Assembly: GCF_003014475.1 (NCBI RefSeq)
Contig: NZ_PYGJ01000017.1
Span: forward strand, 1-64,000
Length of the DNA stretch: 64,000 nt
Direction of reading: 5' to 3'
DNA from: Shimia abyssi
GTDB lineage: Bacteria > Pseudomonadota > Alphaproteobacteria > Rhodobacterales > Rhodobacteraceae
Positions 1 to 64,000 of this stretch are shown here, piece by piece. Made by a program: the position numbers and the translations under genes. The stretch's first letter is position 1; every line of letters begins with the position of its first letter. Under the pieces are notes generated by a model that saw only the letters and a program-made list of their open reading frames with translations, was not told the origin of the DNA and did no database searches.

Positions 1-359
1 GTGATAATGGGTCCAGTTACGTCTCAGGCGACTTGGCAGAATGGCTACAAGACAAGGGCATGAAGCATTCTCGCGGCGCACCATATCATCCCCAAACCCA
101 AGGCAAAATTGAACGCTGGCACCAAACCTTGAAGAACCGCATCCTGCTGGAAAACTATTTCCTGCCAGGGAACCTCGAAGCCCAAATCGAAGCCTTCGCA
201 TATCACTACAACCATCAGCGCTACCACGATAGCCTGAATAACGTCACGCCATCAGACGTCTACTTCGGGCGCGACAAAGCCATTCTAAAACAAAGGGAAA
301 GGATCAAACGAAAGACAGTCGAAACGCGACGCTTGCAACACAGTCAACGTGCCGCATAA
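1..359 (+). CDS. IS3-family transposase OrfB, C-terminal fragment (cut by window start)
   Basis: The open frame enters from the window edge and stops at 359. It holds the last two catalytic regions of the retroviral-type integrase core: DNGSSYVSG with the second Asp near the edge, then HPQTQGKIERWHQTLKNR with the catalytic Glu. The sequence YHYNHQRYHDSLNNVTPSDVYFG after it is typical of IS3-group OrfB C-termini. The enzyme catalyses copy-paste transposition of the element. The N-terminal part and OrfA would lie to the left, so it cannot be told whether the full gene is intact. Confidence 0.85.
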   Translation, partial: DNGSSYVSGDLAEWLQDKGMKHSRGAPYHPQTQGKIERWHQTLKNRILLENYFLPGNLEAQIEAFAYHYNHQRYHDSLNNVTPSDVYFGRDKAILKQRERIKRKTVETRRLQHSQRAA

Positions 360-433
360 TCAAACCAACAAGATGAGCCGAACACTCTCTTTGTTTACGC
401 CGCTCTTGGTTCCAAAAACTCTGACGACGGACA
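1..433 (+). mobile_element. Right-hand end of an IS3-family insertion sequence
   Basis: The first 359 bases encode the C-terminal part of an IS3-type transposase. About 70 bases after its stop the sequence reads TTCCAAAAACTCTGACGACGG and ends in ACA near 433. Read on the other strand, this begins TGTCCGTCGTCAG, which looks like an IS3-family terminal inverted repeat. The left end and any target duplication lie outside the window, so the right boundary is an estimate from the repeat-like end. Confidence 0.6.
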
Positions 434-932
434 ATCTTTCCTGCACCGCAGCAAACGCGCAAAGCCTGATGAGAAAGGCGTTCGCGCTGAATTCACTGCG
501 ATGCTTTCTGCTTTCGCAACACATTGTTTTTCCTCATAATCTCCGCATTGCCGCCGTTCGCTGCGCTGTCTACCAAGGACTGCTATGCGGGACGGAGCCG
601 CCCGATGCTGGCGCAGCGAAAATCAAATCGATTGCTCGACAGTGTCACGGTATAGCCCGCGACGGCGCAGCACGATTTCTCGATACCGGACGTTCAAATC
701 ATGCATATAGGTCAAAACTTAATCCGGCTGTTCGCTTCGCTTGGATATAATGTCTCAAATGCGGAGCAAGCTGCCTTATGATGCTGCGGAGACAATTGGC
801 ATGTTGCGCCACCGTACCTTTGAACGACAAGCACCCGCCTAGCCAAATATTTTGAGCGAGCGCAGTTTCCGTCACGTTTTTTCAGTGTTACCTTCGCAGT
901 ACGGCCCGCATTTTGGAGGAGAGGGGCAAACC
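434..932. other. Non-coding or degenerate stretch between the IS end and the cyclase gene
   Basis: About 500 bases with no convincing gene. A plus-strand frame open from 349 to 750 crosses the IS end and has no family resemblance. The stretch may be the remains of DNA disturbed by the IS. The last 20 bases hold the ribosome binding site of the cyclase gene (GGAGGAG at 915-921). Confidence 0.5.
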
Positions 933-3137
933 TTGGAACGCAGGCTTGCCGCCATATTCGCCGCAGACGTAGTCGGTTTCAGCCGTATGATGGCCGAGGA
1001 TGAGGTGGGCACCTTCGAACGTTTGACCACGGTGCGCGAAGACATTCTCACCCGTTTGATAGATGAAAAGAACGGGCGGATCGTCAAGCTTATCGGCGAC
1101 GGTCTGCTGGCCGAATTTGCAAGCGTTGTTGATGCCGTGGAGGCTGCGATCCAGATACAGGAGGCGGTTAAGGACAGAAACGACACCATTGATCCCCGCC
1201 AGCGTATCGAATTGCGGATCGGTATCAACCTGGGAGATCTGATCATCGATGGCGACGACATTTACGGAGACGGTGTTAACATTGCGGCGCGCCTGGAACC
1301 CCTAGCTACGCCCGGAGGCATCTGCATCTCGCGGGAGGTTTACGAACACACGCGCGGCAAGGTTAGTAAGCCATTTGAATCTGGGGGTATCCACCGGGTC
1401 AAAAACATACCTGAGCCTCTCACGGTATTTCGGATGGCGGACCCGAATGGCTCGAAATACACTTCACTGTCTCGCTTCAAAGTTCGAGGCGCTGTCACAG
1501 CGGTGGCCGTAATAGCGATTCTTGCAGGTGCCGCTTTTATATTGCGTGATGACATAGTTGCCCTTTTCGGCGGCGCTGAAAGTGAAATCATCGCGGCAGA
1601 GGACGGGCTGCCTTCTCTCATTGTTTTGCCCTTTGAAAACCTCGGGCTGCCAGATGCGGAACGCTACATCGCAGATGGGCTCACGGACGATCTGATTACA
1701 GATTTCTCGAAAGTCGCCGGGCTGATGGTGATCGGCAGCAACACCGCGTTTTCCTATCGGGACCGGACAATCGACAACAGGGCCGTCGGTCGCGAATTGG
1801 GAGTGGGCTATGTTCTCGATGGCAGTGTGCGAAAAGCGGGAACTCGGCTTTTGGTCAACGCGCGGCTGACAGATGTGAGCAGCGGGCAGACAGTATGGGC
1901 CGAGCGGATGGAGCGAGACGAAGCCGAGATTTTCTCCTTGGAAACTGGCCTTATAAACGAGATCATTGATCAACTTGGTGTGAATGTGAGTGTGTCCGAA
2001 AAGGAGCGGATCGATCGCCTACCTACAACGGATCTGGAAGCATATGACTTCTTGCTTAGAGCCGAAGAAGCTGCTCGTAGCGGCTTTCGGCCCGGGCTGC
2101 GCGAAGCGTTGAGCCTCTATTCGGACGCAACCGCAATCGACCCGACTTTTGCCAGGGCTTTCGCGGCACAGGCCCGCACTGAGGCATTGATCATGCGCCG
2201 TAACTATGACGATGTGCTGCCCTTTCCGGTCGCCCGGAAACGCGCCTACGAACATGCCGGTCGTGCCTTAGAAATTGATCCCGATGCGGCGATGCCTTTT
2301 GCCGTATTAAGCGAGTTGCAAACTGTGGATCGAAGGTATGAGGAAGCGATGCGCTCGGCGCAGCTTTCTGTCGAGAAGGCTCCCGGTGAAGCATCTGCCT
2401 ATCTTGCGCTGAGCTTTGCGCAAACATTCTACGGCCGACATGAAGAGGCGATCGAGAATTTCGAGACAGCGCTACGTCTCAATCCACTATTGCCGGGCTA
2501 TGCGCGGCAGATCGTAAGCTTGTCCTATATTTTGACAGAGCGTCCCCAACGCGCCGTCGAAATCCTTGAGGAGATAAAGAGCAGCTCTCAGGGTATTGAG
2601 GACTTCTTCAACGTCCTCGCCGCCGCCTATGGGGAAGCTGGCCAGACACAAAAAGCGAAAACAACTGCAGATGATGTGGCCCGGTTCGCCCCGCATACCT
2701 CGGCGCAACTCTACAGGGTCATGTTTGCGCATTTTCGAAAGCAGGAAGAACTCGATCGGATAATTGATGCAATGTTGAATGCAGGCGTGCAGGAATGGCC
2801 TTTCGACTTTCAACCTGGCGCGCGGGAAAGGTTATCTGCCGACGCGATTACCGCGATGATCGACGGGAACGTGTGGCGCGGAAACTTCGAAGGCCGCGGA
2901 CCCGGTTTGATGCAAATTTCAGAGAACGGAAGCGTCGCGTTGCGCGCATCCACGATGTTCATCACCGGATCGGCGTATGTGCAAGATGACGTTTTGTGCA
3001 TACAACCTCCCGGTCTCGCGCTCGGTCGCCCGGCGTGTGGCCCGATCTACACAAGTGACGAAGATGGAACCGCGGCAGGTTTGCCGTATAGCTACGTCAA
3101 CGCGCATATTGTGTTTCACTTTGGCCCGGGTGGATGA
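933..3137 (+). CDS. Class III adenylate/guanylate cyclase with TolB-like and TPR domains
   Basis: A 734-residue protein. Residues 1 to about 170 form a class III cyclase domain: the metal-binding Asp12 lies in FAADVVGFSRM, the second in KLIGDGLLAEF (Asp56), and YGDGVNIAARLE carries the late Asn/Arg pair. One hydrophobic segment follows (GAVTAVAVIAILAGAAFIL). Then comes a TolB/FlgO-like domain (LPSLIVLPFENLG, GYVLDGSVRKAG) and C-terminal TPR-like helices. This architecture is common in alphaproteobacteria, with the cyclase in the cytosol and the rest beyond the membrane. I chose the TTG at 933 because GGAGGAG lies 11 bases upstream and the family usually begins ERRLAAIFAADVVG. An upstream TTG at 852 is in frame but adds 27 unrelated residues. 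The signal sensed is unknown. Confidence 0.85.
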   Translation: MERRLAAIFAADVVGFSRMMAEDEVGTFERLTTVREDILTRLIDEKNGRIVKLIGDGLLAEFASVVDAVEAAIQIQEAVKDRNDTIDPRQRIELRIGINLGDLIIDGDDIYGDGVNIAARLEPLATPGGICISREVYEHTRGKVSKPFESGGIHRVKNIPEPLTVFRMADPNGSKYTSLSRFKVRGAVTAVAVIAILAGAAFILRDDIVALFGGAESEIIAAEDGLPSLIVLPFENLGLPDAERYIADGLTDDLITDFSKVAGLMVIGSNTAFSYRDRTIDNRAVGRELGVGYVLDGSVRKAGTRLLVNARLTDVSSGQTVWAERMERDEAEIFSLETGLINEIIDQLGVNVSVSEKERIDRLPTTDLEAYDFLLRAEEAARSGFRPGLREALSLYSDATAIDPTFARAFAAQARTEALIMRRNYDDVLPFPVARKRAYEHAGRALEIDPDAAMPFAVLSELQTVDRRYEEAMRSAQLSVEKAPGEASAYLALSFAQTFYGRHEEAIENFETALRLNPLLPGYARQIVSLSYILTERPQRAVEILEEIKSSSQGIEDFFNVLAAAYGEAGQTQKAKTTADDVARFAPHTSAQLYRVMFAHFRKQEELDRIIDAMLNAGVQEWPFDFQPGARERLSADAITAMIDGNVWRGNFEGRGPGLMQISENGSVALRASTMFITGSAYVQDDVLCIQPPGLALGRPACGPIYTSDEDGTAAGLPYSYVNAHIVFHFGPGG

Positions 3138-3156
3138 CCCTCAACCGTGGTGCGCG

Positions 3157-3636
3157 TCAATTGGAGTAATCCTTAGCAGCCAGCGGCTTGGTTTTCTCCC
3201 AATTCGAATCCGCCTTGGCGATCACCGCTTCCCCTTCTGGGTGGTCGAGCATTTCTGCACCGACTGGGTCCGATATGAAGTAAAGCTTTCCATCGATGAT
3301 CCGCCAAGAATTCACAGGGTCGATGTTTTCGGACGCGTTGGCCCCAAGGCCGACACCCAGCGTGCAATACCCACCGTATTGCGGTGCGTATTTGGTTGGT
3401 TCAGACATAAACAGGTCGCGGTTCTCGGCGCTGTTGAAGTGCCATGGTGTGCCAAGCCAATCATATGCGAACTCACTTGATCCTTTGACCGCACGGCTTT
3501 CGGTGAAATAGGCAACGGTGTCATAGCCCTTGATCGCTACGTCGCCGAAAGGTCCGGTATTAATTGGCTCATCGGCTTGCGCACCACTGGCCGTCGCTGC
3601 CAGAAACAGACCACTCATCAGAAGTCGAAAGTTCAT
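3157..3636 (-). CDS. Secreted YHS-domain protein
   Basis: A 159-residue protein with a signal peptide (MNFRLLMSGLFLAATASGAQA). The YHS domain covers the centre: VAIKGYDTVAYFTESRAVKG, then FNSAENRDLFMSEPTKYAPQYGGYC. YHS domains are small metal-associated or structural modules, and secreted versions of this type have no settled function. The start at 3636 puts the signal peptide at the N-terminus and has GGAAGG just upstream; an in-frame ATG at 3651 overlaps the stop of the ankyrin gene. The two genes are therefore probably co-transcribed and translationally coupled, both exported. Confidence 0.8.
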   Translation of the reverse strand: MNFRLLMSGLFLAATASGAQADEPINTGPFGDVAIKGYDTVAYFTESRAVKGSSEFAYDWLGTPWHFNSAENRDLFMSEPTKYAPQYGGYCTLGVGLGANASENIDPVNSWRIIDGKLYFISDPVGAEMLDHPEGEAVIAKADSNWEKTKPLAAKDYSN

Positions 3637-3650
3637 TTTTTGACCTTCCA

Positions 3651-4244
3651 TTATGTGCCTGCCTCCAAGCACAGGCGATGAAATTCCGGGCCGAAGGCGT
3701 CTGGCGGAGGGCATGCGGCCCCGTTCGCTTTGAGGAGCGCGACGATATCATAGTGCTTTCGGAACATCGTTCGAACCAGAACAGAAAAGCCATCGTTGTC
3801 GAGAGTTACGATATCTGCACCGTTGTCGAGCAGTAGTTCGATCATCTCAACATGGCCCTCATCGGCCGCCATGAAGATGGGTGATTTTTCGGCCCTGTTT
3901 ATACGCCCATTCACATCTGCGCCTCTGGCGAGAAGCAGCTGCGCTGTCTCAATATTACCGCTGAAGGCCGCAGCGTGAAGCGGTGTGAAACCGCTGTGGT
4001 TGCGCGCCATCACGTCGGCCCCTGCTTCGATCAAAGCCGCAGCGGTTTCGGTGTTTCCAGCCAACGCAGCGGCAATCAAGGGCGTAGCCTTGTTCGGCCC
4101 CCGCTCATCAATCGAGGCACCGCTTTGCAACAGAGCCTTAACGGTCGCTGTATCACCCTGCTTCGCAGCATCGAATAACTGACCTGCTTGAGCGGGCCCA
4201 AGTATAAGGAATGCCGTTGTAAAGATGGCACTAATCCAACGCAT
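3651..4244 (-). CDS. Secreted ankyrin-repeat protein
   Basis: A 197-residue protein with an N-terminal signal peptide (MRWISAIFTTAFLILGPAQA) followed by four to five ankyrin repeats, for example NKATPLIAAALAGNTETAA, GFTPLHAAAFSGNIETAQ and KSPIFMAADEGHVEMIE. Ankyrin repeats bind protein partners, and a periplasmic location is expected. The start has a strong GGGGAGG site. Its stop overlaps the first possible start of the downstream YHS gene, so the two form a short operon and may act together. No enzymatic domain is visible. Confidence 0.85.
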   Translation of the reverse strand: MRWISAIFTTAFLILGPAQAGQLFDAAKQGDTATVKALLQSGASIDERGPNKATPLIAAALAGNTETAAALIEAGADVMARNHSGFTPLHAAAFSGNIETAQLLLARGADVNGRINRAEKSPIFMAADEGHVEMIELLLDNGADIVTLDNDGFSVLVRTMFRKHYDIVALLKANGAACPPPDAFGPEFHRLCLEAGT

Positions 4245-4625
4245 GGATCTACCTCCCCTGTTTGAAGTCTACAATGAGCCGCTGTTGCGCGCAACGACGG
4301 CTTATTTGCTACCGTGTTGAAGACGGTTTCGATCGAATGGGTTTAGTCCATGCAGCGGCCCCAGAGACAACAAGTGTTGAGTCCGCGATGGAGACGTAGT
4401 GCCCCCAAGTTTCGCCGCAGCCAGCATGAATGTCCGGTCTTTAATCTGCGCCGCGACGCTCCGGTTAACGAGAAGTAATGTTGCAGCGGCGTGGTCTACT
4501 GGTCGAGAAGGTCCGCCTTGGGCTCAGTGCAGTCATTCGCGGCAACTTGCTTGAACGACTGCTTTGCGGAAAATTTTTACTAAAGCGGGAAATGCGTCTT
4601 CTTGCTTCAGCCCGTACAAGTGTTG
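4245..4625. other. Intergenic region, nothing recognised
   Basis: About 380 bases upstream of the ankyrin gene and downstream of the small minus-strand gene at 4626. Its right part should contain the promoter of the ankyrin-YHS pair. A plus-strand frame from 4478 to 4801 runs antisense to the small gene and looks like chance. No RNA gene or repeat was seen. Confidence 0.4.
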
Positions 4626-4874
4626 CTAAGAATGCTTTTCTCCTAGGTGCGCTATACCCGAAGCCAGTAGTCGTCTCGCCTCGTAGAGTTCACGCTGACC
4701 AGACATCAGGTTTGGAGGCAGAGCACCTATCTTTTCAGAATGCTGGATTGATATATCTAACCTATCAGCCGCTTCGATTGCGGCTTTTAGTGCAGCCTTG
4801 ATGGCGGTCCTATCGGATATGGGCAGGCGAGTTCCTGCCATTCCTCCGCTGTCTGTCCATGACCCTCTCTTCAT
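4626..4874 (-). CDS. Small hypothetical protein
   Basis: An 82-residue protein that I do not recognise. It is mainly helical by composition (RTAIKAALKAAIEAADRLD, then QRELYEARRLLASGIAHLG), without membrane segments or cysteines. The ATG at 4874 is preferred because GAGGA lies about 7 bases upstream; an in-frame ATG at 4901 lacks a site. It follows the hypothetical gene at 4937 on the same strand with a 62-base gap, so they may share a transcript. No function can be assigned. Confidence 0.5.
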   Translation of the reverse strand: MKRGSWTDSGGMAGTRLPISDRTAIKAALKAAIEAADRLDISIQHSEKIGALPPNLMSGQRELYEARRLLASGIAHLGEKHS

Positions 4875-4936
4875 TCTTGTTCCTCGCTCAGGCGGCCCCA
4901 TTTTGGTAGCAGTGACTTATCTATTGCGGCGGTCGT

Positions 4937-5401
4937 TCAATCCGTACGTCGCATTTCCTCGACCTCCGCACGAAGTGAGGACAGTTCTTCAAGCCCTTTG
5001 AGCTGGGCGTGACGACCCAGGACATCCTGAAGAAGCCTTGCCTGTTGCAAGCTGATTTCGCCCTGCGATGCTGCAGTTGTGGTCCGCTCTGATGCGACGA
5101 GGATATCTTCAATAGAGCTCAATTTATTCTTGTCAGCTAATTGAACGAAGTCAGAGCGTGCAGGAGGCCGAACCCGATCAACGAGCCATTGGGCTACGGT
5201 TGGATTGCCGTTATCAAGCTCGTCGGAAATTACGTCAGTGGCGCGCCTGAGCATCTCTTCAAGCCGTTCGCCCGCAAGCCGTGCTGCACGTGTTTTAATG
5301 CCAATTGCGCCACGCGGTCGACCGGTTGACTTTGGCGGTTTGAGCCCGGGCAGGAATTTGCCATCCGGGCCGCGTTTAGCTTGTTGCTCGTAATGGGGCA
5401 T
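4937..5401 (-). CDS. Hypothetical protein with a basic GRP-rich N-terminus (DUF5681-like)
   Basis: A 154-residue protein. The N-terminus (KRGPDGKFLPGLKPPKSTGR) resembles the Gly-Arg-Pro-rich motif of DUF5681 proteins, which often sit near phage or mobile genes. The rest is helical and charged, ending in a possible coiled coil (LSSLRAEVEEMRR). No catalytic motif is visible. The ribosome binding site is weak. It may be a relic of a mobile element or a DNA-binding small-terminase-like protein, but this is only a resemblance of the N-terminus. Confidence 0.5.
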   Translation of the reverse strand: MPHYEQQAKRGPDGKFLPGLKPPKSTGRPRGAIGIKTRAARLAGERLEEMLRRATDVISDELDNGNPTVAQWLVDRVRPPARSDFVQLADKNKLSSIEDILVASERTTTAASQGEISLQQARLLQDVLGRHAQLKGLEELSSLRAEVEEMRRTD

Positions 5402-5886
5402 AGAACCGTCAATCTCGTCATTTATACGTCAATAATACTGACATAATAGTTTAACTTTGCGTTCTTGTCACTGTCTTGGGATTGACCCGTGGGTTACGGA
5501 GTTCGAGAGCGAGGTTTTCCGCTCCTTTGAGTGAAAAACCAAATCGGCTGTTGCATTCCCACAAAGAAATCAAGACGTGAGGATACCTCCAAGGCCATCT
5601 GGCATCACATGCTCAACGCTCAATTCCTTAGTTGCAAGACATGCAACACACTAAGGATGCTCCCACTCAATTCTCAATTTCAATTCCTCAATGTTAATTG
5701 CACGTTGGCCAAGTTGTCTGGATGAAGTTGATAGCACCGCGCGACAGCAAGGTTTTGGACTGCCAAATTGGTTTCTTTAGCCCAATTGACAACAGTTGAA
5801 ATCAGGAGAATTCAGTAATATTTGGGGGTCTGTGTGGGGTTGAGAGCCCCTGACACGCAAAATGCGCAGTGTTTTCAAGAAGGATT
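5402..5886. other. Intergenic region, nothing recognised
   Basis: About 485 bases between the GRP-rich hypothetical gene and tRNA-Ala. A 64-codon plus-strand frame at 5531-5725 has low-complexity content and no good start signal, so I do not call it. The part near 5402 is AT-rich and should hold the promoter of the minus-strand gene. Confidence 0.4.
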
Positions 5887-5962
<76 letters not shown>

Positions 5963-6058
5963 AATTTTTCAAGCAAGTCTGCCCGTGCGCGCTTCTTTAG
6001 GCGCTGGTCAGGGCGGGATCAAGCAAAAAATCCGCCCTAACCAATTATTTATATTTGA

Positions 6059-6385
6059 TCAGCTGTCGTCGTCATTTGCCGGTACGTCGGCAATCTCTTC
6101 TAGCGGAACATTGTCGTCTTCATCGTCGTCCAGAACATCGTCTTCCAGTTCCAGATCGACTGAATCGTCATCGTCCAGAACGGCATCAGAATCGTCCTGA
6201 TCCATTGCTTTTGCTTTCAGTGTTTCCGCGTCTTCCGCGTCAGCTGAGATCATCCGGCTCTTGCCAGCTTCAAATTCAACAACTTCGCCAGTGTAAGGGC
6301 TGACGATAGGGTTCTTGTTCAGGTCATAAAAGCGCTTGCCGGTGGTTGGGCACACGCGCTTGACGCCCCATTCTTCTTTGGGCAT
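6059..6385 (-). CDS. TIGR02300 family protein with an acidic tail
   Basis: A 108-residue protein beginning MPKEEWGVKRVCPTTGKRFY, the hallmark of the TIGR02300 family found across alphaproteobacteria. The N-terminal half is a small conserved domain (PTTGKRFYDLNKNPIVSPYTG). The C-terminal third is an acidic run of Asp and Glu (for example LEDDVLDDDEDDN) and probably disordered. The function is unknown. Its position beside tRNA-Ala is what one expects of a core chromosomal gene in this group. Confidence 0.9.
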   Translation of the reverse strand: MPKEEWGVKRVCPTTGKRFYDLNKNPIVSPYTGEVVEFEAGKSRMISADAEDAETLKAKAMDQDDSDAVLDDDDSVDLELEDDVLDDDEDDNVPLEEIADVPANDDDS

Positions 6386-6493
6386 GGGTAATCCCCTTTA
6401 ATCGGTGTGAGTCTTCTCGACGGTCCGCGCCACCTGCCATATCAATGACCCGGTGTCAAAGGGTATCATACGTCATTGAACCAAGGAGCGCGG

Positions 6494-7186
6494 ATGACGC
6501 AACACTTCCTGTCCACAGAGCCGCCTTTGGCCATTTCGCTACGCCGTTCGGCCCGGGCGAGAAGAATCAGTTTGCGCGTGTCGCGATTGGATGGGCGAGT
6601 CACATTAACGGTGCCTAAGGGTGTTTCGGAACGCGAAGCGATGGCCTTTGCGCGTGAAAAGCAGGCTTGGCTGTTGGCACAGCAGTCCAAGATCCAAGCG
6701 GTTGTTCCGATTGGTTTCGGGCAGCAGCTACCGATTGCTGGGCGTGTGCGGGCAATTGTTCCGTCGGAGGGTCGAAAAACGGTTCTGGGGGTCGATACAA
6801 TTGCGGTTCCGGGCCAACCTGAGCAAGTGAATGCGCGACTGAAGGCTTTCTTGAAGGAATTAGCGCGAAATCGGCTTTCAGAAGCTGTGGAGTTTTATGG
6901 CGCCCGATTAGGGCGTTCGCATACACGGCTGACATTACGAGATACGCGATCGAGATGGGGGTCTTGTTCATCCGCTGGAGCGTTAATGTTTTCTTGGAGG
7001 TTGGTGATGGCACCGGCTGGCGTATTGGACTATGTCGCGGCGCACGAGGTGGCGCATCTTGCCGAGATGAACCACTCTGATCGGTTCTGGAACACTGTTG
7101 AGCGTATTCATGGACCCTATGATGGACAAAGGAAGTGGTTGCGAGAGCAGGGGCAGGAGCTACATCGCTATAGTTTCGAAGCTTAA
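6494..7186 (+). CDS. YgjP-type M48 family metal-dependent hydrolase
   Basis: A 230-residue protein of the YgjP/DUF45 (SprT-like) family. The zinc motif HEVAH sits in VAAHEVAHLAEMNHSDRFW, with the family's extra MNHS..FW box after it. RDTRSRWGSCSSAG upstream is the other family signature. I chose the ATG at 6494 because AAGGAG lies six bases upstream; the in-frame TTG at 6476 is less likely. It has no signal peptide, so it is probably cytosolic. Substrates are not established for the family. Confidence 0.85.
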   Translation: MTQHFLSTEPPLAISLRRSARARRISLRVSRLDGRVTLTVPKGVSEREAMAFAREKQAWLLAQQSKIQAVVPIGFGQQLPIAGRVRAIVPSEGRKTVLGVDTIAVPGQPEQVNARLKAFLKELARNRLSEAVEFYGARLGRSHTRLTLRDTRSRWGSCSSAGALMFSWRLVMAPAGVLDYVAAHEVAHLAEMNHSDRFWNTVERIHGPYDGQRKWLREQGQELHRYSFEA

Positions 7187-7214
7187 GGCGCAGGCATGGA
7201 TTGACCTATTGCGG

Positions 7215-7230
7215 AAATGTGATCACATTT
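7215..7230. promoter_or_regulatory. 16-bp perfect palindrome, probable GntR operator
   Basis: AAATGTGATCACATTT reads the same on both strands and ends five bases before the start codon of the GntR gene. A TTGACC box lies at 7201-7206, so the palindrome would overlap the -10 region and the transcription start. GntR/FCD regulators bind short AT-rich palindromes of this size and often repress themselves. The short distance leaves no room for a normal ribosome binding site, which hints at a leaderless message. Confidence 0.6.
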
Positions 7231-7235
7231 GATCA

Positions 7236-7889
7236 ATGTCTACGATAAACCGACCCGCTCAAGATCAAGCCAGTTCCGCACATGATCGCGTTTACCGCAC
7301 TTTGCGAGCGCGGATCATGTACGGGCGAATTGCCCCCGGCGAAGCTTTGACGCTCCGTGGGATCGGCAAAGAGTTTGATGTCTCTATGACTCCTGCGAGA
7401 GAAGCTGTTCGTCGATTGGTGGCTGAAGGCGCATTGTTTTTGTCCAACTCCGGGCGTGTATCGACGCCTGAATTAACCAGCGAGCGCCTGGAAGAGCTTG
7501 CAGCACTGCGTGCGCTGCTTGAGGTGGAATTAGCGAGCCGTGCTTTGCCACGGGCGCATATGGCGCTGATAGACCGTTTGACGGCCATCAATGGGAATGT
7601 CGCGGACGCGGTATCACGTCGTGATGCGGTTGGGTACATACAGTCGAACCTTGAGTTCCACAGAACGCTTTACTTGCGCGCTCAGGCCCCGGCGATGCTG
7701 GCGATGGCAGAAACCGTTTGGTTGCAGCTTGGGCCGACGATGCGGGCGCTCTATGGGCGGCTGCGCAAGACAGAGCCGCCGCACTATCACCGTCTGATCA
7801 TCGCGGCACTGCGGGCGGGGGATGAGCCGGGGCTGCGGTTGGCAGTGCGCTCTGACGTGACGCAAGGGTTGCGGTTGTTGGCGCGGTGA
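7236..7889 (+). CDS. GntR-family (FCD) transcriptional regulator
   Basis: A 217-residue regulator. Residues about 15-80 are the winged helix (VYRTLRARIMYGRIAPGEAL, FDVSMTPAREAVRRLVAEG). The C-terminal FCD ligand domain follows, with conserved Asp/His-type positions in NLEFHRTLYLRAQ and HYHRLIIAALRAGD. FCD domains bind metal and small organic acids or sugars. A perfect palindrome immediately upstream suggests autoregulation. It converges with the MFS exporter gene. No catabolic gene is next to it, so the ligand cannot be guessed. Confidence 0.9.
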   Translation: MSTINRPAQDQASSAHDRVYRTLRARIMYGRIAPGEALTLRGIGKEFDVSMTPAREAVRRLVAEGALFLSNSGRVSTPELTSERLEELAALRALLEVELASRALPRAHMALIDRLTAINGNVADAVSRRDAVGYIQSNLEFHRTLYLRAQAPAMLAMAETVWLQLGPTMRALYGRLRKTEPPHYHRLIIAALRAGDEPGLRLAVRSDVTQGLRLLAR

Positions 7890-7903
7890 TGCGCAGGCGC
7901 ATG

Positions 7904-9226
7904 TTACTGTGCGGGCCAAACGCGGTGGTTGTCATCGATCACATAAGTGTGGCTGTGCTCGCGGATTCCATATTGCAGAAGATGAGGGTGATTGTCCGGC
8001 AGATCCGGGTGGCTGTGGCTTAGAATGCGCAATCCCGGTTTCCATAGCCACAGAGCGAGTGCGGTTCCTAGCGTTGCAAGCAATCCCATCGCGCCCAGGG
8101 ACAGCCACAAGCCGCCCCATACGGCCAGGTAGCCAGCGGTGGGGTACGTAACCAACCAGCACGCGTGACTGAGCGCGAACTGTGCCGTGAAGACGGCGGG
8201 GCGATCTTCTGGTTGCGCGGAGCGGCGCAGAAGGCGACCTGATGGGGTGAGAATGGCTGAGTAGAGCATTCCAGACAAGAACCACGCACCTAGGAAGTTT
8301 GTCCATTCCAACGGCCCGGAAATGGCGAGCCAGACTGCTTGAAGCAATGTCATCATCGATAGCAATATGGCAGCACATGTCATGACTGTGCGATCTGGAA
8401 CGCGATCCAACATCCACGGCAAAGCAAATGCTGCGACCATGCTACCAGCGCCGTAAGTGCCCATGGCCAGTGCCAATGCAGTTTCGTCCAATGTGTAGAC
8501 GCCGCGCACAATGATCACTGTGTTGACCAGCACAAACGCGCTGACAGATGCGGCTGCAAGGTTGAAGCCGAGCAGTCCGCGCAGGCGGGGGGTGTTCAGG
8601 TATATCCATATGCCGCGTGTGGCCCGCTCCTTGAAAGTCCGGCCTTGCGACCCTGTGTTTTGCGGGATGGTCGACTTCCAAATTAAACAGGCGGACGCAA
8701 CAAAACCCAATGCTGTGCCAACAAACAATCCGCTGAAACTCATCACCAACAAGAGGATACCGGCCAGAGCGGGGGACAGCAGGTTTTCGAGGTCATAGGC
8801 CAAACGAGACAATGACAGTGCGCGGGTGTATTCGGCTTCGTCTTGGAGGATGTCAGGGATGGCTGATTGGAATGTAGGGGTAAATGTAGCCGAGGCTGTT
8901 TGCAGAACAAAGATCAGTAAGTAAACTTGGCCAACGGTTTCGACAAAAGGCAGGCAAGCTGCGATGCCGACGCGGACTATATCGACGAAGATCAATACAG
9001 TTTTTCGCCGGAATCGTGCGACGACGGCACCCATTATGGGGGCTAGGCCAACATAAGCGACCATTTTGATCGCATACGCGGTACCCAGCACCGCACCGGC
9101 CTGTGGTCCTGCAAGGTCATACGCCAATAGCCCAAGCGCAACCGTCATTAAGCCAGTGCCGATTAGGGCAACGACCTGTGCGCTGAATAGACGTGCGAAA
9201 TCGCGATGTTTCAGAATCGCCCACAT
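7904..9226 (-). CDS. MFS transporter (EntS/MFS_3-type exporter)
   Basis: A 440-residue membrane protein with about 10-12 hydrophobic segments, starting MWAILKHRDFARLFSAQVVA, typical of the MFS_3 group that includes the enterobactin exporter EntS. The A-like motif lies in GAVVARFRRKTVLIFVDIVR between the second and third segments. The C-terminal 40 residues are hydrophilic and histidine-rich (SHSHPDLPDNHPHLLQYG). The start has AGGGTG upstream. Exporters of this type remove siderophores or drugs, but no siderophore genes are nearby and the substrate is unknown. Confidence 0.85.
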   Translation of the reverse strand: MWAILKHRDFARLFSAQVVALIGTGLMTVALGLLAYDLAGPQAGAVLGTAYAIKMVAYVGLAPIMGAVVARFRRKTVLIFVDIVRVGIAACLPFVETVGQVYLLIFVLQTASATFTPTFQSAIPDILQDEAEYTRALSLSRLAYDLENLLSPALAGILLLVMSFSGLFVGTALGFVASACLIWKSTIPQNTGSQGRTFKERATRGIWIYLNTPRLRGLLGFNLAAASVSAFVLVNTVIIVRGVYTLDETALALAMGTYGAGSMVAAFALPWMLDRVPDRTVMTCAAILLSMMTLLQAVWLAISGPLEWTNFLGAWFLSGMLYSAILTPSGRLLRRSAQPEDRPAVFTAQFALSHACWLVTYPTAGYLAVWGGLWLSLGAMGLLATLGTALALWLWKPGLRILSHSHPDLPDNHPHLLQYGIREHSHTYVIDDNHRVWPAQ

Positions 9227-9266
9227 ATGGTCACCCTAGCTCTCAGGGTTTTGCGGGCAAGTGGTG

Positions 9267-10229
9267 TTACGCGGCAAGGCCGGTGGAGCCGAGGCCAAGG
9301 AATTTTTTGCGCCGTGCCGCAACAACCTCTTCTGGGCTCAGTTTTTCCAGATCCTTAAGCATTGCTGCAATCGCCTTGCCAACGGATTGGATCGTCTTCG
9401 CGCTGTCACGATGCGCGCCGCCTTTGGGTTCGTCAATGATCCGATCTGCAACGCCAAGTTTCTTGAGGTCTTGGGCGGTGAGGCGCAAGGCTTCGGCTGC
9501 TTCGCGCATCTTGTCAGAGTCTTTCCAGAGGATCGACGCGCAGCCTTCCGGAGAAATCACCGAGTAGACCGAATGTTCGAGCATTGCGACACGGTTTGCC
9601 GTAGCGAAAGCGACAGCCCCACCGGAACCACCCTCACCGATGACAACCGAAGCCAGCGGTACGCCAATTTGCAGGCACTTTTCCGTGGAGCGGGCAATCG
9701 CTTCAGACTGGCCACGTTCCTCGGCACCCTTGCCGGGATACGCGCCAGGCGTGTCGACGAGTGTGACCACAGGCAGGCCAAACTTGTCGGCCATTTCCAT
9801 CAGGCGGATGGCCTTGCGATAGCCTTCGGGGCGGGCCATGCCGAAATTACGTTCGATCCGGCTTTTGGTGTCGTTGCCCTTTTCATGGCCGATGACCACG
9901 ACGGGCGTATCGTTGAAACGCGCCAATCCGCCCATAACGGCGTGATCGTCAGCAAAGTTGCGATCGCCTGCCAAGGGGGTGTATTCAGTGAACAGCGCCT
10001 TGATGTAATCCTGACAATGAGGTCGCTCGGGGTGACGTGCGACCTGACATTTCCGCCAAGGCGTCAGTTCCTTATAAAGCTCATCCAGCAGTTCTGCGGC
10101 CTTGCGATCAAGGGCCGATGCTTCGTCTGTGACATCCATCTCTTCATTTTGCCGAGCGAGGGCGCGGAGTTCTTCCGCCTTGCCTTCTATTTCTGCCAGC
10201 GGTTTTTCAAAATCGAGATAGTTGGTCAT
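9267..10229 (-). CDS. accA: Acetyl-CoA carboxylase carboxyltransferase subunit alpha
   Basis: A 320-residue protein matching AccA over its full usual length. It begins [20 protein letters not shown] and contains the crotonase-like carboxyltransferase core: [15 protein letters not shown]-like segment, [39 protein letters not shown] and [15 protein letters not shown]. With AccD it transfers carboxyl from biotin to acetyl-CoA to make malonyl-CoA, the first step of fatty acid synthesis, in the cytosol. GGAG lies about 10 bases before the start. It stands alone here, as is common when accA and accD are unlinked. Confidence 0.97.
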
Positions 10230-10400
10230 GTGGGTCTCCGCACTGCCTTGGGGCCTTCGCTATATGACGTTCGTCGCGCATAAATGCAACGGTGCGTAAA
10301 CCGGACACAGACAGGAAAATGCAGGTTAGCAAGATTTGTGTCGTCAGGTTGTGTCACGCAAAAGCTGCAAACGCCATTTGGCGAGTCGAAAGAGGCAAAA

Positions 10401-11255
10401 ATGCAAAGCTATGAAGACAGGCTGACACGTGTGCTTCGATATATTCACGACAACCCTGCTGGAGATATGTCGCTGGACACATTAGCCGATGTGGCAGCGC
10501 TTTCTCGATTTCACTGGCACCGGGTTTTTTTGGCGATGACAGGCGAAACATGTGCTCAGTTAGTGCGTCGGGTGAGGATGCACAAAGCCGCGGCGATGCT
10601 GCACGATCCAACGGTTTCAGTGTCGGACGTTGCGACAGCGGTTGGCTACGAGAGCCTCAACAGCTTTTCTCGAGCATTTCGTGCGCAATACGACCTCAGC
10701 CCAAAAGCGTTTCGCGAGCAAGGTGGAAGACCCGCCACCCTGCTAGTTCGAAGCATAGGAGAGACGGACATGCAGACTGTAACGATACGGCAAGAACCCG
10801 CGCGGCATTTGGTCGGCGTGGCGCATCAAGGCGCATACACAGAAATTGGCGGCAGTTTCGGGGCGTTTTCAGCAGTGGTGCAATCACGAAATCTGTGGCC
10901 TCAAATTGGCGCGATGATTGGCGTTTTTGATCATGACCCGAACGTAACGCCCGAAGCCGACCTGCGCAGTTTTGCTGGTGGTGAGTGGAAAGGGGACTCC
11001 TGTCCCGATGGGTTGGTAGAGAGGCAGCTTAATGGTGGCCGCACGGCCGTGCTCACGTTTAAGGGGCCCTATGTCGACTTGCACAAGGCCTATGATGCGA
11101 TGTTTGGTACGTGGCTTCCTCAGAGTGGCGAACTGCCGGACGAAACGCCCTGTTTTGAAGTTTATCTAAATGACCCCATGGATGTTGCACCGGCGGAGTT
11201 GTTGACTGAGATTTGCCTGCCGCTTCAGCCAAGATCAGATAAGATGACCGGATAA
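10401..11255 (+). CDS. AraC-family regulator with GyrI-like effector domain
   Basis: A 284-residue protein. Residues 1-110 are the two AraC helix-turn-helix motifs (DTLADVAALSRFHWHRVFLA and VSDVATAVGYESLNSFSRAF). The C-terminal half is a GyrI-like/SOUL-type small-molecule binding domain (TVTIRQEPARHLVGVAHQGA, then CFEVYLNDPMDVAPAELLTE). This is the Rob/BmrR-like layout used by regulators of drug and stress responses. The ATG at 10401 is chosen because AraC domains of this class start MxSYEDRL and an AGAGG box precedes it; an in-frame start at 10284 adds 39 unlikely residues. The 3' end overlaps the convergent LysE gene by 31 bases. Confidence 0.88.
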   Translation: MQSYEDRLTRVLRYIHDNPAGDMSLDTLADVAALSRFHWHRVFLAMTGETCAQLVRRVRMHKAAAMLHDPTVSVSDVATAVGYESLNSFSRAFRAQYDLSPKAFREQGGRPATLLVRSIGETDMQTVTIRQEPARHLVGVAHQGAYTEIGGSFGAFSAVVQSRNLWPQIGAMIGVFDHDPNVTPEADLRSFAGGEWKGDSCPDGLVERQLNGGRTAVLTFKGPYVDLHKAYDAMFGTWLPQSGELPDETPCFEVYLNDPMDVAPAELLTEICLPLQPRSDKMTG

Positions 11256-11827
11256 AGCGACGCGACCAAGAGCGCGGCCATAGTCCAGTTGAAAGCGGTC
11301 AATCGTGCCTGAGAGGTCAGCAGCTTGCGCATTTGCTGGCCAAGCACGGTCCAACTGCTCACACATGGCAAGTTGATGGCGCCAAATACGACTGCAACAA
11401 GCACGATCCCACCCCAGTTACGATCGTTTGCATAAAGTGTGATTGCAGCCAGCGCCATTGACCAAGCCTTTGGATTTACCCATTGAAACAGTGCTGCTTG
11501 CAAGAAAGTTAGCGGATTCGCGCCAGACGATTCATCACTGGGTGCGCCGGCGTTGGCGATCTTCCAAGAGAGCCATAACAAGTAAATGATCGAAGCGACT
11601 TTTAAGATTTCATACGATATGGGAGCCATATCGAAAGCTTGCATCAATCCGATGCCAACCAACAGAATCATAAAAACAAATCCCGTGCCGATCCCCATCA
11701 TGTGCGGGATGCTGCGGACGAAACCGAAGTTGGCGCCGGAGGACATTAGCATAAGATTGTTTGGGCCCGGCGTGATCGACGTTACAAAGGCATACATCGC
11801 AAGCGCCGCTATCGTGTCTATGTTCAT
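11225..11827 (-). CDS. LysE-family amino acid exporter
   Basis: A 200-residue membrane protein with six hydrophobic segments. The family signature TSITPGPNNLMLMSSGANFG is near the N-terminus, followed by the second segment GIGTGFVFMILLVGIGLMQA. LysE/RhtB proteins export amino acids or their analogues by proton antiport. The ribosome binding site is weak. Convergent overlap with the AraC/GyrI-like gene may mean mutual interference of the two transcripts. The substrate cannot be predicted. Confidence 0.9.
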   Translation of the reverse strand: MNIDTIAALAMYAFVTSITPGPNNLMLMSSGANFGFVRSIPHMMGIGTGFVFMILLVGIGLMQAFDMAPISYEILKVASIIYLLWLSWKIANAGAPSDESSGANPLTFLQAALFQWVNPKAWSMALAAITLYANDRNWGGIVLVAVVFGAINLPCVSSWTVLGQQMRKLLTSQARLTAFNWTMAALLVASLYPVILSDLG

Positions 11828-12146
11828 TTTCTAAAATTGGTCTGACTTTCTCGGAATTGAAAATGAAAATTCGTGACAGTTGCCATCGCGAAAACTGATG
11901 GCCGCGAATTATGACCATGCCTGCCGCGAAACTCATGTGTACAAACTGCCCGAGACCAGACGACCGCGAACTCACGCGGCCGCGGAATTGAGTGCTAGAT
12001 GAAGTATCGATGACTTCTTGACCGCGCAGAATACTAAAAGCAAAACAACGATGCAGGAAGCTGAAGAAACACGGTTTGTCGCGCGCCCGAAAGAGCAACC
12101 TTGCTCAATCAAAATATGTGATTTACGACTTTAACCACTATAGACC
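11828..12146. other. Intergenic region before tRNA-Arg
   Basis: About 320 bases holding the promoter of the LysE gene on the left and the promoter of tRNA-Arg on the right. No gene was recognised. Two minus-strand frames that cross it (11610-12098 and 12109-12351) are out of register with LysE or antisense to the tRNA and are not called. Confidence 0.4.
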
Positions 12147-12223
12147 GGCCCCGTGGCTCAACTGGATAGAGCAGCCCCCTCCTAAGGGGCAGGTTGCAGG
12201 TTCGAATCCTGCCGGGGTCGCCA
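12147..12223 (+). tRNA. tRNA-Arg (anticodon CCT), island integration site
   Basis: The acceptor stem pairs GGCCCCG with CGGGGTC (one G-T pair). The anticodon stem pairs GCCCC with GGGGC around CTCCTAA, giving anticodon CCT. The T arm is GCAGG-TTCGAAT-CCTGC. The discriminator is G and CCA is encoded. The last 45 bases are repeated at 18912-18956, which marks this gene as the attachment site of an integrated element. Confidence 0.95.
12179..12223 (+). repeat. attL: 3' end of tRNA-Arg
   Basis: The 45 bases from the anticodon loop to CCA begin CTCCTAAGGGGCAGG and match 18912-18956 except for one base in the T loop (T at 12207, C at 18940). Tyrosine integrases commonly recombine at exactly this part of tRNA genes, so that the insertion rebuilds the tRNA. 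Confidence 0.85.
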
Positions 12224-12419
12224 CTAAATAACTGATATTGTTGGTGTTTTATTGCTGTTTTCAGCCGTATTGATTGTGCCGTGGTGCCAAGTTGTTGCGG
12301 CTCAGTATTAGCACAGGTTTTTAACCTAAATAGAATCAATAACTTAGCCAACAGAGACTCCTGCGCTTAACACAGAAAAAGCACGGCCCTGCTCGTGCTT
12401 GGTTGGATGGTGAGCACAA

Positions 12420-12908
12420 ATGGTGAAACGCGGACGCAAACGGAAAGACGGCTACACACTGTATCGGCGTTCCGACAATGGCAGCTTTGCCATGCGGATC
12501 TCACTGCCGGGTCATTTGCAGTTTCGGTTTGGGCTCGGCACATTTGATGAAACTGAGGCTAAGGCCTTGGCTGATGAGAAGTTTCTGGAAACCAAAATCC
12601 TCGCCAAGAACGAGCTGCTTCCGGGTGTCGCCAGCTTTGATGTTCTGGCCGGTGCCTTCTTGCAGGTCATGGCAACGAAGGCTGAAAACGACCCGAGCAG
12701 GCTTAAGGGGTATCGGTATTCCAAAGGCGTTGTGGAACGATATCTCGTGCGCTTCTTTGGTCGCGCACCCGTGACGGTAATCCAGCACAAACAGCTGATG
12801 GAATACTTGGACTGGCGTTCGACCTATTGGACCGAAGGTCCGGGTGTTGGTGAGAAATGGATATACTATCAACGCGCAGGTATCTCGGTTGTTTCTGCAG
12901 GTGCATGA
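12420..12908 (+). pseudogene. Tyrosine integrase, N-terminal remnant
   Basis: The first 150 or so residues of a phage-type integrase remain: a basic AP2-like arm-binding start (MVKRGRKRKDGYTLYRRSDN), then a SAM-like core-binding domain (FDVLAGAFLQVMATKAENDP). The similarity to integrases ends after EKWIYYQRAG, and the frame stops nine codons later. The catalytic domain with the Arg-His-Arg-Tyr residues is missing from the following 200 bases. The gene starts 197 bases after tRNA-Arg and reads away from it, the usual place for the integrase of a tRNA-borne island. A deletion or rearrangement must have removed the 3' half. Confidence 0.75.
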
Positions 12909-13112
12909 TGAGCATCGGCGAAAGCTGTTGGAACGAGGCGAGAATTAGGTTTTTGTACCGAACTGATTTTATTAGGACCATTCCAAAATTTGTGTGCGTG
13001 CGGCAGTGGCTACTCCAAGCAGCCATTCATTCAAGTTTTAGCTAAGGGCCGATTCGAGCACGAGTTGTTTTGTGCAGCAAAGTGAGCAATCAAAAGGAAC
13101 CAGCACCGTGAT

Positions 13113-14684
13113 TCAAGCACGGTATGCGGGGAGTGGTGCCCGGTCTTGCAGATCAATCAATCTGCGCAACATTGTCTCCGACATGGTGGCCGAGAGATCT
13201 GCGAATTTTGTGTTGCCGTATAGGTTAACGGTCTCTTCTGGATCGCTTTCCAAATCATAGAGCTCGTGCCAATCCTCGCCCTGACGCAACGACATCCGAT
13301 ACCTGTCTGTCACGACCGTACGTACCCTTTGCGGGCGATCAAAGCCGGTCATGGTGCGCTGGCTGTCTTCCTCCACGATAATGGCTTCCGGCGGCTCCGT
13401 GGAAAACAGATCGCGGCCCTGGATACCGTTAAAGGGCTGTATTCCAGCCCGAGCGAGTATAGTTGCAGCAATGTCGATGGACGAGCCCAAACCATGATCG
13501 AGCGCTCGATCTTCCGGAGCTATTGGGTCATTCCAGATAAACGGCACGCGGATGATCCCCTGATAGTGCAACAACAGCTTCAGCATAAGGCCGTGATCCC
13601 CCATGTAGTCTCCGTGATCTGAGGTGAAGATAACCACTGTGTTGTCCGTGAGTCCCAAGCTTTCCAACCGCTTCAGAACCCGCCCGATGGCGTCGTCGAT
13701 CATTGTGATCATGCCATAGGTAAGTGCGATGATAGCGCGAGCTTCGTCCTGGGTCACGGCAAAGGGGTTCTGATTGTCGCGTGGATCGGTGCCTTTCTCC
13801 ATGGCCTCCTTCATGGCCTTGATCGGCGGCAAGTCACCTTGGCTGAAGGATGCAGGCAGCGTCATGTCGGCGGGATCATACATATCCCAATAGCGGCCCG
13901 GCGGTGTGAACGGGTGGTGCGGATCCGGGAACGACATTTGCAGGAAGAATGGTTCGTCCTGGTCTGCCTGTTCAGCAAGCCACGCCTCTGACCGATCAGC
14001 TATCCAGGAGGTGGAATAAAGCTCTTCCGGAACAGCGGTCTTCCATGCCTGCGGTGCGTTAATATTGCCGTCCGGTAGCGCATTTTCAGGCCCGACCAAG
14101 GTGTTGAAATCAGGATGCTGGTAACGGGCCCACAAAAGATAGTCACCCGATGCCTGATCACCGTGGTCCGCACAGACCTCGACATGGTTGAAACCATAGA
14201 ACTCACCGTATGTCCGTTCGGCCAGAGGCGTGTCCCAATTTGGGGCAACCTCCAGATCATAATCCGATGAATGGCGGTTGTTTTTGTAGGCGTCGCGCAG
14301 GTGGGCCGAAGGGGCAGTCAGGCCTTCCTTAGCCTCGAACTGGTTTGTTGCAGGCAGGCCGGTAAAGCTCTGGAGGTGCGATTTTCCGACTAGTCCGGTG
14401 TTGTAACCGGCGTCGCGCAACAATTCGACAAAGGTGGTGTGATCCTTCGACAACGGGATGCCGTTGTGTCGCGCACCGTGCGCCGAACTCATTCGTCCGG
14501 TCATGATCGACGCCCGGTTGGGCATACAAATCGGGTTGGCTACATAGAACTTGTCCCACCGGGTGCCGCCTGCTGCGATCCCGTCAATGTTGGGTGTCTG
14601 TACAACCCTGTTGCCGTAACAGCCAAGGTGATCTGCCCGGTGTTGATCGGTGATGATAAACAGGAAGTTTGGTCTTTTGGTCAT
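13113..14684 (-). CDS. Cytosolic sulfatase (formylglycine type)
   Basis: A 523-residue protein of the alkaline phosphatase/sulfatase superfamily. The formylglycine motif is C-M-P-N-R with Cys53, in NPICMPNRASIMTGR. Metal-binding residues include Asp13 and Gln14 (FIITDQHRAD), and FTSDHGDYMGDHG carries the later Asp-His pair. No signal peptide is present, so the enzyme should act in the cytosol on an imported sulfate (or phosphate) ester. Its ATG overlaps the stop of the TRAP permease gene by four bases (ATGA), so uptake and hydrolysis are translationally coupled. An in-frame start at 14915 would add 77 unrelated residues overlapping the permease. The C-terminal half has normal sulfatase length. 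The substrate is unknown; iduronate-, choline- or aryl-type esters cannot be told apart by eye. Confidence 0.9.
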   Translation of the reverse strand: MTKRPNFLFIITDQHRADHLGCYGNRVVQTPNIDGIAAGGTRWDKFYVANPICMPNRASIMTGRMSSAHGARHNGIPLSKDHTTFVELLRDAGYNTGLVGKSHLQSFTGLPATNQFEAKEGLTAPSAHLRDAYKNNRHSSDYDLEVAPNWDTPLAERTYGEFYGFNHVEVCADHGDQASGDYLLWARYQHPDFNTLVGPENALPDGNINAPQAWKTAVPEELYSTSWIADRSEAWLAEQADQDEPFFLQMSFPDPHHPFTPPGRYWDMYDPADMTLPASFSQGDLPPIKAMKEAMEKGTDPRDNQNPFAVTQDEARAIIALTYGMITMIDDAIGRVLKRLESLGLTDNTVVIFTSDHGDYMGDHGLMLKLLLHYQGIIRVPFIWNDPIAPEDRALDHGLGSSIDIAATILARAGIQPFNGIQGRDLFSTEPPEAIIVEEDSQRTMTGFDRPQRVRTVVTDRYRMSLRQGEDWHELYDLESDPEETVNLYGNTKFADLSATMSETMLRRLIDLQDRAPLPAYRA

Positions 14685-16597
14685 TGTGTCGCCTTGGAAG
14701 TTGGCGCCAAAGCTCGGCCTGCGCGGACATCGTATGCGATGAGCGCAAGGCCAAGCCCTACGGCAGGCAGGTGAAACATAGGATCGGTGGCCAGACAGGT
14801 GAACGCGGTCACAAAGCGGATCACGATCTCGGGCACAGTCAGCTTGCGCCGATCGAACCCTGACAAGGCCGATGAGAACAACCAGATACAGAAACAGGTT
14901 CTGGCCACGATCCAAAGGAAGGGTATCAAGCTGAACTCTTCCACAATCAGGATCGTCGGATAGAAGGCAAAGACAAACGGGATGATGAATTTTGCCATGC
15001 CCAGCCGGAATGACATGAAGGCCGTCATCAAAGGGTTCGCTCGGGCGATGGGTGCGGCCGCGTAAGCCGCGATAGCCACCGGTGGGGTCAGCGACGAGGC
15101 AACGCCGTAGTAGAACACAAACATATGTGCGGTCAGCATCGAGACACCCAAGGCTTGGATCGCTGGTCCCATCACGAGGATGATGATGAGGTAGGCTGGC
15201 AAGGTTGGCATACCCATGCCGAGTATCAGAGCGCCAGCCATGGCAACTGCCAGTGCCGAGAACAGGCTCTCACCTCGGATCGACGCAATGACATTGGCCA
15301 GTTTCAGACCCAATCCGGTTGAGTCCAGAGATCCGACGAGGATGCCGATGGCAGCAATGGCGATCAGCAGGGTCGCACCGGATTCCGCGCCTTTTAGGAA
15401 AGACTTCCACACGCGGCCCGGATCGTTGCGCACCTCGGGGTTGATCACGGAAAGCGCCACAAGAACGACAACTGCATAGAACCCGGCAGCAGAAGTGGAT
15501 AGGCCGAGGAGCAAGGAGCCGATCACCACAATGATGGGCCCGGCAAACAGTACCGAATTGATTAGGTCTGTCCGGGCGATTTGGTCATCAACCGTCATTT
15601 CCTGAACTTCGATACCCTGACGGCGGGCCTCAACCGTTACAGCCGAGAACAGGCTGAAATAGTAGAAAAGCGCAGGGAACAAAGCCGCAATGATAATGTT
15701 GAGATAACCGACACCGGTTAAATCGGCCATCACCAGCGCTGCTGCGCCCATGATGGGAGGCATGATCTGACCACCGGATGAAGCTGTCGCCTCGATCCCA
15801 GCGGCGAATGTCGGAGAGAAGCCGCGCTTCTTGATCATCGGGATGGTAAATGTGCCGGTACCAACGATATTGGCCACGGTCGAGCCCGACATGGTTCCGA
15901 ACATCGAGGATGCCAGAATGGCGGCATGGGCCGGTCCGCCCCGGGTACGGCGTGTCGCGAGGAAGGCAAATTTCAACAGAGTGTCGCCTGCTCCGGTGCC
16001 TTCCAGCAGGACGCCGAAAATGATGAAGATGAACACGGTACTCAGCACGATATTGGTAATCGAGCCGAACACGCCCTTGTTTGTGTTGTACCAAAGTGCT
16101 TCGGCAACTTCCTTCAGTGAGAACCCAGAGTGAGCCAGAATGCCCGGCAGGTCTTGTCCGAAAAGCAGGTAGACAACACCAAATGTCCCGACCAAAAACA
16201 AGCCCCACCCCCACAAACGGCGGCACAGTTCGAGAAAGACCACCAGACCAGCCAGCGCGGGCCATGCATCTTTGGTGGCAACATCATAAAGCGCTGTTTC
16301 CATTTCGGTCTGAACAAAGTGAAAAGACCAGATCGACCATAAGCCGACCAAAATCAGCGCGAAATCAACAGCGAGCGTCAAAGGCCTCGCACTGCCATGA
16401 TCACTCCGCCGTCGCTGCGAGGCCGACACGGCGACAATCAAAGCCAATGCAAATCCAGCTGCCCGATGCAATTTAGGGTCGATAAGGCCGACGCCTGAAC
16501 TGTAGAGCGTAATCAGACCCAGTGCGAGGCAGGCAACAGCGGCGGCCATTGCAAACAGGCGGGTCGTGACGTTGGCTGTAGGGGCCGCGTCCGTCAT
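14681..16597 (-). CDS. TRAP transporter permease, fused 4TM/12TM type
   Basis: A 638-residue inner-membrane protein. The N-terminal third contains four to five hydrophobic segments equivalent to the small DctQ subunit. The rest matches the large DctM subunit, with ASSMFGTMSGSTVANIVGTG and ATASSGGQIMPPIMGAAALV as family signatures. Fused permeases of this kind work with TAXI-type binding proteins and drive uptake of organic acids with sodium. It is followed by the sulfatase with an ATGA overlap and preceded by the TAXI gene 69 bases upstream, all one operon. Confidence 0.92.
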   Translation of the reverse strand: MTDAAPTANVTTRLFAMAAAVACLALGLITLYSSGVGLIDPKLHRAAGFALALIVAVSASQRRRSDHGSARPLTLAVDFALILVGLWSIWSFHFVQTEMETALYDVATKDAWPALAGLVVFLELCRRLWGWGLFLVGTFGVVYLLFGQDLPGILAHSGFSLKEVAEALWYNTNKGVFGSITNIVLSTVFIFIIFGVLLEGTGAGDTLLKFAFLATRRTRGGPAHAAILASSMFGTMSGSTVANIVGTGTFTIPMIKKRGFSPTFAAGIEATASSGGQIMPPIMGAAALVMADLTGVGYLNIIIAALFPALFYYFSLFSAVTVEARRQGIEVQEMTVDDQIARTDLINSVLFAGPIIVVIGSLLLGLSTSAAGFYAVVVLVALSVINPEVRNDPGRVWKSFLKGAESGATLLIAIAAIGILVGSLDSTGLGLKLANVIASIRGESLFSALAVAMAGALILGMGMPTLPAYLIIILVMGPAIQALGVSMLTAHMFVFYYGVASSLTPPVAIAAYAAAPIARANPLMTAFMSFRLGMAKFIIPFVFAFYPTILIVEEFSLIPFLWIVARTCFCIWLFSSALSGFDRRKLTVPEIVIRFVTAFTCLATDPMFHLPAVGLGLALIAYDVRAGRALAPTSKATQ

Positions 16598-16666
16598 GGC
16601 GTGTCGCTTTCAAAATATGTTGGGACATTGCCGAGCAGCGGATGCCGCCCGGCCATTTACCAGCGC

Positions 16667-17674
16667 TCAGGGGCGCAGTTCATCCGGAACCGAGAAGCCC
16701 GCTTCGTCATAGTAACGCAAGGCGCCGGGGTGCAGTGGAACGTTCACCGAGGTGAAGGCGCTCTCTTTGGTGACCTCTTTCAAGAAGAAGGCGGTTGCAT
16801 GAACCTCATCCAGGTTCTCCCAAAAGGCTTTGGTCGCGCTGTAGACCACGTCATCGGAGACACCGGCATGGGTGCCAACGAACTGGGTAAAGCCAAGCGC
16901 CGTGATTTCGCCTGCTGTCAGCTGACCCTTGTAGACGTCACCGTCAAATTGCAGCATGCCGCGACCCGGGCGCCCGAACAGAGCTTTCATTTCGTCACTG
17001 GAAGTTTTGTCCTGCGGGATCGAGAGAACACGGAATTCACCTGAAAGGCCGAACCGTTCGATATTGGCCGATCCAATCTCGGCAGGGCGGACCATCATAT
17101 CGATCTTGCCATCTGCCAGAGCCGCGTAACCTTCTCCCCAGCTCAGGCGTACTGCCTTGTAATCTTCGCCTGCCACATAACCCGTGATGATCTTAATGAG
17201 CGCCTCGGAGGTGGCCGAGGCTGAGCCAGCAGGCGGGCCAGTGAACACGGTTTTGCCTTTGAGATCTTTCCAACTCTCAATACCAGACCCGGCCAGCGTC
17301 ACCGGGTGGTAAGCGCCGGCCTTGAAACCGAGAATGGCACGAATGTTCTTCGAAAGCTCGCCCGCACCTTCGACGTTCACATACATCCTCTTTTGACCTG
17401 CCATCAGGTTCACCAACGAAGGCACGGTCGAGAAAAAGTCGATATCGCCCTTGGCACCCTTGAGCATCGATTTTGTCAAAGTCTGTCCGGCGTTCACCTG
17501 AATTTCGACATCTGCCTTACCGGCCTGATTGGCGAAGGCGACAAACATGGTGTGAACCGGATCACCCACACCTGCGGTTTCGCCTTTGAAGATTTCCGCG
17601 GACCCTGCGCTGGGCAGTGTCAGAGCAAGTGTTGCGGCCAGAACCGTTCGGCCCAGTGATTTGAAATGAAACAT
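16667..17674 (-). CDS. TAXI-family TRAP solute-binding protein
   Basis: A 335-residue periplasmic protein with a clear signal peptide (MFHFKSLGRTVLAATLALTL, cleaved after SAGSA). The TAXI fold is shown by LKGKTVFTGPPAGSASATSE and by SWGEGYAALADGKIDMMVRP. It captures the substrate for the fused TRAP permease encoded downstream. Known TAXI substrates are few. Here the linked cytosolic sulfatase suggests that a sulfated or sulfonated organic anion is taken up, which is an inference. GGAGG lies upstream of the ATG. Confidence 0.92.
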   Translation of the reverse strand: MFHFKSLGRTVLAATLALTLPSAGSAEIFKGETAGVGDPVHTMFVAFANQAGKADVEIQVNAGQTLTKSMLKGAKGDIDFFSTVPSLVNLMAGQKRMYVNVEGAGELSKNIRAILGFKAGAYHPVTLAGSGIESWKDLKGKTVFTGPPAGSASATSEALIKIITGYVAGEDYKAVRLSWGEGYAALADGKIDMMVRPAEIGSANIERFGLSGEFRVLSIPQDKTSSDEMKALFGRPGRGMLQFDGDVYKGQLTAGEITALGFTQFVGTHAGVSDDVVYSATKAFWENLDEVHATAFFLKEVTKESAFTSVNVPLHPGALRYYDEAGFSVPDELRP

Positions 17675-17716
17675 GGTGTCCTCCCATTGACGTTCCTGTC
17701 ACGCTAGCATTTTCAA

Positions 17717-17734
17717 TTGATATGGAATAATCAA
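17717..17734. promoter_or_regulatory. Inverted repeat between the TAXI and LysR genes
   Basis: TTGAT, eight bases, ATCAA lies in the 89-base space between the divergent TAXI and LysR genes. LysR proteins bind interrupted palindromes with a T-N11-A core in such positions. It would let the LysR protein control both the uptake/sulfatase operon and its own gene. Confidence 0.45.
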
Positions 17735-17763
17735 ACTTTTACCCCTATACATACCAGATAGAT

Positions 17764-18675
17764 ATGAAACTGGATCCAAAATATCTGGCCCAGCTCTCGG
17801 TTATCGTCGAGGCAGGCTCGTTTCAGTCCGCGGCAAACCGGCTGGGCACAACGCAACCCGCGCTCAGCCGAAACATGAAAACACTCGAGGCGCGGCTGGG
17901 GACACCCCTATTCCAACGGGAGGGCCGCCGCTCAATCCCGAACAGTCTGGGCATACGTCTGGCTCGAAACGGGCTGGCGATCCGATTGGCCGAAGAACAG
18001 GCCGGGATCGTTGCGGACCAGACAGCGAAAGGATCGGTTGGCGAATTGCGCATCGGCGCCCCGCCCATTGTATCGGGTAGGTTTCTAAGCGATCCCCTGA
18101 CTGAATTCATAAAGGCGAATCCCAATTGCAGTATCGAGATACGCACCGGACTGGTCCACGAACTTCGCACGATGCTGGAACGAGGGCAGGTTGATATTGT
18201 CTTCGGTCCAAAAAGCTTGGCTGAACCCATAGCAGGGCTGGAGTTCGAAGAGCTGATTGATGACGGCGTTGGAGTCATGTGTCGAACCGGCCATCCGTTG
18301 ACTTCACGCAAACAGATCATGGCCTCTGATCTCGAGGCACAGATATGGCTTGCTCACTCGCGGGGCAGTCTGCTGAGACAGCAAACAGAGGCTGCGATGA
18401 TCGCGTCTGGCGTGCGATCAATGCAGATAGGGTGCGAGACGGACTCTATTCGATCGGTACTTGAGATCGTGGCCGAAACGGACCTCATCACAACGATGCC
18501 GATGGCAACCACTTTGCCATATCTTGGCGACCGGCTGGAGTTTCTAACGTTTGACCATCCCCAATTCCACAGGCCATTGGGAGCCATTCGACGAAGAGCC
18601 TCGTCTTCCAGCAGGACAGAAGACCGATTCCTGTGGCTGTTGAAGCAGAGAATTGGTGGCCCTTCTTCGACGTGA
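17764..18675 (+). CDS. LysR-family regulator of the island operon
   Basis: A 303-residue regulator. The winged helix spans residues 1-60 (YLAQLSVIVEAGSFQSAANR, LGTTQPALSRNMKTLEARLG), and the effector domain follows (VGELRIGAPPIVSGRF, GQVDIVFGPKSLAEP). It is transcribed away from the TAXI-TRAP-sulfatase operon, the classic layout for a LysR activator of a catabolic operon. No ribosome binding site stands out before the ATG. It is the last gene inside the island before the right attachment repeat. Confidence 0.9.
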   Translation: MKLDPKYLAQLSVIVEAGSFQSAANRLGTTQPALSRNMKTLEARLGTPLFQREGRRSIPNSLGIRLARNGLAIRLAEEQAGIVADQTAKGSVGELRIGAPPIVSGRFLSDPLTEFIKANPNCSIEIRTGLVHELRTMLERGQVDIVFGPKSLAEPIAGLEFEELIDDGVGVMCRTGHPLTSRKQIMASDLEAQIWLAHSRGSLLRQQTEAAMIASGVRSMQIGCETDSIRSVLEIVAETDLITTMPMATTLPYLGDRLEFLTFDHPQFHRPLGAIRRRASSSSRTEDRFLWLLKQRIGGPSST

Positions 18676-18911
18676 TGTGAATGGGAAACTGTCTTCAAGC
18701 AGGCGGCAAATTTTTTGGAGGTCAGAATATGCGGCTATGACCTTGATCCGTTAGGTCTGCGCAACGGTCACTGGTGAAAGTCTAAATTCTATTTTGGGCC
18801 AACGCTGCCTTCGAGTTCAATTGAATTCAAGATGAATCTAATTTGCACATATTTTAGCACAACAACTGTTAGCTATTATTGGCAAAAATCAATTTTTTAT
18901 CTCACAACTAA

Positions 18912-18956
18912 CTCCTAAGGGGCAGGTTGCAGGTTCGAACCCTGCCGGGGTCGCCA
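18912..18956 (+). repeat. attR: displaced 3' end of tRNA-Arg
   Basis: Direct repeat of 12179-12223 with one mismatch. The 5' half of a tRNA is absent upstream, where the sequence is AT-rich, so this is an attachment-site copy and not a tRNA gene. It closes the sulfatase/TRAP island on the right. It also lies 30 bases from the 3' end of a second integrase, so it may equally be the left end of a second element. Confidence 0.85.
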
Positions 18957-18986
18957 AATTAACAACATAAAAACAAATACTTGGCT

Positions 18987-20012
18987 TTAATCAAGGGGGT
19001 TTCCCTCTGGTTCGTTGGACCAAGCGACGCCTTTTTTCTCAAGCGAACCTGCCGCATGACGCAAATAATCTGGCGAATACTGGCTGTATGTGGACCGGGT
19101 CATGCTCGGGTTTGAATGGCCCAAGTGCTGCGCGATTTCCTCAATCGGCTCTCCGGCTTCGGCCATGAACCGGCCGGCGTTTCGCCGCAGATCATGCGGG
19201 CTGCAGCGTTCTTTCCCGGCTCGGATCACCGCCGCACTAAAGCCCTTCTTGATTGACTTCACCTGGCGGCCATCCCACTCGACGACATATCTGCTTAGCG
19301 CCGCCTCTCGGGCGTCGTGGAGCGCGGCCATCAGAGTGTCATTGATCGGAACGGTTGCGCGGCCTTTCTTAGGGCCTATGTCGTTTGTAGCCGGTTTGAT
19401 AATGCGGCGCTCGAAGTCCACCCGGTCCCAAGTCAATTCGAGAATAGCCCCTGAGCGGCCTGTGGTGGTGAGCATCAACAGTATTGCCAGTCGAATATGC
19501 GGGTCAATGGCTGATGCTATAAGCTTCTCGGCTTCGGAGGTTGTAAGGTAGCGGTCGCGCGGCGGTGGGGCCGGGGGCATGGTAGTGCTAGACGCTTTGT
19601 GGATCGGGTCGGATTTATGCGCCCAAAGCTGGGACGAGCGGAGACAGCCGAGTTCTGTTCTGATCGTCGAGTCCTTAACGTCGTGTGAGCGCGGCAGGTC
19701 GGTATAGGCGCGTCAATCATCTTTGGTGGTCTGCGTGGCGGAAAGGTGGCCGAGTTCTTGGAGCACATTGCGGCCCACTTGCTCCAGCTTTGCGGCTAGG
19801 CGTCTTTCGCCCATTTCGATTTGATAGGCATCCCATATTTGGGCAACTGTCATTCTCACCTCTGGGGCGGAGATGCGCAAGATCAGGTCGCGGGCTTCGC
19901 GCTCGGCTTCATTTGGCGTGTCTGCCGCAAGACGATAGCGGCGGCGTCCGCTCGTTTCGTTCCACATGACAACAAATCGTCCTTTGAGGCGTCCGATCCT
20001 GTAATCCCGCAT
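18987..20012 (-). pseudogene. Second tyrosine integrase, interrupted by one in-frame TGA
   Basis: The two open parts, 20012-19716 and 19712-18987, lie in one frame, separated only by a TGA at 19713-19715 within LSATQTTKDD-stop-RAYTD. Without it the product would be 341 residues. The C-terminal catalytic domain is complete: Arg in TTGRSGAILELTWDRV, CSPHDLRRNAGRFMAEAG, the HLGH box and the nucleophile Tyr near TRSTYSQYSPDYLRHA. The gene's 3' end is 30 bases from the attachment repeat. The stop falls between the core-binding and catalytic domains, so no active enzyme is expected unless it is read through. A sequencing error is a simple alternative. Confidence 0.8.
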
Positions 20013-20173
20013 TCGTGGTCCTCCACAGTTTGCCTTGCGGTTCTGAACAAGCGCCCGCCGACTCGGAAGGCTCGCGGTTCACCACTGCGGATCATGGCGC
20101 GAATTGTTTCGCCAGAGCAAACCCAGCGCTCCGCGAGTTCGTCGGGTGTATATGGTCTGGTGTCGAGCATCAT
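19883..20173 (-). CDS. Helix-turn-helix (excisionase/AlpA-like) protein
   Basis: A protein of about 96 residues beginning MLDTRPYTPDELAERWVCSG, with the MerR-like winged helix of excisionase-type proteins (ETIRAMIRSGEPRAFRVGGR). Such proteins direct excision or act as regulators beside integrases. Its last 130 bases overlap the start of the integrase in another frame, an arrangement I have seen in similar alphaproteobacterial integrase modules. GGGAGG precedes the first of two adjacent ATG codons. Confidence 0.7.
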   Translation of the reverse strand: MMLDTRPYTPDELAERWVCSGETIRAMIRSGEPRAFRVGGRLFRTARQTVEDHECGITGSDASKDDLLSCGTKRADAAAIVLRQTRQMKPSAKPAT

Positions 20174-20232
20174 TCCTCCCTTTCCGGCTTTTCGTTCGGC
20201 CTCAGCCCTTGCCGCTCATACAACGGTGTCAT
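20170..20232 (-). CDS. Possible 20-residue peptide upstream of the excisionase-like gene
   Basis: A short frame, MTPLYERQGLRPNEKPEREE, ends with a stop that overlaps the start of the excisionase-like gene, and its last codons contain that gene's ribosome binding site. It could be a leader peptide for translational coupling. Evidence is only the layout. Nothing else is recognised in the 320 bases between 20174 and 20495. Confidence 0.2.
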   Translation of the reverse strand: MTPLYERQGLRPNEKPEREE

Positions 20233-20495
20233 GCTGCGTAGACTTGGCGACAGAGGCTAGTTGCAAGCAGGGCAGAGGGGTCGGGGTTGTTTGGCGCGGG
20301 TCATCTCACTTCTCTTCTGTCTCGGTGTGGTTGAGGGCGGCGCGGATTTCTTCCGCGTCATCTATCCGCCCTCCTGCTCTGGGGGAGTGTTAAGTATCGG
20401 CATCTTGGTACACCCCACATATTTTGCAGCGACGCCGCTGGAACGGTAACCACACGCCTCCCACTTGGTCTAATCGTGGTCACACTCTGGTTCTT

Positions 20496-20750
20496 TTAGA
20501 AGTAGCCATCGGAACAGTCGGCGCACCACTCGTTCTCTTGTTGTGTGGCGGGGGCCGTGTACGTTGCTCGAACGGTCACTCCGGTCTTGGTTTTCCGGAC
20601 CCACAGGCTGCGCTCTGGTCGATCAGAAGACCAGTGGCCGTAACCATAATGTTGGCCGTGCGGCTTTTCTTTATCGGCAAGAACATTATCCGCCAATTTG
20701 AGGGCTAGAGGGCGTTCTTGCTTTTTGATGTTCTGCAATCTGATATGCAT
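20496..20750 (-). CDS. Small hypothetical protein
   Basis: An 84-residue protein that I do not recognise. It has a basic N-terminal half and a segment with Trp and Tyr that could be a small beta domain (RSLWVRKTKTGVTVRATYT), ending with a Cys pair (CADCSDG). A strong GGGGAAGG box sits before the ATG at 20750. It belongs to the cargo of the integrase/HTH module by position and strand. Confidence 0.5.
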   Translation of the reverse strand: MHIRLQNIKKQERPLALKLADNVLADKEKPHGQHYGYGHWSSDRPERSLWVRKTKTGVTVRATYTAPATQQENEWCADCSDGYF

Positions 20751-20788
20751 CAAACCTTCCCCCTGGCTCTCAGTGCGGCGGCGCTGCC

Positions 20789-21220
20789 CTAGTGGACCTT
20801 AAGTCGATCTTTCACCCATTCAGGAAACTCGGATTGGCCTGTGGTGAGATCGTATGAGCCTTCCTCATTGACCAAAATTTTGATCTGCTCGTCATGCCAC
20901 TGCGCCGCTTCGTCCCATATCTCGTTCTCTGGGCGGGCGGGTTGGATCAGTCCGGCAAGGTGCTTAGCGCGTCGCTTACTAACCGCGACCAATGCATCTT
21001 CTGGCGTCTCCCAGCCTCCGATATCGTTCGTGAACCAGCAATTCGCGACCCAACGCGTTGCGTCGTCCGACCACAACACCACGCAGTCTTAGCCCGAAGC
21101 ATGGTAGCGTTCGCCACCGACTAGCCATACAAGCGGCTTCACCACCACGCCTTGCGCCTGTTGGTCGGCAAGCTCTGCATTCACCCGGTCCAGTTCGGCC
21201 GAGGCCCTGTGTGCAGCCAG
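20789..21220 (-). pseudogene. Decayed mobile-element hypothetical gene, truncated by an IS
   Basis: One frame runs from the IS junction near 21220 leftward: a possible helical start (SAELDRVNAELADQQAQG), then KPLVWLVGGERYHASG, a TAA at 21089-21091, and DCVVLWSDDATRWVANCWFT onward. The two parts join smoothly in the same frame, so the stop is a nonsense mutation in one older gene. The 5' end is missing because IS1182-like sequence begins there. The Trp-rich centre resembles small hypothetical proteins of prophage-like elements. A restart ATG at 21082 could still make 97 residues. Confidence 0.6.
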
Positions 21221-21223
21221 CGG

Positions 21224-22182
21224 ATGGCGATTGATGCCAGCCTGATCGAAGCGGATGCAAACCGGCAGTTCTCGGCACCAAAGGAAGAATGGGATACGAA
21301 ATGCATCGATCTGGATGCGGCCCCACGTGCTGTTCGCGAGTATCAAGACACCTTGGATGAGGCGGCGTTTGGTGCTGCAAGCGAGGTCCAGCCAACGTTC
21401 ACACCCTTTTCTGATCCAGCGAACCTGTGGACAGCGGCCCGCAAAGGACCAGCATTCTTTGCATATTCTGACAACTATCTCATCGATACCGATTATGGTG
21501 TCATCGTTGATGTTGAAGGCACCCGTTCAATACGGCAAGCTGAAGTCGGTTCAACGAAGACCATGTTGGATCGGGTCAAGGACAGGTTCGATCTCGAACC
21601 AGAATGGTTGATCGCAGATACAGCCTACGGTTCAGGGCCAATGCTAGGCTGGTTGGTTGATCGCGACATCGCGCCACATATCCCAGTGATCGATAAAGCG
21701 GGCGCACCGACGGAACATGGTCCTGTGCAGGCTTCGAATGGGATGCGCAAAATAACCAACTTATCTGCCCCGAGGGAGAACCGCTTAAGTAGTTCCGCCG
21801 GAATTGCTCTGACCCAAATCGAGATCCGACGGGCAAAGGTGTCGCGCGATATCGCGCGTTGAAGGGAACTTGTCAGGCTTGTCCCTCGAAGAACAATTGT
21901 TGCCCGAAGGCAGACGCACGCAAGGTCACCGGCGAAGAGCACGAAGACGCCAGAGATGTTGCCCGCGCCATCAGAAAAACACAGCAGTACAAGGTCTCAT
22001 CCAAACTGCGAAAGAAAGTCGAAATGCTTCTCGCCCACCTCAAGCGCATCCTTGGGCTAGGGCGGTTGCGATAACGTGGCCCATGCGGCGCAAATGACGA
22101 ATTCCTCCTCGCCGCAACCGCCCAAAAGCTCCGCAAACTAGCCAAAATCTTTCCTGTACCGCGGCAAGCGGGCAAAGCTTGA
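21224..22182 (+). pseudogene. IS1182-family transposase remnant
   Basis: The left end begins inside the gene at MAIDASLIEADANRQFSAPK, so the N-terminal third is gone. DDE-type motifs remain (NYLIDTDYGVIVDVEGT, LIADTAYGSGPMLGWL). The reading frame then shifts near 21740, meets a TAG at 21790-21792, continues through CQACPSKNNCCPKADARK and VEMLLAHLKRILGLGRLR, meets a TAA at 22072-22074, and ends in KIFPVPRQAGKA. Four separate lesions show long inactivity. No terminal repeats were recognised. Confidence 0.8.
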
Positions 22183-22324
22183 CAAGAAAGGCGCTCGGGC
22201 CTTTTTAGATCGCCGCTTTCTGTGACCGCGGCACGTTGCTTTTCGACAGGATGGATGAAAAGCAGACCTTCGCTGCAAATTTAGCAAAAGGCATCTTTAG
22301 GCAGAATAGAAAACCTCTAACCGG

Positions 22325-23287
22325 TCACCGACGCTCTAGAGTTTCTGACGGTCGCTCATCAAACAATTCTCGGTATTGCTGAGCAAACCGCCCATAATGA
22401 TTAAAGCCGTTCTGAAGCGCTACAGATTTGACCATTCCACGTTGTGGTTCACGATGTCGGAGTGACTTGTAGGCTTGATTGAGTCGTTTGCTTCTCAAAC
22501 AAGCCGAAGGTGAGGTACCCACACTTAGATTGAAGGCTGCGTGGATAGTTCTTTCTGCGGTATCCGATTTGCTGCAGAGTTCAAGAATACCTACCGAGCG
22601 ATGGCCAAAGGCCCTTGAGTAGTCCTCAACTCGCTTTACAGTTTTATCAGCATCAATGCTGGTGCTCGATGCAGTTGCGGTATCAGCGACTTCAACAACC
22701 GCAAGATAAAATTGACCTCCAACGCGTCGAGATAACTGCAAAACAGGCGCGGGGTCTCGGTCTCATGTTGGTCATAGCCCGCCGCTACATTCAACAACCT
22801 CAGCGCTTGAGAGCGTAGCCCATACGCGGTCTTCTTGGTGCGGTTTATTGGCTTTGAAAGCTTGTTCGGATCAATCTCACCAACTCCGGAAACAGCGGAA
22901 ATCAAATCCCAAAACTTTTTCTTGGGTGTCGTAAACACAATGGTTCGCCATCTTTCAGGCCCAAGGAACTCCACTTCCCCATCAGCTCTTTGAACTATAA
23001 GAGCGTCATCATTGGCTTCGTAACCCAACCATTTCCCGGGTGATGATTGCTGAGCTGGAAGTCCAAGGGCGGCACTCCCAGGCGGCGTTATGCCTTGATA
23101 ACCGACGCGGTTGCCCCAGTAGACGTCTCAATTGCCTCTCACCGCATTGGAGCACCGAAGTTCGGCCTTCAAACCCACCGCCATCAATCAAATCATATCG
23201 TTGGTCCCAACCCAATTCTAACTCGCGAATTTCCTCGAAATCACGGGTGTGAAGGTTCGCAACAAAGAACTCGGTCGGATCAAACAT
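22325..23287 (-). pseudogene. AraC-family regulator with two frameshifts
   Basis: Three frames together give one AraC protein of normal length. The start (MFDPTEFFVANLHTRDFEEI) shifts near 23125 to YWGNRVGYQGITPPGSAALG and continues to NFILRLLKSLIPQ. It shifts again between 22640 and 22740 to the helix-turn-helix half (DTAERTIHAAFNLSVGTSPS, VALQNGFNHYGRFAQQYREL). The N-terminal part resembles the cupin-like sensing domains of this family. It is divergent from the arylsulfatase pseudogene with a 150-base gap, so it was probably that gene's regulator. Confidence 0.8.
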
Positions 23288-23437
23288 CGGTCAAAAGCGA
23301 TCACCAAAACCAAAAAACACAATTCCAATGAATCTTTGGTTCTGCAGTTTTCGGACACATTATGGTTTTGGGAAATTCGCTTCGTTGCTGCATCCTTGGA
23401 GGCGTCAGGCAAAGAATTTGTTACGCTGGAGTGATCA

Positions 23438-25029
23438 ATGCGTGTCTCACACAACATGCGATTGGCCGGTGCTGTTTGTTTTGGGCTTTCCATTTCGACA
23501 TTGGCGTCGGCACAAGAACAGCCAAACATATTGGTCATCATGGGCGATGACATCGGCTATTTTAACATCTCGACCTACAACCAAGGCATGATGGGCTATG
23601 AGACGCCCAACATTGACCGGATCGCCAAAGAAGGCATGTTTTTCTCCGATACCTATGGTGAGCAGAGTTGTACCGCCGGCCGTGCGGCGTTCTTAACCGG
23701 CCAGTTGCCTGTATGTACAGGCCTGACAAAAATCGGTTTGCCCGGCGCACATCTCGGTATGCGCTAAGAGGATCCCACGATGGCCGAATATTTGAAATCA
23801 AAAGTTTATGCCACAGGGCAGTTCGGCAAAAACCACTTGGCGACCGTGATGAGCATTTGCCAACTGAACATGGTTTTGACGAGTTCTTTGGCAACCTCTA
23901 CCACCTGAATGCGGAGGAAGAGCCTGAAGGCGATTACTATCCCAAAGATCCAGCCTTTCGCGAGAAATACGGCCCTCGTGGTGTGATCAAATCCTCCGCA
24001 GATGGCGAAGTGCAGGACGCCGGTCCGCTTACCTTAAAACGCATGGAAACCATGGATGAGGAAATCATGGCAGGCGCGGTGGATTTCATTGACCGGGCTG
24101 TGGCTAAGGAGAAGCCATTCTTTGTCTGGTTCAACGCCACCCGCATGCACATCTGGACCCATTTAAAGCCCGGAGCTCTAGGCCGCACGGACATTGGCAT
24201 TTATCCGGATGGCATGGTCGAACATGACGACCACGTCGGCATGTTGCTTGCCAAGCTCGGAGAGCACGGAATCGATGACAACACCATTGTGATTTACTCC
24301 AGCGACAACGGTGCTGAACCCTGGACATGGCCAGATGGCGGTCAGACACGCTTCAAGGGCGCCAAGGGCACAAACTGGGAAGGCGGCCACCGCGTGCCTC
24401 TTATTGTTCGCTGGCCTGGAACCATCGCGCCGGGCACCGTCCATAATGACATCATTATCCACATGGACTGGATGCCGACGCTTGCCGCCGCGGCCGGTGC
24501 TCCGACCCTCGCCGAGGATATGAAGGCTGGCACGACCATGAACGGTAAGGGCTGGAAAGTGTATTTGGATGGGCACAATTTCATGCCGTACTTCTCTGGT
24601 GACGAAGACAAAGGACCACGCGATAGTTACCTTTACTTTGGTATGGACTCAAACCTGAACGCTGTGCGGTATGGCGATTTCAAAGCGCACTTCCGCTGTC
24701 AAACCGGTTCGGCCAATGCACTAGGTGGATCTTACTACACCACGCCGATTTCACCTCTGGTGTTCAACCTGCGCGCGGGTCCTTTTGAGTGAGCGTGGGA
24801 AAACTCGGGGGCTTGGGAAATTTTTGCGATGGATCAGCTTTGGCTGTTTGTGCCGCTTCGGCAGGTGGTGGCCAACTTCCTGCGTACCATCCCAGAGTTT
24901 CCGCATCAGCCTGGGTCGTCCTTGTCGGTGGCAGGCATAAGTTTAGATTTGTTCCGCCGTGCCGACGCGCTTCAGCAGTTGAATTCCGTTGTTGATCGGT
25001 TGGACCAGCTCGAAGGCCATTCGCGATAG
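23438..25029 (+). pseudogene. Periplasmic arylsulfatase with three disabling lesions
   Basis: The ancestral protein had about 530 residues. The signal peptide (MRLAGAVCFGLSISTLASAQ) and the formylglycine motif C-T-A-G-R in GEQSCTAGRAAFLTGQ are intact. A TAA at 23765-23767 follows GLPGAHLGMR. A one-base loss near 23840 shifts the frame within FGKNHLGDRDEHLPT. A TGA at 24790-24792 cuts off the C-terminus, which can still be read as FAMDQLWLFVPLRQVVANFL up to a normal stop at 25027. Conserved sulfatase blocks between the lesions (IVIYSSDNGAEPWTWPDGG) are well preserved, so the decay is fairly recent. A terminator follows the original stop. Confidence 0.9.
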
Positions 25030-25043
25030 CGCCGTAAGTATCG

Positions 25044-25075
25044 GGCGGCGGAGTGTGTTTCCGCCGCCAGTTTTT
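25044..25075 (+). terminator. Rho-independent terminator of the arylsulfatase pseudogene
   Basis: GGCGGCGGA pairs with TCCGCCGCC around a seven-base loop, followed by AG and five T residues. It begins 15 bases after the original stop codon of the sulfatase, which supports the proposed full length of that gene. Confidence 0.8.
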
Positions 25076-25296
25076 GCCTTCCGACAATCAAGGTTTTCCA
25101 AACGCACAATCTCCATTCTGGCAGTATCTTTCTTGTGGGTGGTGGCCTATGGACACGATCAAACGGCGGCTTTGATCCACCCGTAGCGGGGTGAGATGCA
25201 GTAGGTGGGACTTAGCCAAATCGTCCGGATGCCATATGCTATCGGGGCCTTCGACATGATCAATCAGAGCGTTTTGATTAGCATATAAGGCCCTGT

Positions 25297-26190
25297 TCAG
25301 ACTTGAGCGCGGATAGCTTGTTTCAGTTTTAGGACCATTGGAGTGTCCGCCTGACCGGCGCGTGACAGCAATCCTACTGTACGTACAATGCCGGGTTCTT
25401 GAAGAATGCAGTATCCAACGCGTGCGGGATCGATGGCAGACATCGGTAATAGCGCGGCGCCCATGCCGCTGGTCACGAGATCCAGCGCGGTTGTGCTGCG
25501 CCCGGCCTCAAAACTCCATGCAATGCTGAGTCGTTCGCGCGCCAGGGACTCGTCGATGAGGAGGCGGTTTCCAGTGCCGCGCGCCGGCAATATCAACGGC
25601 ATATCGACCAGCGCGCTGAGTGGTAAGTCGCGCGTTCCATCCAGAGCGCTTTCTAGGTGAACAGCGAGAACGATGGCGTCGTCTAGAAGAGGTTCGAATT
25701 CGGTGGTGGGCTCCAGCATTGGTATCGAGCATAGACCAAAGTCTGCGTCCCCTTGAACTACGGCCTCGGCTACTTCGTTTGCGGACCCGTCAAGAAGACG
25801 CACACGCAGGTTTCCCCCGCTCGCCTGAACAAAACGAATTGCTGGTGTTATGAAGCGCGTCGTGACTGTTGGCACGGTGGCAATTGTAACGATGGCTTCC
25901 CGTTGATGTGCAAATGATACGCTGGCATCTTGCATCGCGCGGCTCGTTTCCCGAGCATCGTTTACCATTGCTTCGGCTCGTGGCTGCAGCCGCTTTGCCG
26001 CCAGAGTGGGTTTTACGGTGCGCGTGGTGCGCTCGAACAATGGGCTTCCCAGTGCTTGTTCCAACTTTCGGATGCGGCGCGTGATGGCCGATTGCGACAG
26101 GTTTAAACGCGCGCCTGCCGCATGAAAAGAACCGGTTTCCTTGACCGCCAGAAAGGCTTCGAGATCGCCGAAGTCATAATTAATGCTCAT
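25297..26190 (-). CDS. tcuR: LysR-family regulator, probable TcuR
   Basis: A 297-residue LysR protein: winged helix in residues 1-60 (DFGDLEAFLAVKETGSFHAA, LNLSQSAITRRIRKLEQALG), effector domain beyond residue 90. It is divergent from tcuA and tcuB. In Salmonella the LysR protein TcuR likewise activates tcuABC in response to tricarballylate. Inverted repeats overlap its start codon, fitting autoregulation. The gene symbol rests on the context. Confidence 0.8.
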   Translation of the reverse strand: MSINYDFGDLEAFLAVKETGSFHAAGARLNLSQSAITRRIRKLEQALGSPLFERTTRTVKPTLAAKRLQPRAEAMVNDARETSRAMQDASVSFAHQREAIVTIATVPTVTTRFITPAIRFVQASGGNLRVRLLDGSANEVAEAVVQGDADFGLCSIPMLEPTTEFEPLLDDAIVLAVHLESALDGTRDLPLSALVDMPLILPARGTGNRLLIDESLARERLSIAWSFEAGRSTTALDLVTSGMGAALLPMSAIDPARVGYCILQEPGIVRTVGLLSRAGQADTPMVLKLKQAIRAQV

Positions 26191-26208
26191 AGCGCATTAA
26201 TTGAGCAT
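26178..26208. promoter_or_regulatory. Nested inverted repeats in the tcuR-tcuA intergenic region
   Basis: AATTAATG (26178-26185) and CATTAATT (26195-26202) form an 8-bp inverted repeat with a nine-base spacer. ATGCTCA (26183-26189) and TGAGCAT (26202-26208) form a second one, interleaved with it. Both overlap the LysR start codon at 26190. LysR regulators bind such interrupted palindromes to repress their own gene and activate the divergent one. Confidence 0.55.
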
Positions 26209-26271
26209 AATACATCATTTGTCAAATCAACGTGGGGCGTAGTATGCGAGGCGGAACCAAGGAAAGTAGCC

Positions 26272-27654
26272 ATGACCCAGTACGATATTGCAATCATAGG
26301 CGGAGGGAATGCCGCGTTGTGTGCCGCCATGACTGCGGCTGAGGCTGGTGCACGGGTTGTTATTCTTGAGACGGCGCCAAAACCCTATCGGGGCGGCAAT
26401 TCGCGCCACACACGCAATTTCCGTTGTATGCATTCCGGCCCATTGGGACCCTTGGTGGACGACTACAGTGAAGAAGAATACCTAGCCGATTTGATCAAAG
26501 TTACGGATGGCAAGACAGATGAGCATCTTGCGCGATTGGCCATTCGAACGTCGCAAGAATGTCTGCCTTGGATGGAAGAACGTGGCGTTCGGTTTCAGCC
26601 GTCTTTGTCTGGTACGTTGTCGCTGGCGCGTACCAACGCGTTTTTCATGGGAGGTGGCAAAGGTCTTGTGAACGCGTACTACCGCACTGTCGAAAAGCTT
26701 GGGGTTGATGTGCTTTATGAGGCCGCTGTGATCCATCTTGAGCTTGACGGGGACAAGATCGCCCGGGTCGATTACACGCATCAAGGGGCCACGCATCGGA
26801 TTGAGCCAAGGGCGGTCATCGTCGCGTCAGGCGGGTTTCAGGCTGATACCGAATGGCTGACGCGCGCGTGGGGCGATCCGGCGAAGAACTTTTTGATACG
26901 CGGTACGCCGTACAACCGAGGCGTGGTGCTCGCGGACCTGCTGGATCAGGATGTCTCAAGCGTTGGCGACCCTACTCAGTGCCACGCGGTGGCCATAGAC
27001 GGTCGCGCGCCGAAGTTTGATGGTGGTATTGTCACGCGGCTGGACTGCGTACCGTTTTCGATTGTCGTCAACAAAGATGCTGAACGGTTTTACGACGAAG
27101 GCGAGGATGTCTGGCCGAAGCGCTATGCGATCTGGGGGCGTTTGGTGGCAGCGCAGCCGGATCAGGTTGGCTTTGTGATTATTGATGCCAAGTCCCTGAA
27201 CCTGTTTATGCCGTCGGTCTTTCCACCGCTTAAGGCGGATACATTGGAAGAACTTGCCGGGATGATGGACCTGCCTGCTGACAAATTGCGCCAAACGGTT
27301 GAGACCTTTAATGCGGCTTGTGGTGACGCCACTGGATTTCATCCAACCGAGTTGGACGGGGTGGCCACATCAGGAATTACGCCGCCCAAAACCAACTGGG
27401 CGCGGCCCATCGTTGAGCCGCCATTCTACGGCTACAGCTTACGCACCGGGGTCACTTTTACTTATCTTGGCCTAAAGGTTGACGATACTGCGCAGTGCAG
27501 CACAGCAGACGGCCCGATCCAAAACCTTTGGGCGGCAGGGGAAACCATGGCCGGGTCCATTTTAGGGCAAGGGTATCTGGCCGGGTTCGGCATGACCATT
27601 GGAACCGTCTTTGGACGCATCGCAGGACGTGAGGCCGCAGCCTATGCAAACTGA
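26272..27654 (+). CDS. tcuA: FAD-dependent tricarballylate dehydrogenase TcuA
   Basis: A 460-residue flavoprotein of the succinate dehydrogenase/fumarate reductase family. The dinucleotide motif is YDIAIIGGGNAALCAAMTAA, with RGGNSRHTRNFRCMHSGP after it as in TcuA proteins, and the FAD-binding C-terminal box is LWAAGETMAGSILGQGYLAG. TcuA oxidises tricarballylate to cis-aconitate, and TcuB reoxidises its flavin. The ATG at 26272 follows AAGGAAAG; an upstream in-frame start at 26122 lies inside the LysR gene. Its stop overlaps the start of tcuB by 11 bases. Confidence 0.88.
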   Translation: MTQYDIAIIGGGNAALCAAMTAAEAGARVVILETAPKPYRGGNSRHTRNFRCMHSGPLGPLVDDYSEEEYLADLIKVTDGKTDEHLARLAIRTSQECLPWMEERGVRFQPSLSGTLSLARTNAFFMGGGKGLVNAYYRTVEKLGVDVLYEAAVIHLELDGDKIARVDYTHQGATHRIEPRAVIVASGGFQADTEWLTRAWGDPAKNFLIRGTPYNRGVVLADLLDQDVSSVGDPTQCHAVAIDGRAPKFDGGIVTRLDCVPFSIVVNKDAERFYDEGEDVWPKRYAIWGRLVAAQPDQVGFVIIDAKSLNLFMPSVFPPLKADTLEELAGMMDLPADKLRQTVETFNAACGDATGFHPTELDGVATSGITPPKTNWARPIVEPPFYGYSLRTGVTFTYLGLKVDDTAQCSTADGPIQNLWAAGETMAGSILGQGYLAGFGMTIGTVFGRIAGREAAAYAN

Positions 27655-28711
27655 ATTGTTACAAGAAGCGCGCCGTCAGGCGGAGATCTGCAATGCCTGT
27701 CGATACTGCGAGGGTTATTGTTCCGTTTTTCCTGCGTTGCACGCTGAACGTGCCTTTGCGGACGGGGATCTGACACAGTTAGCAAACCTGTGTCATAACT
27801 GTCGCGGGTGCTATTATGCCTGTCAATACACCGCGCCGCATGAGTTTGACTTGAACTTGCCAGCTGCATTGGCGGAAGTACGCCGGGACAGCTGGGAAAG
27901 TTTTGCATGGCCGCAACCACTTGCGCGGCGGTTCCACAGCCACGGTGGCGCCATTGCTTTGGCGCTTGTGATCGGTTTTGCGGCGCTGTTTATGGCTATT
28001 CGTGCCATAGGCTCGGAAGGAGGGGAGGGTTTTTATGCGGTATTATCGCACAACGCGATGGTCGCGATATTTGCGCCGACCTTTCTTTTGCCGTTGGTCA
28101 GCGTGGCGGTTAGCTTGAAGCGTTTTTGGCAAGAAGTTGGTGGGCAAGCCATGGCGTTGGCCGACATCAAAACAGCCTTTAAACGTGCAGGCAAGATGCA
28201 GGATCTGGCTGCCGGGCATGGCGAGGGGTGCAATTTTGAAGACGAAGACCGATTTAGCCAAGGGCGGCGCCACGTCCATCAGGCGGTTATGTACGGTTTC
28301 TTGCTGTGTTTTGCATCGACGTCAGTCGCGACAGTCATGCACTATGGTTTGGGCTTGCATGCGCCCTATGGGTTCTGGTCGCTTCCAAAACTATTTGGTG
28401 TTTCGGGCGGTATTTTGCTCACGATTGGCTGTGTCGGTATGGTCATGCTTAAGCTGAAGTCAGATCGCTCACTTGGGGACAGCGCGGCGTGGGGCGGTGA
28501 TATAGGCTTTATTTTGTTGTTGGGCTTTGTCGGCTTCAGTGGGCTGGTTTTGTATGTGCTGGGCGGGAGCGTGTTTATGCCTGCGCTGCTTGCGATACAT
28601 TTGGGCGCCGTCTTGACGTTGTTTGTTTTGACGCCTTTTACCAAGATGGCGCATGGGTTCTACCGGCTCGCGGCATTGATACGGGATGCACAGCGCAAGC
28701 GGCTTTCCTAG
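27644..28711 (+). CDS. tcuB: TcuB, iron-sulfur/membrane electron transfer partner of TcuA
   Basis: A 355-residue protein. Two cysteine clusters near the N-terminus (CNACRYCEGYC and CHNCRGCYYAC) should bind 4Fe-4S centres. About six hydrophobic segments follow, with conserved histidines (RRHVHQAVMYGFLLCFAST) that may hold haem. TcuB passes electrons from TcuA to the quinone pool. Start at 27644 inside the end of tcuA gives translational coupling. The TcuC transporter of the Salmonella operon is not found next to it. Confidence 0.88.
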   Translation: MQTELLQEARRQAEICNACRYCEGYCSVFPALHAERAFADGDLTQLANLCHNCRGCYYACQYTAPHEFDLNLPAALAEVRRDSWESFAWPQPLARRFHSHGGAIALALVIGFAALFMAIRAIGSEGGEGFYAVLSHNAMVAIFAPTFLLPLVSVAVSLKRFWQEVGGQAMALADIKTAFKRAGKMQDLAAGHGEGCNFEDEDRFSQGRRHVHQAVMYGFLLCFASTSVATVMHYGLGLHAPYGFWSLPKLFGVSGGILLTIGCVGMVMLKLKSDRSLGDSAAWGGDIGFILLLGFVGFSGLVLYVLGGSVFMPALLAIHLGAVLTLFVLTPFTKMAHGFYRLAALIRDAQRKRLS

Positions 28712-28842
28712 AGCGACCAGAGAGTGTGACGCCAAACGAGGTTGGCGATTGGTGTTTCAATCCAGTGTAGACACACTGCTGTCGTCCCAACCGACAAGAA
28801 TTTGAGCGTGATCTGACGCATTGATATTAGATCCTGGGTAGG

Positions 28843-29901
28843 TCACCGCGGAGTGGCCACAGGAATTTCTAGATGCTGCATGAGCGGTTGGTCGGGGTGT
28901 AGCAGTTGACGCATGACCGCTTTGGCCAGAAAACTGCCAGCATGGCTAACATCTTCGAATTCGACGATAATGTCCTCGCGAAACATCTTTAGAAGAGGGA
29001 TAACTTCCTTGGTGTAAACATCAATGCTTTCTCCGAGTGACAGCCCTTGTTGTTCAATCGCGACAATTGCGGCAATCGCCACTTTGGAAGATGAACATAG
29101 GATGGCGTCTATGTCTGGTGAGTGTGTAAGGCGATGCGTTATCCAGTGGCGAATTGCATCTGAGGAACGATCGCTATCTACGTTCTGAGCTATACGGTAT
29201 GCAAGGCCAAGTTTGGGCGCGGTTTCCTCTAACCCTCGGATCATATCTTGCGCATAGTTCTGATTGGCCGGTGGCAATATCGCATGGATGTTTTTGCGGC
29301 CGCGCGCGGCGAGATTTTTTAGGGCAGCACAGACAAACGCTTGGTTGTCGTAGTCATAATAGGCGTGTTTATCACACCACTCTGTCCGACCATGTGTTGC
29401 AAACGGAAACCCGTGTTTTAAGAGATACTCAACACGTTGGTCGCGCGGCTCGGTCATGTTGAAAATGACGGCGTCTGCTGAATGGGTCTCGACGATATAC
29501 TTGATGGGGCGCAGCGAATCTTCGTCCGGAAACCAAGGCAATGCATTCAGATGAAACGGTGTGCCGCGCAGCTCGAGGGCAATCGAGTTTGTCAATTTGG
29601 CTGAGTTGTTGATGACCTCGCCTTCTGCTGGGACAACAAGTGTGATCACATTTGTTCGACCCGTTCGCAGGCGGACGCCCGCGCGGTTCGGAACATACCC
29701 AATGGCGTCTGCTATGCTGCGTACCATCTCCTTGGTGCTTTGGCCGATATCGGGTGCATCGCCCAATGCGCGAGATACAGTAGCCACCGCTAAACCACTG
29801 ATCCGGGATATAGTTTTCTGCGTCGGGCGCTCTCCTGGCAGAACCAATTGCCTTAGTTCTTCAGCGCTCAGGTTTTCGATTTTTGCCGAATTCCGTTTCA
29901 T
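28843..29901 (-). CDS. LacI-family repressor of the sugar ABC operon
   Basis: A 352-residue regulator. Unlike most LacI proteins the helix-turn-helix is preceded by about 25 residues; the motif itself is TQKTISRISGLAVATVSRAL. The periplasmic-binding-protein-like effector domain follows (NVITLVVPAEGEVINNSAKL to the C-terminus). It is divergent from the ABC transporter operon, with two operator-like palindromes between them. The ATG at 29901 has GGAG nine bases upstream; an in-frame GTG at 29919 is possible. Confidence 0.9.
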   Translation of the reverse strand: MKRNSAKIENLSAEELRQLVLPGERPTQKTISRISGLAVATVSRALGDAPDIGQSTKEMVRSIADAIGYVPNRAGVRLRTGRTNVITLVVPAEGEVINNSAKLTNSIALELRGTPFHLNALPWFPDEDSLRPIKYIVETHSADAVIFNMTEPRDQRVEYLLKHGFPFATHGRTEWCDKHAYYDYDNQAFVCAALKNLAARGRKNIHAILPPANQNYAQDMIRGLEETAPKLGLAYRIAQNVDSDRSSDAIRHWITHRLTHSPDIDAILCSSSKVAIAAIVAIEQQGLSLGESIDVYTKEVIPLLKMFREDIIVEFEDVSHAGSFLAKAVMRQLLHPDQPLMQHLEIPVATPR

Positions 29902-30021
29902 CGCATCCACTCCACGCACTCAAGTTTGCAGCCTGCTCGCTATCTGTTTGGCCTACTCAGTTTTCTCACTGCTTACCAGTCCCGGAACACCCTATCATCT
30001 ATAGTGGGTGCAAAAAAACAC

Positions 30022-30049
30022 TTGCAACAAAAATCTATAACGATATAGA
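30022..30049 (+). promoter_or_regulatory. Promoter of the sugar ABC operon
   Basis: TTGCAA (30022-30027) and TATAGA (30044-30049) are separated by 16 bases, a good sigma-70 type match. The -10 box overlaps the first LacI-type operator, and the second operator lies just downstream near the transcription start. Confidence 0.6.
30035..30048. promoter_or_regulatory. LacI-type operator O1 (imperfect)
   Basis: CTATAACGATATAG differs from a perfect palindrome at one symmetric pair (12 of 14 bases symmetric). It is centred on CG, as LacI-family operators are, and overlaps the -10 box. Confidence 0.65.
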
Positions 30050-30055
30050 AATTTA

Positions 30056-30069
30056 CTATAACGTTATAG
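30056..30069. promoter_or_regulatory. LacI-type operator O2 (perfect)
   Basis: CTATAACGTTATAG is a perfect 14-bp palindrome with the central CG of LacI-family sites. It lies exactly 21 bases from O1, two helical turns, so two repressor dimers could bind on the same face. Confidence 0.75.
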
Positions 30070-30085
30070 ATCAGGGAGGATGGTC

Positions 30086-31312
30086 ATGAATCGGATTTCG
30101 AAATTGCTATCAGTAACAGCGATTGTTGCGGCGTCCAGCGCGTCTGCTACCGAGTTGGAGGTGATGCACTGGTGGACTTCAGGCGGTGAAGCGGCCGCAG
30201 TGAAAGAATTCGCCGACGCTTTCAATGGTACAGGCAACACTTGGGTTGATGCCGCAATCGCGGGTGGTGAAGCGGCGCGGGCGGTCATGGTGAGCCGTTT
30301 GACCGGTGGAGATCCGATGGGAGCCTTTCAGTTCAATCACGGACGACAGGCCGAAGAGTTGATAGAAGCTGGATTGCTGCGCGACATTACAGATATTGCC
30401 GAAGCTGAGGGTTGGAAAGATATCGTGAACCCGCCTTCTTTGCTGGATGCGTGTACGGTTGACGGACGCATCTATTGCGCCCCGGTTAATATTCACTCTT
30501 GGCAGTGGATTTGGCTTTCTCATAAAGCCTATGATGATGCGGGAATACCCGTGCCATCCAACTGGACAGAATTTGTGGCGGCCGCGCCGGCATTGACCGA
30601 AGCAGGTAAGCTACCGTTGGCTTTGGGTCAGCAAGGTTGGCAGCAGCGCGGCTTGTTCAACGTTCTTTTCGCGGCTCTTGTTTCGAATGACGTTTTCCTC
30701 TCCGTCTATCGGGATAAGGATGCCGAAGTTGCCGCTGGAGCCGAAGTCGCTGCAATCTTTGGCGCCGCTAGCGATGCTCGTGCTATGGCGGCGGGCTCTA
30801 CGGTTCAGAATTGGAACGACGCGACCAATCTGGTCATTACTGGTCAGGCCGGAGGCCAGGTCATGGGCGACTGGGCGCAGGGCGAATTCGCCGTGGCAGA
30901 ACAGGTTGCTGGTGAAGACTATAGCTGTTTGCCTGGATTGGGCATGACCGAATTGTTGAGCACGGGTGGCGACGCATTCTATTTCCCGGTACTGAATGAT
31001 GATGCCGAAAAAGCTGCGCAAGCGGAGCTCGCCGCGCTGATGTTGAAACCAGCAACGCAGGTGGCATTCAATCTCAAGAAGGGGTCTTTGCCCGTTCGCG
31101 GCGACATCGATCTTTCGACGGCAAATGATTGCATGCAGAAGGGTCTTGAGTTGTTGTCAAGCGGCGCGTTGTTGCCGGATACAGCGATGCTGAACACTCC
31201 AGATACGGCTGACCAGATCAGCACATTGTTTGTTGAGTTCTTTTCCGATCCGACGATCACGGCTGAAGACGCACAAGCACAGTTTGTGAAGATTATCGAA
31301 AACGCCGAATAA
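30086..31312 (+). CDS. Sugar ABC transporter substrate-binding protein
   Basis: A 408-residue periplasmic binding protein of the extracellular family 1 (MalE/UgpB type). Signal peptide MNRISKLLSVTAIVAASSASA is followed by TELEVMHWWTSGGEAAAVKE, a typical start of the sugar-binding domain. GGAMGDWAQG-type segment GGQVMGDWAQGEFA is also typical. It delivers the sugar to the two permeases encoded downstream. Start at 30086 has GGGAGG six bases upstream; an ATG six bases earlier is too close to that site. First gene of a six-gene operon under LacI control. Confidence 0.92.
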   Translation: MNRISKLLSVTAIVAASSASATELEVMHWWTSGGEAAAVKEFADAFNGTGNTWVDAAIAGGEAARAVMVSRLTGGDPMGAFQFNHGRQAEELIEAGLLRDITDIAEAEGWKDIVNPPSLLDACTVDGRIYCAPVNIHSWQWIWLSHKAYDDAGIPVPSNWTEFVAAAPALTEAGKLPLALGQQGWQQRGLFNVLFAALVSNDVFLSVYRDKDAEVAAGAEVAAIFGAASDARAMAAGSTVQNWNDATNLVITGQAGGQVMGDWAQGEFAVAEQVAGEDYSCLPGLGMTELLSTGGDAFYFPVLNDDAEKAAQAELAALMLKPATQVAFNLKKGSLPVRGDIDLSTANDCMQKGLELLSSGALLPDTAMLNTPDTADQISTLFVEFFSDPTITAEDAQAQFVKIIENAE

Positions 31313-31317
31313 TCAAA

Positions 31318-31354
31318 AATCAGTCAGCCCAAGCTTATTTTGGGCTGACTGATT
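31318..31354 (+). other. Intercistronic hairpin between binding-protein and permease genes
   Basis: A 15-bp perfect stem (AATCAGTCAGCCCAA with its complement) closes a seven-base loop, five bases after the binding-protein stop. No T run follows. Such hairpins protect the upstream message from 3' decay, or cause partial termination, so that more binding protein than permease is made. Confidence 0.75.
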
Positions 31355-31384
31355 GGTGTAATAACCTTATCTGGAGACGAGCTC

Positions 31385-32278
31385 ATGGCCGATGCGCGCC
31401 CGAGCCAACTCTTCCGCAACAAGTCTGCAAAGATCGCAGCGATCCCAATGATCGTGACGGCGTTGTTTGTTTTTGTCGGCGGGACAGCCTGGACAATAGT
31501 TTACAGTTTTACCAAATCTGGCCTCTTGCCCCGGCTTAAGTGGGTCGGCCTAGATCAATATGAACGCCTGTGGTCAACGAAGCGTTGGATCGTGTCCATC
31601 GAAAACCTAATGATTTACGGGCTGAGCATGTTGGTGTTGGTCTTTGTGATCGGCTTCATTTTGGCGGCATTGATCGATCAGAAAATTCGATTTGAGAACA
31701 CGATCAGAACCGTGATTTTGTACCCTTACGCGTTGAGCTTTGTGGTGACCGGTCTGGTGTGGCAATGGATTTTGAACCCGGAATTTGGGATTGAGAGCAT
31801 TGTGCGAAGCTGGGGGTGGGAGTCATTTGCCTTCGACCCGCTTTATAATGCTGACATAGCGATTTTTGGCGTTCTGATTGCCGGGCTTTGGCAGGGTAGC
31901 GGGCTTGTTATGGTTCTGATGCTTGCCGGGTTGCGTGGGATCGATCAGGAGGTCTGGAAGGCGGCGCGTGTCGACGGCATTCCGGCTTGGAAGACTTACA
32001 TATTCATCGTCATTCCAATGATGCGACCAGTCTTTATCACGACCCTTGTGCTGGTCGTGACGGGTATCGTAAAAATTTACGATTTGATCGTGGCGCAGAC
32101 TGGTGGTGGCCCAGGCATATCGACTGAGGTCCCAGCAAAATACGTCTATGACATGATGTTTCAGGCAAACAATCTGGGCCAAGGATTTGCGGCTTCTACA
32201 ATGATGCTGCTGACCGTTGCACTGGTTGTGATCCCTTGGGCATTCCTCGAATTCGGAGGCTCGAAAAAACGTGGTTGA
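31385..32278 (+). CDS. Sugar ABC transporter permease (MalF/UgpA type)
   Basis: A 297-residue inner-membrane protein with six hydrophobic segments. The EAA loop that contacts the ATPase is visible as EVWKAARVDGIPAWKTYIFI followed by VIPMMRP. It pairs with the next permease to form the channel. Its last eight bases overlap the GTG start of that gene. Confidence 0.92.
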   Translation: MADARPSQLFRNKSAKIAAIPMIVTALFVFVGGTAWTIVYSFTKSGLLPRLKWVGLDQYERLWSTKRWIVSIENLMIYGLSMLVLVFVIGFILAALIDQKIRFENTIRTVILYPYALSFVVTGLVWQWILNPEFGIESIVRSWGWESFAFDPLYNADIAIFGVLIAGLWQGSGLVMVLMLAGLRGIDQEVWKAARVDGIPAWKTYIFIVIPMMRPVFITTLVLVVTGIVKIYDLIVAQTGGGPGISTEVPAKYVYDMMFQANNLGQGFAASTMMLLTVALVVIPWAFLEFGGSKKRG

Positions 32279-33176
32279 TATCACCTCTTCCCAGCTGTCA
32301 GGTCCGCAAGGTCCGAAGCCGCGCAAGGCACTTTCGCGCCGCAATATTCTGCTCTACGGCACCTTGTTTGTCGTCACGGTTTATTATGCACTACCGCTCT
32401 ATGTTATGATCGTGACATCGCTGAAGGGTATGCCAGAGATCAGGCTTGGCAATATCTTTTCCCCACCTGTCGAGGTGACCTTTGAACCATGGGTCAAAGC
32501 CTGGGCGCAGGCCTGTACAGGCCTGACTTGCGATGGGTTAAGCACCGGCTTTTGGAATTCGGTCAGGATCACGATCCCGTCGGTCATATTGTCGATCGTG
32601 ATTGCTTCGGTGAACGGGTATGCGCTGGCCAACTGGAAGTTCAAAGGCGCTGACGCCTTTTTTACTATCCTGATTTTTGGCGCCTTTATCCCCTATCAAG
32701 TGATGCTCTACCCAATTGTGATTATGCTGCGCGAAATCGGCCTTTATGGGTCGCTTACGGGTCTTGTGATTGTTCACACAATTTTTGGCATGCCAATCCT
32801 GACTTTGCTATTTAGAAACTACTTCACGTCACTGCCAGAGGAACTTTTTAAGGCGGCGCGCGTGGATGGAGCCGGGTTTTGGGGGATCTATTTCCGCATC
32901 ATGGTTCCGATGTCGCTGCCTATTTTCACGGTTGCAATGATCTTGCAGGTGACTGGGATTTGGAACGATTTCTTGTTTGGGGTCGTCTATACGAGACCGG
33001 AATCCTACCCGATGACTGTTTCGCTCAACAATATCGTAAATTCGACGCAGGGCGTGAAAGAGTACAACGTCAACATGGCCGCAACCATCATTACAGGCCT
33101 TGTTCCACTCACGATCTATTTCGTTTCAGGAAAACTCTTCGTCCGCGGTATCGCCGCCGGCGCAGTCAAGGGGTGA
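32271..33176 (+). CDS. Sugar ABC transporter permease (MalG/UgpE type)
   Basis: A 301-residue inner-membrane protein with six hydrophobic segments and an EAA loop (LFKAARVDGAGFWGIYFRIM, then VPMSLP). It starts at a GTG within the end of the first permease gene, with CGGAGG upstream, so the two subunits are translationally coupled and made in equal amounts. Confidence 0.92.
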   Translation: MVDITSSQLSGPQGPKPRKALSRRNILLYGTLFVVTVYYALPLYVMIVTSLKGMPEIRLGNIFSPPVEVTFEPWVKAWAQACTGLTCDGLSTGFWNSVRITIPSVILSIVIASVNGYALANWKFKGADAFFTILIFGAFIPYQVMLYPIVIMLREIGLYGSLTGLVIVHTIFGMPILTLLFRNYFTSLPEELFKAARVDGAGFWGIYFRIMVPMSLPIFTVAMILQVTGIWNDFLFGVVYTRPESYPMTVSLNNIVNSTQGVKEYNVNMAATIITGLVPLTIYFVSGKLFVRGIAAGAVKG

Positions 33177-33182
33177 TGCCTT

Positions 33183-34262
33183 ATGAATAAGTCAGTTGAA
33201 ATCAAAAACCTCGATCTGGAGTTTGGCGCTGTTAAGGTGCTTCAGAACCTTAATCTGGATATCGGAAAGGGTGAATTCCTGGTCCTTCTTGGATCGTCGG
33301 GATGTGGCAAATCCACATTGCTAAATTGCATTGCGGGACTGCTTGATGTCACGGCCGGGCAAATTCACATCAACGACAAAAATGTGACATGGGCTGAACC
33401 GTCAGAGCGTGGTATCGGCATGGTTTTCCAGTCTTATGCGCTTTACCCGCAAATGAACGTTGAGGGAAATTTGTCTTTTGGTTTGAAGAACGCAAAATTG
33501 CCGAAGGATGAAATTGCAAAACGGATCAAGCGTGCGTCGGAAATTTTGCAGATCGAACCTCTTTTGAAACGCAAACCGGCGGCTCTGTCCGGAGGGCAAC
33601 GACAACGGGTCGCCATTGGTCGCGCTTTGGTTAGGGATGTCGATGTATTTCTGTTTGACGAGCCGCTTTCGAACTTGGACGCAAAACTGAGAGCGGACCT
33701 GCGGGTCGAGATCAAACGCTTGCACCAGAATCTCGGCAATACAATGGTTTATGTGACACATGACCAGATCGAGGCGATGACGCTGGCTGATCGGATTGCG
33801 ATTATGCGAGGTGGTCAAATCATGCAGTTGGATTCTCCGGAGGAGATCTATGGTCGCCCGGTGAACAAATATGTTGCCGGTTTCATTGGTTCGCCTTCGA
33901 TGAACTTTCTGGAAGGACGAATTGAGGGTGACGTGTTCTTGGTGGGTGATCTCGCCATACCGCTCGCTGGTTACGAATTTGCCAGCGGTAATGCCGTGAG
34001 CGGCGAGGCGTCTTTGGGAATTCGGCCTGAACACGTGGTGACCGGCGAGTTGGTTGGCAATGCGCCGTTTCAGATCGACATTGATGTCAGCCTGATTGAG
34101 CCGACGGGGTCAGATACCTTGGTTGACTGTGAAGTTGCGGGACATCCATTCCGCGTGCGCATGGATGGTCAAGCAAAGATTAAGGTTGGGGAGCGATTGC
34201 GCCTCGGTCTTGACCTGTCCAAAGCCTCTCTTTTTGACAAGACGTCAGAGTTGCGGCTGTGA
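33183..34262 (+). CDS. Sugar ABC transporter ATP-binding protein (MsmK/UgpC type)
   Basis: A 359-residue ATPase. Walker A is GSSGCGKST, the signature is LSGGQRQRVAIGRAL, Walker B is VFLFDEPLSNLDAK, and the switch His lies in VYVTHDQIEAMTLADR. The C-terminal TOBE domain (ASLGIRPEHV) is the regulatory region typical of carbohydrate importers. It powers the permease pair encoded just upstream, six bases away. Confidence 0.95.
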   Translation: MNKSVEIKNLDLEFGAVKVLQNLNLDIGKGEFLVLLGSSGCGKSTLLNCIAGLLDVTAGQIHINDKNVTWAEPSERGIGMVFQSYALYPQMNVEGNLSFGLKNAKLPKDEIAKRIKRASEILQIEPLLKRKPAALSGGQRQRVAIGRALVRDVDVFLFDEPLSNLDAKLRADLRVEIKRLHQNLGNTMVYVTHDQIEAMTLADRIAIMRGGQIMQLDSPEEIYGRPVNKYVAGFIGSPSMNFLEGRIEGDVFLVGDLAIPLAGYEFASGNAVSGEASLGIRPEHVVTGELVGNAPFQIDIDVSLIEPTGSDTLVDCEVAGHPFRVRMDGQAKIKVGERLRLGLDLSKASLFDKTSELRL

Positions 34263-34330
34263 ACTAAGAAAACAGAATTCGAAATGTTAACGGCCGGCCT
34301 ATTGGCCGCGCTTTGTTTGGAGGACTAAAA

Positions 34331-35071
34331 ATGCCTGCTATTTCTTACCAGCTCTATTCTTCTCGCAATTGGGATGTTGAAGAAACGTTCAAAATGTTGG
34401 CTGAGTTGAATGTGAAAGAAGTTGAAGGTTTTGGGCCATATCTGGACGATCCAGAGAGAACTAGGACCTTGCTTGATGAGCATGGGATGGCGATGCCGAC
34501 CGCGCACTTTGCGCTCGATCTGGTGGAGAAAAACCCGGAAGAGGCCATCGCAATAGCCAAGACGATTGGAATAAATACAATTTTTGTACCGTTTTTGGCG
34601 CCTGATGACCGGCCAACAACGGCGGAAGGTTGGAGAGCATTTGCAGCGCGATTAGCCAGTGCGGGAGTTCCGATCGTGGAGGCCGGGCTGAAATTTGGGT
34701 GGCACAATCACGAATTTGAGCTGATCCCGGTGGATGGCATCATGCCGCTGGATGTTATTGCCGAAGCATCGGATGACATCATGATCGAGTTGGATTTGGC
34801 GTGGGTTAAAGTGAGCGGACAAGATCCGGTAGAGTGGCTGAAGAAGTATGCCGGCCGTGTGGCGGCTGCGCATGTTAAGGACATTGCACCCACCGGCGAA
34901 AACGCCGACGAAGATGGTTGGGCAGATGTTGGGCATGGAACCATGAACTGGCCTGAAATCAAGGCGGCAATGGATGCAGCAGATGTTCAGCGTTACATCA
35001 TCGAACATGACAACCCGAGTGATCACAAGCGGATGGCGTCACGCTCGCTGGCAAGTGTTCAAGCGTTTTGA
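34331..35071 (+). CDS. Sugar phosphate isomerase/epimerase (xylose-isomerase-like TIM barrel)
   Basis: A 246-residue cytosolic protein. Metal-binding and catalytic regions of the AP endonuclease-2 fold are visible: FGWHNHEFEL (His), DIMIELDLAWVKVSGQDP (Glu, Asp), VAAAHVKDIAPTGE (His, Lys, Asp) and YIIEHDNP near the end (Glu). Such enzymes isomerise or epimerise sugars or keto-sugars. The ATG at 34331 is chosen over one at 34313 because GGAGG precedes it. Paired with the next dehydrogenase, it should process the imported sugar. Confidence 0.88.
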   Translation: MPAISYQLYSSRNWDVEETFKMLAELNVKEVEGFGPYLDDPERTRTLLDEHGMAMPTAHFALDLVEKNPEEAIAIAKTIGINTIFVPFLAPDDRPTTAEGWRAFAARLASAGVPIVEAGLKFGWHNHEFELIPVDGIMPLDVIAEASDDIMIELDLAWVKVSGQDPVEWLKKYAGRVAAAHVKDIAPTGENADEDGWADVGHGTMNWPEIKAAMDAADVQRYIIEHDNPSDHKRMASRSLASVQAF

Positions 35072-35083
35072 GGCGAAACTAAT

Positions 35084-36217
35084 ATGACTATTTCTGGTGT
35101 TGGTATCGTCGGATGTGGCAATATCTCGGCGTCTTACCTCAAGCTTGCGCCGTTGTTTAATTTTCTGGATGTCCGGGCGGTTGCAGATTTGAACATGGAT
35201 GCCGCCCGCGCACGAGCAAGTGAGTTTAATGTGCGCGCGGAGACAATCGAAGGTCTGCTGGCGGCGGAGGACATCGAGATTGTTGTTAATCTCACCGTGC
35301 CTGCGGCCCATTTTGAAGTTACAAAGCGGATTTTGGAGAGCGGTAAACACGCCTACTCGGAAAAGCCGTATGTGCTGTCGTTGGAAGAAGGAGAGGCGCT
35401 GCGCGAAGTCGCGAGCGAAAGGGGCCTTCGTGTGGGCTCGGCACCGGATACATTTCTAGGCGGTGCACACCAGTTGGCGCGTGCTGTGCTGGACGAAGGG
35501 TTAGCGGGCGAAATTGTTGGAGGGACGTGCCATGTAATGTCGCATGGCATGGAGGCGTGGCACCCAAATCCTGACTTTTTCTTTCAAACGGGTGGGGGGC
35601 CGGTACTCGACCTTGGACCATATTATATCACGAATTTGGTTCAGTTGATCGGCCCGGTGAAGGCAGTGACGGCGATGGCGTCGGCCAGTTTCTCCACGCG
35701 AACCATCGGCAAAGGTCCGCGACTGGGAGAGACGGTACCTGTTGAAACGCCAACAAACATTCATGCCATTCTGGAGTTTCGGAACGGAGCCTTGATCACG
35801 CTGGGTGCAAGTTGGGATGTTTGGGCGCATCGCCACAAAAACATGGAACTCTATGGAGAGAAGGGATCGCTCTTTGTACCCGATCCTAACTTCTTTGGGG
35901 AGGCCGTCCAATTTGCAGGAGAAAATGGCTCCATCGAGGAAGTTCCGAGCCGTGACCATCCGTTTGGAGTGCCCAATGATACGGATAATGCAGGGATTGG
36001 ACGCGCGAATTACCGCTGCGCAGGACTTGCCGACATGGCGGCGGCCATTGCGGAAGGTCGGCCACACCGCTGCAGTCTGGAGTTGGCGACACATGTTGTT
36101 GAAGTGATGACGGCGGTCCTTAAATCGGCGAAAGACCGACAGTGGATTGAAATGTCGACGACCTGTGAGCGCCCTGCGCCATTGACTCCCGAGCAGGCAA
36201 GCCAATTGTTGCGCTGA
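35084..36217 (+). CDS. Gfo/Idh/MocA family oxidoreductase
   Basis: A 377-residue NAD(P)-dependent dehydrogenase. The N-terminal Rossmann motif is GVGIVGCGNISASYLKLAPL, and SGKHAYSEKPYVLSLEEGEA holds the catalytic EKP. The C-terminal alpha/beta domain has GGGPVLDLGPYYITNLVQLI. These enzymes oxidise a hydroxyl of sugars or inositols to a ketone. Together with the isomerase this suggests a route through a keto-sugar, as for glucosides or inositol-like sugars. Last gene of the operon, followed by a strong terminator. Confidence 0.9.
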   Translation: MTISGVGIVGCGNISASYLKLAPLFNFLDVRAVADLNMDAARARASEFNVRAETIEGLLAAEDIEIVVNLTVPAAHFEVTKRILESGKHAYSEKPYVLSLEEGEALREVASERGLRVGSAPDTFLGGAHQLARAVLDEGLAGEIVGGTCHVMSHGMEAWHPNPDFFFQTGGGPVLDLGPYYITNLVQLIGPVKAVTAMASASFSTRTIGKGPRLGETVPVETPTNIHAILEFRNGALITLGASWDVWAHRHKNMELYGEKGSLFVPDPNFFGEAVQFAGENGSIEEVPSRDHPFGVPNDTDNAGIGRANYRCAGLADMAAAIAEGRPHRCSLELATHVVEVMTAVLKSAKDRQWIEMSTTCERPAPLTPEQASQLLR

Positions 36218-36241
36218 AGATTAGCAAAAGGTTAGCCAGCA

Positions 36242-36273
36242 AAAAGCCCAGCCAGAAAACTGGCTGGGCTTTT
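36242..36273. terminator. Bidirectional terminator between the sugar operon and acnB
   Basis: AAAAGCCCAGCCAG and its exact complement flank a four-base loop (AAAA). The T run follows the stem on the plus strand, and the A run gives one on the minus strand, so it can end both the plus-strand sugar operon and the convergent acnB transcript. Confidence 0.85.
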
Positions 36274-36293
36274 CTTACGACCGAAAACTTCGA

Positions 36294-39086
36294 TCAGAAA
36301 TGTACGGAACGCGCACCCAGCGGAGTTTGCTTCGGCGGCGCAAACTTGGTCAGATCAATGCCCTTGACGGCGGTTTTGTACTCTTCAATCGTCGGAGTAC
36401 GACCAAGGATGGCAGAGAGTACCACAACCGGGGTTGAACCAAGCAGCGATTCACCTTTCTTGGTCGCGCTGTCTGCAACCACACGGCCTTGGAACAGACG
36501 TGTGGACGTAGCCAGAACGGTGTCGCCCTTGGCGGCTTTTTCCTGGTTACCCATGCAAAGGTTACAGCCGGGGCGTTCGAGGTAGAGAATATTCTCATAC
36601 TCGGTCCGGGCCGTTGTCTTGGGGGCGTTGTCATCGAATTCAAAGCCGGAGTACTTTTGCAGCACTTCCCAGTCACCTTCTGCCTTCAACTCGTCGATAA
36701 TGTTGTAGGTTGGTGCGGTGACCACGAGCGGCGCGTTGAATTCGACCGAACCTTGCGACTCTTCAAGATTGCGAAGCATCTGGGCGACGATCTTGATGTC
36801 ACCTTTGTGAACCATGCAGGAGCCGACAAAGCCCAGATCCACCTTCTTTTCCGCTTTGTAGAAAGAAATTGGGCGGATCGTGTCGTGAGTGTAGCGCTTG
36901 GACACATCCACGTTATTGACATCGGGGTCCGCGATCATTGGTTCGTTGATCTGATCTAGGTCGACGACCACTTCGGCGGAATACTTGGCATTGGCATCCG
37001 GGGTCAGGGCAGGCTTTGCGCCCGATTTGATTTCGGCAATGCGGGCGTCAGCCTTGGCGATCAAGCTGGCGAGCATTCCGTTATCATGCTCCATGCCTTT
37101 GTCCATCATGATCTGAATACGCGACTTGGCGAGTTCCAGCGACCCGATCAGTGTTTCGTCATTCGAGATACAAACCGATGCTTTGGCCTTCATTTCGGCT
37201 GTCCAGTCGGTGAAGGTAAAGGCCTGATCCGCAAGCAGCGTTCCGATATGCACCTCGATCACACGGCCCTGGAAGACGTTGTCGCCATGCTGCGCGAGCA
37301 TTTGCGCCTGAGTGGCGTGCACAACATCGCGGAAATCCATGTGGTCGGCCATTTGTCCTGTGAAGGTCACCTTAACCGATTCCGGAACAGGCATCGACGC
37401 CTCACCAGTAGCCAGCGCAAGCGCGACGGTACCGGAGTCCGCGCCAAAGGCCACGCCTTTTGACATGCGCGTGTGGCTGTCTCCGCCAATGGTAACGTCC
37501 CAGTCGCTTACAGTGATGTCGTTCAGCACCTTGTGGATAACATCGGTCATCGCATGATATTCGCCCTTGGGGTCACGCCCGGTGACGAGGCCGAAATCGT
37601 TCATGAACTTCATCAGACGCGGTGTGTTGGCCTGAGCCTTGAGGTCCCAAACGGACGCCGTGTGACAACCGGACTGGTACGCGCCATCAACAGTGGGCGA
37701 TACGACGGTAGCCGCCATCGCCTCTAGTTCCTGCATGGTCATCAGACCCGTGGTGTCCTGACTGCCCACGATGTTCACGGCGACGCGGACGTCGGAACCG
37801 GCGTGCAATACCTTGCCCGGAGTGTTGCCACGTGCATTGGCGTTGAAGATTTTCTCAACGGCGGTCATGCCCTGACCTTCATGGCTGATTTCCTTGGATG
37901 GGGCAAAGACCGACTTGAGCTCGACGCCCAAAGTCTCGCAGGCAAGCGTCTGCAGCTTCTTGCCAAAGACAATGGCGTAAGAACCGCCCGCCTTCATGAA
38001 TTCCATCTTTTGTGGCGTGAAGGAAGAGGACATGTCCACCAGCTCTTCACCGCCTTCGGCGCTATAGAGTTTCTTATCTTTAGTGTTGATTTTGAGAACC
38101 GTGCCGGTCTCGACAGAGTACTTCTGCTCAAGGATTGGGTTGCCATCGTTGTTTAGGATCGCCTTGCCGTCAGCATCCACCTTCTTGACCCAATTCTTCA
38201 AGTCGACACCTATGCCGCCGGTCACGCCAACAGTGGTCAGGAAAATCGGCGAGATGCCGTTGGTGCCAGCAACGATTGGCGCAAAATTAACAAAAGGCAC
38301 ATAGGGGCTGGCTTGTTTGCCTGTCCAAAGGGCCACGTTGTTGACGCCCGACATCCGTGATGATCCGACACCCATCGTACCTTTTTCGGCGATAAGCATA
38401 ACTCGCTTGCCGGGGTGTTGCAGTTTGAGGGCTTGGATCTCTTCTTGCGCCGTCTCGGAAATAAAGCACTTACCATGCAGTTCCCGGTCAGAGCGGGAGT
38501 GAGCCTGATTGCCGGGGGACAAAAGGTCGGTCGAGATGTCACCTTCGGCTGCAATGTATGTGACAACTTCGATTTCTTCGTCGATGTCAGGAAGAGTGGT
38601 GAAGAATTCCCCAGCTGCGTAGCTCTCCAGGAGCGATTTTGCGATGGCGTTGCCCGCTTTATAGGCGGCCTCGATGCGGTCCGTGTCGGCCTCATAGAGG
38701 AAGACTTGCGTTTTAAGCACGTCAGCGGCCTTGGTGGCCAATTCGGCTTTTTCGCTCAAAGCAACATCCAGAAGAACGTCAATGGATGGGCCACCTTTCA
38801 TATGCGACAAAAGCTCAAAGGCGTAGTCAACTGAGATTTCTTCAACGACGGTTTCACCCAATACGATTTCTTTGAGAAATCTTGCCTTCGCGCCTGCCGC
38901 GCTCGTTGTTCCGGGCAATGTATTGTAGATCAAGAAATTCAGGGATTGTGCGCGATGCTTGTTTTCGGTTTCCTTGATTTGAGCAATAATTTCTTCAGTC
39001 AGTGCCGCGTCGTCAATCGGCTTAGGGCTCAACCCTTGATCTTTGCGGGTTTCGATCTCTTCGAGGTATGTGATGTACAAGCTCAT
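36294..39086 (-). CDS. acnB: Aconitate hydratase B
   Basis: A 930-residue cytosolic enzyme of the TCA cycle that isomerises citrate and isocitrate through cis-aconitate. It has the AcnB layout with the HEAT-like domain first, then the swivel domain and the catalytic domains. The 4Fe-4S ligands include the pair in PGCNLCMGNQEKAAKG near the C-terminus. Size is slightly above the E. coli enzyme. The ribosome binding site is weak (GGGA). It is convergent with the sugar operon and alone on its transcript. Confidence 0.96.
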   Translation of the reverse strand: MSLYITYLEEIETRKDQGLSPKPIDDAALTEEIIAQIKETENKHRAQSLNFLIYNTLPGTTSAAGAKARFLKEIVLGETVVEEISVDYAFELLSHMKGGPSIDVLLDVALSEKAELATKAADVLKTQVFLYEADTDRIEAAYKAGNAIAKSLLESYAAGEFFTTLPDIDEEIEVVTYIAAEGDISTDLLSPGNQAHSRSDRELHGKCFISETAQEEIQALKLQHPGKRVMLIAEKGTMGVGSSRMSGVNNVALWTGKQASPYVPFVNFAPIVAGTNGISPIFLTTVGVTGGIGVDLKNWVKKVDADGKAILNNDGNPILEQKYSVETGTVLKINTKDKKLYSAEGGEELVDMSSSFTPQKMEFMKAGGSYAIVFGKKLQTLACETLGVELKSVFAPSKEISHEGQGMTAVEKIFNANARGNTPGKVLHAGSDVRVAVNIVGSQDTTGLMTMQELEAMAATVVSPTVDGAYQSGCHTASVWDLKAQANTPRLMKFMNDFGLVTGRDPKGEYHAMTDVIHKVLNDITVSDWDVTIGGDSHTRMSKGVAFGADSGTVALALATGEASMPVPESVKVTFTGQMADHMDFRDVVHATQAQMLAQHGDNVFQGRVIEVHIGTLLADQAFTFTDWTAEMKAKASVCISNDETLIGSLELAKSRIQIMMDKGMEHDNGMLASLIAKADARIAEIKSGAKPALTPDANAKYSAEVVVDLDQINEPMIADPDVNNVDVSKRYTHDTIRPISFYKAEKKVDLGFVGSCMVHKGDIKIVAQMLRNLEESQGSVEFNAPLVVTAPTYNIIDELKAEGDWEVLQKYSGFEFDDNAPKTTARTEYENILYLERPGCNLCMGNQEKAAKGDTVLATSTRLFQGRVVADSATKKGESLLGSTPVVVLSAILGRTPTIEEYKTAVKGIDLTKFAPPKQTPLGARSVHF

Positions 39087-39433
39087 GGCGGTCCCAGCTA
39101 CTAAGTGTCAAATTGCGTTCACACATCGGAAACGAGTGTCATTGTCTGCCGAGCGTGCTTTGTATGCGGCGGTATACCAAAATTGCCGGAAGCGCAAGTG
39201 TCCGCTCTGTAGCAAAGTGTCTCAGTGTCGGGATGGTGAGTGGATGCTCTGTTTAAGGGGATTGAAGCTCAATACATTTATTTCTTGCGAATGCAATGAA
39301 TATGGTAACAAAATGAAGGTGTTGTTCCGTATGCCGTTAAGTTCGCCTTTTAGCGTGAAGGTATAGCGGCCGGGGGACGGAAATTTCTATGCAGTGACCG
39401 ATCTGAATTGAAGGTCTAAGGCAGGTGATCGAA
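39087..39433. other. Intergenic region upstream of acnB and the DUF3179 gene
   Basis: About 350 bases between two divergent genes, so it must hold both promoters. No palindrome or RNA gene stood out. A plus-strand frame 39043-39366 overlaps the acnB start and has no family resemblance. Confidence 0.4.
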
Positions 39434-40684
39434 ATGATTGTGACATTGGTTTACTGGTTGAGCTTGATCGTGACATTGGCAATTGGTTTTGTCTACTTTC
39501 GCGATCTCGGCGACGTGTCACAAATGGTTTTGAAGGTTAAGCGGAGCAACATGCTTCGCTTCATTCGTCATGAGTACACATTCCTGATAATCGGCGGCGT
39601 GGCGTTTGCTGTATTTACGGTTGTGCAGTTTCTTTTTAGTGTGGGGCCACTTTGGATTTGGCTATTTGCCACGGCTCTTGTCGTTCTATTATATGGGTTT
39701 CCGTATATCTGGGTGCATGTGGGATTGCGCAATCAGTCCAAGGTAGCAGAGTTCGTATCGATTGCCGAAGCGCGGGCCTATGTTGCTCCGTCTAACCAAG
39801 TTCTCGTGATGGAGAACAATGGCGTGGCGAGAGCTCACCCTCAAGCGCAGCTGCTGAGACCTCATTTGGCTGGAAATGATGAAGGCTTGAACGGCGAGAA
39901 CGTCATCATGACGTACTGTGCCATGGCGAATTTGGGTATCGGCTATACTCCCGAAATTGAAGGGGAGACGGTGGATCTGGATGTGCTTGCTCAACATGGC
40001 AATAACCTAGTTTTGCGCGACAACAAGACCGGAGAGCCGGTGCAACAGATCTATGGGTTTCGCGAACGTGACATAGCATCTGATCAGTCCGGGCCTGTTT
40101 GCCCGATGCGTCCCACGTTAGCGATGCGCCCGTGGCCCACATTTCGCATGACATTCCGTGCGTTTGAAAAGGCGTATCCTGACGGCACTGTTTTTATTAA
40201 CAAGCCTTCGTCAAACCCGATCCTGTTTTTGTTCGATATGGCCTTAGAAATGCTCTTTGCCGCGTCCATCGAACGACAACACCGGGAAGCCAAGCCGGTT
40301 ATGGACAATATGACTCACTATGACGAACGACTACCCAATAAGACGTATGTTTGGGGTATCGACATCGACGGAGATGCAGTTTGTTGGACTGACGACTTTG
40401 TAATTGATCAGGGCGGCCTCGTGAATGCCACTGTTGGGGGGCGGCCGGTGGTTGCCGCCTGGGATCCCAGGTTTGAGAGCCTTGGCGTTTGGTACAATGA
40501 CACCGGTGAATCGGTTCAGGAAATCGACTTTTTCGGCGATTCACCAGCTGGCCGTTTGGAGCGGGTTGAAGGACTGAGACCGGGGCTTTTCTGGCATGTT
40601 TGGGTTGAATTCTTTCCGCACACGGATCTGAACAGATTGGACGATGCTGAGGCCGATACTGCTGCCAGTTCTAGGCAGGCATAA
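39434..40684 (+). CDS. DUF3179-domain membrane protein
   Basis: A 416-residue protein. Three hydrophobic segments fill the first 100 residues (IVTLVYWLSLIVTLAIGFVY and two around residues 50-95). The rest matches the DUF3179 domain, with VLVMENNGVARAHPQAQLLR, NVIMTYCAMANLGIGYTPEI and DPRFESLGVWYNDTG. The function of the family is not known. ATG 39434 has GGCAGG eight bases upstream; a GTG at 39425 is also in frame. It is followed after 47 bases by a sulfatase, with which it probably forms an operon. Confidence 0.8.
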   Translation: MIVTLVYWLSLIVTLAIGFVYFRDLGDVSQMVLKVKRSNMLRFIRHEYTFLIIGGVAFAVFTVVQFLFSVGPLWIWLFATALVVLLYGFPYIWVHVGLRNQSKVAEFVSIAEARAYVAPSNQVLVMENNGVARAHPQAQLLRPHLAGNDEGLNGENVIMTYCAMANLGIGYTPEIEGETVDLDVLAQHGNNLVLRDNKTGEPVQQIYGFRERDIASDQSGPVCPMRPTLAMRPWPTFRMTFRAFEKAYPDGTVFINKPSSNPILFLFDMALEMLFAASIERQHREAKPVMDNMTHYDERLPNKTYVWGIDIDGDAVCWTDDFVIDQGGLVNATVGGRPVVAAWDPRFESLGVWYNDTGESVQEIDFFGDSPAGRLERVEGLRPGLFWHVWVEFFPHTDLNRLDDAEADTAASSRQA

Positions 40685-40731
40685 TTTGACCCCTTGGCGA
40701 TGGCGGAACTGAAAATTCTAGGGAGCAAGAG

Positions 40732-42396
40732 ATGAAGGCGACACTAAAAGGCACTGTTTTGAGTATAGCGGTCTTGCCGTGCTTTGCTCAAGCTGACGCG
40801 ATCAAGCATGATGCGGAGTATTATATTCTTCTTGATCAGCACGCCGAGGCGTGGGCCGAAGATGATGCCGCCGTAGACGCGGAATTGGCGGGTTTTCGCG
40901 AGCGAAACGGCGGCACCGCACCCAATATCATCAGCATTCTCATCGATGATCTTGGTTTTGGAGATATGGGTATCCCCGAGCTGAACGCGGTGCGCGGCTA
41001 TGAGACGCCGAATGTTAACGACTTTTCAGACGAAGCTTTGCGAATGGTGCGTATGTACACGGAACCGTCCTGCACCCCGACGCGCGTGGCCCAAATGACC
41101 GGTCGATTGCCTGTGCGCACAAGCATGGGAAATACGCAGGTGGATATCGTTGGCGAGGGTTTGCCGGGCGACGAAGTCTTGCTGCCGGAGCTTCTCAAAG
41201 AAGTTGGCTATGCGACGTCTCATGTCGGCAAGTGGCACATGGGGGACATCGCGGAAAGCTGGGCGATGAACCAAGGATTTGACTATGCACAGATGGCGGT
41301 GCACCAGCAGGGTCAGCTAACGATCTACCATGACGATGCAATCCGAGAGCAGGTGTCGGTCGGGATTTTCGACTATGAAGACACCTACACGGTGGATGAT
41401 TTCTTCCGACCGGATGCGTCGGCCATGATGACTGTGATCGAAGGCGAAGCAGGAGGCAGCGTGCGCGAAATTCGCATGGAAAATGGCGAACGTTGGAACA
41501 CGGCCAAATATGACGAGATGAATCAGGCGTTTCAGGACAAAACTCTATCTGAACTGGAGCGTTTGGCTGGGGGCGAGGAGCCATTCTTTTTGCAATACTG
41601 GCCGATGATCCCACTGCACAATACTCGCACAGGACGGGATGGTCCGGAGAGCCCGAATGCAGGTCTTTATGTTGACAAAATGCAGCAACTGGACAGTTGG
41701 TTGGGTGATATCTTTGAGCGGATGGAAGAGTTGGGCGTCGCGGACAACACGATTGTTGTCCTGATGGGGGACAACGGGCATTTCACCAAATACTCGCCGC
41801 AGTCCGGGTTTACCCCGATGATTTATCGTGGCGGCAAGGCCGATACGACCGAGGGCGGTATTCGTGTGGATGCGTTTATTCGCTGGCCCGGCATGATTGA
41901 GGCCGACGGTCTGCTGAACAGCATTATCCACGTTTCTGATCTGTACACTACACTTGCCCGTTTTGCCGGCGCGGATCAGCATATTCCACGTGACCGTTTG
42001 GTGGATGGTGTCGATCAGTCCGCTGCGTTGCTGTTTTCGGATGAAACAAAGGCGCGGCGCGACCATGTGATAGTATATTCTGTGCATACGCCTGCTGCGA
42101 TTATCAAGGACCAGTTGAAGATGAACATGCCCAAAGCCGGCGAAAATCCGATTGGTGCCAAGTTCTTTGACCTGTTCCGTGATACGCGTGAAGAATACCC
42201 TGTTTCGACGGAAGTCGGCGCGTGGGGCGGACAAGAGTTTGTGCGCATTTTTGGTCGTCACAAAGCCCGTAAGGAGCTGTACCCGGACGGCCCAGCCGCC
42301 AAGGGTGTGCCATATGAGGGGATCGATAATATTCGTCCCGAAACCGCCGAAGCGGTTCGGCAGTTTCAGGTGAAACGCGCTGCGGTGCAACAGTGA
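40732..42396 (+). CDS. Periplasmic arylsulfatase-type enzyme
   Basis: A 554-residue protein with a signal peptide (MKATLKGTVLSIAVLPCFAQ). The formylglycine motif is C-T-P-T-R (Cys114), and the first metal pair is Asp72-Asp73 in SILIDDLGFGDMGIPE. GKWHMGDI and VVLMGDNGHFTKYS carry the later Lys, His, Asp and Asn positions. It needs activation by a formylglycine-generating system, not present in the window. The start follows AGGGAGC. It sits between the DUF3179 gene and an outer-membrane barrel gene 14 bases downstream, so the three likely work together at the cell envelope. Confidence 0.9.
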   Translation: MKATLKGTVLSIAVLPCFAQADAIKHDAEYYILLDQHAEAWAEDDAAVDAELAGFRERNGGTAPNIISILIDDLGFGDMGIPELNAVRGYETPNVNDFSDEALRMVRMYTEPSCTPTRVAQMTGRLPVRTSMGNTQVDIVGEGLPGDEVLLPELLKEVGYATSHVGKWHMGDIAESWAMNQGFDYAQMAVHQQGQLTIYHDDAIREQVSVGIFDYEDTYTVDDFFRPDASAMMTVIEGEAGGSVREIRMENGERWNTAKYDEMNQAFQDKTLSELERLAGGEEPFFLQYWPMIPLHNTRTGRDGPESPNAGLYVDKMQQLDSWLGDIFERMEELGVADNTIVVLMGDNGHFTKYSPQSGFTPMIYRGGKADTTEGGIRVDAFIRWPGMIEADGLLNSIIHVSDLYTTLARFAGADQHIPRDRLVDGVDQSAALLFSDETKARRDHVIVYSVHTPAAIIKDQLKMNMPKAGENPIGAKFFDLFRDTREEYPVSTEVGAWGGQEFVRIFGRHKARKELYPDGPAAKGVPYEGIDNIRPETAEAVRQFQVKRAAVQQ

Positions 42397-42410
42397 GGGG
42401 TGGCTGAGCC

Positions 42411-43226
42411 ATGAGTGAACAAGAAAATAGTACACCTGAGGGAATGCTAAGCAAAATGATGGCTGTCGCGGCTGTTGCGACGGCATTTGTGTCACCTGCG
42501 GCAGCTGACCCGGCTGTGTTGTCCTTTTCGCAAGAATGGAGCACTGACCTGACGGGATATATTTTCCTGCCGGTGTCGACGACGGGCACGTCTACTGTTG
42601 CCGGTTCATCGGGGTCGATTGACCTTAGCCTGCGTGACGCGCTGGAACTGTTGGACTTTGCGGCGTCGATACGATCCGAGAGCTGGAAGGGGGATTTCGG
42701 CCTTATATTTGACGCCAACTACTTGTCTCTTGGGCAAGATTTTGTTGGCGGCGGTGGTGGTAGCGCCCAAGTGGATGTTGAGCAATACTGGCTCGCGTTT
42801 ATGGGCGCTTATCGCGTTGCGGGCTCAAACGGAGCAGGCGATCGGCCTTATTCTTTCGATATCCATGCAGGCGCACGATACAACAGCCTCAAGCAACAGC
42901 TTGATTTGAATGGCCCAGGGCCGGGTATGTCCTTTGGTGGGACTGAAACTTGGTGGGAGCCAGTAATCGGTGCGCGGTATACATGGCAGATCAATGACCG
43001 GTGGACCGGTGCGGTTCTGGCAGATGCCGGCGGCTTTGGCGTTAATGGCAGCGACTTGCAGTTTAGCACGACGCTTGGCTTCGATTATGGTTACGACAAC
43101 GGCGGATCACTGAAGTTGGGCGTGAGGTACTATAGCATCGACTATTCGAACGTACGTTCCGACGGGCTTTTCGCTTATGACGTGGATCAGGTTGGGCCTT
43201 TTGTCGGGTATACGTTCCGCTTTTAA
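42411..43226 (+). CDS. Outer-membrane beta-barrel protein
   Basis: A 271-residue protein. A signal peptide is visible from about residue 12 (MLSKMMAVAAVATAFVSPAA). The mature part has alternating aromatic strands and ends in the barrel signature GPFVGYTFRF with a C-terminal Phe. The first 11 residues (MSEQENSTPEG) are unusual ahead of a signal peptide, so the true start may be the ATG at 42444, although the spacing to a ribosome binding site is better for 42411. It may form a pore or anchor for the sulfatase made upstream. Confidence 0.75.
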   Translation: MSEQENSTPEGMLSKMMAVAAVATAFVSPAAADPAVLSFSQEWSTDLTGYIFLPVSTTGTSTVAGSSGSIDLSLRDALELLDFAASIRSESWKGDFGLIFDANYLSLGQDFVGGGGGSAQVDVEQYWLAFMGAYRVAGSNGAGDRPYSFDIHAGARYNSLKQQLDLNGPGPGMSFGGTETWWEPVIGARYTWQINDRWTGAVLADAGGFGVNGSDLQFSTTLGFDYGYDNGGSLKLGVRYYSIDYSNVRSDGLFAYDVDQVGPFVGYTFRF

Positions 43227-43233
43227 AGTAACA

Positions 43234-43261
43234 ACGCCGGCGAGAAACTTCTCGCCGGCGT
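43234..43261. terminator. Hairpin between the barrel gene and the convergent aldolase-type gene
   Basis: ACGCCGGCGAGA pairs perfectly with TCTCGCCGGCGT around a four-base loop, seven bases after the barrel stop. There is no clear T run on either strand, so it may act as an inefficient terminator or an mRNA-stabilising hairpin for both convergent genes. Confidence 0.6.
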
Positions 43262-43286
43262 CCACTCTTGCGTCAATCGTTTTTTC

Positions 43287-44501
43287 TTAAGCGACTGCGC
43301 GCACTTCATTTAAAAGCGACACAAATTCTTCGTCACTCAGAAAGTCCCGCTTCTCGATCCCCTTCTGTTTGACGCGTGTCAGAAGCTCGACCGCCTGCGC
43401 GTCATCGAGTTCGCCTAGTCCCAGTTCCTGCATTTTGTAGACTATCGACGCCTTACCACTCTTCTTCCCTAGCACCACTTCTCCGGCCCGCCCCGTAAGC
43501 GAGGGGTGGGTTCCAAACATGACCAGCGGGTCGTGCATGACGTATTGAATGCCAATGCCGGACTCTCGAATAAAGTTGCCGTGGCCAAGCACCGGCTTGT
43601 TGCGTGCAATCGGAATGTTGGAAATTTCGGAGATGAGCGCCCCCAGTTCTGGAAGCTTGTCCATTTGATATTGCGTGTCGTAACCGTACAATAGGTGCAG
43701 GCCCAACATAAGCTCTTCTAGCGCGGCATTACCTGTGCGTTCGCCGAGCCCATTGGCGCAGCTGTGCACGACTTCGGCGCCTGCCGCGACCGCTGCGAGC
43801 TCGGTGGCAACACCCATTCCAAAGTCGTTATGGGTGTGTATCTCGATCGGCAGGCCAGTCATCCCCTTGACCCATCCCACCATGTATTTCACCGCCTCTG
43901 GTGTCGCGCACCCCATCGTGTCAACGATGCCGATCGAGTCGGGCGGCGACTCGTTCATGATGCCCTTGCACAGGTTTTCAAGATCATCGGGCCGAGCGCG
44001 TGTTGTGTCATAGGGGAAGAATACGGCGTACAGCCCCTGTTCGCGCGCGTAATTGATCACGTCCCGGCTCTTCTTGAAGACGTCTTCCCAAGTCCAGCCG
44101 AACTGGGTGACAAGCTTTGGGTATCCAATGGGAACCTCAATAACGACACCGTCAGCACCACATTCCAAAGCCATATCAATGTCTTGCTTCATTGCGCGGG
44201 CAAATGTGAAAATCTTGGATTTCAGCCCAAGTTTGGAGATTTCGCGAATGGCTTCGGCATCCTGCGGTGATACAGCGGGCATTCCAGCCTCGATACGTTC
44301 CACGCCAATTTCGTCCATTTTTGTGGCGATGCGCAGTTTGTCATCAATGGAGAATACAACGCCCGGTGTCTGTTCACCGTCGCGCAAAGTCGCATCGTGA
44401 ATTTGCACCTTGGGCGGAAGAAGCAGGTCCCTTCGTACATCCTGGTGGAAATTATACGGGCTAACCCACCACTTTCCGTCTTCAAAGTATGTCTCGCGCA
44501 T
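43287..44501 (-). CDS. DRE-TIM metallolyase (isopropylmalate/homocitrate synthase-like)
   Basis: A 404-residue protein. The DRE motif is VQIHDATLRDGEQTPGVVFS; metal ligands are seen in IEIHTHNDFGMGVATE; and NGLGERTGNAALEELMLGL is the family loop. Members condense or cleave acyl-CoA with a 2-oxo acid. It is shorter than LeuA and lacks the leucine-binding domain, so it is probably not a feedback-regulated biosynthetic enzyme. It is divergent from the GntR regulator and lies at the edge of the aromatic/malonyl cluster, so it may be part of that pathway. The exact reaction cannot be named. Confidence 0.8.
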   Translation of the reverse strand: MRETYFEDGKWWVSPYNFHQDVRRDLLLPPKVQIHDATLRDGEQTPGVVFSIDDKLRIATKMDEIGVERIEAGMPAVSPQDAEAIREISKLGLKSKIFTFARAMKQDIDMALECGADGVVIEVPIGYPKLVTQFGWTWEDVFKKSRDVINYAREQGLYAVFFPYDTTRARPDDLENLCKGIMNESPPDSIGIVDTMGCATPEAVKYMVGWVKGMTGLPIEIHTHNDFGMGVATELAAVAAGAEVVHSCANGLGERTGNAALEELMLGLHLLYGYDTQYQMDKLPELGALISEISNIPIARNKPVLGHGNFIRESGIGIQYVMHDPLVMFGTHPSLTGRAGEVVLGKKSGKASIVYKMQELGLGELDDAQAVELLTRVKQKGIEKRDFLSDEEFVSLLNEVRAVA

Positions 44502-44858
44502 GTGGATACCCCTGAATGTCTAAGTGTCATGTTGATTGCGGAATTTATATTATATTTGGACATTTCACAACAAAAAACGATATTTTTGGAAATCTGACAA
44601 TATCTTGATTTTACGTGTACCTGACCGACCTAGTGCATTTTGCTTGATTGAGTTGCGCTCGGGATACAAATGCCTGTTTGAGCTCGAGAAAATAGTTCAA
44701 AATTAGCCATTTAGTTTCTCATCTTGCCTGAAGCCAACTTGAAGGCGCGATGTCGAGATTGCCTTCCAACGTGAAAGCTGAGTGCCCGCGCCATAAAAAT
44801 TCTTTAGAAATATCGATATAATTTGATTAAGCGAAGTATTTTTGTTTATCTAACGCGC
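44502..44858. promoter_or_regulatory. Divergent control region with ATCGAT palindrome
   Basis: About 360 AT-rich bases between the aldolase-type gene and the GntR gene. ATATCGATAT (44810-44819) is a perfect palindrome 40 bases before the GntR start. AAACGATATTTTTGG near 44575 is a related half site close to the other gene. These are candidate sites for the GntR protein itself. Confidence 0.5.
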
Positions 44859-45521
44859 ATGAACACAGCAGGCTTTCAAAACCAAACCAACCAATCGTCA
44901 ACTCAAAGAACGTACCTGACGCTCCGAAACGAGATCATAACCGGGCGGCTTGCCCCCGGAGAGCGACTGAAAGTTGAGACTTTAAAAGAAAACTATGGTG
45001 CAGGCGCATCCCCTATTCGAGAAGCTCTAAGTTTGCTGACGTCTGATCAACTCGTGGAACGCATTGATCAGCGAGGTTTCAGAGTGGCTGACACCAGTCG
45101 TCACCAGTTTCAGGAAATATTGAACTTGCGCTGTACTTTGGAAGATATCGCGCTGCGCCAAAGTGTTGAAAAAGGTGGGCGCGATTGGGAAGAGAACCTT
45201 GTTTTGGTGCATCACTATTTAAGCCGAACAGATCGGGCAGACGCGGAACTTTTTGAAGACAGGCACAAGAGTTTTCACATGGCATTGCTATCTGCATGTG
45301 AGTCGCCGGTTCTCATGCGTTTTTGTGGGCAGCTGTATGACTTGAACGTGCGGTATCGGTTTTTGGCTGTTAGATCGAAGACATATTCCAGTAGGAATGT
45401 GGAGGGAGAGCACCTAGCTATTCTCGACGCGGCGGTCAGCAAGGACGTTGATCTTGCGTCAAAGCTTTTGATGGATCACTACAGCAGCACCGGCGCATTT
45501 CTTGCAGAGCTCATTGATTGA
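44859..45521 (+). CDS. GntR-family (FCD) regulator of the catabolic cluster
   Basis: A 220-residue protein: winged helix first (RTYLTLRNEIITGRLAPGER, YGAGASPIREALSLLTSDQL), then an FCD domain (FEDRHKSFHMALLSACESPV, EGEHLAILDAAVSKD) with His residues that may hold a metal. The ATG at 44859 is preferred; the frame is open from a TTG at 44823, and neither has a good ribosome binding site. It is followed at 18 bases by the GST gene. By position it should control the divergent gene groups around it. Confidence 0.88.
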   Translation: MNTAGFQNQTNQSSTQRTYLTLRNEIITGRLAPGERLKVETLKENYGAGASPIREALSLLTSDQLVERIDQRGFRVADTSRHQFQEILNLRCTLEDIALRQSVEKGGRDWEENLVLVHHYLSRTDRADAELFEDRHKSFHMALLSACESPVLMRFCGQLYDLNVRYRFLAVRSKTYSSRNVEGEHLAILDAAVSKDVDLASKLLMDHYSSTGAFLAELID

Positions 45522-45539
45522 GCAAGGGGGAAATCAGAA

Positions 45540-46358
45540 ATGCTGAAGCTTTATCATGGTAAGACGAGTGTTTGTTCGGCCAAGGTTCGAGTGGGGCTTG
45601 CGGAACTAAATCTTCCTTGGGATGGAACTATTCTGGACTTGGGAGCGGGCGAACAAAATGAAGTCTGGTATCTGAAGTTAAACCACAAGGGTGTCGTTCC
45701 GACGGTGGTGAATGGCGATGTCCGTGTGGCTGAATCCAGTGTCATATTGGAGTACTTGTCGGATATCGAAGGATCCGGAGCGTTGATGCCAAAAGACCCT
45801 GCCAGCCGGGCTATCACGAGAATGTACCTGTCCGATTGCATCGATATTCATGCCGCGATCAATACGTTGACCTTTGCGACATCCAAACGACAGCAGATAT
45901 TGCAGAAAAAGACAGCTGAACAGATTTCGGCAAGTATCGAGCGTATGGCCAGCCCTGCAAATGCGCTGAAACGGCGCGACATTATCGACAATGGGACAGC
46001 GTCTTCTCATGTGACCATTGCTTTTTTTGTGCTCACCTCGCTGTTTCAGCAAATGAGACACGCTTTGTCGGCGGGCCAATGGATGCAGGGCGAAACGTTT
46101 GGTTTGGCCGATATCGCGCTGATTGCTTATGTGGATCGACTGGACCGTTTAGGCCTTTCGAGCTTGTGGGCGGAAGTGCCAGATATTTCGCGCTGGTTGG
46201 CGGACTGTCGCGCGCGTGAAAGCTATAAAACTGCAATTGAAGCTTATGCTGGGCCAGCTGATGATGACGCGCGTGCGGCTAGAGCGGACGGCAATTGGGA
46301 CATGATTGAAGATTTGTGGCAAGACTACCAGCTCGGCCACAACGGATCAGGCAAGTGA
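45540..46358 (+). CDS. Glutathione S-transferase family protein
   Basis: A 272-residue protein. The thioredoxin-like N-terminal domain (LKLYHGKTSVCSAKVRVGLA, NHKGVVPTVVNGDVRVAESS with the cis-Pro and the ES glutathione contact) is complete. The helical C-terminal domain is longer than in typical GSTs (LADIALIAYVDRLDRLGLSS). In aromatic pathways such proteins isomerise, dehalogenate or reduce quinone intermediates with glutathione. The last 12 bases overlap the convergent malonyl-CoA decarboxylase gene. Confidence 0.85.
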   Translation: MLKLYHGKTSVCSAKVRVGLAELNLPWDGTILDLGAGEQNEVWYLKLNHKGVVPTVVNGDVRVAESSVILEYLSDIEGSGALMPKDPASRAITRMYLSDCIDIHAAINTLTFATSKRQQILQKKTAEQISASIERMASPANALKRRDIIDNGTASSHVTIAFFVLTSLFQQMRHALSAGQWMQGETFGLADIALIAYVDRLDRLGLSSLWAEVPDISRWLADCRARESYKTAIEAYAGPADDDARAARADGNWDMIEDLWQDYQLGHNGSGK

Positions 46359-47600
46359 TGATTTTGACGCGTACCTAGCGAGTGTCTTGACCGCCGCCGC
46401 CGCTGCGACTTCGTTTTTTTGGTCGAACGCTTCGACGTTACTTGTAAGTTTCGATACGTCATACAAATAGTTCACCATCGCTCCACCAGATTGAAGCAAT
46501 CCCTTTTCCGAAAGATCTGCTAGGGAATGAACTTGGTGAATTAATGCGCCGTTAGCCAAATGAAATCGCGCCACTGGGTCGATCGGTTTTCCATCAGGTT
46601 TTTTTGCATCGAGCAAATAGTGTGCTGCATATTGGCGCAAGGTTTGCGGTTCGGGCAAAATAGCTGTTCGACCCTCAGATTCTAGCCAGCGTGTCAGACC
46701 CGGAATGGGTGAGAGTGTCACAAACTTTTTCAGATTTGGCATGTCTCGCGACAGGTCACGAACGACCTGCTTGATGAGAGAGTTTCCGAACGAAATGCCA
46801 GCCAATCCAGACTGGCAATTTGAGATCGAATAGAAAACCGCTGTATTTGCTGCACCGGCATCGATTCCTGCACGGTTTTCGCTCAGAACTCCCTGGATCG
46901 AGTTTGGTATGCCCTTCGTCAAGGCAACTTCAACAAAGATGAGCGGGTCGTCGGGCATTGAAGGGTGAAAGAAAGCATAACATCTTCTGTCAGGTGGGTG
47001 CAGTCTTCGTCGCAGGTCTTCCCAGTTTGTGATCTCATGGACGGCTTCATACGCAATGATGCGCTCCAATATCGAAGCTGGCGTGTCCCAAGTGATCTGC
47101 CGCAGAACGAGAAAACCGCGGTTAAACCAACTGCGAAGCAAATGCACCAGATCATGATCGGTGCGGCCCAAATCAGGTTCTTCTTTGATTTCGCTGAGCA
47201 AGGTGGATCTTAACTGAACCAGCTCAGCCGTTGCACCGGGTGCCTGATTGAGGCGCCGAAACAATTCTTGTCTTTGTGGTTCGGATGCCCGGGACAAAGC
47301 GCTAAAGTTTTCAAGGGTGGGAAATTTCTCGTATTGCCTTGCCAGCTTGGCGACCAAGGCAGCGTCTATGTCCAATTGAGTGTTCAAAAATGCGAAGAAT
47401 TCAGCTCGGTTTTCTTGCGATTGATCCCTCAATCTATTGAGTATCGATGTCGCAAGATGTTGGCCCGAGGCTTCTGATTTTTCAGCCAGCAATTGCATAC
47501 ATAGTTCATTCACGGATCCCCCTTTTCCATTGTTTTTTTGAAAAGGGTGTCGATCCAGCAATGTAGACAGAAGATCGCCAAGAGCGTTTGGGTTAGACAT
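46347..47600 (-). CDS. Malonyl-CoA decarboxylase
   Basis: A 417-residue cytosolic protein. The N-terminal helical domain is followed by the GNAT-like catalytic domain with blocks CYAFFHPSMPDDPLIFVEVA, KFVTLSPIPGLTRWLESEGR (the Ser near the acyl site) and RFHLANGALIHQVHSLADLS (His). It converts malonyl-CoA to acetyl-CoA and CO2. It is the second gene of a minus-strand pair after the YciI gene, 12 bases apart. Its presence here shows that malonyl-CoA or malonate appears in the pathway. Confidence 0.9.
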   Translation of the reverse strand: MSNPNALGDLLSTLLDRHPFQKNNGKGGSVNELCMQLLAEKSEASGQHLATSILNRLRDQSQENRAEFFAFLNTQLDIDAALVAKLARQYEKFPTLENFSALSRASEPQRQELFRRLNQAPGATAELVQLRSTLLSEIKEEPDLGRTDHDLVHLLRSWFNRGFLVLRQITWDTPASILERIIAYEAVHEITNWEDLRRRLHPPDRRCYAFFHPSMPDDPLIFVEVALTKGIPNSIQGVLSENRAGIDAGAANTAVFYSISNCQSGLAGISFGNSLIKQVVRDLSRDMPNLKKFVTLSPIPGLTRWLESEGRTAILPEPQTLRQYAAHYLLDAKKPDGKPIDPVARFHLANGALIHQVHSLADLSEKGLLQSGGAMVNYLYDVSKLTSNVEAFDQKNEVAAAAAVKTLARYASKSSLA

Positions 47601-47612
47601 ACGTCACTCAAC

Positions 47613-47999
47613 TTATTTTAGCTTTGCCGCGCCAGTCGACAGGCCGACATTAATCGTCAGGTTCCCTTCGTTGACCAGCCACTTCCTTAATGTGAAACCT
47701 CGGGCACCTGATGCATGCATTGGGTCATTTTCAGCTAGCTCTTTAGCCGCTTTCATTGAATCCGCTCGATACAAGATCAACCCTGCGCCAACCATGGTTT
47801 CGCCTGTCGGGTCTGACAAGGGGCCAGCAAGGACAAGCGTTCCCTTCTCCTCCAGTTGCCGCTGATAATCCAGATGGCTTGGCAAGTTGGCTTTTACGTC
47901 TTCGGGAGCTCCTGCTGGAGTAGATTCAACAACATATAATTCCAATGCGAGCGCGCCGCGCCCGCGCGCCATATCCTTGTACTCGTTCCATGCAACCAT
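47613..47999 (-). CDS. YciI-like protein
   Basis: A 128-residue protein of the YCII superfamily: LELYVVESTPAGAPEDVKAN, LVLAGPLSDPTGETMVGAGL and the His-containing AENDPMHASGARGFTLRKWL. The His-Asp pair is thought to be the active site in the family. A family member, TftG of the 2,4,5-T pathway, removes HCl from a chlorinated hydroxyquinol just before ring cleavage, which is notable because a hydroxyquinol-type dioxygenase lies 4 kb away. GGAG precedes the start. Confidence 0.82.
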   Translation of the reverse strand: MVAWNEYKDMARGRGALALELYVVESTPAGAPEDVKANLPSHLDYQRQLEEKGTLVLAGPLSDPTGETMVGAGLILYRADSMKAAKELAENDPMHASGARGFTLRKWLVNEGNLTINVGLSTGAAKLK

Positions 48000-48030
48000 G
48001 AGATATCTCCATTTTCACGTTCTATAATAA

Positions 48031-48042
48031 AAAATCGATTTT
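48031..48042. promoter_or_regulatory. AAAATCGATTTT palindrome between yciI-like and rutE-like genes
   Basis: A perfect 12-bp palindrome 32 bases upstream of the YciI start and 166 bases before the RutE-like start. It shares the ATCGAT core with the site at 44810-44819 before the GntR gene, so both may be bound by the same regulator. Confidence 0.55.
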
Positions 48043-48207
48043 ATTTGACAAGATAAAATATCATCGTCAAAATGTCGATAACAAGAGAGGCGTGTCTGGA
48101 AGGCGGACGGTGATTCCGCAGTTGGCCTTCTAACTCCGCATCGCGGAGTCGCTCGCGGATCATGAAAAGAGTAGTTTTAAAGGCCGTTTGGCTCAGAGGG
48201 AAAAAGT

Positions 48208-48873
48208 ATGGCGGCATTGACCGGGGAGACTCTGGAGCGAGCGCGCGCCGAAGCGCAGAAGGCCGTGCGAGATCTGCGTCAGCAGCGAACAACATTGGAT
48301 CAAGTGTCCGTCGACATCATTCTAACTGATGCGCGCTCTCACTATGCTTGGCAGGACAAACCGGTTTCAGATGAGCTTTTACATCGGCTGTATGAAATGA
48401 CTGCAGCAGGCCCGACAAGTATGAATACATGTCCGGCGAGGTTTATCTTTGTAACGTCAGCGGAAGGGAAGCAAAGGCTGGCCAAGTCTTTAAAGGAAAA
48501 GAATATTGACAAGATGATGGCAGCACCGGTCACGGCGATTATTGCCCATGATCTGGAGTTTTGGCGAGATCTTCCGTTCCTGTTCCCACATGAAGATCGT
48601 CGCCCACACTTCGAAGGAAAACTGGCACATTCCGAGTCCACGGCCTTTCGCAATGGTACATTGCAAGGTGCATATTTCATGATCGCGGCGCGCGCGCTGG
48701 GTTTGGATGTCGGTGCGATGAGTGGCTTTTCCAATGAAATCGTCGACGAGGAGTTTTTTGAGGGAACAACGCTGAAGTCCAATTTTTTGTGTAACTTGGG
48801 CTATGCCGACGAAAGCGCTCTGTTTCAGAAATTACCGCGCTTTCCTTTCGAAAAAGCGTGTTGGTTCGAGTGA
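48208..48873 (+). CDS. RutE-like nitroreductase (malonic semialdehyde reductase type)
   Basis: A 221-residue FMN protein closely resembling E. coli RutE over the full length: FTDAR-like ILTDARSHYAWQDKPVSDEL, GPTSMNTCPARFIFVTSAEG, AARALGLDVGAMSGFSNEIV and LKSNFLCNLGYADES. RutE reduces malonic semialdehyde to 3-hydroxypropionate in uracil breakdown. No other rut gene is present, so here it should serve a different pathway. It has about 25 extra residues at the N-terminus. AGAGGG precedes the ATG. Confidence 0.85.
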   Translation: MAALTGETLERARAEAQKAVRDLRQQRTTLDQVSVDIILTDARSHYAWQDKPVSDELLHRLYEMTAAGPTSMNTCPARFIFVTSAEGKQRLAKSLKEKNIDKMMAAPVTAIIAHDLEFWRDLPFLFPHEDRRPHFEGKLAHSESTAFRNGTLQGAYFMIAARALGLDVGAMSGFSNEIVDEEFFEGTTLKSNFLCNLGYADESALFQKLPRFPFEKACWFE

Positions 48874-48880
48874 GGGTGTT

Positions 48881-49336
48881 ATGGCAATACGAATGAAAAC
48901 CTCCGTGACCCTTAAGGCGCAGGCTGAATGTGTGTCGCATTCGCGTGCCGACATTAAGGTGCGCGATCTGAGTTTTGCAATAGATGAACCGACCGCAAGG
49001 GGCGGAACCAATGCGGGCCCGACACCAACTGATACAGCGTTGGCCGCATTGATCGGATGCACCAATGTGATTGGCCACAAATGTGCTAGCGCGATTGGTG
49101 TCGATATTGGCAATCTTAAGATTGATGCTTCCTGCGAATTCGACCGTCGGGGTGTGACGCTCGAGCAAGAAATCGAAGTGCCGTTCACGTCCGTCAAATT
49201 GACCGTTCTTGCCGGCGGTTCCGCCGATCAAGCGGCGCTAGATCGGGTCGCCGAAGAGACCGAAAAATATTGCCCTTTATCAAAGCTGTTCAAGGCTGCG
49301 GGCACTCATGTGGAGGTGCATTGGAGGCCGCTTTAG
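48881..49336 (+). CDS. OsmC-like protein
   Basis: A 151-residue protein of the OsmC/Ohr superfamily. The two redox cysteines are in AALIGCTNVIGHKCASAIGV and KYCPLSKLFKAAG. Family members reduce organic hydroperoxides, though many in catabolic clusters have no proven role. It follows the RutE-like gene after seven bases and precedes the TRAP genes, so it is in the same operon. The ATG at 48881 has GAGGG upstream, and the longer frame from 48803 lies within the previous gene. Confidence 0.82.
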   Translation: MAIRMKTSVTLKAQAECVSHSRADIKVRDLSFAIDEPTARGGTNAGPTPTDTALAALIGCTNVIGHKCASAIGVDIGNLKIDASCEFDRRGVTLEQEIEVPFTSVKLTVLAGGSADQAALDRVAEETEKYCPLSKLFKAAGTHVEVHWRPL

Positions 49337-49374
49337 GCCCGTCACATCCACGCAATCCATCAAGGGAGGAAACG

Positions 49375-50457
49375 ATGGCTGCATTTTCAAAGGGACTGGC
49401 GCTAGGCGCGCTAATGGTGGGGCTGGCTGCTGCACCTGGTTTTGCCGCAGAAAAAATAAAAGCGGTTGTGATCGACGGATACCCGGCCCGAGCGCTGTGG
49501 GTGAAAGAGTTCACGAACTTCTTTATTCCGGAAGTTGACAAGCGTTTAGCGGAATCCGGAAATTACGAAATGGACTGGCAAGAAAGCTATGGTGGATCCA
49601 TCGTTAAGCCCAAGGGCGTACTAGAAGGCGTCAAGCTGGGTCTTGGTGACATCGGAATCGTGACAACTATTTTCCACAGTTCGAAACTGCCCAGCCAAGC
49701 AATTTCGGCCGTGACACCTTTTGTAGCGGCGGATGCACGCGCAGTCGCTAAGGCGGTAGACGAGATCGCTAAAGAATATCCCACAATGCAAAACGAGTTT
49801 GCCGCGCAAAATCAAGTCTACCTTGCGACGGGTGTTGTGCTGGACACCTATCAGGTGTTTTCCAAGGACCCGATCACGACAATCAGTGACATCGAAGGTA
49901 GCAAGGTTGCTGGTGCGGGTATGAACTTGCGGTACCTGGAAGGTATCAATGGTGCTGCGGGTGTCCGTGGCGGTTTGACGGATTTCTATAATATGTTGGA
50001 TACTGGGCTGGTTGATAAAGCCATGCTGTGGCCAGAAGCAGCTAAGACATTCAAGATCGCAGAAGTTGCCCCTCATATGCTCAAGGTCGACCTTGGTGCG
50101 GTGAATTCTAAAACCATCACCGTGAACAAAGACTATTGGGAGGGCCTTCCCGAAGAGGTGCAGAATGTTCTGCTTGAGGTCGCAGTTCTGTATCGAGACC
50201 ATGTCGCGGGCATTGCAATGGATCGCGCCGCAGCAAGCCGTGACGCGTACACTGCAGCAGGCGGCACAATCACAGAGGCTAGTGCGGCAGATCGTCAAGC
50301 CTGGGCAGAAGCAATGCCCAACATCGCTGCGGAATGGGCGGACACATTGAATGGCAAGGGTGAGCCTGGCACGGAAATGCTGGAAAGCTACCTTGGCAAG
50401 TTGAACGCCGCTGGCTTTAGCGGGCCGCGCGACTGGACCGCTGGTTCCGGATCATAA
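49375..50457 (+). CDS. TRAP transporter binding protein (DctP family)
   Basis: A 360-residue periplasmic protein with signal peptide MAAFSKGLALGALMVGLAAA. GSKVAGAGMNLRYLEGINGA and VNSKTITVNKDYWEGLPEEV match the DctP fold, and the Arg in MNLRYL is in the position that binds the substrate carboxylate. GGGAGGA precedes the start. With the two permease subunits downstream it makes a complete sodium-driven importer for an organic acid, probably the substrate of this cluster. Confidence 0.92.
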   Translation: MAAFSKGLALGALMVGLAAAPGFAAEKIKAVVIDGYPARALWVKEFTNFFIPEVDKRLAESGNYEMDWQESYGGSIVKPKGVLEGVKLGLGDIGIVTTIFHSSKLPSQAISAVTPFVAADARAVAKAVDEIAKEYPTMQNEFAAQNQVYLATGVVLDTYQVFSKDPITTISDIEGSKVAGAGMNLRYLEGINGAAGVRGGLTDFYNMLDTGLVDKAMLWPEAAKTFKIAEVAPHMLKVDLGAVNSKTITVNKDYWEGLPEEVQNVLLEVAVLYRDHVAGIAMDRAAASRDAYTAAGGTITEASAADRQAWAEAMPNIAAEWADTLNGKGEPGTEMLESYLGKLNAAGFSGPRDWTAGSGS

Positions 50458-50494
50458 GAACACAGTTAAGGCCCGAAGACAGGACTCTTGAGAC

Positions 50495-51040
50495 ATGAAA
50501 AAACTGCTTTCAGGCCTTTCCAAAACCGGCAACGGGATTGCCATCGGCGCGAATGCCGTTGGCACTCTCGTTGTGCTTGGATTGGTGGCCATCGTAAACT
50601 TTGATGTCGTCGCCCGAGGGGTGTTCAATTCACCTTTTCTTGGTGCGGTCGAGGTTGTGCAGTTCTCGATGGTACTAATCGTCTTTCTGCAATTGCCCGA
50701 TGTTGTCCGGGTCAACCGGCTAACGCGTTCGGATGGGTTTCTGGTCGTTATCGGCGGTAAATACCCGCGCTTTGCAGCTGGATTGCGCCATGTGATCGAC
50801 ACCGTGTCAGCCGTATTCATGGCACTAATTGCAGTTACGATCTGGCCGGAGTTTGTCGATATGCTCGAAACCAAAGATTACTTTGGCGTGCCAGGCGTAT
50901 TCACAGCCCCTTGGTGGCCAATCAAACTGACCATCTTTCTGAGCGCCCTCTTGTGCACGATCATTTTCGCACTCAAAGTGCTTGCCCCCGCAGAGAAACC
51001 TGAACTGATACGCGTTCCTGAACATGAGGACGAAACATGA
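50495..51040 (+). CDS. TRAP transporter small permease (DctQ family)
   Basis: A 181-residue protein with four hydrophobic segments, including VGTLVVLGLVAIVNFDVVAR near the N-terminus, and LGAVEVVQFSMVLIVFLQLP. It is the small integral membrane subunit of the TRAP transporter. Its stop overlaps the start of the large subunit by four bases (ATGA). Confidence 0.9.
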   Translation: MKKLLSGLSKTGNGIAIGANAVGTLVVLGLVAIVNFDVVARGVFNSPFLGAVEVVQFSMVLIVFLQLPDVVRVNRLTRSDGFLVVIGGKYPRFAAGLRHVIDTVSAVFMALIAVTIWPEFVDMLETKDYFGVPGVFTAPWWPIKLTIFLSALLCTIIFALKVLAPAEKPELIRVPEHEDET

Positions 51041-52344
51041 GTCCTATCGAACTTGGCATGATTTCGGTCGGTGCCATAGTCATTCTGATTTATCTCGGGG
51101 TGTACATTCCGATCGCGCTGGGTGTGGTGTCTTTTGTCACCATCTGGATGATGCGCGACAATTTCGACTTGTCTATGAACCTGCTGAAAATCGCAGTTGG
51201 CGACAGCGTCATGGAATACACGTTTGCGACTGTCCCATTATTTACTTTCATGGGATTAGTTGTGTCCAAGGCTGGCCTTGGCAGTGACGTCTATGACGTT
51301 ATGAGTACCGGATTCCGTCGAGTTAAAGGTGGTATCGGTATGGCGACGGTTGGGGCGAACGCTGTTTTTGCTGCTGTTACCGGATCGTCCATCGCGTCCG
51401 CATCGGTCTTTTCAAAAGTTTCAGTGCCGCAAATGCTGCGCTATGACTATAATCCGCGTTTTGCCGTGGGTGTCGTCGCAGGCTCATCCGTATTGGGCAT
51501 GATCATTCCGCCATCGGCGATGTTGATCATTTACAGCTTTGTAGCCGAGCAATCGGTGGGCGAAATGTTCCTTGCTGGGGTCGTGCCGGGTTTGATGCTG
51601 GCTGGGGCGTATATTGGCGCGATTTGGTTCATGGGGCGGTTCTTTCCCAACTTTGTTGGTGGGCGCCCAGCCGAAGACTACGAGTTGATGCCATGGGGTG
51701 AAATCGCGTCCAAAACACTTCCCACCGTCAGCCTGATACTCGTTGTGCTTGGCGGCATATATACGGGCTGGCTAACGCCGGTTGAGGCCGGGGCAACTGG
51801 TTCGCTCGTCGCGCTGTTGATCGCATTGATACGGCGGCGAATGACTCTGAAGGGATTTTGGGAGGCGTTGCTGGAGACCGGACACATCACCGCGTCCATC
51901 CTTTTCCTGATTACGGCGGCGTCGATCTATAGCAGGATGCTCGGCTTGGCCGGTCTGCCCAATGAACTGGGGGATTTACTGGCAGGCAGCAATGCGAGCT
52001 TCTTTACAGTCATGTTCTTATACGTGCTGTTAATGCTTTTCCTTGGCACTCTTTTGGACACGGCTTCGATAATTCTGATCGTTGTGCCTTTGTTCCTGCC
52101 ACTAGTCGAGCCTATGGGGCTAAGCCTTGTGTGGTTTGGCATCATTACGGTGGTCGGGGCTGAAATCGGTTTGCTGACACCGCCGCTTGGTATCAGCTGT
52201 TTTGTGATCAAGGCCACCCTGAATGATCCGCGCATCTCGCTCAAGGATGTGTTTCTGGGCGCGTTGCCCTTTGCAGGTGTGATGCTGATCGTCTTGATCC
52301 TGCTGATCCGCTATCCGGCGCTCAGCTTGGCAATTCTGAACTAG
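51037..52344 (+). CDS. TRAP transporter large permease (DctM family)
   Basis: A 435-residue membrane protein with about 12 hydrophobic segments. Family blocks are AAVTGSSIASASVFSKVSVP, VAGSSVLGMIIPPSAMLIIY and GLLTPPLGISCFVIKATLND. It carries the substrate across the inner membrane with sodium. The dioxygenase gene begins 10 bases after its stop. Confidence 0.94.
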   Translation: MSPIELGMISVGAIVILIYLGVYIPIALGVVSFVTIWMMRDNFDLSMNLLKIAVGDSVMEYTFATVPLFTFMGLVVSKAGLGSDVYDVMSTGFRRVKGGIGMATVGANAVFAAVTGSSIASASVFSKVSVPQMLRYDYNPRFAVGVVAGSSVLGMIIPPSAMLIIYSFVAEQSVGEMFLAGVVPGLMLAGAYIGAIWFMGRFFPNFVGGRPAEDYELMPWGEIASKTLPTVSLILVVLGGIYTGWLTPVEAGATGSLVALLIALIRRRMTLKGFWEALLETGHITASILFLITAASIYSRMLGLAGLPNELGDLLAGSNASFFTVMFLYVLLMLFLGTLLDTASIILIVVPLFLPLVEPMGLSLVWFGIITVVGAEIGLLTPPLGISCFVIKATLNDPRISLKDVFLGALPFAGVMLIVLILLIRYPALSLAILN

Positions 52345-52353
52345 GAGGCGCAG

Positions 52354-53226
52354 ATGCGCACAGTCACAAAAGATAACATCACCGATGTGTTCGCGGCTTA
52401 TTTTGGGGAAGACACCGACCCGCGTGTCAAGGAAGTGCTGAGCGCATTAGCACGTCACATGCATGACTTTGCTAGAGAAGTGAACCTGACGCATGACGAA
52501 TGGCGCGTGGGCATTGATTTCCTGACGCGGGCCGGAAACATCACCACTGACGAGCGGCAGGAGTTTGTTCTGCTGTCTGATGTCATGGGGATGTCATCGC
52601 TGGTTGATATGCTGCACTCGGTGCCTGAAGCCACAAGCTCGTCCGTGCTTGGGCCGTTCCATGTGTCCAATCCGCCCCCGTTAGATGTGGGCGGTGACAT
52701 GAAACGGGACTTTGGCGGTGATGTTTTACTTGTAGAAGGCACAGTCAGGGATCTGGAAGGAAACCCGATACCCGGCGCGCAAATCGACATTTGGCAAACC
52801 GCGCCAAACGGCATGTATTCCAGTCAGGACCCTGATCAGGACATACACTCGTTCCACGGGTTAATGACCGCAGACGAAAACGGACGCTACGCGTTTACTA
52901 CAGTCAGGCCAGTGGAATACACGGTGCCAGATGATGGCCCTGTGGGCGATATTCTTAGGGCTGCCGGGCGACACCCGTGGCGCCCCTCGCATCTGCACTA
53001 CATTGTCTCTGCGCCAGGATTTCGAAATCTGGTGACCGAGGTATTCCCCGATGACGACCCATATCTGGACCAAGACACCGTTTTCGGCGTGCGTGATGAT
53101 TTGGTGATGACATACACGCGCCAACCTGCCGGAAGCTTTCCAGACGGGTTTGCTCTTTCGGGTAAAGTGGACGGCGCATATTTGCGTGTCGACTTTGATT
53201 TGGTACTGGCCGCCGACCCCGGCTGA
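52354..53226 (+). CDS. Intradiol ring-cleavage dioxygenase (hydroxyquinol 1,2-dioxygenase type)
   Basis: A 290-residue enzyme. The N-terminal helical linker domain (residues 1-95) is followed by VLGPFHVSNPPPLDVGGDMK and the beta-sandwich. Iron(III) ligands expected in this family are the Tyr in NGMYSSQDPDQDIH, the Tyr in RPVEYTVPDDGPVGDI, and two His in GRHPWRPSHLHYIVSAPGF. Hydroxyquinol dioxygenases open benzene-1,2,4-triol to maleylacetate; catechol dioxygenases are close relatives and cannot be excluded. AGGAGG lies before the ATG. It is the last gene of the operon that begins with the RutE-like gene. Confidence 0.9.
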   Translation: MRTVTKDNITDVFAAYFGEDTDPRVKEVLSALARHMHDFAREVNLTHDEWRVGIDFLTRAGNITTDERQEFVLLSDVMGMSSLVDMLHSVPEATSSSVLGPFHVSNPPPLDVGGDMKRDFGGDVLLVEGTVRDLEGNPIPGAQIDIWQTAPNGMYSSQDPDQDIHSFHGLMTADENGRYAFTTVRPVEYTVPDDGPVGDILRAAGRHPWRPSHLHYIVSAPGFRNLVTEVFPDDDPYLDQDTVFGVRDDLVMTYTRQPAGSFPDGFALSGKVDGAYLRVDFDLVLAADPG

Positions 53227-53245
53227 GATACAGCGGCCAGTTGTT

Positions 53246-54391
53246 TTAGATGCATGCTTTAAAAAGGCCCGTGAGGTTTTCGCGGGTCAATTCGATTGGG
53301 TTTCCACCACAGGACGGGTCAATTATCGCGCCTTCGACCAGTTCGGGAATGGCATCAGCGGTCACGCCTAGATCAGAAAGTCGTTTGGGAATGCCAAGGC
53401 TGTCGTTGAGGTCATCCACAAAGGCGCGGAAACCGTCAAAACCACCATCTATTCCCAAATAGGCCGCGACCGGCCCAAAGCGATCCGCAATTTCAGACGC
53501 ATTGAATTCAAGCACTGAAGGCATGCACACCGCGTTTGTTGTGCCGTGATGCGTGTTAAACATCGCGCCAACTGGGTGGCTCATCGCGTGGATCGCGCCA
53601 AGCCCTTTTTGAAAGGCGGTGGCACCCATGGCCGCTGCGCTCATCATCTGGGCGCGTGCCTCAATGTCGGTGCCATCGGCATAGGCGCGGGGCAGGTAAT
53701 CCTTGACCAAACGCATCCCTTCGAGCGCGATACCCTGTGACATTGGGTGATAATGCGGGCTGGAATAGGCCTCAACGCAATGCGCAAAGGCGTCAAGCCC
53801 GGTGCCGGAAGTGATGAACTTGGGCATACCAACAGTCAGCTCAGGGTCGCAAATCACGACGGTTGGCAGCACCTTGGGGTGAAAGATGATCTTCTTAACA
53901 TGGGTTTGCGAGTTCGTGATGACACTCGCGCGCCCCACCTCAGAGCCCGTCCCAGCTGTTGTTGGCACGGCGATGATCGGCGCGATGGCATCTGCATCCG
54001 CACGAGTCCACCAATCGCCAATATCCTCGAAATCCCAGACGGCCCGAGTTTGACCGGCCATAAACGCGACCATCTTACCCAAGTCGAGACCGGATCCGCC
54101 GCCGAACGCAATCACACCATCATGACCACCTGCATTGTAGGCGGCCACACCAGCGGCCAAATTCACTTCGTTGGGGTTTGGGTCAACTTCAGAAAAAAGC
54201 GCGCGGCCCAGTCCGGCGGCGTCCAGAACATTCAGTGTGGATTGAGTGACAGGCAGTTCGGCAAGGCCGCGATCTGTCACCAAGAGTGGGCGCTTGATAC
54301 CCGCGTTCGCGCAAGCGTCGGGCAATTCAGAAATTCGACCTGCGCCGAATTTGATTGTTGTGGGATAAGACCAGTTTCCGACAAGTGACAT
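53246..54391 (-). CDS. Iron-containing alcohol dehydrogenase
   Basis: A 381-residue protein of the group III alcohol dehydrogenases. The NAD-binding GGGSGLDLGKMVAFM, IIAVPTTAGTGSEVGRASVI and the iron ligands (Asp in CDPELTV, His in DAFAHCVEAYSSPHYHPMSQ, His in GAIHAMSHPVGAMFNTHHG) are visible. Maleylacetate reductase belongs to the same superfamily, but this sequence has the classical alcohol dehydrogenase blocks. It follows the aldehyde dehydrogenase gene with overlapping stop and start (TGATG), so it more likely oxidises an alcohol to the aldehyde used by that enzyme. Confidence 0.88.
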   Translation of the reverse strand: MSLVGNWSYPTTIKFGAGRISELPDACANAGIKRPLLVTDRGLAELPVTQSTLNVLDAAGLGRALFSEVDPNPNEVNLAAGVAAYNAGGHDGVIAFGGGSGLDLGKMVAFMAGQTRAVWDFEDIGDWWTRADADAIAPIIAVPTTAGTGSEVGRASVITNSQTHVKKIIFHPKVLPTVVICDPELTVGMPKFITSGTGLDAFAHCVEAYSSPHYHPMSQGIALEGMRLVKDYLPRAYADGTDIEARAQMMSAAAMGATAFQKGLGAIHAMSHPVGAMFNTHHGTTNAVCMPSVLEFNASEIADRFGPVAAYLGIDGGFDGFRAFVDDLNDSLGIPKRLSDLGVTADAIPELVEGAIIDPSCGGNPIELTRENLTGLFKACI

Positions 54392-55773
54392 CAGTTGGTG
54401 ACCTTCTTGAGATGGTAGGATTTGGGACGTGTGAGGTTGTGATAGCCGATGACAGAAAGCCCGCCACCTCGACCGGTGTTTTTACAGCCGGTCCAGCAGA
54501 GGCCGGGATCAAGATAATCCGCCCGGTTCATGAACACGGTGCCTGTTTCGATCTGGTCACCTACAGCGGCTGCGCGATCAATGTCTGCGGTCCATAGACT
54601 TGCCGTGAGACCAAATTCGCTGTCATTCATCAGTGCAATGGCCTCTGCATCGCTAGACACTTTCATGATGCCGACAACGGGGCCAAAACTCTCGTCCCGC
54701 ATCACGCGCATTTCATGTGTGACATTTGTCAAAATCTGCGGTGTGAGGTATGCGCCCCCGTCGTCTTTGGCAAATGCTTCGATATGGGCTACTGCCCCGA
54801 CTTCAACCGCTTCGCTGATTTGGGCGCGAACTTCTTGAGCAAAGCGCACATTGGCCATTGGGCCGAGGGTGGTTTCGGGGTCAAGTGGATTGCCCAACTT
54901 GTAACCTTTCACGATCTCAACTGCTTTCGCGACAAATTGGTCGTACAGACTCTCGTGAACGTAAATACGCTCAATTCCGCAGCAACACTGGCCGGAATTA
55001 AACATGGCGCCATCAATGAGAGTATCTACGGCAGCTTCCAGATCGGCGTCTTCCATGACATATCCGGGATCCTTGCCGCCAAGCTCTGTGCTCACGCCGG
55101 TAAATGTGCCTGCCGCTGCACGCTCCATGGTAGCGCCGCCTCCGACCGAGCCCGTGAAATTGATGAAATCAAACGCGTTTTCGGAAATTAACGCACTTGT
55201 TGTGCCGTGATCCAGAAAGGCGTTTTGGAACACCTCCTCTGGTACTCCAGCGCTGTGAAATGCAGCTGTCATGCGTTCGCCAACCAGCAAGGTCTGTGTT
55301 GCATGTTTCAACATAACGGCGTTTCCTGCGATCAACGCTGGGGCAACTGTGTTGATCGCGGTCATGTAGGGGTAGTTCCAAGGCGCCACTACAAAGACAA
55401 CACCATGCGGTACGCGTTTGATATAGCGTCTAAATTTTTCATCTTCACCAACTTGGATGTCCGCAAGCGAGTTTTGTGCAATGTGCGCCATATGCCCTGC
55501 GCGTTCCTCGAACCCGCCAAATTCACCACCATAGCGCACGGGGCGGCCCATCATTTGGGCAAGTTCTGGCACGATTTGGTCATTCATAGCACCGACCACA
55601 GCGACCCCCGCCATGACAAGATCTACACGCTCTTGCAGAGGACGGTCGGCCCATGCCTTTTGTGCCGCGCGCATGGCGGCAATTCTGACCAATGTGGTGT
55701 CCTTGTCCTGTGTGTCCCGTTCAGCAAAAACCGATCCGTCAATCGGTGATACACATGTCAGTTTTCGTCCCAT
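54391..55773 (-). CDS. Aldehyde dehydrogenase
   Basis: A 460-residue NAD(P)-dependent enzyme. The motifs are VFVVAPWNYPYMTAINTVAP, NFTGSVGGGATMERAA, the general base in STELGGKDPGYV, and the nucleophile in FNSGQCCCGIERIYVHE, where three consecutive Cys occur. MRDESFGPVVGIMKV is the late block. The ATG at 55773 follows GGAG; an in-frame ATG at 55833 has no site. Flanked by the glutamine-synthetase-like and alcohol dehydrogenase genes in one operon. Confidence 0.92.
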   Translation of the reverse strand: MGRKLTCVSPIDGSVFAERDTQDKDTTLVRIAAMRAAQKAWADRPLQERVDLVMAGVAVVGAMNDQIVPELAQMMGRPVRYGGEFGGFEERAGHMAHIAQNSLADIQVGEDEKFRRYIKRVPHGVVFVVAPWNYPYMTAINTVAPALIAGNAVMLKHATQTLLVGERMTAAFHSAGVPEEVFQNAFLDHGTTSALISENAFDFINFTGSVGGGATMERAAAGTFTGVSTELGGKDPGYVMEDADLEAAVDTLIDGAMFNSGQCCCGIERIYVHESLYDQFVAKAVEIVKGYKLGNPLDPETTLGPMANVRFAQEVRAQISEAVEVGAVAHIEAFAKDDGGAYLTPQILTNVTHEMRVMRDESFGPVVGIMKVSSDAEAIALMNDSEFGLTASLWTADIDRAAAVGDQIETGTVFMNRADYLDPGLCWTGCKNTGRGGGLSVIGYHNLTRPKSYHLKKVTN

Positions 55774-55879
55774 CTTTTCCACTCCGAATCGACCAAGCCA
55801 AAGGGGCATGCCCTTATGATTTTCAATGTTCAAAAAATACCCAAATCCCGCAGGATCAACGGGTGCTTAGGTTTAGGCT

Positions 55880-57241
55880 TCAAGCCCGTTCAAAACCGCG
55901 TGCTACTTCCCAATCCGTTACAACACGTTCGAATTCTTCAATCTCAACTTCTGCTGCGCGTACATAGTGATCGACCACATCATCGCCCATGGCGGCTCGC
56001 AACATAGCAGATCCATGCAAGGTATGACGCGCGTCAGCAAGTCGATTTGGGATCATTCCGGAGTCGCCCTGGTAGACATCGCCTGTTGCGGGAGCTTGCA
56101 ACTCCAAACCTTCTTCAATACCCGCGATCCCAGCAGCCAACATAGCAGCCATGGCCAGATAGGGGTTCATATCACTGCCGGGAATGCGGCATTCAACACG
56201 CACGGCTTTGGACCCGTTGCCGCACAGGCGATACCCTGCTGTGCGGTTGTCTACTGACCAGATGATACGTGTGGGCGCAAAGGTGCCTTTCATGAAACGT
56301 TTATAGCTGTTGATGTAAGGTGCCATAAAATAGGTGTAATCAGGCGCGTATTTCAACAGTCCTGCCATATAAGATTTCATCAGCGGCGACATGGTCAGCG
56401 GGTCATTTTCGTCGAAGAAGACTGGTTTTCCATCCTGCCAAAGCGATTGATGCACATGGCTTGAACTTCCAACTTTTTCATGGTGCCATTTGGGCAGGAA
56501 CGTCACGGCATGACCCTGCTGCCATGCAATTTCCTTGGTCGCGTGTTTGGCGATTGTATGGAACTCGGCGGTGTCCATTGCAGGAGCATATTTGATGTTG
56601 AGCTCTTCCTGACCGGCTTCGGCCTCTCCCTTAGAGTTCTCAACCGGCAGTCCGGCGTTCCAGAGGTGATTGCGCAAGGGGCGCATCACGTGCTCCTCCT
56701 TGGTAGTCTGCAAAATGTGGTAGTCTTCGTTGTATCCTGAAATCGGCTCCAGATCCCGCCACTGATCTTTGCGGATTTCATCAAAGCTTTTCTCGAACAG
56801 AAAGAATTCCAGCTCTGTCGCCATCATGGCGTCATAGCCCATGTCCTTAAGGCGCTGAACTTGCTTCTTTAATATGGCACGGGGCGAATGAGGCACTTCG
56901 GCATGGGAATGGTGGTCCAGCACGTCGCACAGCACCATTGCTGTACCTTCAAGCCAAGGTAGTGGCCGCAGCGTTGACAGGTCTGGCTTCATGACATAAT
57001 CGCCGTAACCTCCCTCCCAGCTGGTCGAGGCATAACCATCCGGCGTGCCCATTTCGAGATCGGTGGCAAGTAGATAGTTGCAACAATGGGTTTCCTCGTA
57101 GGCGCCGTTTACGAAATGGCCAGCATGGAAACGCTTTCCCATAAGCCGCCCTTGCATGTCGACCAAGCAAACGAGAACAGTATCGATTGTGCCGTCGGCA
57201 ACTTGTTCTTTAAGCGTATCGAAACTCAGAACTTCGCTCAT
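55880..57241 (-). CDS. Glutamine-synthetase-like gamma-glutamyl ligase (PuuA/GlnA4-like)
   Basis: A 453-residue protein of the glutamine synthetase family. Metal sites are in MATELEFFLFEKSFDE and EAGQEELNIKYAPA, the ATP site in HHEKVGSSSHVHQSLW, and the late block is VRVECRIPGSDMNPYLAMAA. It lacks the adenylylation-site region of GlnA. Such proteins join glutamate to an amine (putrescine in PuuA, ethanolamine in GlnA4). AAGGAG lies seven bases before the ATG at 57241. First gene of an operon with an aldehyde and an alcohol dehydrogenase. Confidence 0.9.
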   Translation of the reverse strand: MSEVLSFDTLKEQVADGTIDTVLVCLVDMQGRLMGKRFHAGHFVNGAYEETHCCNYLLATDLEMGTPDGYASTSWEGGYGDYVMKPDLSTLRPLPWLEGTAMVLCDVLDHHSHAEVPHSPRAILKKQVQRLKDMGYDAMMATELEFFLFEKSFDEIRKDQWRDLEPISGYNEDYHILQTTKEEHVMRPLRNHLWNAGLPVENSKGEAEAGQEELNIKYAPAMDTAEFHTIAKHATKEIAWQQGHAVTFLPKWHHEKVGSSSHVHQSLWQDGKPVFFDENDPLTMSPLMKSYMAGLLKYAPDYTYFMAPYINSYKRFMKGTFAPTRIIWSVDNRTAGYRLCGNGSKAVRVECRIPGSDMNPYLAMAAMLAAGIAGIEEGLELQAPATGDVYQGDSGMIPNRLADARHTLHGSAMLRAAMGDDVVDHYVRAAEVEIEEFERVVTDWEVARGFERA

Positions 57242-57546
57242 AGGCATTCTCCTTGGTCTATTGTCGTGGCATCGCTGGTGTCTTCGAAAAAACTTGTCCG
57301 CATAACAGCAACGCATTGTGGCAGGCGCAATAGGAGATTCTCAATTTGAGCGAATAAATGTCGTAAAACGTGGGTTTTGGGGTGTTTGGGGGAAGTATGC
57401 GGCTAATTTTACCCACAAAAACACACAAAATTGTTGGATTTGGTCCGAGTTTCGGTCAATTACACGCAACAGTGGCACCGGATTTCGACTAGACCGGCCA
57501 TTCGGCCTTTTCTAAAACTTGCCGCAGGGAACAGGGGAATCGACGC

Positions 57547-59088
57547 ATGAACAATCAGAAGAATGTCCTATTCATCACACTGGACCAAATGCGTGCTGAT
57601 TGCCTGAAAGGGGCGCTGGAGGGGCACGTCGACCTGCCCAACATGCGGGCACTAATGCGCGATGCTGTGGCATTCCAAAACCACTACACGGTTACTGCCC
57701 CCTGCGGCCCCGCAAGGACGTCTTTGTTGACCGGGCAGTATTCGATGAACCACCGTTCTGTTCGCAATGGAACGCCTATGCGGCATGATACGCCTAATAT
57801 TGCCACAGAAATGCGTAAGGCCGGCTACCTTCCCATGCTGTTTGGCTACACGGATACATCTGGCGATCCGCGCATTCATCACCCAAAAGACCCGGCGGTT
57901 CAATCCTACGAAATGCCAATGGCTGGCTTCCATGAAATGGTCGAGATGCGCATGGAGATGTCACATCCTTGGCGCGGTCACTTGGTAAGAAAAGGATACC
58001 AGTTCGACGGGTACGAAAGTATTTACAAACCGGTTAGCGAGGATGGCGGTCCCGGAAGGCTGTGCGACCCGGCGTTTTTTCGGGCCGAGGACAGCGATAC
58101 CGCATTCCTGACGGATCGGTTCTTGGAGACGATGCCGGGATATGAGACTGAAAGCTGGTTTGCCCATCTGACATATATCCGACCGCACTGGCCCCCAATC
58201 GCGCCAGAGCCATACAATCGAATGTATGACCCTGACACTCTACCATTGCCAACTCGGGTGGGTTCGGCGGAAGAGGCGGCAGCGCTACATCCATTTATGG
58301 GGCCAGCGCAGAAAAAGGACTTACCCAGCAAGCCCAATCTGGGGTTTCCGGGTTATGAGGTGAACCATAAATCGACCCAAGAGGCACGTGCGGTATATTT
58401 GGGTTTATTGACAGAGGTGGATCATCACATCGGGAGAGTAATCAAATACCTAAAGTCCAGCGGCCAGTATGAGACGACACTGGTGATAGTAACGTCCGAT
58501 CATGGTGAGATGCTGGGTGATCACTTTGCTTGGGGCAAGCAGTCGGTTTTTGACAAGGCGTATCATATTCCTTTAATTGTAAGGGTTCCTGGGTTGGAGC
58601 ATCGCGCAGGGGCGCTTGTTGATGCTCCAACCGAGTCGATTGATTTGGTTCCAACGGTACTGGAGTGGGTCGGTCAAGAGGTGCCCAATTCAGTTGATGG
58701 CAGTTCATTGTCGCCTTTACTGGAGGGGGAAACCCCCGAAATCTGGAGAAAGTATACGTTTTCTGAGTATGATTTTTATGACGTTGAAACACCTTCGCCG
58801 TGGCACAACGCTTTGGGTTTTGGGGCAACGGAATCCTGCCTGAGCATACTTCGTGATGGGCGTTATTCATTGGTGGAATTTGGTTGCGATCTTCCGACGA
58901 TCTTATTTGACCATGAGTCACGAGGTGAGTTCGAGAACGTTGCGGAAGACGCTGATTACGCCGGGGAAGTCCTGCGCTTGACACGTGCAATGTTGCGCCA
59001 TCGTATGGCACACATGGACCAAACTCTGGCAATGGATCAGATTACAAATAAAGGCCCCATTCGCGAGCTGCGGCATAAGCCAGATTAG
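57547..59088 (+). CDS. Phosphonate monoester hydrolase/phosphodiesterase-type enzyme
   Basis: A 513-residue cytosolic enzyme of the sulfatase superfamily, without a signal peptide. The formylglycine motif is C-G-P-A-R (Cys53) in TAPCGPARTSLLTGQYSMNH; Asp13 and Gln14 (FITLDQMRAD) and VTSDHGEMLGDH are metal ligands. The sequence resembles the rhizobial phosphonate monoester hydrolase along its length (FGYTDTSGDPR, ESIDLVPTVLEW, LRHRMAHMDQTL at the end). Those enzymes cleave phosphonate monoesters and phosphodiesters and, more weakly, sulfate esters. It converges with a DeoR gene six bases away. Confidence 0.88.
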   Translation: MNNQKNVLFITLDQMRADCLKGALEGHVDLPNMRALMRDAVAFQNHYTVTAPCGPARTSLLTGQYSMNHRSVRNGTPMRHDTPNIATEMRKAGYLPMLFGYTDTSGDPRIHHPKDPAVQSYEMPMAGFHEMVEMRMEMSHPWRGHLVRKGYQFDGYESIYKPVSEDGGPGRLCDPAFFRAEDSDTAFLTDRFLETMPGYETESWFAHLTYIRPHWPPIAPEPYNRMYDPDTLPLPTRVGSAEEAAALHPFMGPAQKKDLPSKPNLGFPGYEVNHKSTQEARAVYLGLLTEVDHHIGRVIKYLKSSGQYETTLVIVTSDHGEMLGDHFAWGKQSVFDKAYHIPLIVRVPGLEHRAGALVDAPTESIDLVPTVLEWVGQEVPNSVDGSSLSPLLEGETPEIWRKYTFSEYDFYDVETPSPWHNALGFGATESCLSILRDGRYSLVEFGCDLPTILFDHESRGEFENVAEDADYAGEVLRLTRAMLRHRMAHMDQTLAMDQITNKGPIRELRHKPD

Positions 59089-59094
59089 CCGGAC

Positions 59095-59874
59095 TCAAGC
59101 CACGATTGTTTCTATTTCCCAAGTCTCTAAACGCTTTCGGAATGCTGATTTGACGTCTTGGTCGGTCACTACGATATCAACTGAATTGGGAGGAAACGCG
59201 ACGATGGGTGCGCGCTTACCGAACTTTGCTGTGTCGCAGGCGACTATGGTTCGCTGGGCGCGTGCCGCGACGGTTCGGGCGAGATCCGCTTCGGCAGGTG
59301 CCGCGAGCAAAAAGCCCGAAGTTGGATCGACACCGTCAATCGAAAAGACTGCGGTATCTATGCTGAATCGTTCAACAAATGAGATTGCGTCCTGACCGAA
59401 TGTACCCCCTTCGACAGCTGTAACTTCACCACCCGCAAGGAAGACGCGGTTGCCGTTTTGGCCGGAGAGGGCGTGGGCGGCGTGGAGGCCGTTGGTGATG
59501 ACGGTGAGGTCTTTGTGGTTGGTGAGCGCCTCGGCGACGAAGGCGGTTGTCGACCCGACATCGAGGAAAACGGATGATCCGCCGGGGATGAGCTTGGCAA
59601 CCTCTCGAGCGATTGCGAGTTTCTCTTGCGTGCGTGTACCAAGGCGCATTCCAACAGGGCTAAGCGCTTCTGAGTTCGAGAGGTAAACGCCGCCATGTAC
59701 GCGTTCCACTAATCCGGACTTCGCAAGCGCCTTTACCGTGCGACGCACAGTTTCCTCACTGACTCCAAGAGTTTGAGCCAGCTTCGCTGTGCGAGCAGAG
59801 CCCCCTTGTGTACGCAGGGTCTCCAGCAGTTCAACCTCGCGGTGCGTCGCGTGGGTTTCAGTTTGTTCCGCCAT
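59095..59874 (-). CDS. DeoR-family regulator
   Basis: A 259-residue protein. The DeoR helix-turn-helix is REVELLETLRTQGGSARTAK, LGVSEETVRRTVKALAKSGL, and the sugar-phosphate sensing domain has FLDVGSTTAFVAEALTNHKD, TVITNGLHAAHALSG and FSIDGVDPTSGF. DeoR proteins usually sense phosphorylated sugars or glycerol phosphate. The ATG at 59874 has AGGAG six bases upstream, whereas the one at 59880 abuts it. It is divergent from the ABC importer and convergent with the phosphodiesterase-type gene, so it may sense a product of either. Confidence 0.9.
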   Translation of the reverse strand: MAEQTETHATHREVELLETLRTQGGSARTAKLAQTLGVSEETVRRTVKALAKSGLVERVHGGVYLSNSEALSPVGMRLGTRTQEKLAIAREVAKLIPGGSSVFLDVGSTTAFVAEALTNHKDLTVITNGLHAAHALSGQNGNRVFLAGGEVTAVEGGTFGQDAISFVERFSIDTAVFSIDGVDPTSGFLLAAPAEADLARTVAARAQRTIVACDTAKFGKRAPIVAFPPNSVDIVVTDQDVKSAFRKRLETWEIETIVA

Positions 59875-60752
59875 CTGCATCTCCTGCCACGTCTTGGTTG
59901 CAGTCTATGCGGGGGGCTAATTCAATGTCCATGAGAGGGCGTGAAAAAAGCAGTTTTGACACCTTGGTCGAGCAATATTTCTTGTGCATGTGTCGCGGCC
60001 AACGGGACGTAGTGGCAAATGTTAGTGGCTGTGGGGATCAAAAACCCGGCGTCGGTATTGCGTCGGTATCGTGTCGGTGAGACATTTGTTGCATCCTGGG
60101 ATTAATTTGTCGTGCGCGGGTTTGCGCTTGGTTTGGTTAGGTGGCGCCTAAACTGTGCCAACGTGTGTGAATGTGGGAAAATTGCGCCTTTAGGGGCGTG
60201 GCGATCTCCGGACGCGAAAATGCATCGCATGTTCCGTAGGTGTGTTTGATAGAGAAACCGTTTCGGTAACTTTGGCTCATGTCTCTGATTCTGTGGATCA
60301 ACTGGAGAGAAGCCCGGCGGTTTGGTGCGAGTTCTGGGCGCTTTCGAGGTCATTTGAATCTAAATGCCCAATTTTCCAGAAAGTAGACACAAATATCCAC
60401 AGTAAGCCACAAAACGCTTGAACAACTGGGAGTTTCCGGTTTTTCTGTAGCAAAACAATATAGGGAGATGGAAAACACAGAGTGGTTGCACGGTGTTTAA
60501 GCGGGTGAACCGCAAGGGAATTTCACGAACTACAGAAAAAACCCCTGATAAACGCACAAAAGCCCACTTAAGTTTTACATCACGGTTACAATCGGCAGCT
60601 AAAAAAATCACCGGATCCGCAGGTCAGGTGAAGCGCGCCGTTCCGTGTTCAAGCGCGAGTGTTCGCGCATATTATAGGTGCCTAGTGAGGTGCCGAACAA
60701 TTTTTAAAAGGGCGGATCCAACTGCCATGTCTAAGAACCAACTGGAGGTCTT
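59875..60752. other. Long intergenic region before the peptide-type ABC operon
   Basis: About 880 bases without a convincing gene. It contains three imperfect tandem copies of an 11-base unit at 60049-60081 (GCGTCGGTATT, GCGTCGGTATC, GTGTCGGTGAG). A plus-strand frame at 60493-60756 is basic and has no recognisable domain. The promoter of the ABC operon is probably close to TATTATAGG near 60670. A regulatory RNA is possible but not shown. Confidence 0.4.
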
Positions 60753-62792
60753 ATGAAACGTTATCTACTTTCCGGCGCGGCCATCGCGCTTTTGCCGGCA
60801 GTCGCATGGGCAAACTGCCCGTCGATTTCCGTTGCCGATATGCAAGGTGTCACCGGTGGCGCGTTCCCTCAGCAATACGAGCTGGGTGAGTTCGAAGCGG
60901 CCGCTGGCTGTAAAATGGAATTCTCAGGTAACCCAGACGCCGAAGCGCTGAATGGTGAAATTGTGGGTAACCCTGCATTGCCAGCGCTGGCAGATCGCAT
61001 CCCGGCAGAACCGTTGGTTGTCGTGCCATACGAAAGCGTGGGCACCTATGGCGGCACGCTGGACGTGTTGTCCAACGCCACCGAAGCGGGCACATCAGAT
61101 TTCCTGTCTGTGCGTCACGTGAACCTCGTGCGGTATTCGGACGATCTTCAGACAATCGTTCCAAACGTTGCAAAATCGTGGGCGTGGAACGACGACTTTA
61201 CCCAACTGACATTTACACTGCGTAAAGGCCACAAGTGGTCAGACGGTGCGCCATTTACCAGCGCGGATGTTGCTTTCTGGTACAACGACCTGATGATGGA
61301 CACGAACATCTTTGAAAGCCCCAAAGATTATGTGACCGTTGCTGGCGAGCGTATGACGTTGGAAACACCTGATGATGTGACTGTCATCTTCAATCTGCCT
61401 GCCCCTAAGCCGGGTCTGTTGGCACACTTTGCCACGCACTATGCGCAAGGCTTCCAGCCCAAGCATTTCCTGGGTCAATTCCACCCGGGTATCAATGCAG
61501 ACGCAGATAGCTATGCCCAGTCCATGGGTTTCGAAAACGGCTATGACGCGATCAAAGCCTACTATGGCAACTCGGATTGGACGGACACACCCACACCGAT
61601 GCTGTCGCGCCCCGACGTGGCAGGCGGTCTGCCTAAAGCGACCCACCCGACGCTGGAAAGCCACATCTATGTTGGTGACACCACCGAAGGTCGTCAGCTG
61701 GTGGCAAACCCCTATTTCCACCAAGTGGATGTGACCGGCCAGCAGCTGCCTTATATCAGCAAGCAGGACGAAGTTTATATCAACGACAATGAGGTCCGCA
61801 TCCTCAAAATCGTGAATGGCGAAGTTGACTATAAGTCACAATCTCTGCAACTGGCGTCTGCACCTATCCTGTTGGAAAATCAGGAGAAGGGTGGCTACGA
61901 AGTGCACCTCAAGCCTGAGATCACTATGGGTGCATTTGGGTTTAATGTGACCCACGAAGATTCCGAAAAGCGCAAGGTTTTTGGTGACGTCAAGTTCCGT
62001 GAAGCGATGTCGATTGCGATAAACCGCGACGAGCTAAACGAAGTTGGTTTCTTTGGTCAGGGCACACCGCAGCAATATATCGGTTTCTCGCCCAAGCCCG
62101 GTGGCGTGAACGGCGACTGGCAGACCTACATGACCGAATATGATCCGGCTGGTGCAAATGCCCGTCTGGACGAAATTGGCATGGCCGACACAAATGGCGA
62201 CGGTATCCGCGAATTGCCAAATGGCGATCCGCTGGTGTTGAACCTGAACTTCTCGACCCAAGGTATTGCGGGTCAGACAGTTGAGCTTGTCGCGCAGTAC
62301 TGGCGTGAAGTTGGCGTCGATTCTGTTGTGAAGGAAGTGACACCGGACGAGTATCGTTCGGCGCAATCATCCAACAAGCTGGACGTGTCCATGTGGCGCA
62401 AAGGCCAGCCGTTGGCCATCGTTCTGGGCAACAACGAGCTGTGGGTGCCACCGTTCGAGAACTACTTTGGCAACCGTACAGGTATGCTTTGGGCGGAATG
62501 GGTTGAATCCGGCGGGTCCGCTGGTGTTGAACCACCTGCCTATGTCAAAGCTCTGATGGAGGATATCAACGCGCTGCAATCAGCAGATCAGGCCAGCGAC
62601 GAGTTCGCTGCATTGACCGAGCGCATGGTGAAAAACATGACCGAGAACATGCTGTTTATCGGGACTGTGAATGCACCCGCACCGATGATCCACCACAACA
62701 ATCTGCATAACTTTACCGAAATGCAGACCCATTCGTACGAGTACTATCGGACATATCCTTACCGTGCGACCCAGTGGTGGTTGAGCGAGTAA
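60753..62792 (+). CDS. Peptide/nickel-type ABC transporter substrate-binding protein
   Basis: A 679-residue periplasmic protein of the SBP_bac_5 (DppA/OppA) family, longer than usual by about 130 residues. Signal peptide MKRYLLSGAAIALLPAVAWA is followed by a Cys-containing N-terminal extension (about residues 20-75) that I do not recognise, then GTYGGTLDVL and the core (VPNVAKSWAWNDDFTQLTFT, GHKWSDGAPFTSADVAFWYN). GGAGG precedes the ATG. Roseobacters use such importers for peptides, glycosides or amino-sugar compounds; the substrate is unknown. Confidence 0.92.
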   Translation: MKRYLLSGAAIALLPAVAWANCPSISVADMQGVTGGAFPQQYELGEFEAAAGCKMEFSGNPDAEALNGEIVGNPALPALADRIPAEPLVVVPYESVGTYGGTLDVLSNATEAGTSDFLSVRHVNLVRYSDDLQTIVPNVAKSWAWNDDFTQLTFTLRKGHKWSDGAPFTSADVAFWYNDLMMDTNIFESPKDYVTVAGERMTLETPDDVTVIFNLPAPKPGLLAHFATHYAQGFQPKHFLGQFHPGINADADSYAQSMGFENGYDAIKAYYGNSDWTDTPTPMLSRPDVAGGLPKATHPTLESHIYVGDTTEGRQLVANPYFHQVDVTGQQLPYISKQDEVYINDNEVRILKIVNGEVDYKSQSLQLASAPILLENQEKGGYEVHLKPEITMGAFGFNVTHEDSEKRKVFGDVKFREAMSIAINRDELNEVGFFGQGTPQQYIGFSPKPGGVNGDWQTYMTEYDPAGANARLDEIGMADTNGDGIRELPNGDPLVLNLNFSTQGIAGQTVELVAQYWREVGVDSVVKEVTPDEYRSAQSSNKLDVSMWRKGQPLAIVLGNNELWVPPFENYFGNRTGMLWAEWVESGGSAGVEPPAYVKALMEDINALQSADQASDEFAALTERMVKNMTENMLFIGTVNAPAPMIHHNNLHNFTEMQTHSYEYYRTYPYRATQWWLSE

Positions 62793-62812
62793 GTTCGCGG
62801 TTTTAAACATTG

Positions 62813-62836
62813 TCGCGGGCGGTTTTCTGCCCGCGA
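62813..62836 (+). other. Intercistronic hairpin after the binding-protein gene
   Basis: TCGCGGGC pairs with GCCCGCGA around an eight-base loop, 20 bases after the stop codon. No T run follows. Its place matches the hairpin at 31318-31354 in the sugar ABC operon, and it probably raises binding protein over permease levels. Confidence 0.65.
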
Positions 62837-62909
62837 TACAAAGCCAAAATTTGCACCATTTGGGGCGGCCTCGGGGGCCCGGTGCAAAGAGCAAGGATAG
62901 ATCATAAAC

Positions 62910-63914
62910 ATGCTGAGTTTCGTGCGTTTCATATTGACGCGAGCGGTGATGGCATTGGCGACGCTGATTATTGTGTCGCTGGTCGTTTTCTCGCTGATGG
63001 AGCTTGTTCCGGGGGATTGCGCTGAGCGCTACCTTGCGTTCAAGAACACCCAAGGATCTGGAATTTCTGTCGCGGATATCGAGGCCGAGCGGGCTCGGTT
63101 GGGGTTGGATAAGCCGTTTTTCACCCGTTGGACGGTTTGGATTACCAATGCGTTCCAGGGCGAGTTTGGGGATAGCTGTATCTTGCGCGTGAATATCGCG
63201 GATTTGTTGGGTCAGAAATTCTGGTTGTCGCTGGGGATCTGTTTGTCCGCATTGGTTCTGGCCTATGCGATTGCGGTTCCGGTGGGCATCATCGCCGCAG
63301 CATCGAACAATGCGACCCTGAACAACACGCTGAAGTTTATCAGCTATTTTGGTCTGGCGATGCCCAACTTTTTGTTGGCGCTGTTGATCATGCTGATTTC
63401 GACGGTGTGGTTCGGAGAAACGTTAACGGGGCTGTTTTCCAAGGAATACCGCGATGCGGATTGGAGCTGGGCAAAGCTTGTTGATTTGATGAAACATGCG
63501 TGGTTGCCGATTTTCATTCTGGGTTGGTCGGCTACGGCGTTTGCGTTGCAGACCGTACGTGCGCTGATGTCGGATGAGATTGGAAAACTGTACGTGACGG
63601 CAGCATCCGCACGGGGCGTTTCAGGGCGCAAGCTGCTTTGGAACTATCCCGCGCGCCATGCGCTGGGGCCAATTGTGAACTCTTTGGGGTTCGATTTGAA
63701 CCGAATTTTCAACGAGTTGCCGATTGTCGCGTTGATTCTTGTGATGACGGATGCGGGGGCGTTGTTGATCGAAGCGCTGGCCCGCTCAAACGATCAGCAG
63801 TTGGCGGGAGCCATCATCTTTTTGTTGACCGCGTCGATCGTGACGTTGAACTTTTTCACAGACGTGTTGTTGGCGGTGCTGGATCCGCGCGTGCGCAAGA
63901 GCATTTTGAGGTAA
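62910..63914 (+). CDS. ABC transporter permease (DppB type)
   Basis: A 334-residue membrane protein with six hydrophobic segments, starting MLSFVRFILTRAVMALATLI, with LVVFSLMELVPGDCAERYLA as in DppB proteins. The EAA loop is LYVTAASARGVSGRKLLWNY with P and AR after it. It forms the channel together with the next permease. Confidence 0.92.
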   Translation: MLSFVRFILTRAVMALATLIIVSLVVFSLMELVPGDCAERYLAFKNTQGSGISVADIEAERARLGLDKPFFTRWTVWITNAFQGEFGDSCILRVNIADLLGQKFWLSLGICLSALVLAYAIAVPVGIIAAASNNATLNNTLKFISYFGLAMPNFLLALLIMLISTVWFGETLTGLFSKEYRDADWSWAKLVDLMKHAWLPIFILGWSATAFALQTVRALMSDEIGKLYVTAASARGVSGRKLLWNYPARHALGPIVNSLGFDLNRIFNELPIVALILVMTDAGALLIEALARSNDQQLAGAIIFLLTASIVTLNFFTDVLLAVLDPRVRKSILR

Positions 63915-63917
63915 CCC

Positions 63918-64000
63918 ATGACGAGCGAAGCCCAAACCAATGGTCCGATCTCGACAGAGGACCAAAAGGCAAAAGAAGCCTATTTCACCGCCTCACAGCG
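63918..64000 (+). CDS. ABC transporter permease (DppC type), N-terminal part only
   Basis: The frame starts MTSEAQTNGPISTEDQKAKE three bases after the DppB-type gene and runs out of the window. The hydrophilic start and the position fit the second permease subunit, but no membrane segment is reached, so the call is by context. Confidence 0.6.
   Translation, partial: MTSEAQTNGPISTEDQKAKEAYFTASQ

Follow-up and report, generated by a model that had tools for sequence, protein, structure and literature searches.

In the 64,000-nucleotide stretch of Shimia abyssi DNA analyzed here (the window), three consecutive genes encode a membrane-anchored DUF3179 protein, a sulfatase, and a putative outer membrane β-barrel. 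We read them, with a probability of roughly 0.45, as one transcription unit of an organosulfate-utilization module in which the DUF3179 protein acts as a redox accessory in the same pathway. The features of the locus are as follows.

39434..40684, plus strand: membrane-anchored DUF3179 protein (PF11376), 416 residues from the ATG at 39434; the ORF also opens at a GTG at 39425
39434..39724, plus strand: membrane anchor of the DUF3179 protein, predicted transmembrane helices 2-25, 47-68, and 73-97
39917..39919, plus strand: codon of C162 (TGT), a cysteine present in all 44 aligned homologs
40732..42396, plus strand: type I sulfatase, 554 residues (PF00884, 116.3 bits, cut-off 25, E 2.1e-33)
41071..41085, plus strand: CTPTR motif with C114, at the place where Cys-type sulfatases carry their formylglycine
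42411..43226, plus strand: putative outer membrane β-barrel, 271 residues, assigned by family match (PF13505, see below); possible internal start at 42444
43234..43261, no strand: perfect inverted repeat of 13 bp in the gap between the convergent barrel and HMGL-type genes

The earlier note had described three plus-strand genes with short gaps between 39434 and 43226, and the ORFs (39425/39434-40684, 419/416 residues; 40732-42396; 42411-43226), their Pfam matches, and the gaps of 47 bp (DUF3179 to sulfatase) and 14 bp (sulfatase to barrel) bear this out. By inspection, a purine-rich stretch lies 5' of each of the three starts. The genes on either side of the unit, acnB and an HMGL-type gene, are both on the minus strand, and the inverted repeat is likely a terminator shared by the convergent genes. 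We infer that the three genes form one operon.

The first protein matches PF11376 with 121.1 bits (cut-off 27, E 7.8e-35), its sole Pfam match, and nothing in NCBIfam; its AlphaFold2 model has a mean pLDDT of 86.8 and a pTM of 0.82. Queried with the 44-row alignment, the PDB sequences yielded no convincing relative (best E 0.26). The second protein combines a PF00884 domain with the C/S-x-P-x-R motif of type I sulfatases and is probably exported, as its N-terminal signal peptide, recognized by inspection, suggests. Throughout the sulfatase family found in the homologous loci (n = 61, E<=1e-30), the active-site residue is cysteine, in 54 CTPTR, five CTPSR, and two CTAGR motifs, and never serine. 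The barrel protein itself has no Pfam match, and eight of 19 aligned members of its family match OMP_b-brl (PF13505); its C-terminal residue is an aromatic F. Its supposedly odd hydrophilic extension, on which the earlier note had remarked, amounts to only 11 residues before the internal ATG (42444), and nothing unusual follows. An AGGGG about 10 nt 5' of the first ATG suits a start at 42411, and either start is possible.

That same note had counted neighborhoods without a repeated association of the three families as evidence against its proposal. Among the 44 homologous loci that extend at least 6 kb to each side, the association recurs: a member of the sulfatase family is present in 37, a barrel in 25, and both in 24, as counted with profiles built from these same loci, and seven loci have no sulfatase of the window's family and 19 no barrel. 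Gene order varies, the nearest sulfatase lying 3' of the DUF3179 gene in 24 loci and 5' in 13, and 19 of the 44 loci share a fourth gene, for a divergent TPR regulator. Given these counts, the DUF3179 protein very likely belongs to a pathway that uses this sulfatase, and to this extent the earlier claim that it takes part in sulfatase function stands; the activation that was also suggested is possible but not favored. The genes could instead be mere neighbors, inherited as a block among related organisms, since the loci are mostly alphaproteobacterial and Ruegeria is over-represented. Against this, the partners persist despite changed order and orientation. The DUF3179 and sulfatase genes also sit side by side in two further families of the class (genomes G288 and G320) and, by NCBI annotation, on a Ruegeria plasmid. 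Among gammaproteobacterial and Desulfobulbaceae metagenome-assembled genomes (MAGs), the sulfatase is found in loci L023 and L054 and all three genes in L072, a Desulfobulbaceae locus outside the 44. Only about 0.03 sulfatases would be expected per such span (21 module genomes, about 104 Mb in all, hold 218 PF00884 matches). Block inheritance without a functional link is thus largely refuted, and we regard it as very improbable.

The evidence for a redox role centers on C162, the sole fully invariant cysteine of this DUF3179 subfamily (44 of 44 aligned), which follows a core tyrosine (Y-C). Two Desulfobulbaceae genomes, those of loci L072 and L078, have TGA at this place, read as UGA for selenocysteine. 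Both encode SelB (363 and 364.5 bits, cut-off 242.25), and SelB did not exceed the cut-off in either of the Cys-using genomes tested alongside them. As a possible SECIS element, a hairpin with a 7-bp stem folds after the UGA in both; the prediction is not significant, the energy being no better than that of shuffled sequences (z 0.38, -0.16). Published lists place selenoproteins with a CxxC or CxxT motif in the DUF3179 family (PMC9312934, PMC13188914). The window protein has CAMA here, which is neither, and its PF11376 membership is independent of that criterion; among the aligned homologs, no Cys or Thr occupies the last position of the motif, save in L075 and L080, which read as CxxT. The Cys/UGA exchange points to thiol/selenol chemistry for the subfamily, and it is because the invariant cysteine is selenocysteine in two relatives that we propose a redox role for the DUF3179 protein.

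The stretch between residues 22 and 47 of the DUF3179 protein is positively charged (mean 5.98 K+R over 44 homologs), and because of this charge bias, on which the prediction stands by itself, we place the N terminus outside and the soluble domain in the cytoplasm. Canonical DUF3179 relatives, in contrast, appear by inspection to be exported, which counts against a cytoplasmic topology of the window's subfamily. The complete path across the envelope that had been proposed for the three proteins is doubtful, given that the charge bias predicts a cytoplasmic DUF3179 domain.

In the reading that we prefer, a sulfated compound would cross the outer membrane through the barrel and lose its sulfate in the periplasm to the exported sulfatase, an enzyme of the formylglycine type. 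The DUF3179 protein would be anchored in the inner membrane, its domain predicted to face the cytoplasm, and would use C162 (selenocysteine in the two Desulfobulbaceae) for a thiol/selenol redox step, most likely on the desulfated product during its entry. The direction of flow and the redox chemistry, like the operon and the charge-based topology, are what we infer from the sequences, and that the DUF3179 protein acts on the product and not on the sulfatase itself is our guess. Catabolic genes lie near some loci, encoding an amidase and an FAD-binding protein or Mo-hydroxylases; likewise, the gene for the acesulfame sulfatase of Shinella has an amidase gene next to it (PMC11500405), and the word DUF is absent from that paper's main text. 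At L081, the DUF3179 gene stands with Mo-hydroxylase and GCV_T genes and without a sulfatase of the window's family, and L073 and L074 are alike by shared gene clusters. With this arrangement, a metabolic step fits the DUF3179 protein better than a role confined to the sulfatase. We consider product handling likelier than sulfatase activation.

Activation would mean that the DUF3179 subfamily matures its partner sulfatase on the cytoplasmic side before export, converting the cysteine to formylglycine or aiding the formylglycine-generating enzyme (FGE), and is a candidate for a third maturation system. Formylglycine formation in bacteria probably takes place on the cytoplasmic side, where the DUF3179 domain is predicted to lie; an invariant Cys/Sec is compatible with redox chemistry, and all 61 family sulfatases are of the Cys type. 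Moreover, 25 of the 39 genomes whose locus includes the sulfatase have neither a two-cysteine FGE nor anSME above cut-off, as do 21 of the 31 such genomes not titled MAG, and in G320 FGE and DUF3179 share one gene row. Ruegeria conchae TW15 (L037), a marine strain grown in the laboratory, is one with neither enzyme by these criteria. We called FGE by its two-cysteine motif, as many PF03781 matches proved not to be FGE. By this measure, FGE is present in 14 of 51 module genomes, in one of them within the DUF3179 gene row, and absent from the other 37, including 17 of the 51 without any PF03781 match. The window's own genome is among those with a two-cysteine FGE, so that DUF3179 is no replacement there. 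All five sampled FGE-less genomes carry, beyond the module, other Cys-type sulfatase-family genes (in 12 of 20 stretches), and sulfatase paralogs exist without DUF3179. Nine genomes had only such lower-scoring paralogs, or eight after we dropped G670, whose contigs agree in number, length, and match places with those of G608 (the genome of L055, which has DUF3179). The two-cysteine motif occurs in five of the eight (G038, G180, G626, G638, and G665); of the others, G100 is without any match to PF03781, G691 lacks the motif in its best match, and G078 has a single weak match. DUF3179 was absent at E<=1e-5 from G038, G078, G100, and G180, the four that were searched. Escherichia coli, a published case of sulfatase maturation by an unknown system (PMC6189696) and one of the 14 control genomes, is not among the genomes with a PF11376 match. 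A replacement of FGE by DUF3179, which the FGE-less genomes with a Cys-type sulfatase had raised, is weakened by the co-occurrence with FGE and by the Cys-type sulfatases outside the module. Because of the FGE in the window's genome, the FGE-DUF3179 gene row, and the other Cys-type sulfatases of FGE-less genomes, DUF3179 is not simply the missing maturase. A part in maturation is rather unlikely in our view; a dedicated membrane-anchored Cys/Sec factor that makes or helps to make formylglycine, standing in as a third system where FGE and anSME are absent, is quite unlikely.

The structural comparisons raise a further alternative, that DUF3179 has a Rieske-like fold and, as a metal protein or electron carrier, works for variable oxidoreductases, which would make the sulfatase a frequent but indirect neighbor. 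For the isolated domain, Rieske-fold chains fill ranks 1-31 in the VIA list (with 1vm9 at Z 5.9, rmsd 3.3, 89 aligned), the first unrelated row appearing at Z 3.1; for the full model, NirD 3c0d is a match (Z 6.6, rmsd 3.7, 96 aligned). Histidines are well conserved (H95 and H144 in 44 of 44; H135, H188, H283, and H388 in 41-43 of 44), and the Mo-hydroxylase genes close to some loci would suit such a role. However, every Z is below 8, Foldseek listed nothing at E<=0.001, comparing its profile with those of five Rieske domains from the same genome gave probabilities of 0.5% and 1.7%, and in place of the ligand pattern CxH...CxxH the protein has RPH-x17-CxxA. The spacing of H144 and C162 fits remnants of Rieske ligands, but the ends of the structural alignment suggest a different register and profiles lend no support. 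We consider this reading unlikely. The absence of a clear Foldseek relative does not establish a new fold.

Our literature search found no function for DUF3179 and no paper joining "sulfatase" and "PF11376", and the papers that name DUF3179 are, as far as their available text goes, not about sulfatases. The persistent but rearranging link between one membrane-bound DUF3179 subfamily and one sulfatase subfamily together with the cysteine that is selenocysteine in two Desulfobulbaceae, gives DUF3179 a pathway, a residue to mutate, and named host strains, and it sharpens the published puzzle of bacterial Cys-type sulfatases without a known maturation enzyme.

Compared with known systems, the first domain of DUF3179 bears a weak fold resemblance to Rieske/NirD proteins but has neither their ligand motif nor profile support. 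With FGE (SUMF1, PF03781) and anSME (TIGR03942) the module shares the proposed redox chemistry around Cys-type sulfatases and, in G320, a gene row, whereas the DUF3179 protein has no sequence match to either family. The nearest solved chain to the sulfatase is 7aj0, an 'Arylsulfatase' (E 2.5e-54); the window's sulfatase differs from known type I formylglycine sulfatases in reaching no NCBIfam cut-off and in a stretch of about 40 N-terminal residues before the domain, common to five aligned members. With canonical DUF3179 proteins (PF11376), the window protein shares the Y-C core, its cysteine aligning in five of five members, and an upstream histidine in four of five. It departs from them in its motif, CxxA/UGMA as opposed to CxxC or CxxT in the five aligned, and in its predicted cytoplasmic rather than exported location, and its subfamily adds a three-helix membrane anchor and the link to a sulfatase.

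The earlier note took three plus-strand genes at 39434-43226 as one unit, an observation that stands on the open reading frames, the gaps, the flanking minus-strand genes and an inverted repeat:

39434-40684, plus strand: DUF3179 gene (PF11376, 121.1 bits; Pfam cut-off 27)
40732-42396, plus strand: sulfatase gene (Pfam Sulfatase, 116.3 bits; cut-off 25)
42411-43226, plus strand: barrel gene (OMP_b-brl matches among family members)
43234-43261: perfect 13-bp inverted repeat closing the unit

The intergenic gaps are 47 and 14 bp, the three starts are preceded by purine-rich stretches, and the unit is flanked on the minus strand by acnB (upstream) and a gene of HMGL type (downstream). The window barrel protein has no Pfam match of its own; the OMP_b-brl model is matched by 8 of its 19 aligned relatives. 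The AcnB-type aconitase (36294-39086, minus strand; 936 bits to NF006690, cut-off 782) is 930 aa long, exceeding the 852 positions of that model.

Repeated association of the three families, on which the earlier note had staked its proposal, is borne out in other genomes. DUF3179 matches at E ≤ 1e-5 occur in 8 of 198 genomes of the family, five of them strong, including the window's own; the remaining four strong relatives have a sulfatase nearby in three cases, the exception being locus L015. A contig scan gave 62 loci, 63 with the window (four duplicates excluded), heavy in Ruegeria and close kin, and neighbor profiles were built from their gene clusters. Because the profiles derive from the same loci, the resulting counts record presence only and are no independent test: at E ≤ 1e-5, sulfatase in 48, barrel in 29 and TPR regulator in 27 of the 63 loci, and at E ≤ 1e-20 within 6 kb, 47, 29 and 24, respectively. 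Of the 44 loci flanked by 6 kb or more on each side, 37 have the sulfatase, 25 the barrel, 24 both and 19 the TPR regulator, whereas the 218 PF00884 matches in about 104 Mb of 21 genomes carrying the module (the sulfatase/DUF3179/barrel gene group) lead one to expect ≈0.03 sulfatase genes per such span. The well-covered loci L032, L057, L060, L066, L074, L081, and L082 lack the sulfatase. The sulfatase nearest to DUF3179 lies 3' in 24 of 37 loci and 5' in 13; the gene association is strong and is kept through rearrangement. Independent cases come from a class-wide search, in which the sulfatase immediately precedes DUF3179 in two genomes (G288 and G320), and from a Ruegeria plasmid annotated by NCBI. 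A sulfatase also neighbors DUF3179 in two Gammaproteobacteria MAG loci (L023 and L054), and a Desulfobulbaceae MAG locus (L072, outside the 44) has all three genes.

In all 24 loci with a TPR regulator, the nearest copy lies upstream on the other strand; the regulator profile also gives weak same-strand matches in L023 and L051 and a strong but more distant one in L065. Genes for an AraC-type regulator, a formate/nitrite transporter, a Cys-rich repeat protein and a phosphodiesterase each recur in a handful of loci. Mo-hydroxylase genes lie near DUF3179 in L015/L081 and L163, and shared gene clusters place them near it in L038, L073, and L074 as well. These companions suit a catabolic setting. 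The Mo-hydroxylase genes of L073, L074, L081, and L038 are three-subunit sets, and three of these four loci have no sulfatase of the module family in the stretch examined.

We also searched 394 genomes of the family in reverse, with a profile made from the sulfatases of this module and three candidates scored per genome. A sulfatase above 1,100 bits was found in four (G000, G007, G043, and G125), all of which have a DUF3179 gene. Nine others hold lower-scoring paralogs only, including G670, apparently the genome of locus L055, which carries DUF3179. In the class sample, a sulfatase relative scores 657 bits in G380 and 511 bits in G423, neither of which matches DUF3179 at E ≤ 1e-20. Two additional paralogs of the window sulfatase are encoded on other contigs of the same genome as the window (L167 and L168); each adjoins a divergent TPR regulator, and the stretches read around them contain neither DUF3179 nor the barrel. 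Within the window, a second PF00884 protein (13113-14915, minus strand; CMPNR motif) adjoins a TRAP transporter DctM gene (14681-16597) and a third (57547-59088, plus strand) has a CGPAR motif, making three Cys-motif sulfatase-superfamily genes.

All 61 locus sulfatases of the family (E ≤ 1e-30) have cysteine at the active site, within CTPTR in 54, CTPSR in five and CTAGR in two. For the known maturation enzymes, PF03781 is matched in 34 of 51 module genomes, with the two-cysteine FGE motif in only 14, and anSME is above cut-off in five, three of them without FGE; a known maker is thus present in 17 and absent from 34. Among the 39 genomes with a sulfatase in the locus, 14 have a known maker and 25 have none; of the 31 among them not titled as MAGs, 21 lack both enzymes. 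Genomes reached through named loci came with no completeness value. These absences look like a missing maturase, and an excerpt of PMC6189696 (citing Benjdia 2007) describes the E. coli maturation machinery as elusive, a third system being an acknowledged gap. Both points favor the boldest reading left, that DUF3179 matures its partner sulfatase. We nevertheless consider this improbable, because the window's own genome has a two-cysteine FGE, and because in G320 the FGE gene stands in one row with DUF3179 (four genes, separated by 9, 15, and 9 bp when the longest ORFs are taken):

L163 7634-13090 (G320): gene order sulfatase–DUF3179–amidase–FGE

Moreover, further Cys-type genes of the sulfatase family lie outside the module in all five FGE-less genomes sampled (12 of 20 stretches), and PF11376 is not matched in E. 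coli, one of 14 control genomes. Since Cys sulfatases left unmodified can show low activity (the same excerpt), the lack of a known maker is not proof of replacement.

The DUF3179 protein is instead best described as a putative Cys/Sec redox accessory of an organosulfate-utilization module. All 44 aligned homologs share C162, H144, and H95 of the window protein; C317, H135, H283, and H388 are kept in 43 and H188 in 41. Outside this alignment, the DUF3179 genes of two Desulfobulbaceae genomes have a TGA codon in place of C162:

L072 10004-11203: DUF3179 selenoprotein gene, UGA at the invariant Cys place
L078 328-1526: DUF3179 selenoprotein gene, UGA at the invariant Cys place

The L072 frame is open throughout apart from the TGA, with barrel and sulfatase genes upstream on the same strand; in L078, a one-base difference upstream, possibly introduced in assembly, additionally disrupts the frame. 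SelB exceeds its cut-off in both UGA genomes, and neither of the Cys-using genomes tested alongside reaches it. A hairpin lies 3' of the UGA, its folding energy no better than that of shuffles.

A Rieske-like fold for the DUF3179 domain is suggested by modeling as a lead only. Foldseek gave no match to the models at E ≤ 0.001. In VIA-align, residues 128-250 of the full model align with Rieske oxygenases and with NirD (3c0d; Z 6.6, rmsd 3.7, 96 aligned), in a list where the anchor also draws unrelated helical matches. For the domain on its own (pLDDT 77.4), ranks 1-31 are all Rieske-fold chains, headed by 1vm9 (Z 5.9, rmsd 3.3, 89 aligned); the first unrelated row stands at Z 3.1, and all Z are below 8. 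Against five Rieske domains from the window's genome, profile comparison gave probabilities of 0.5% and 1.7%.

The full AlphaFold2 model (mean pLDDT 86.8, pTM 0.82) has helices at 2-25, 47-68, and 73-97; its soluble part is mainly beta. Across the 44 homologs, K+R averages 5.98 (minimum 4) between helices 1 and 2, 0.11 between helices 2 and 3, and 2.50 after helix 3. Under the positive-inside rule, positively charged loops lie on the cytoplasmic side, so this bias predicts an outside N terminus and a domain that most likely faces the cytoplasm. The complete path across the envelope envisaged in the earlier note is therefore doubtful. By contrast, canonical DUF3179 members (PF11376 relatives outside the window's membrane-anchored, sulfatase-linked subfamily), including a second DUF3179 protein of the window's genome, look exported by inspection. 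On a Thiothrix plasmid (L107 1-2289), a canonical member adjoins thiol-redox neighbors: a thioredoxin-domain protein, DUF4395 and a GDCCVxC (seleno)protein. Some DUF3179 members carry the NCBI name "(seleno)protein", and excerpts of two reviews (PMC9312934 and PMC13188914) list DUF3179 as a selenoprotein family with UxxC/T. In the window's subfamily, most homologs instead read CxxA and the Sec forms UGMA, a motif without the usual partner residue.
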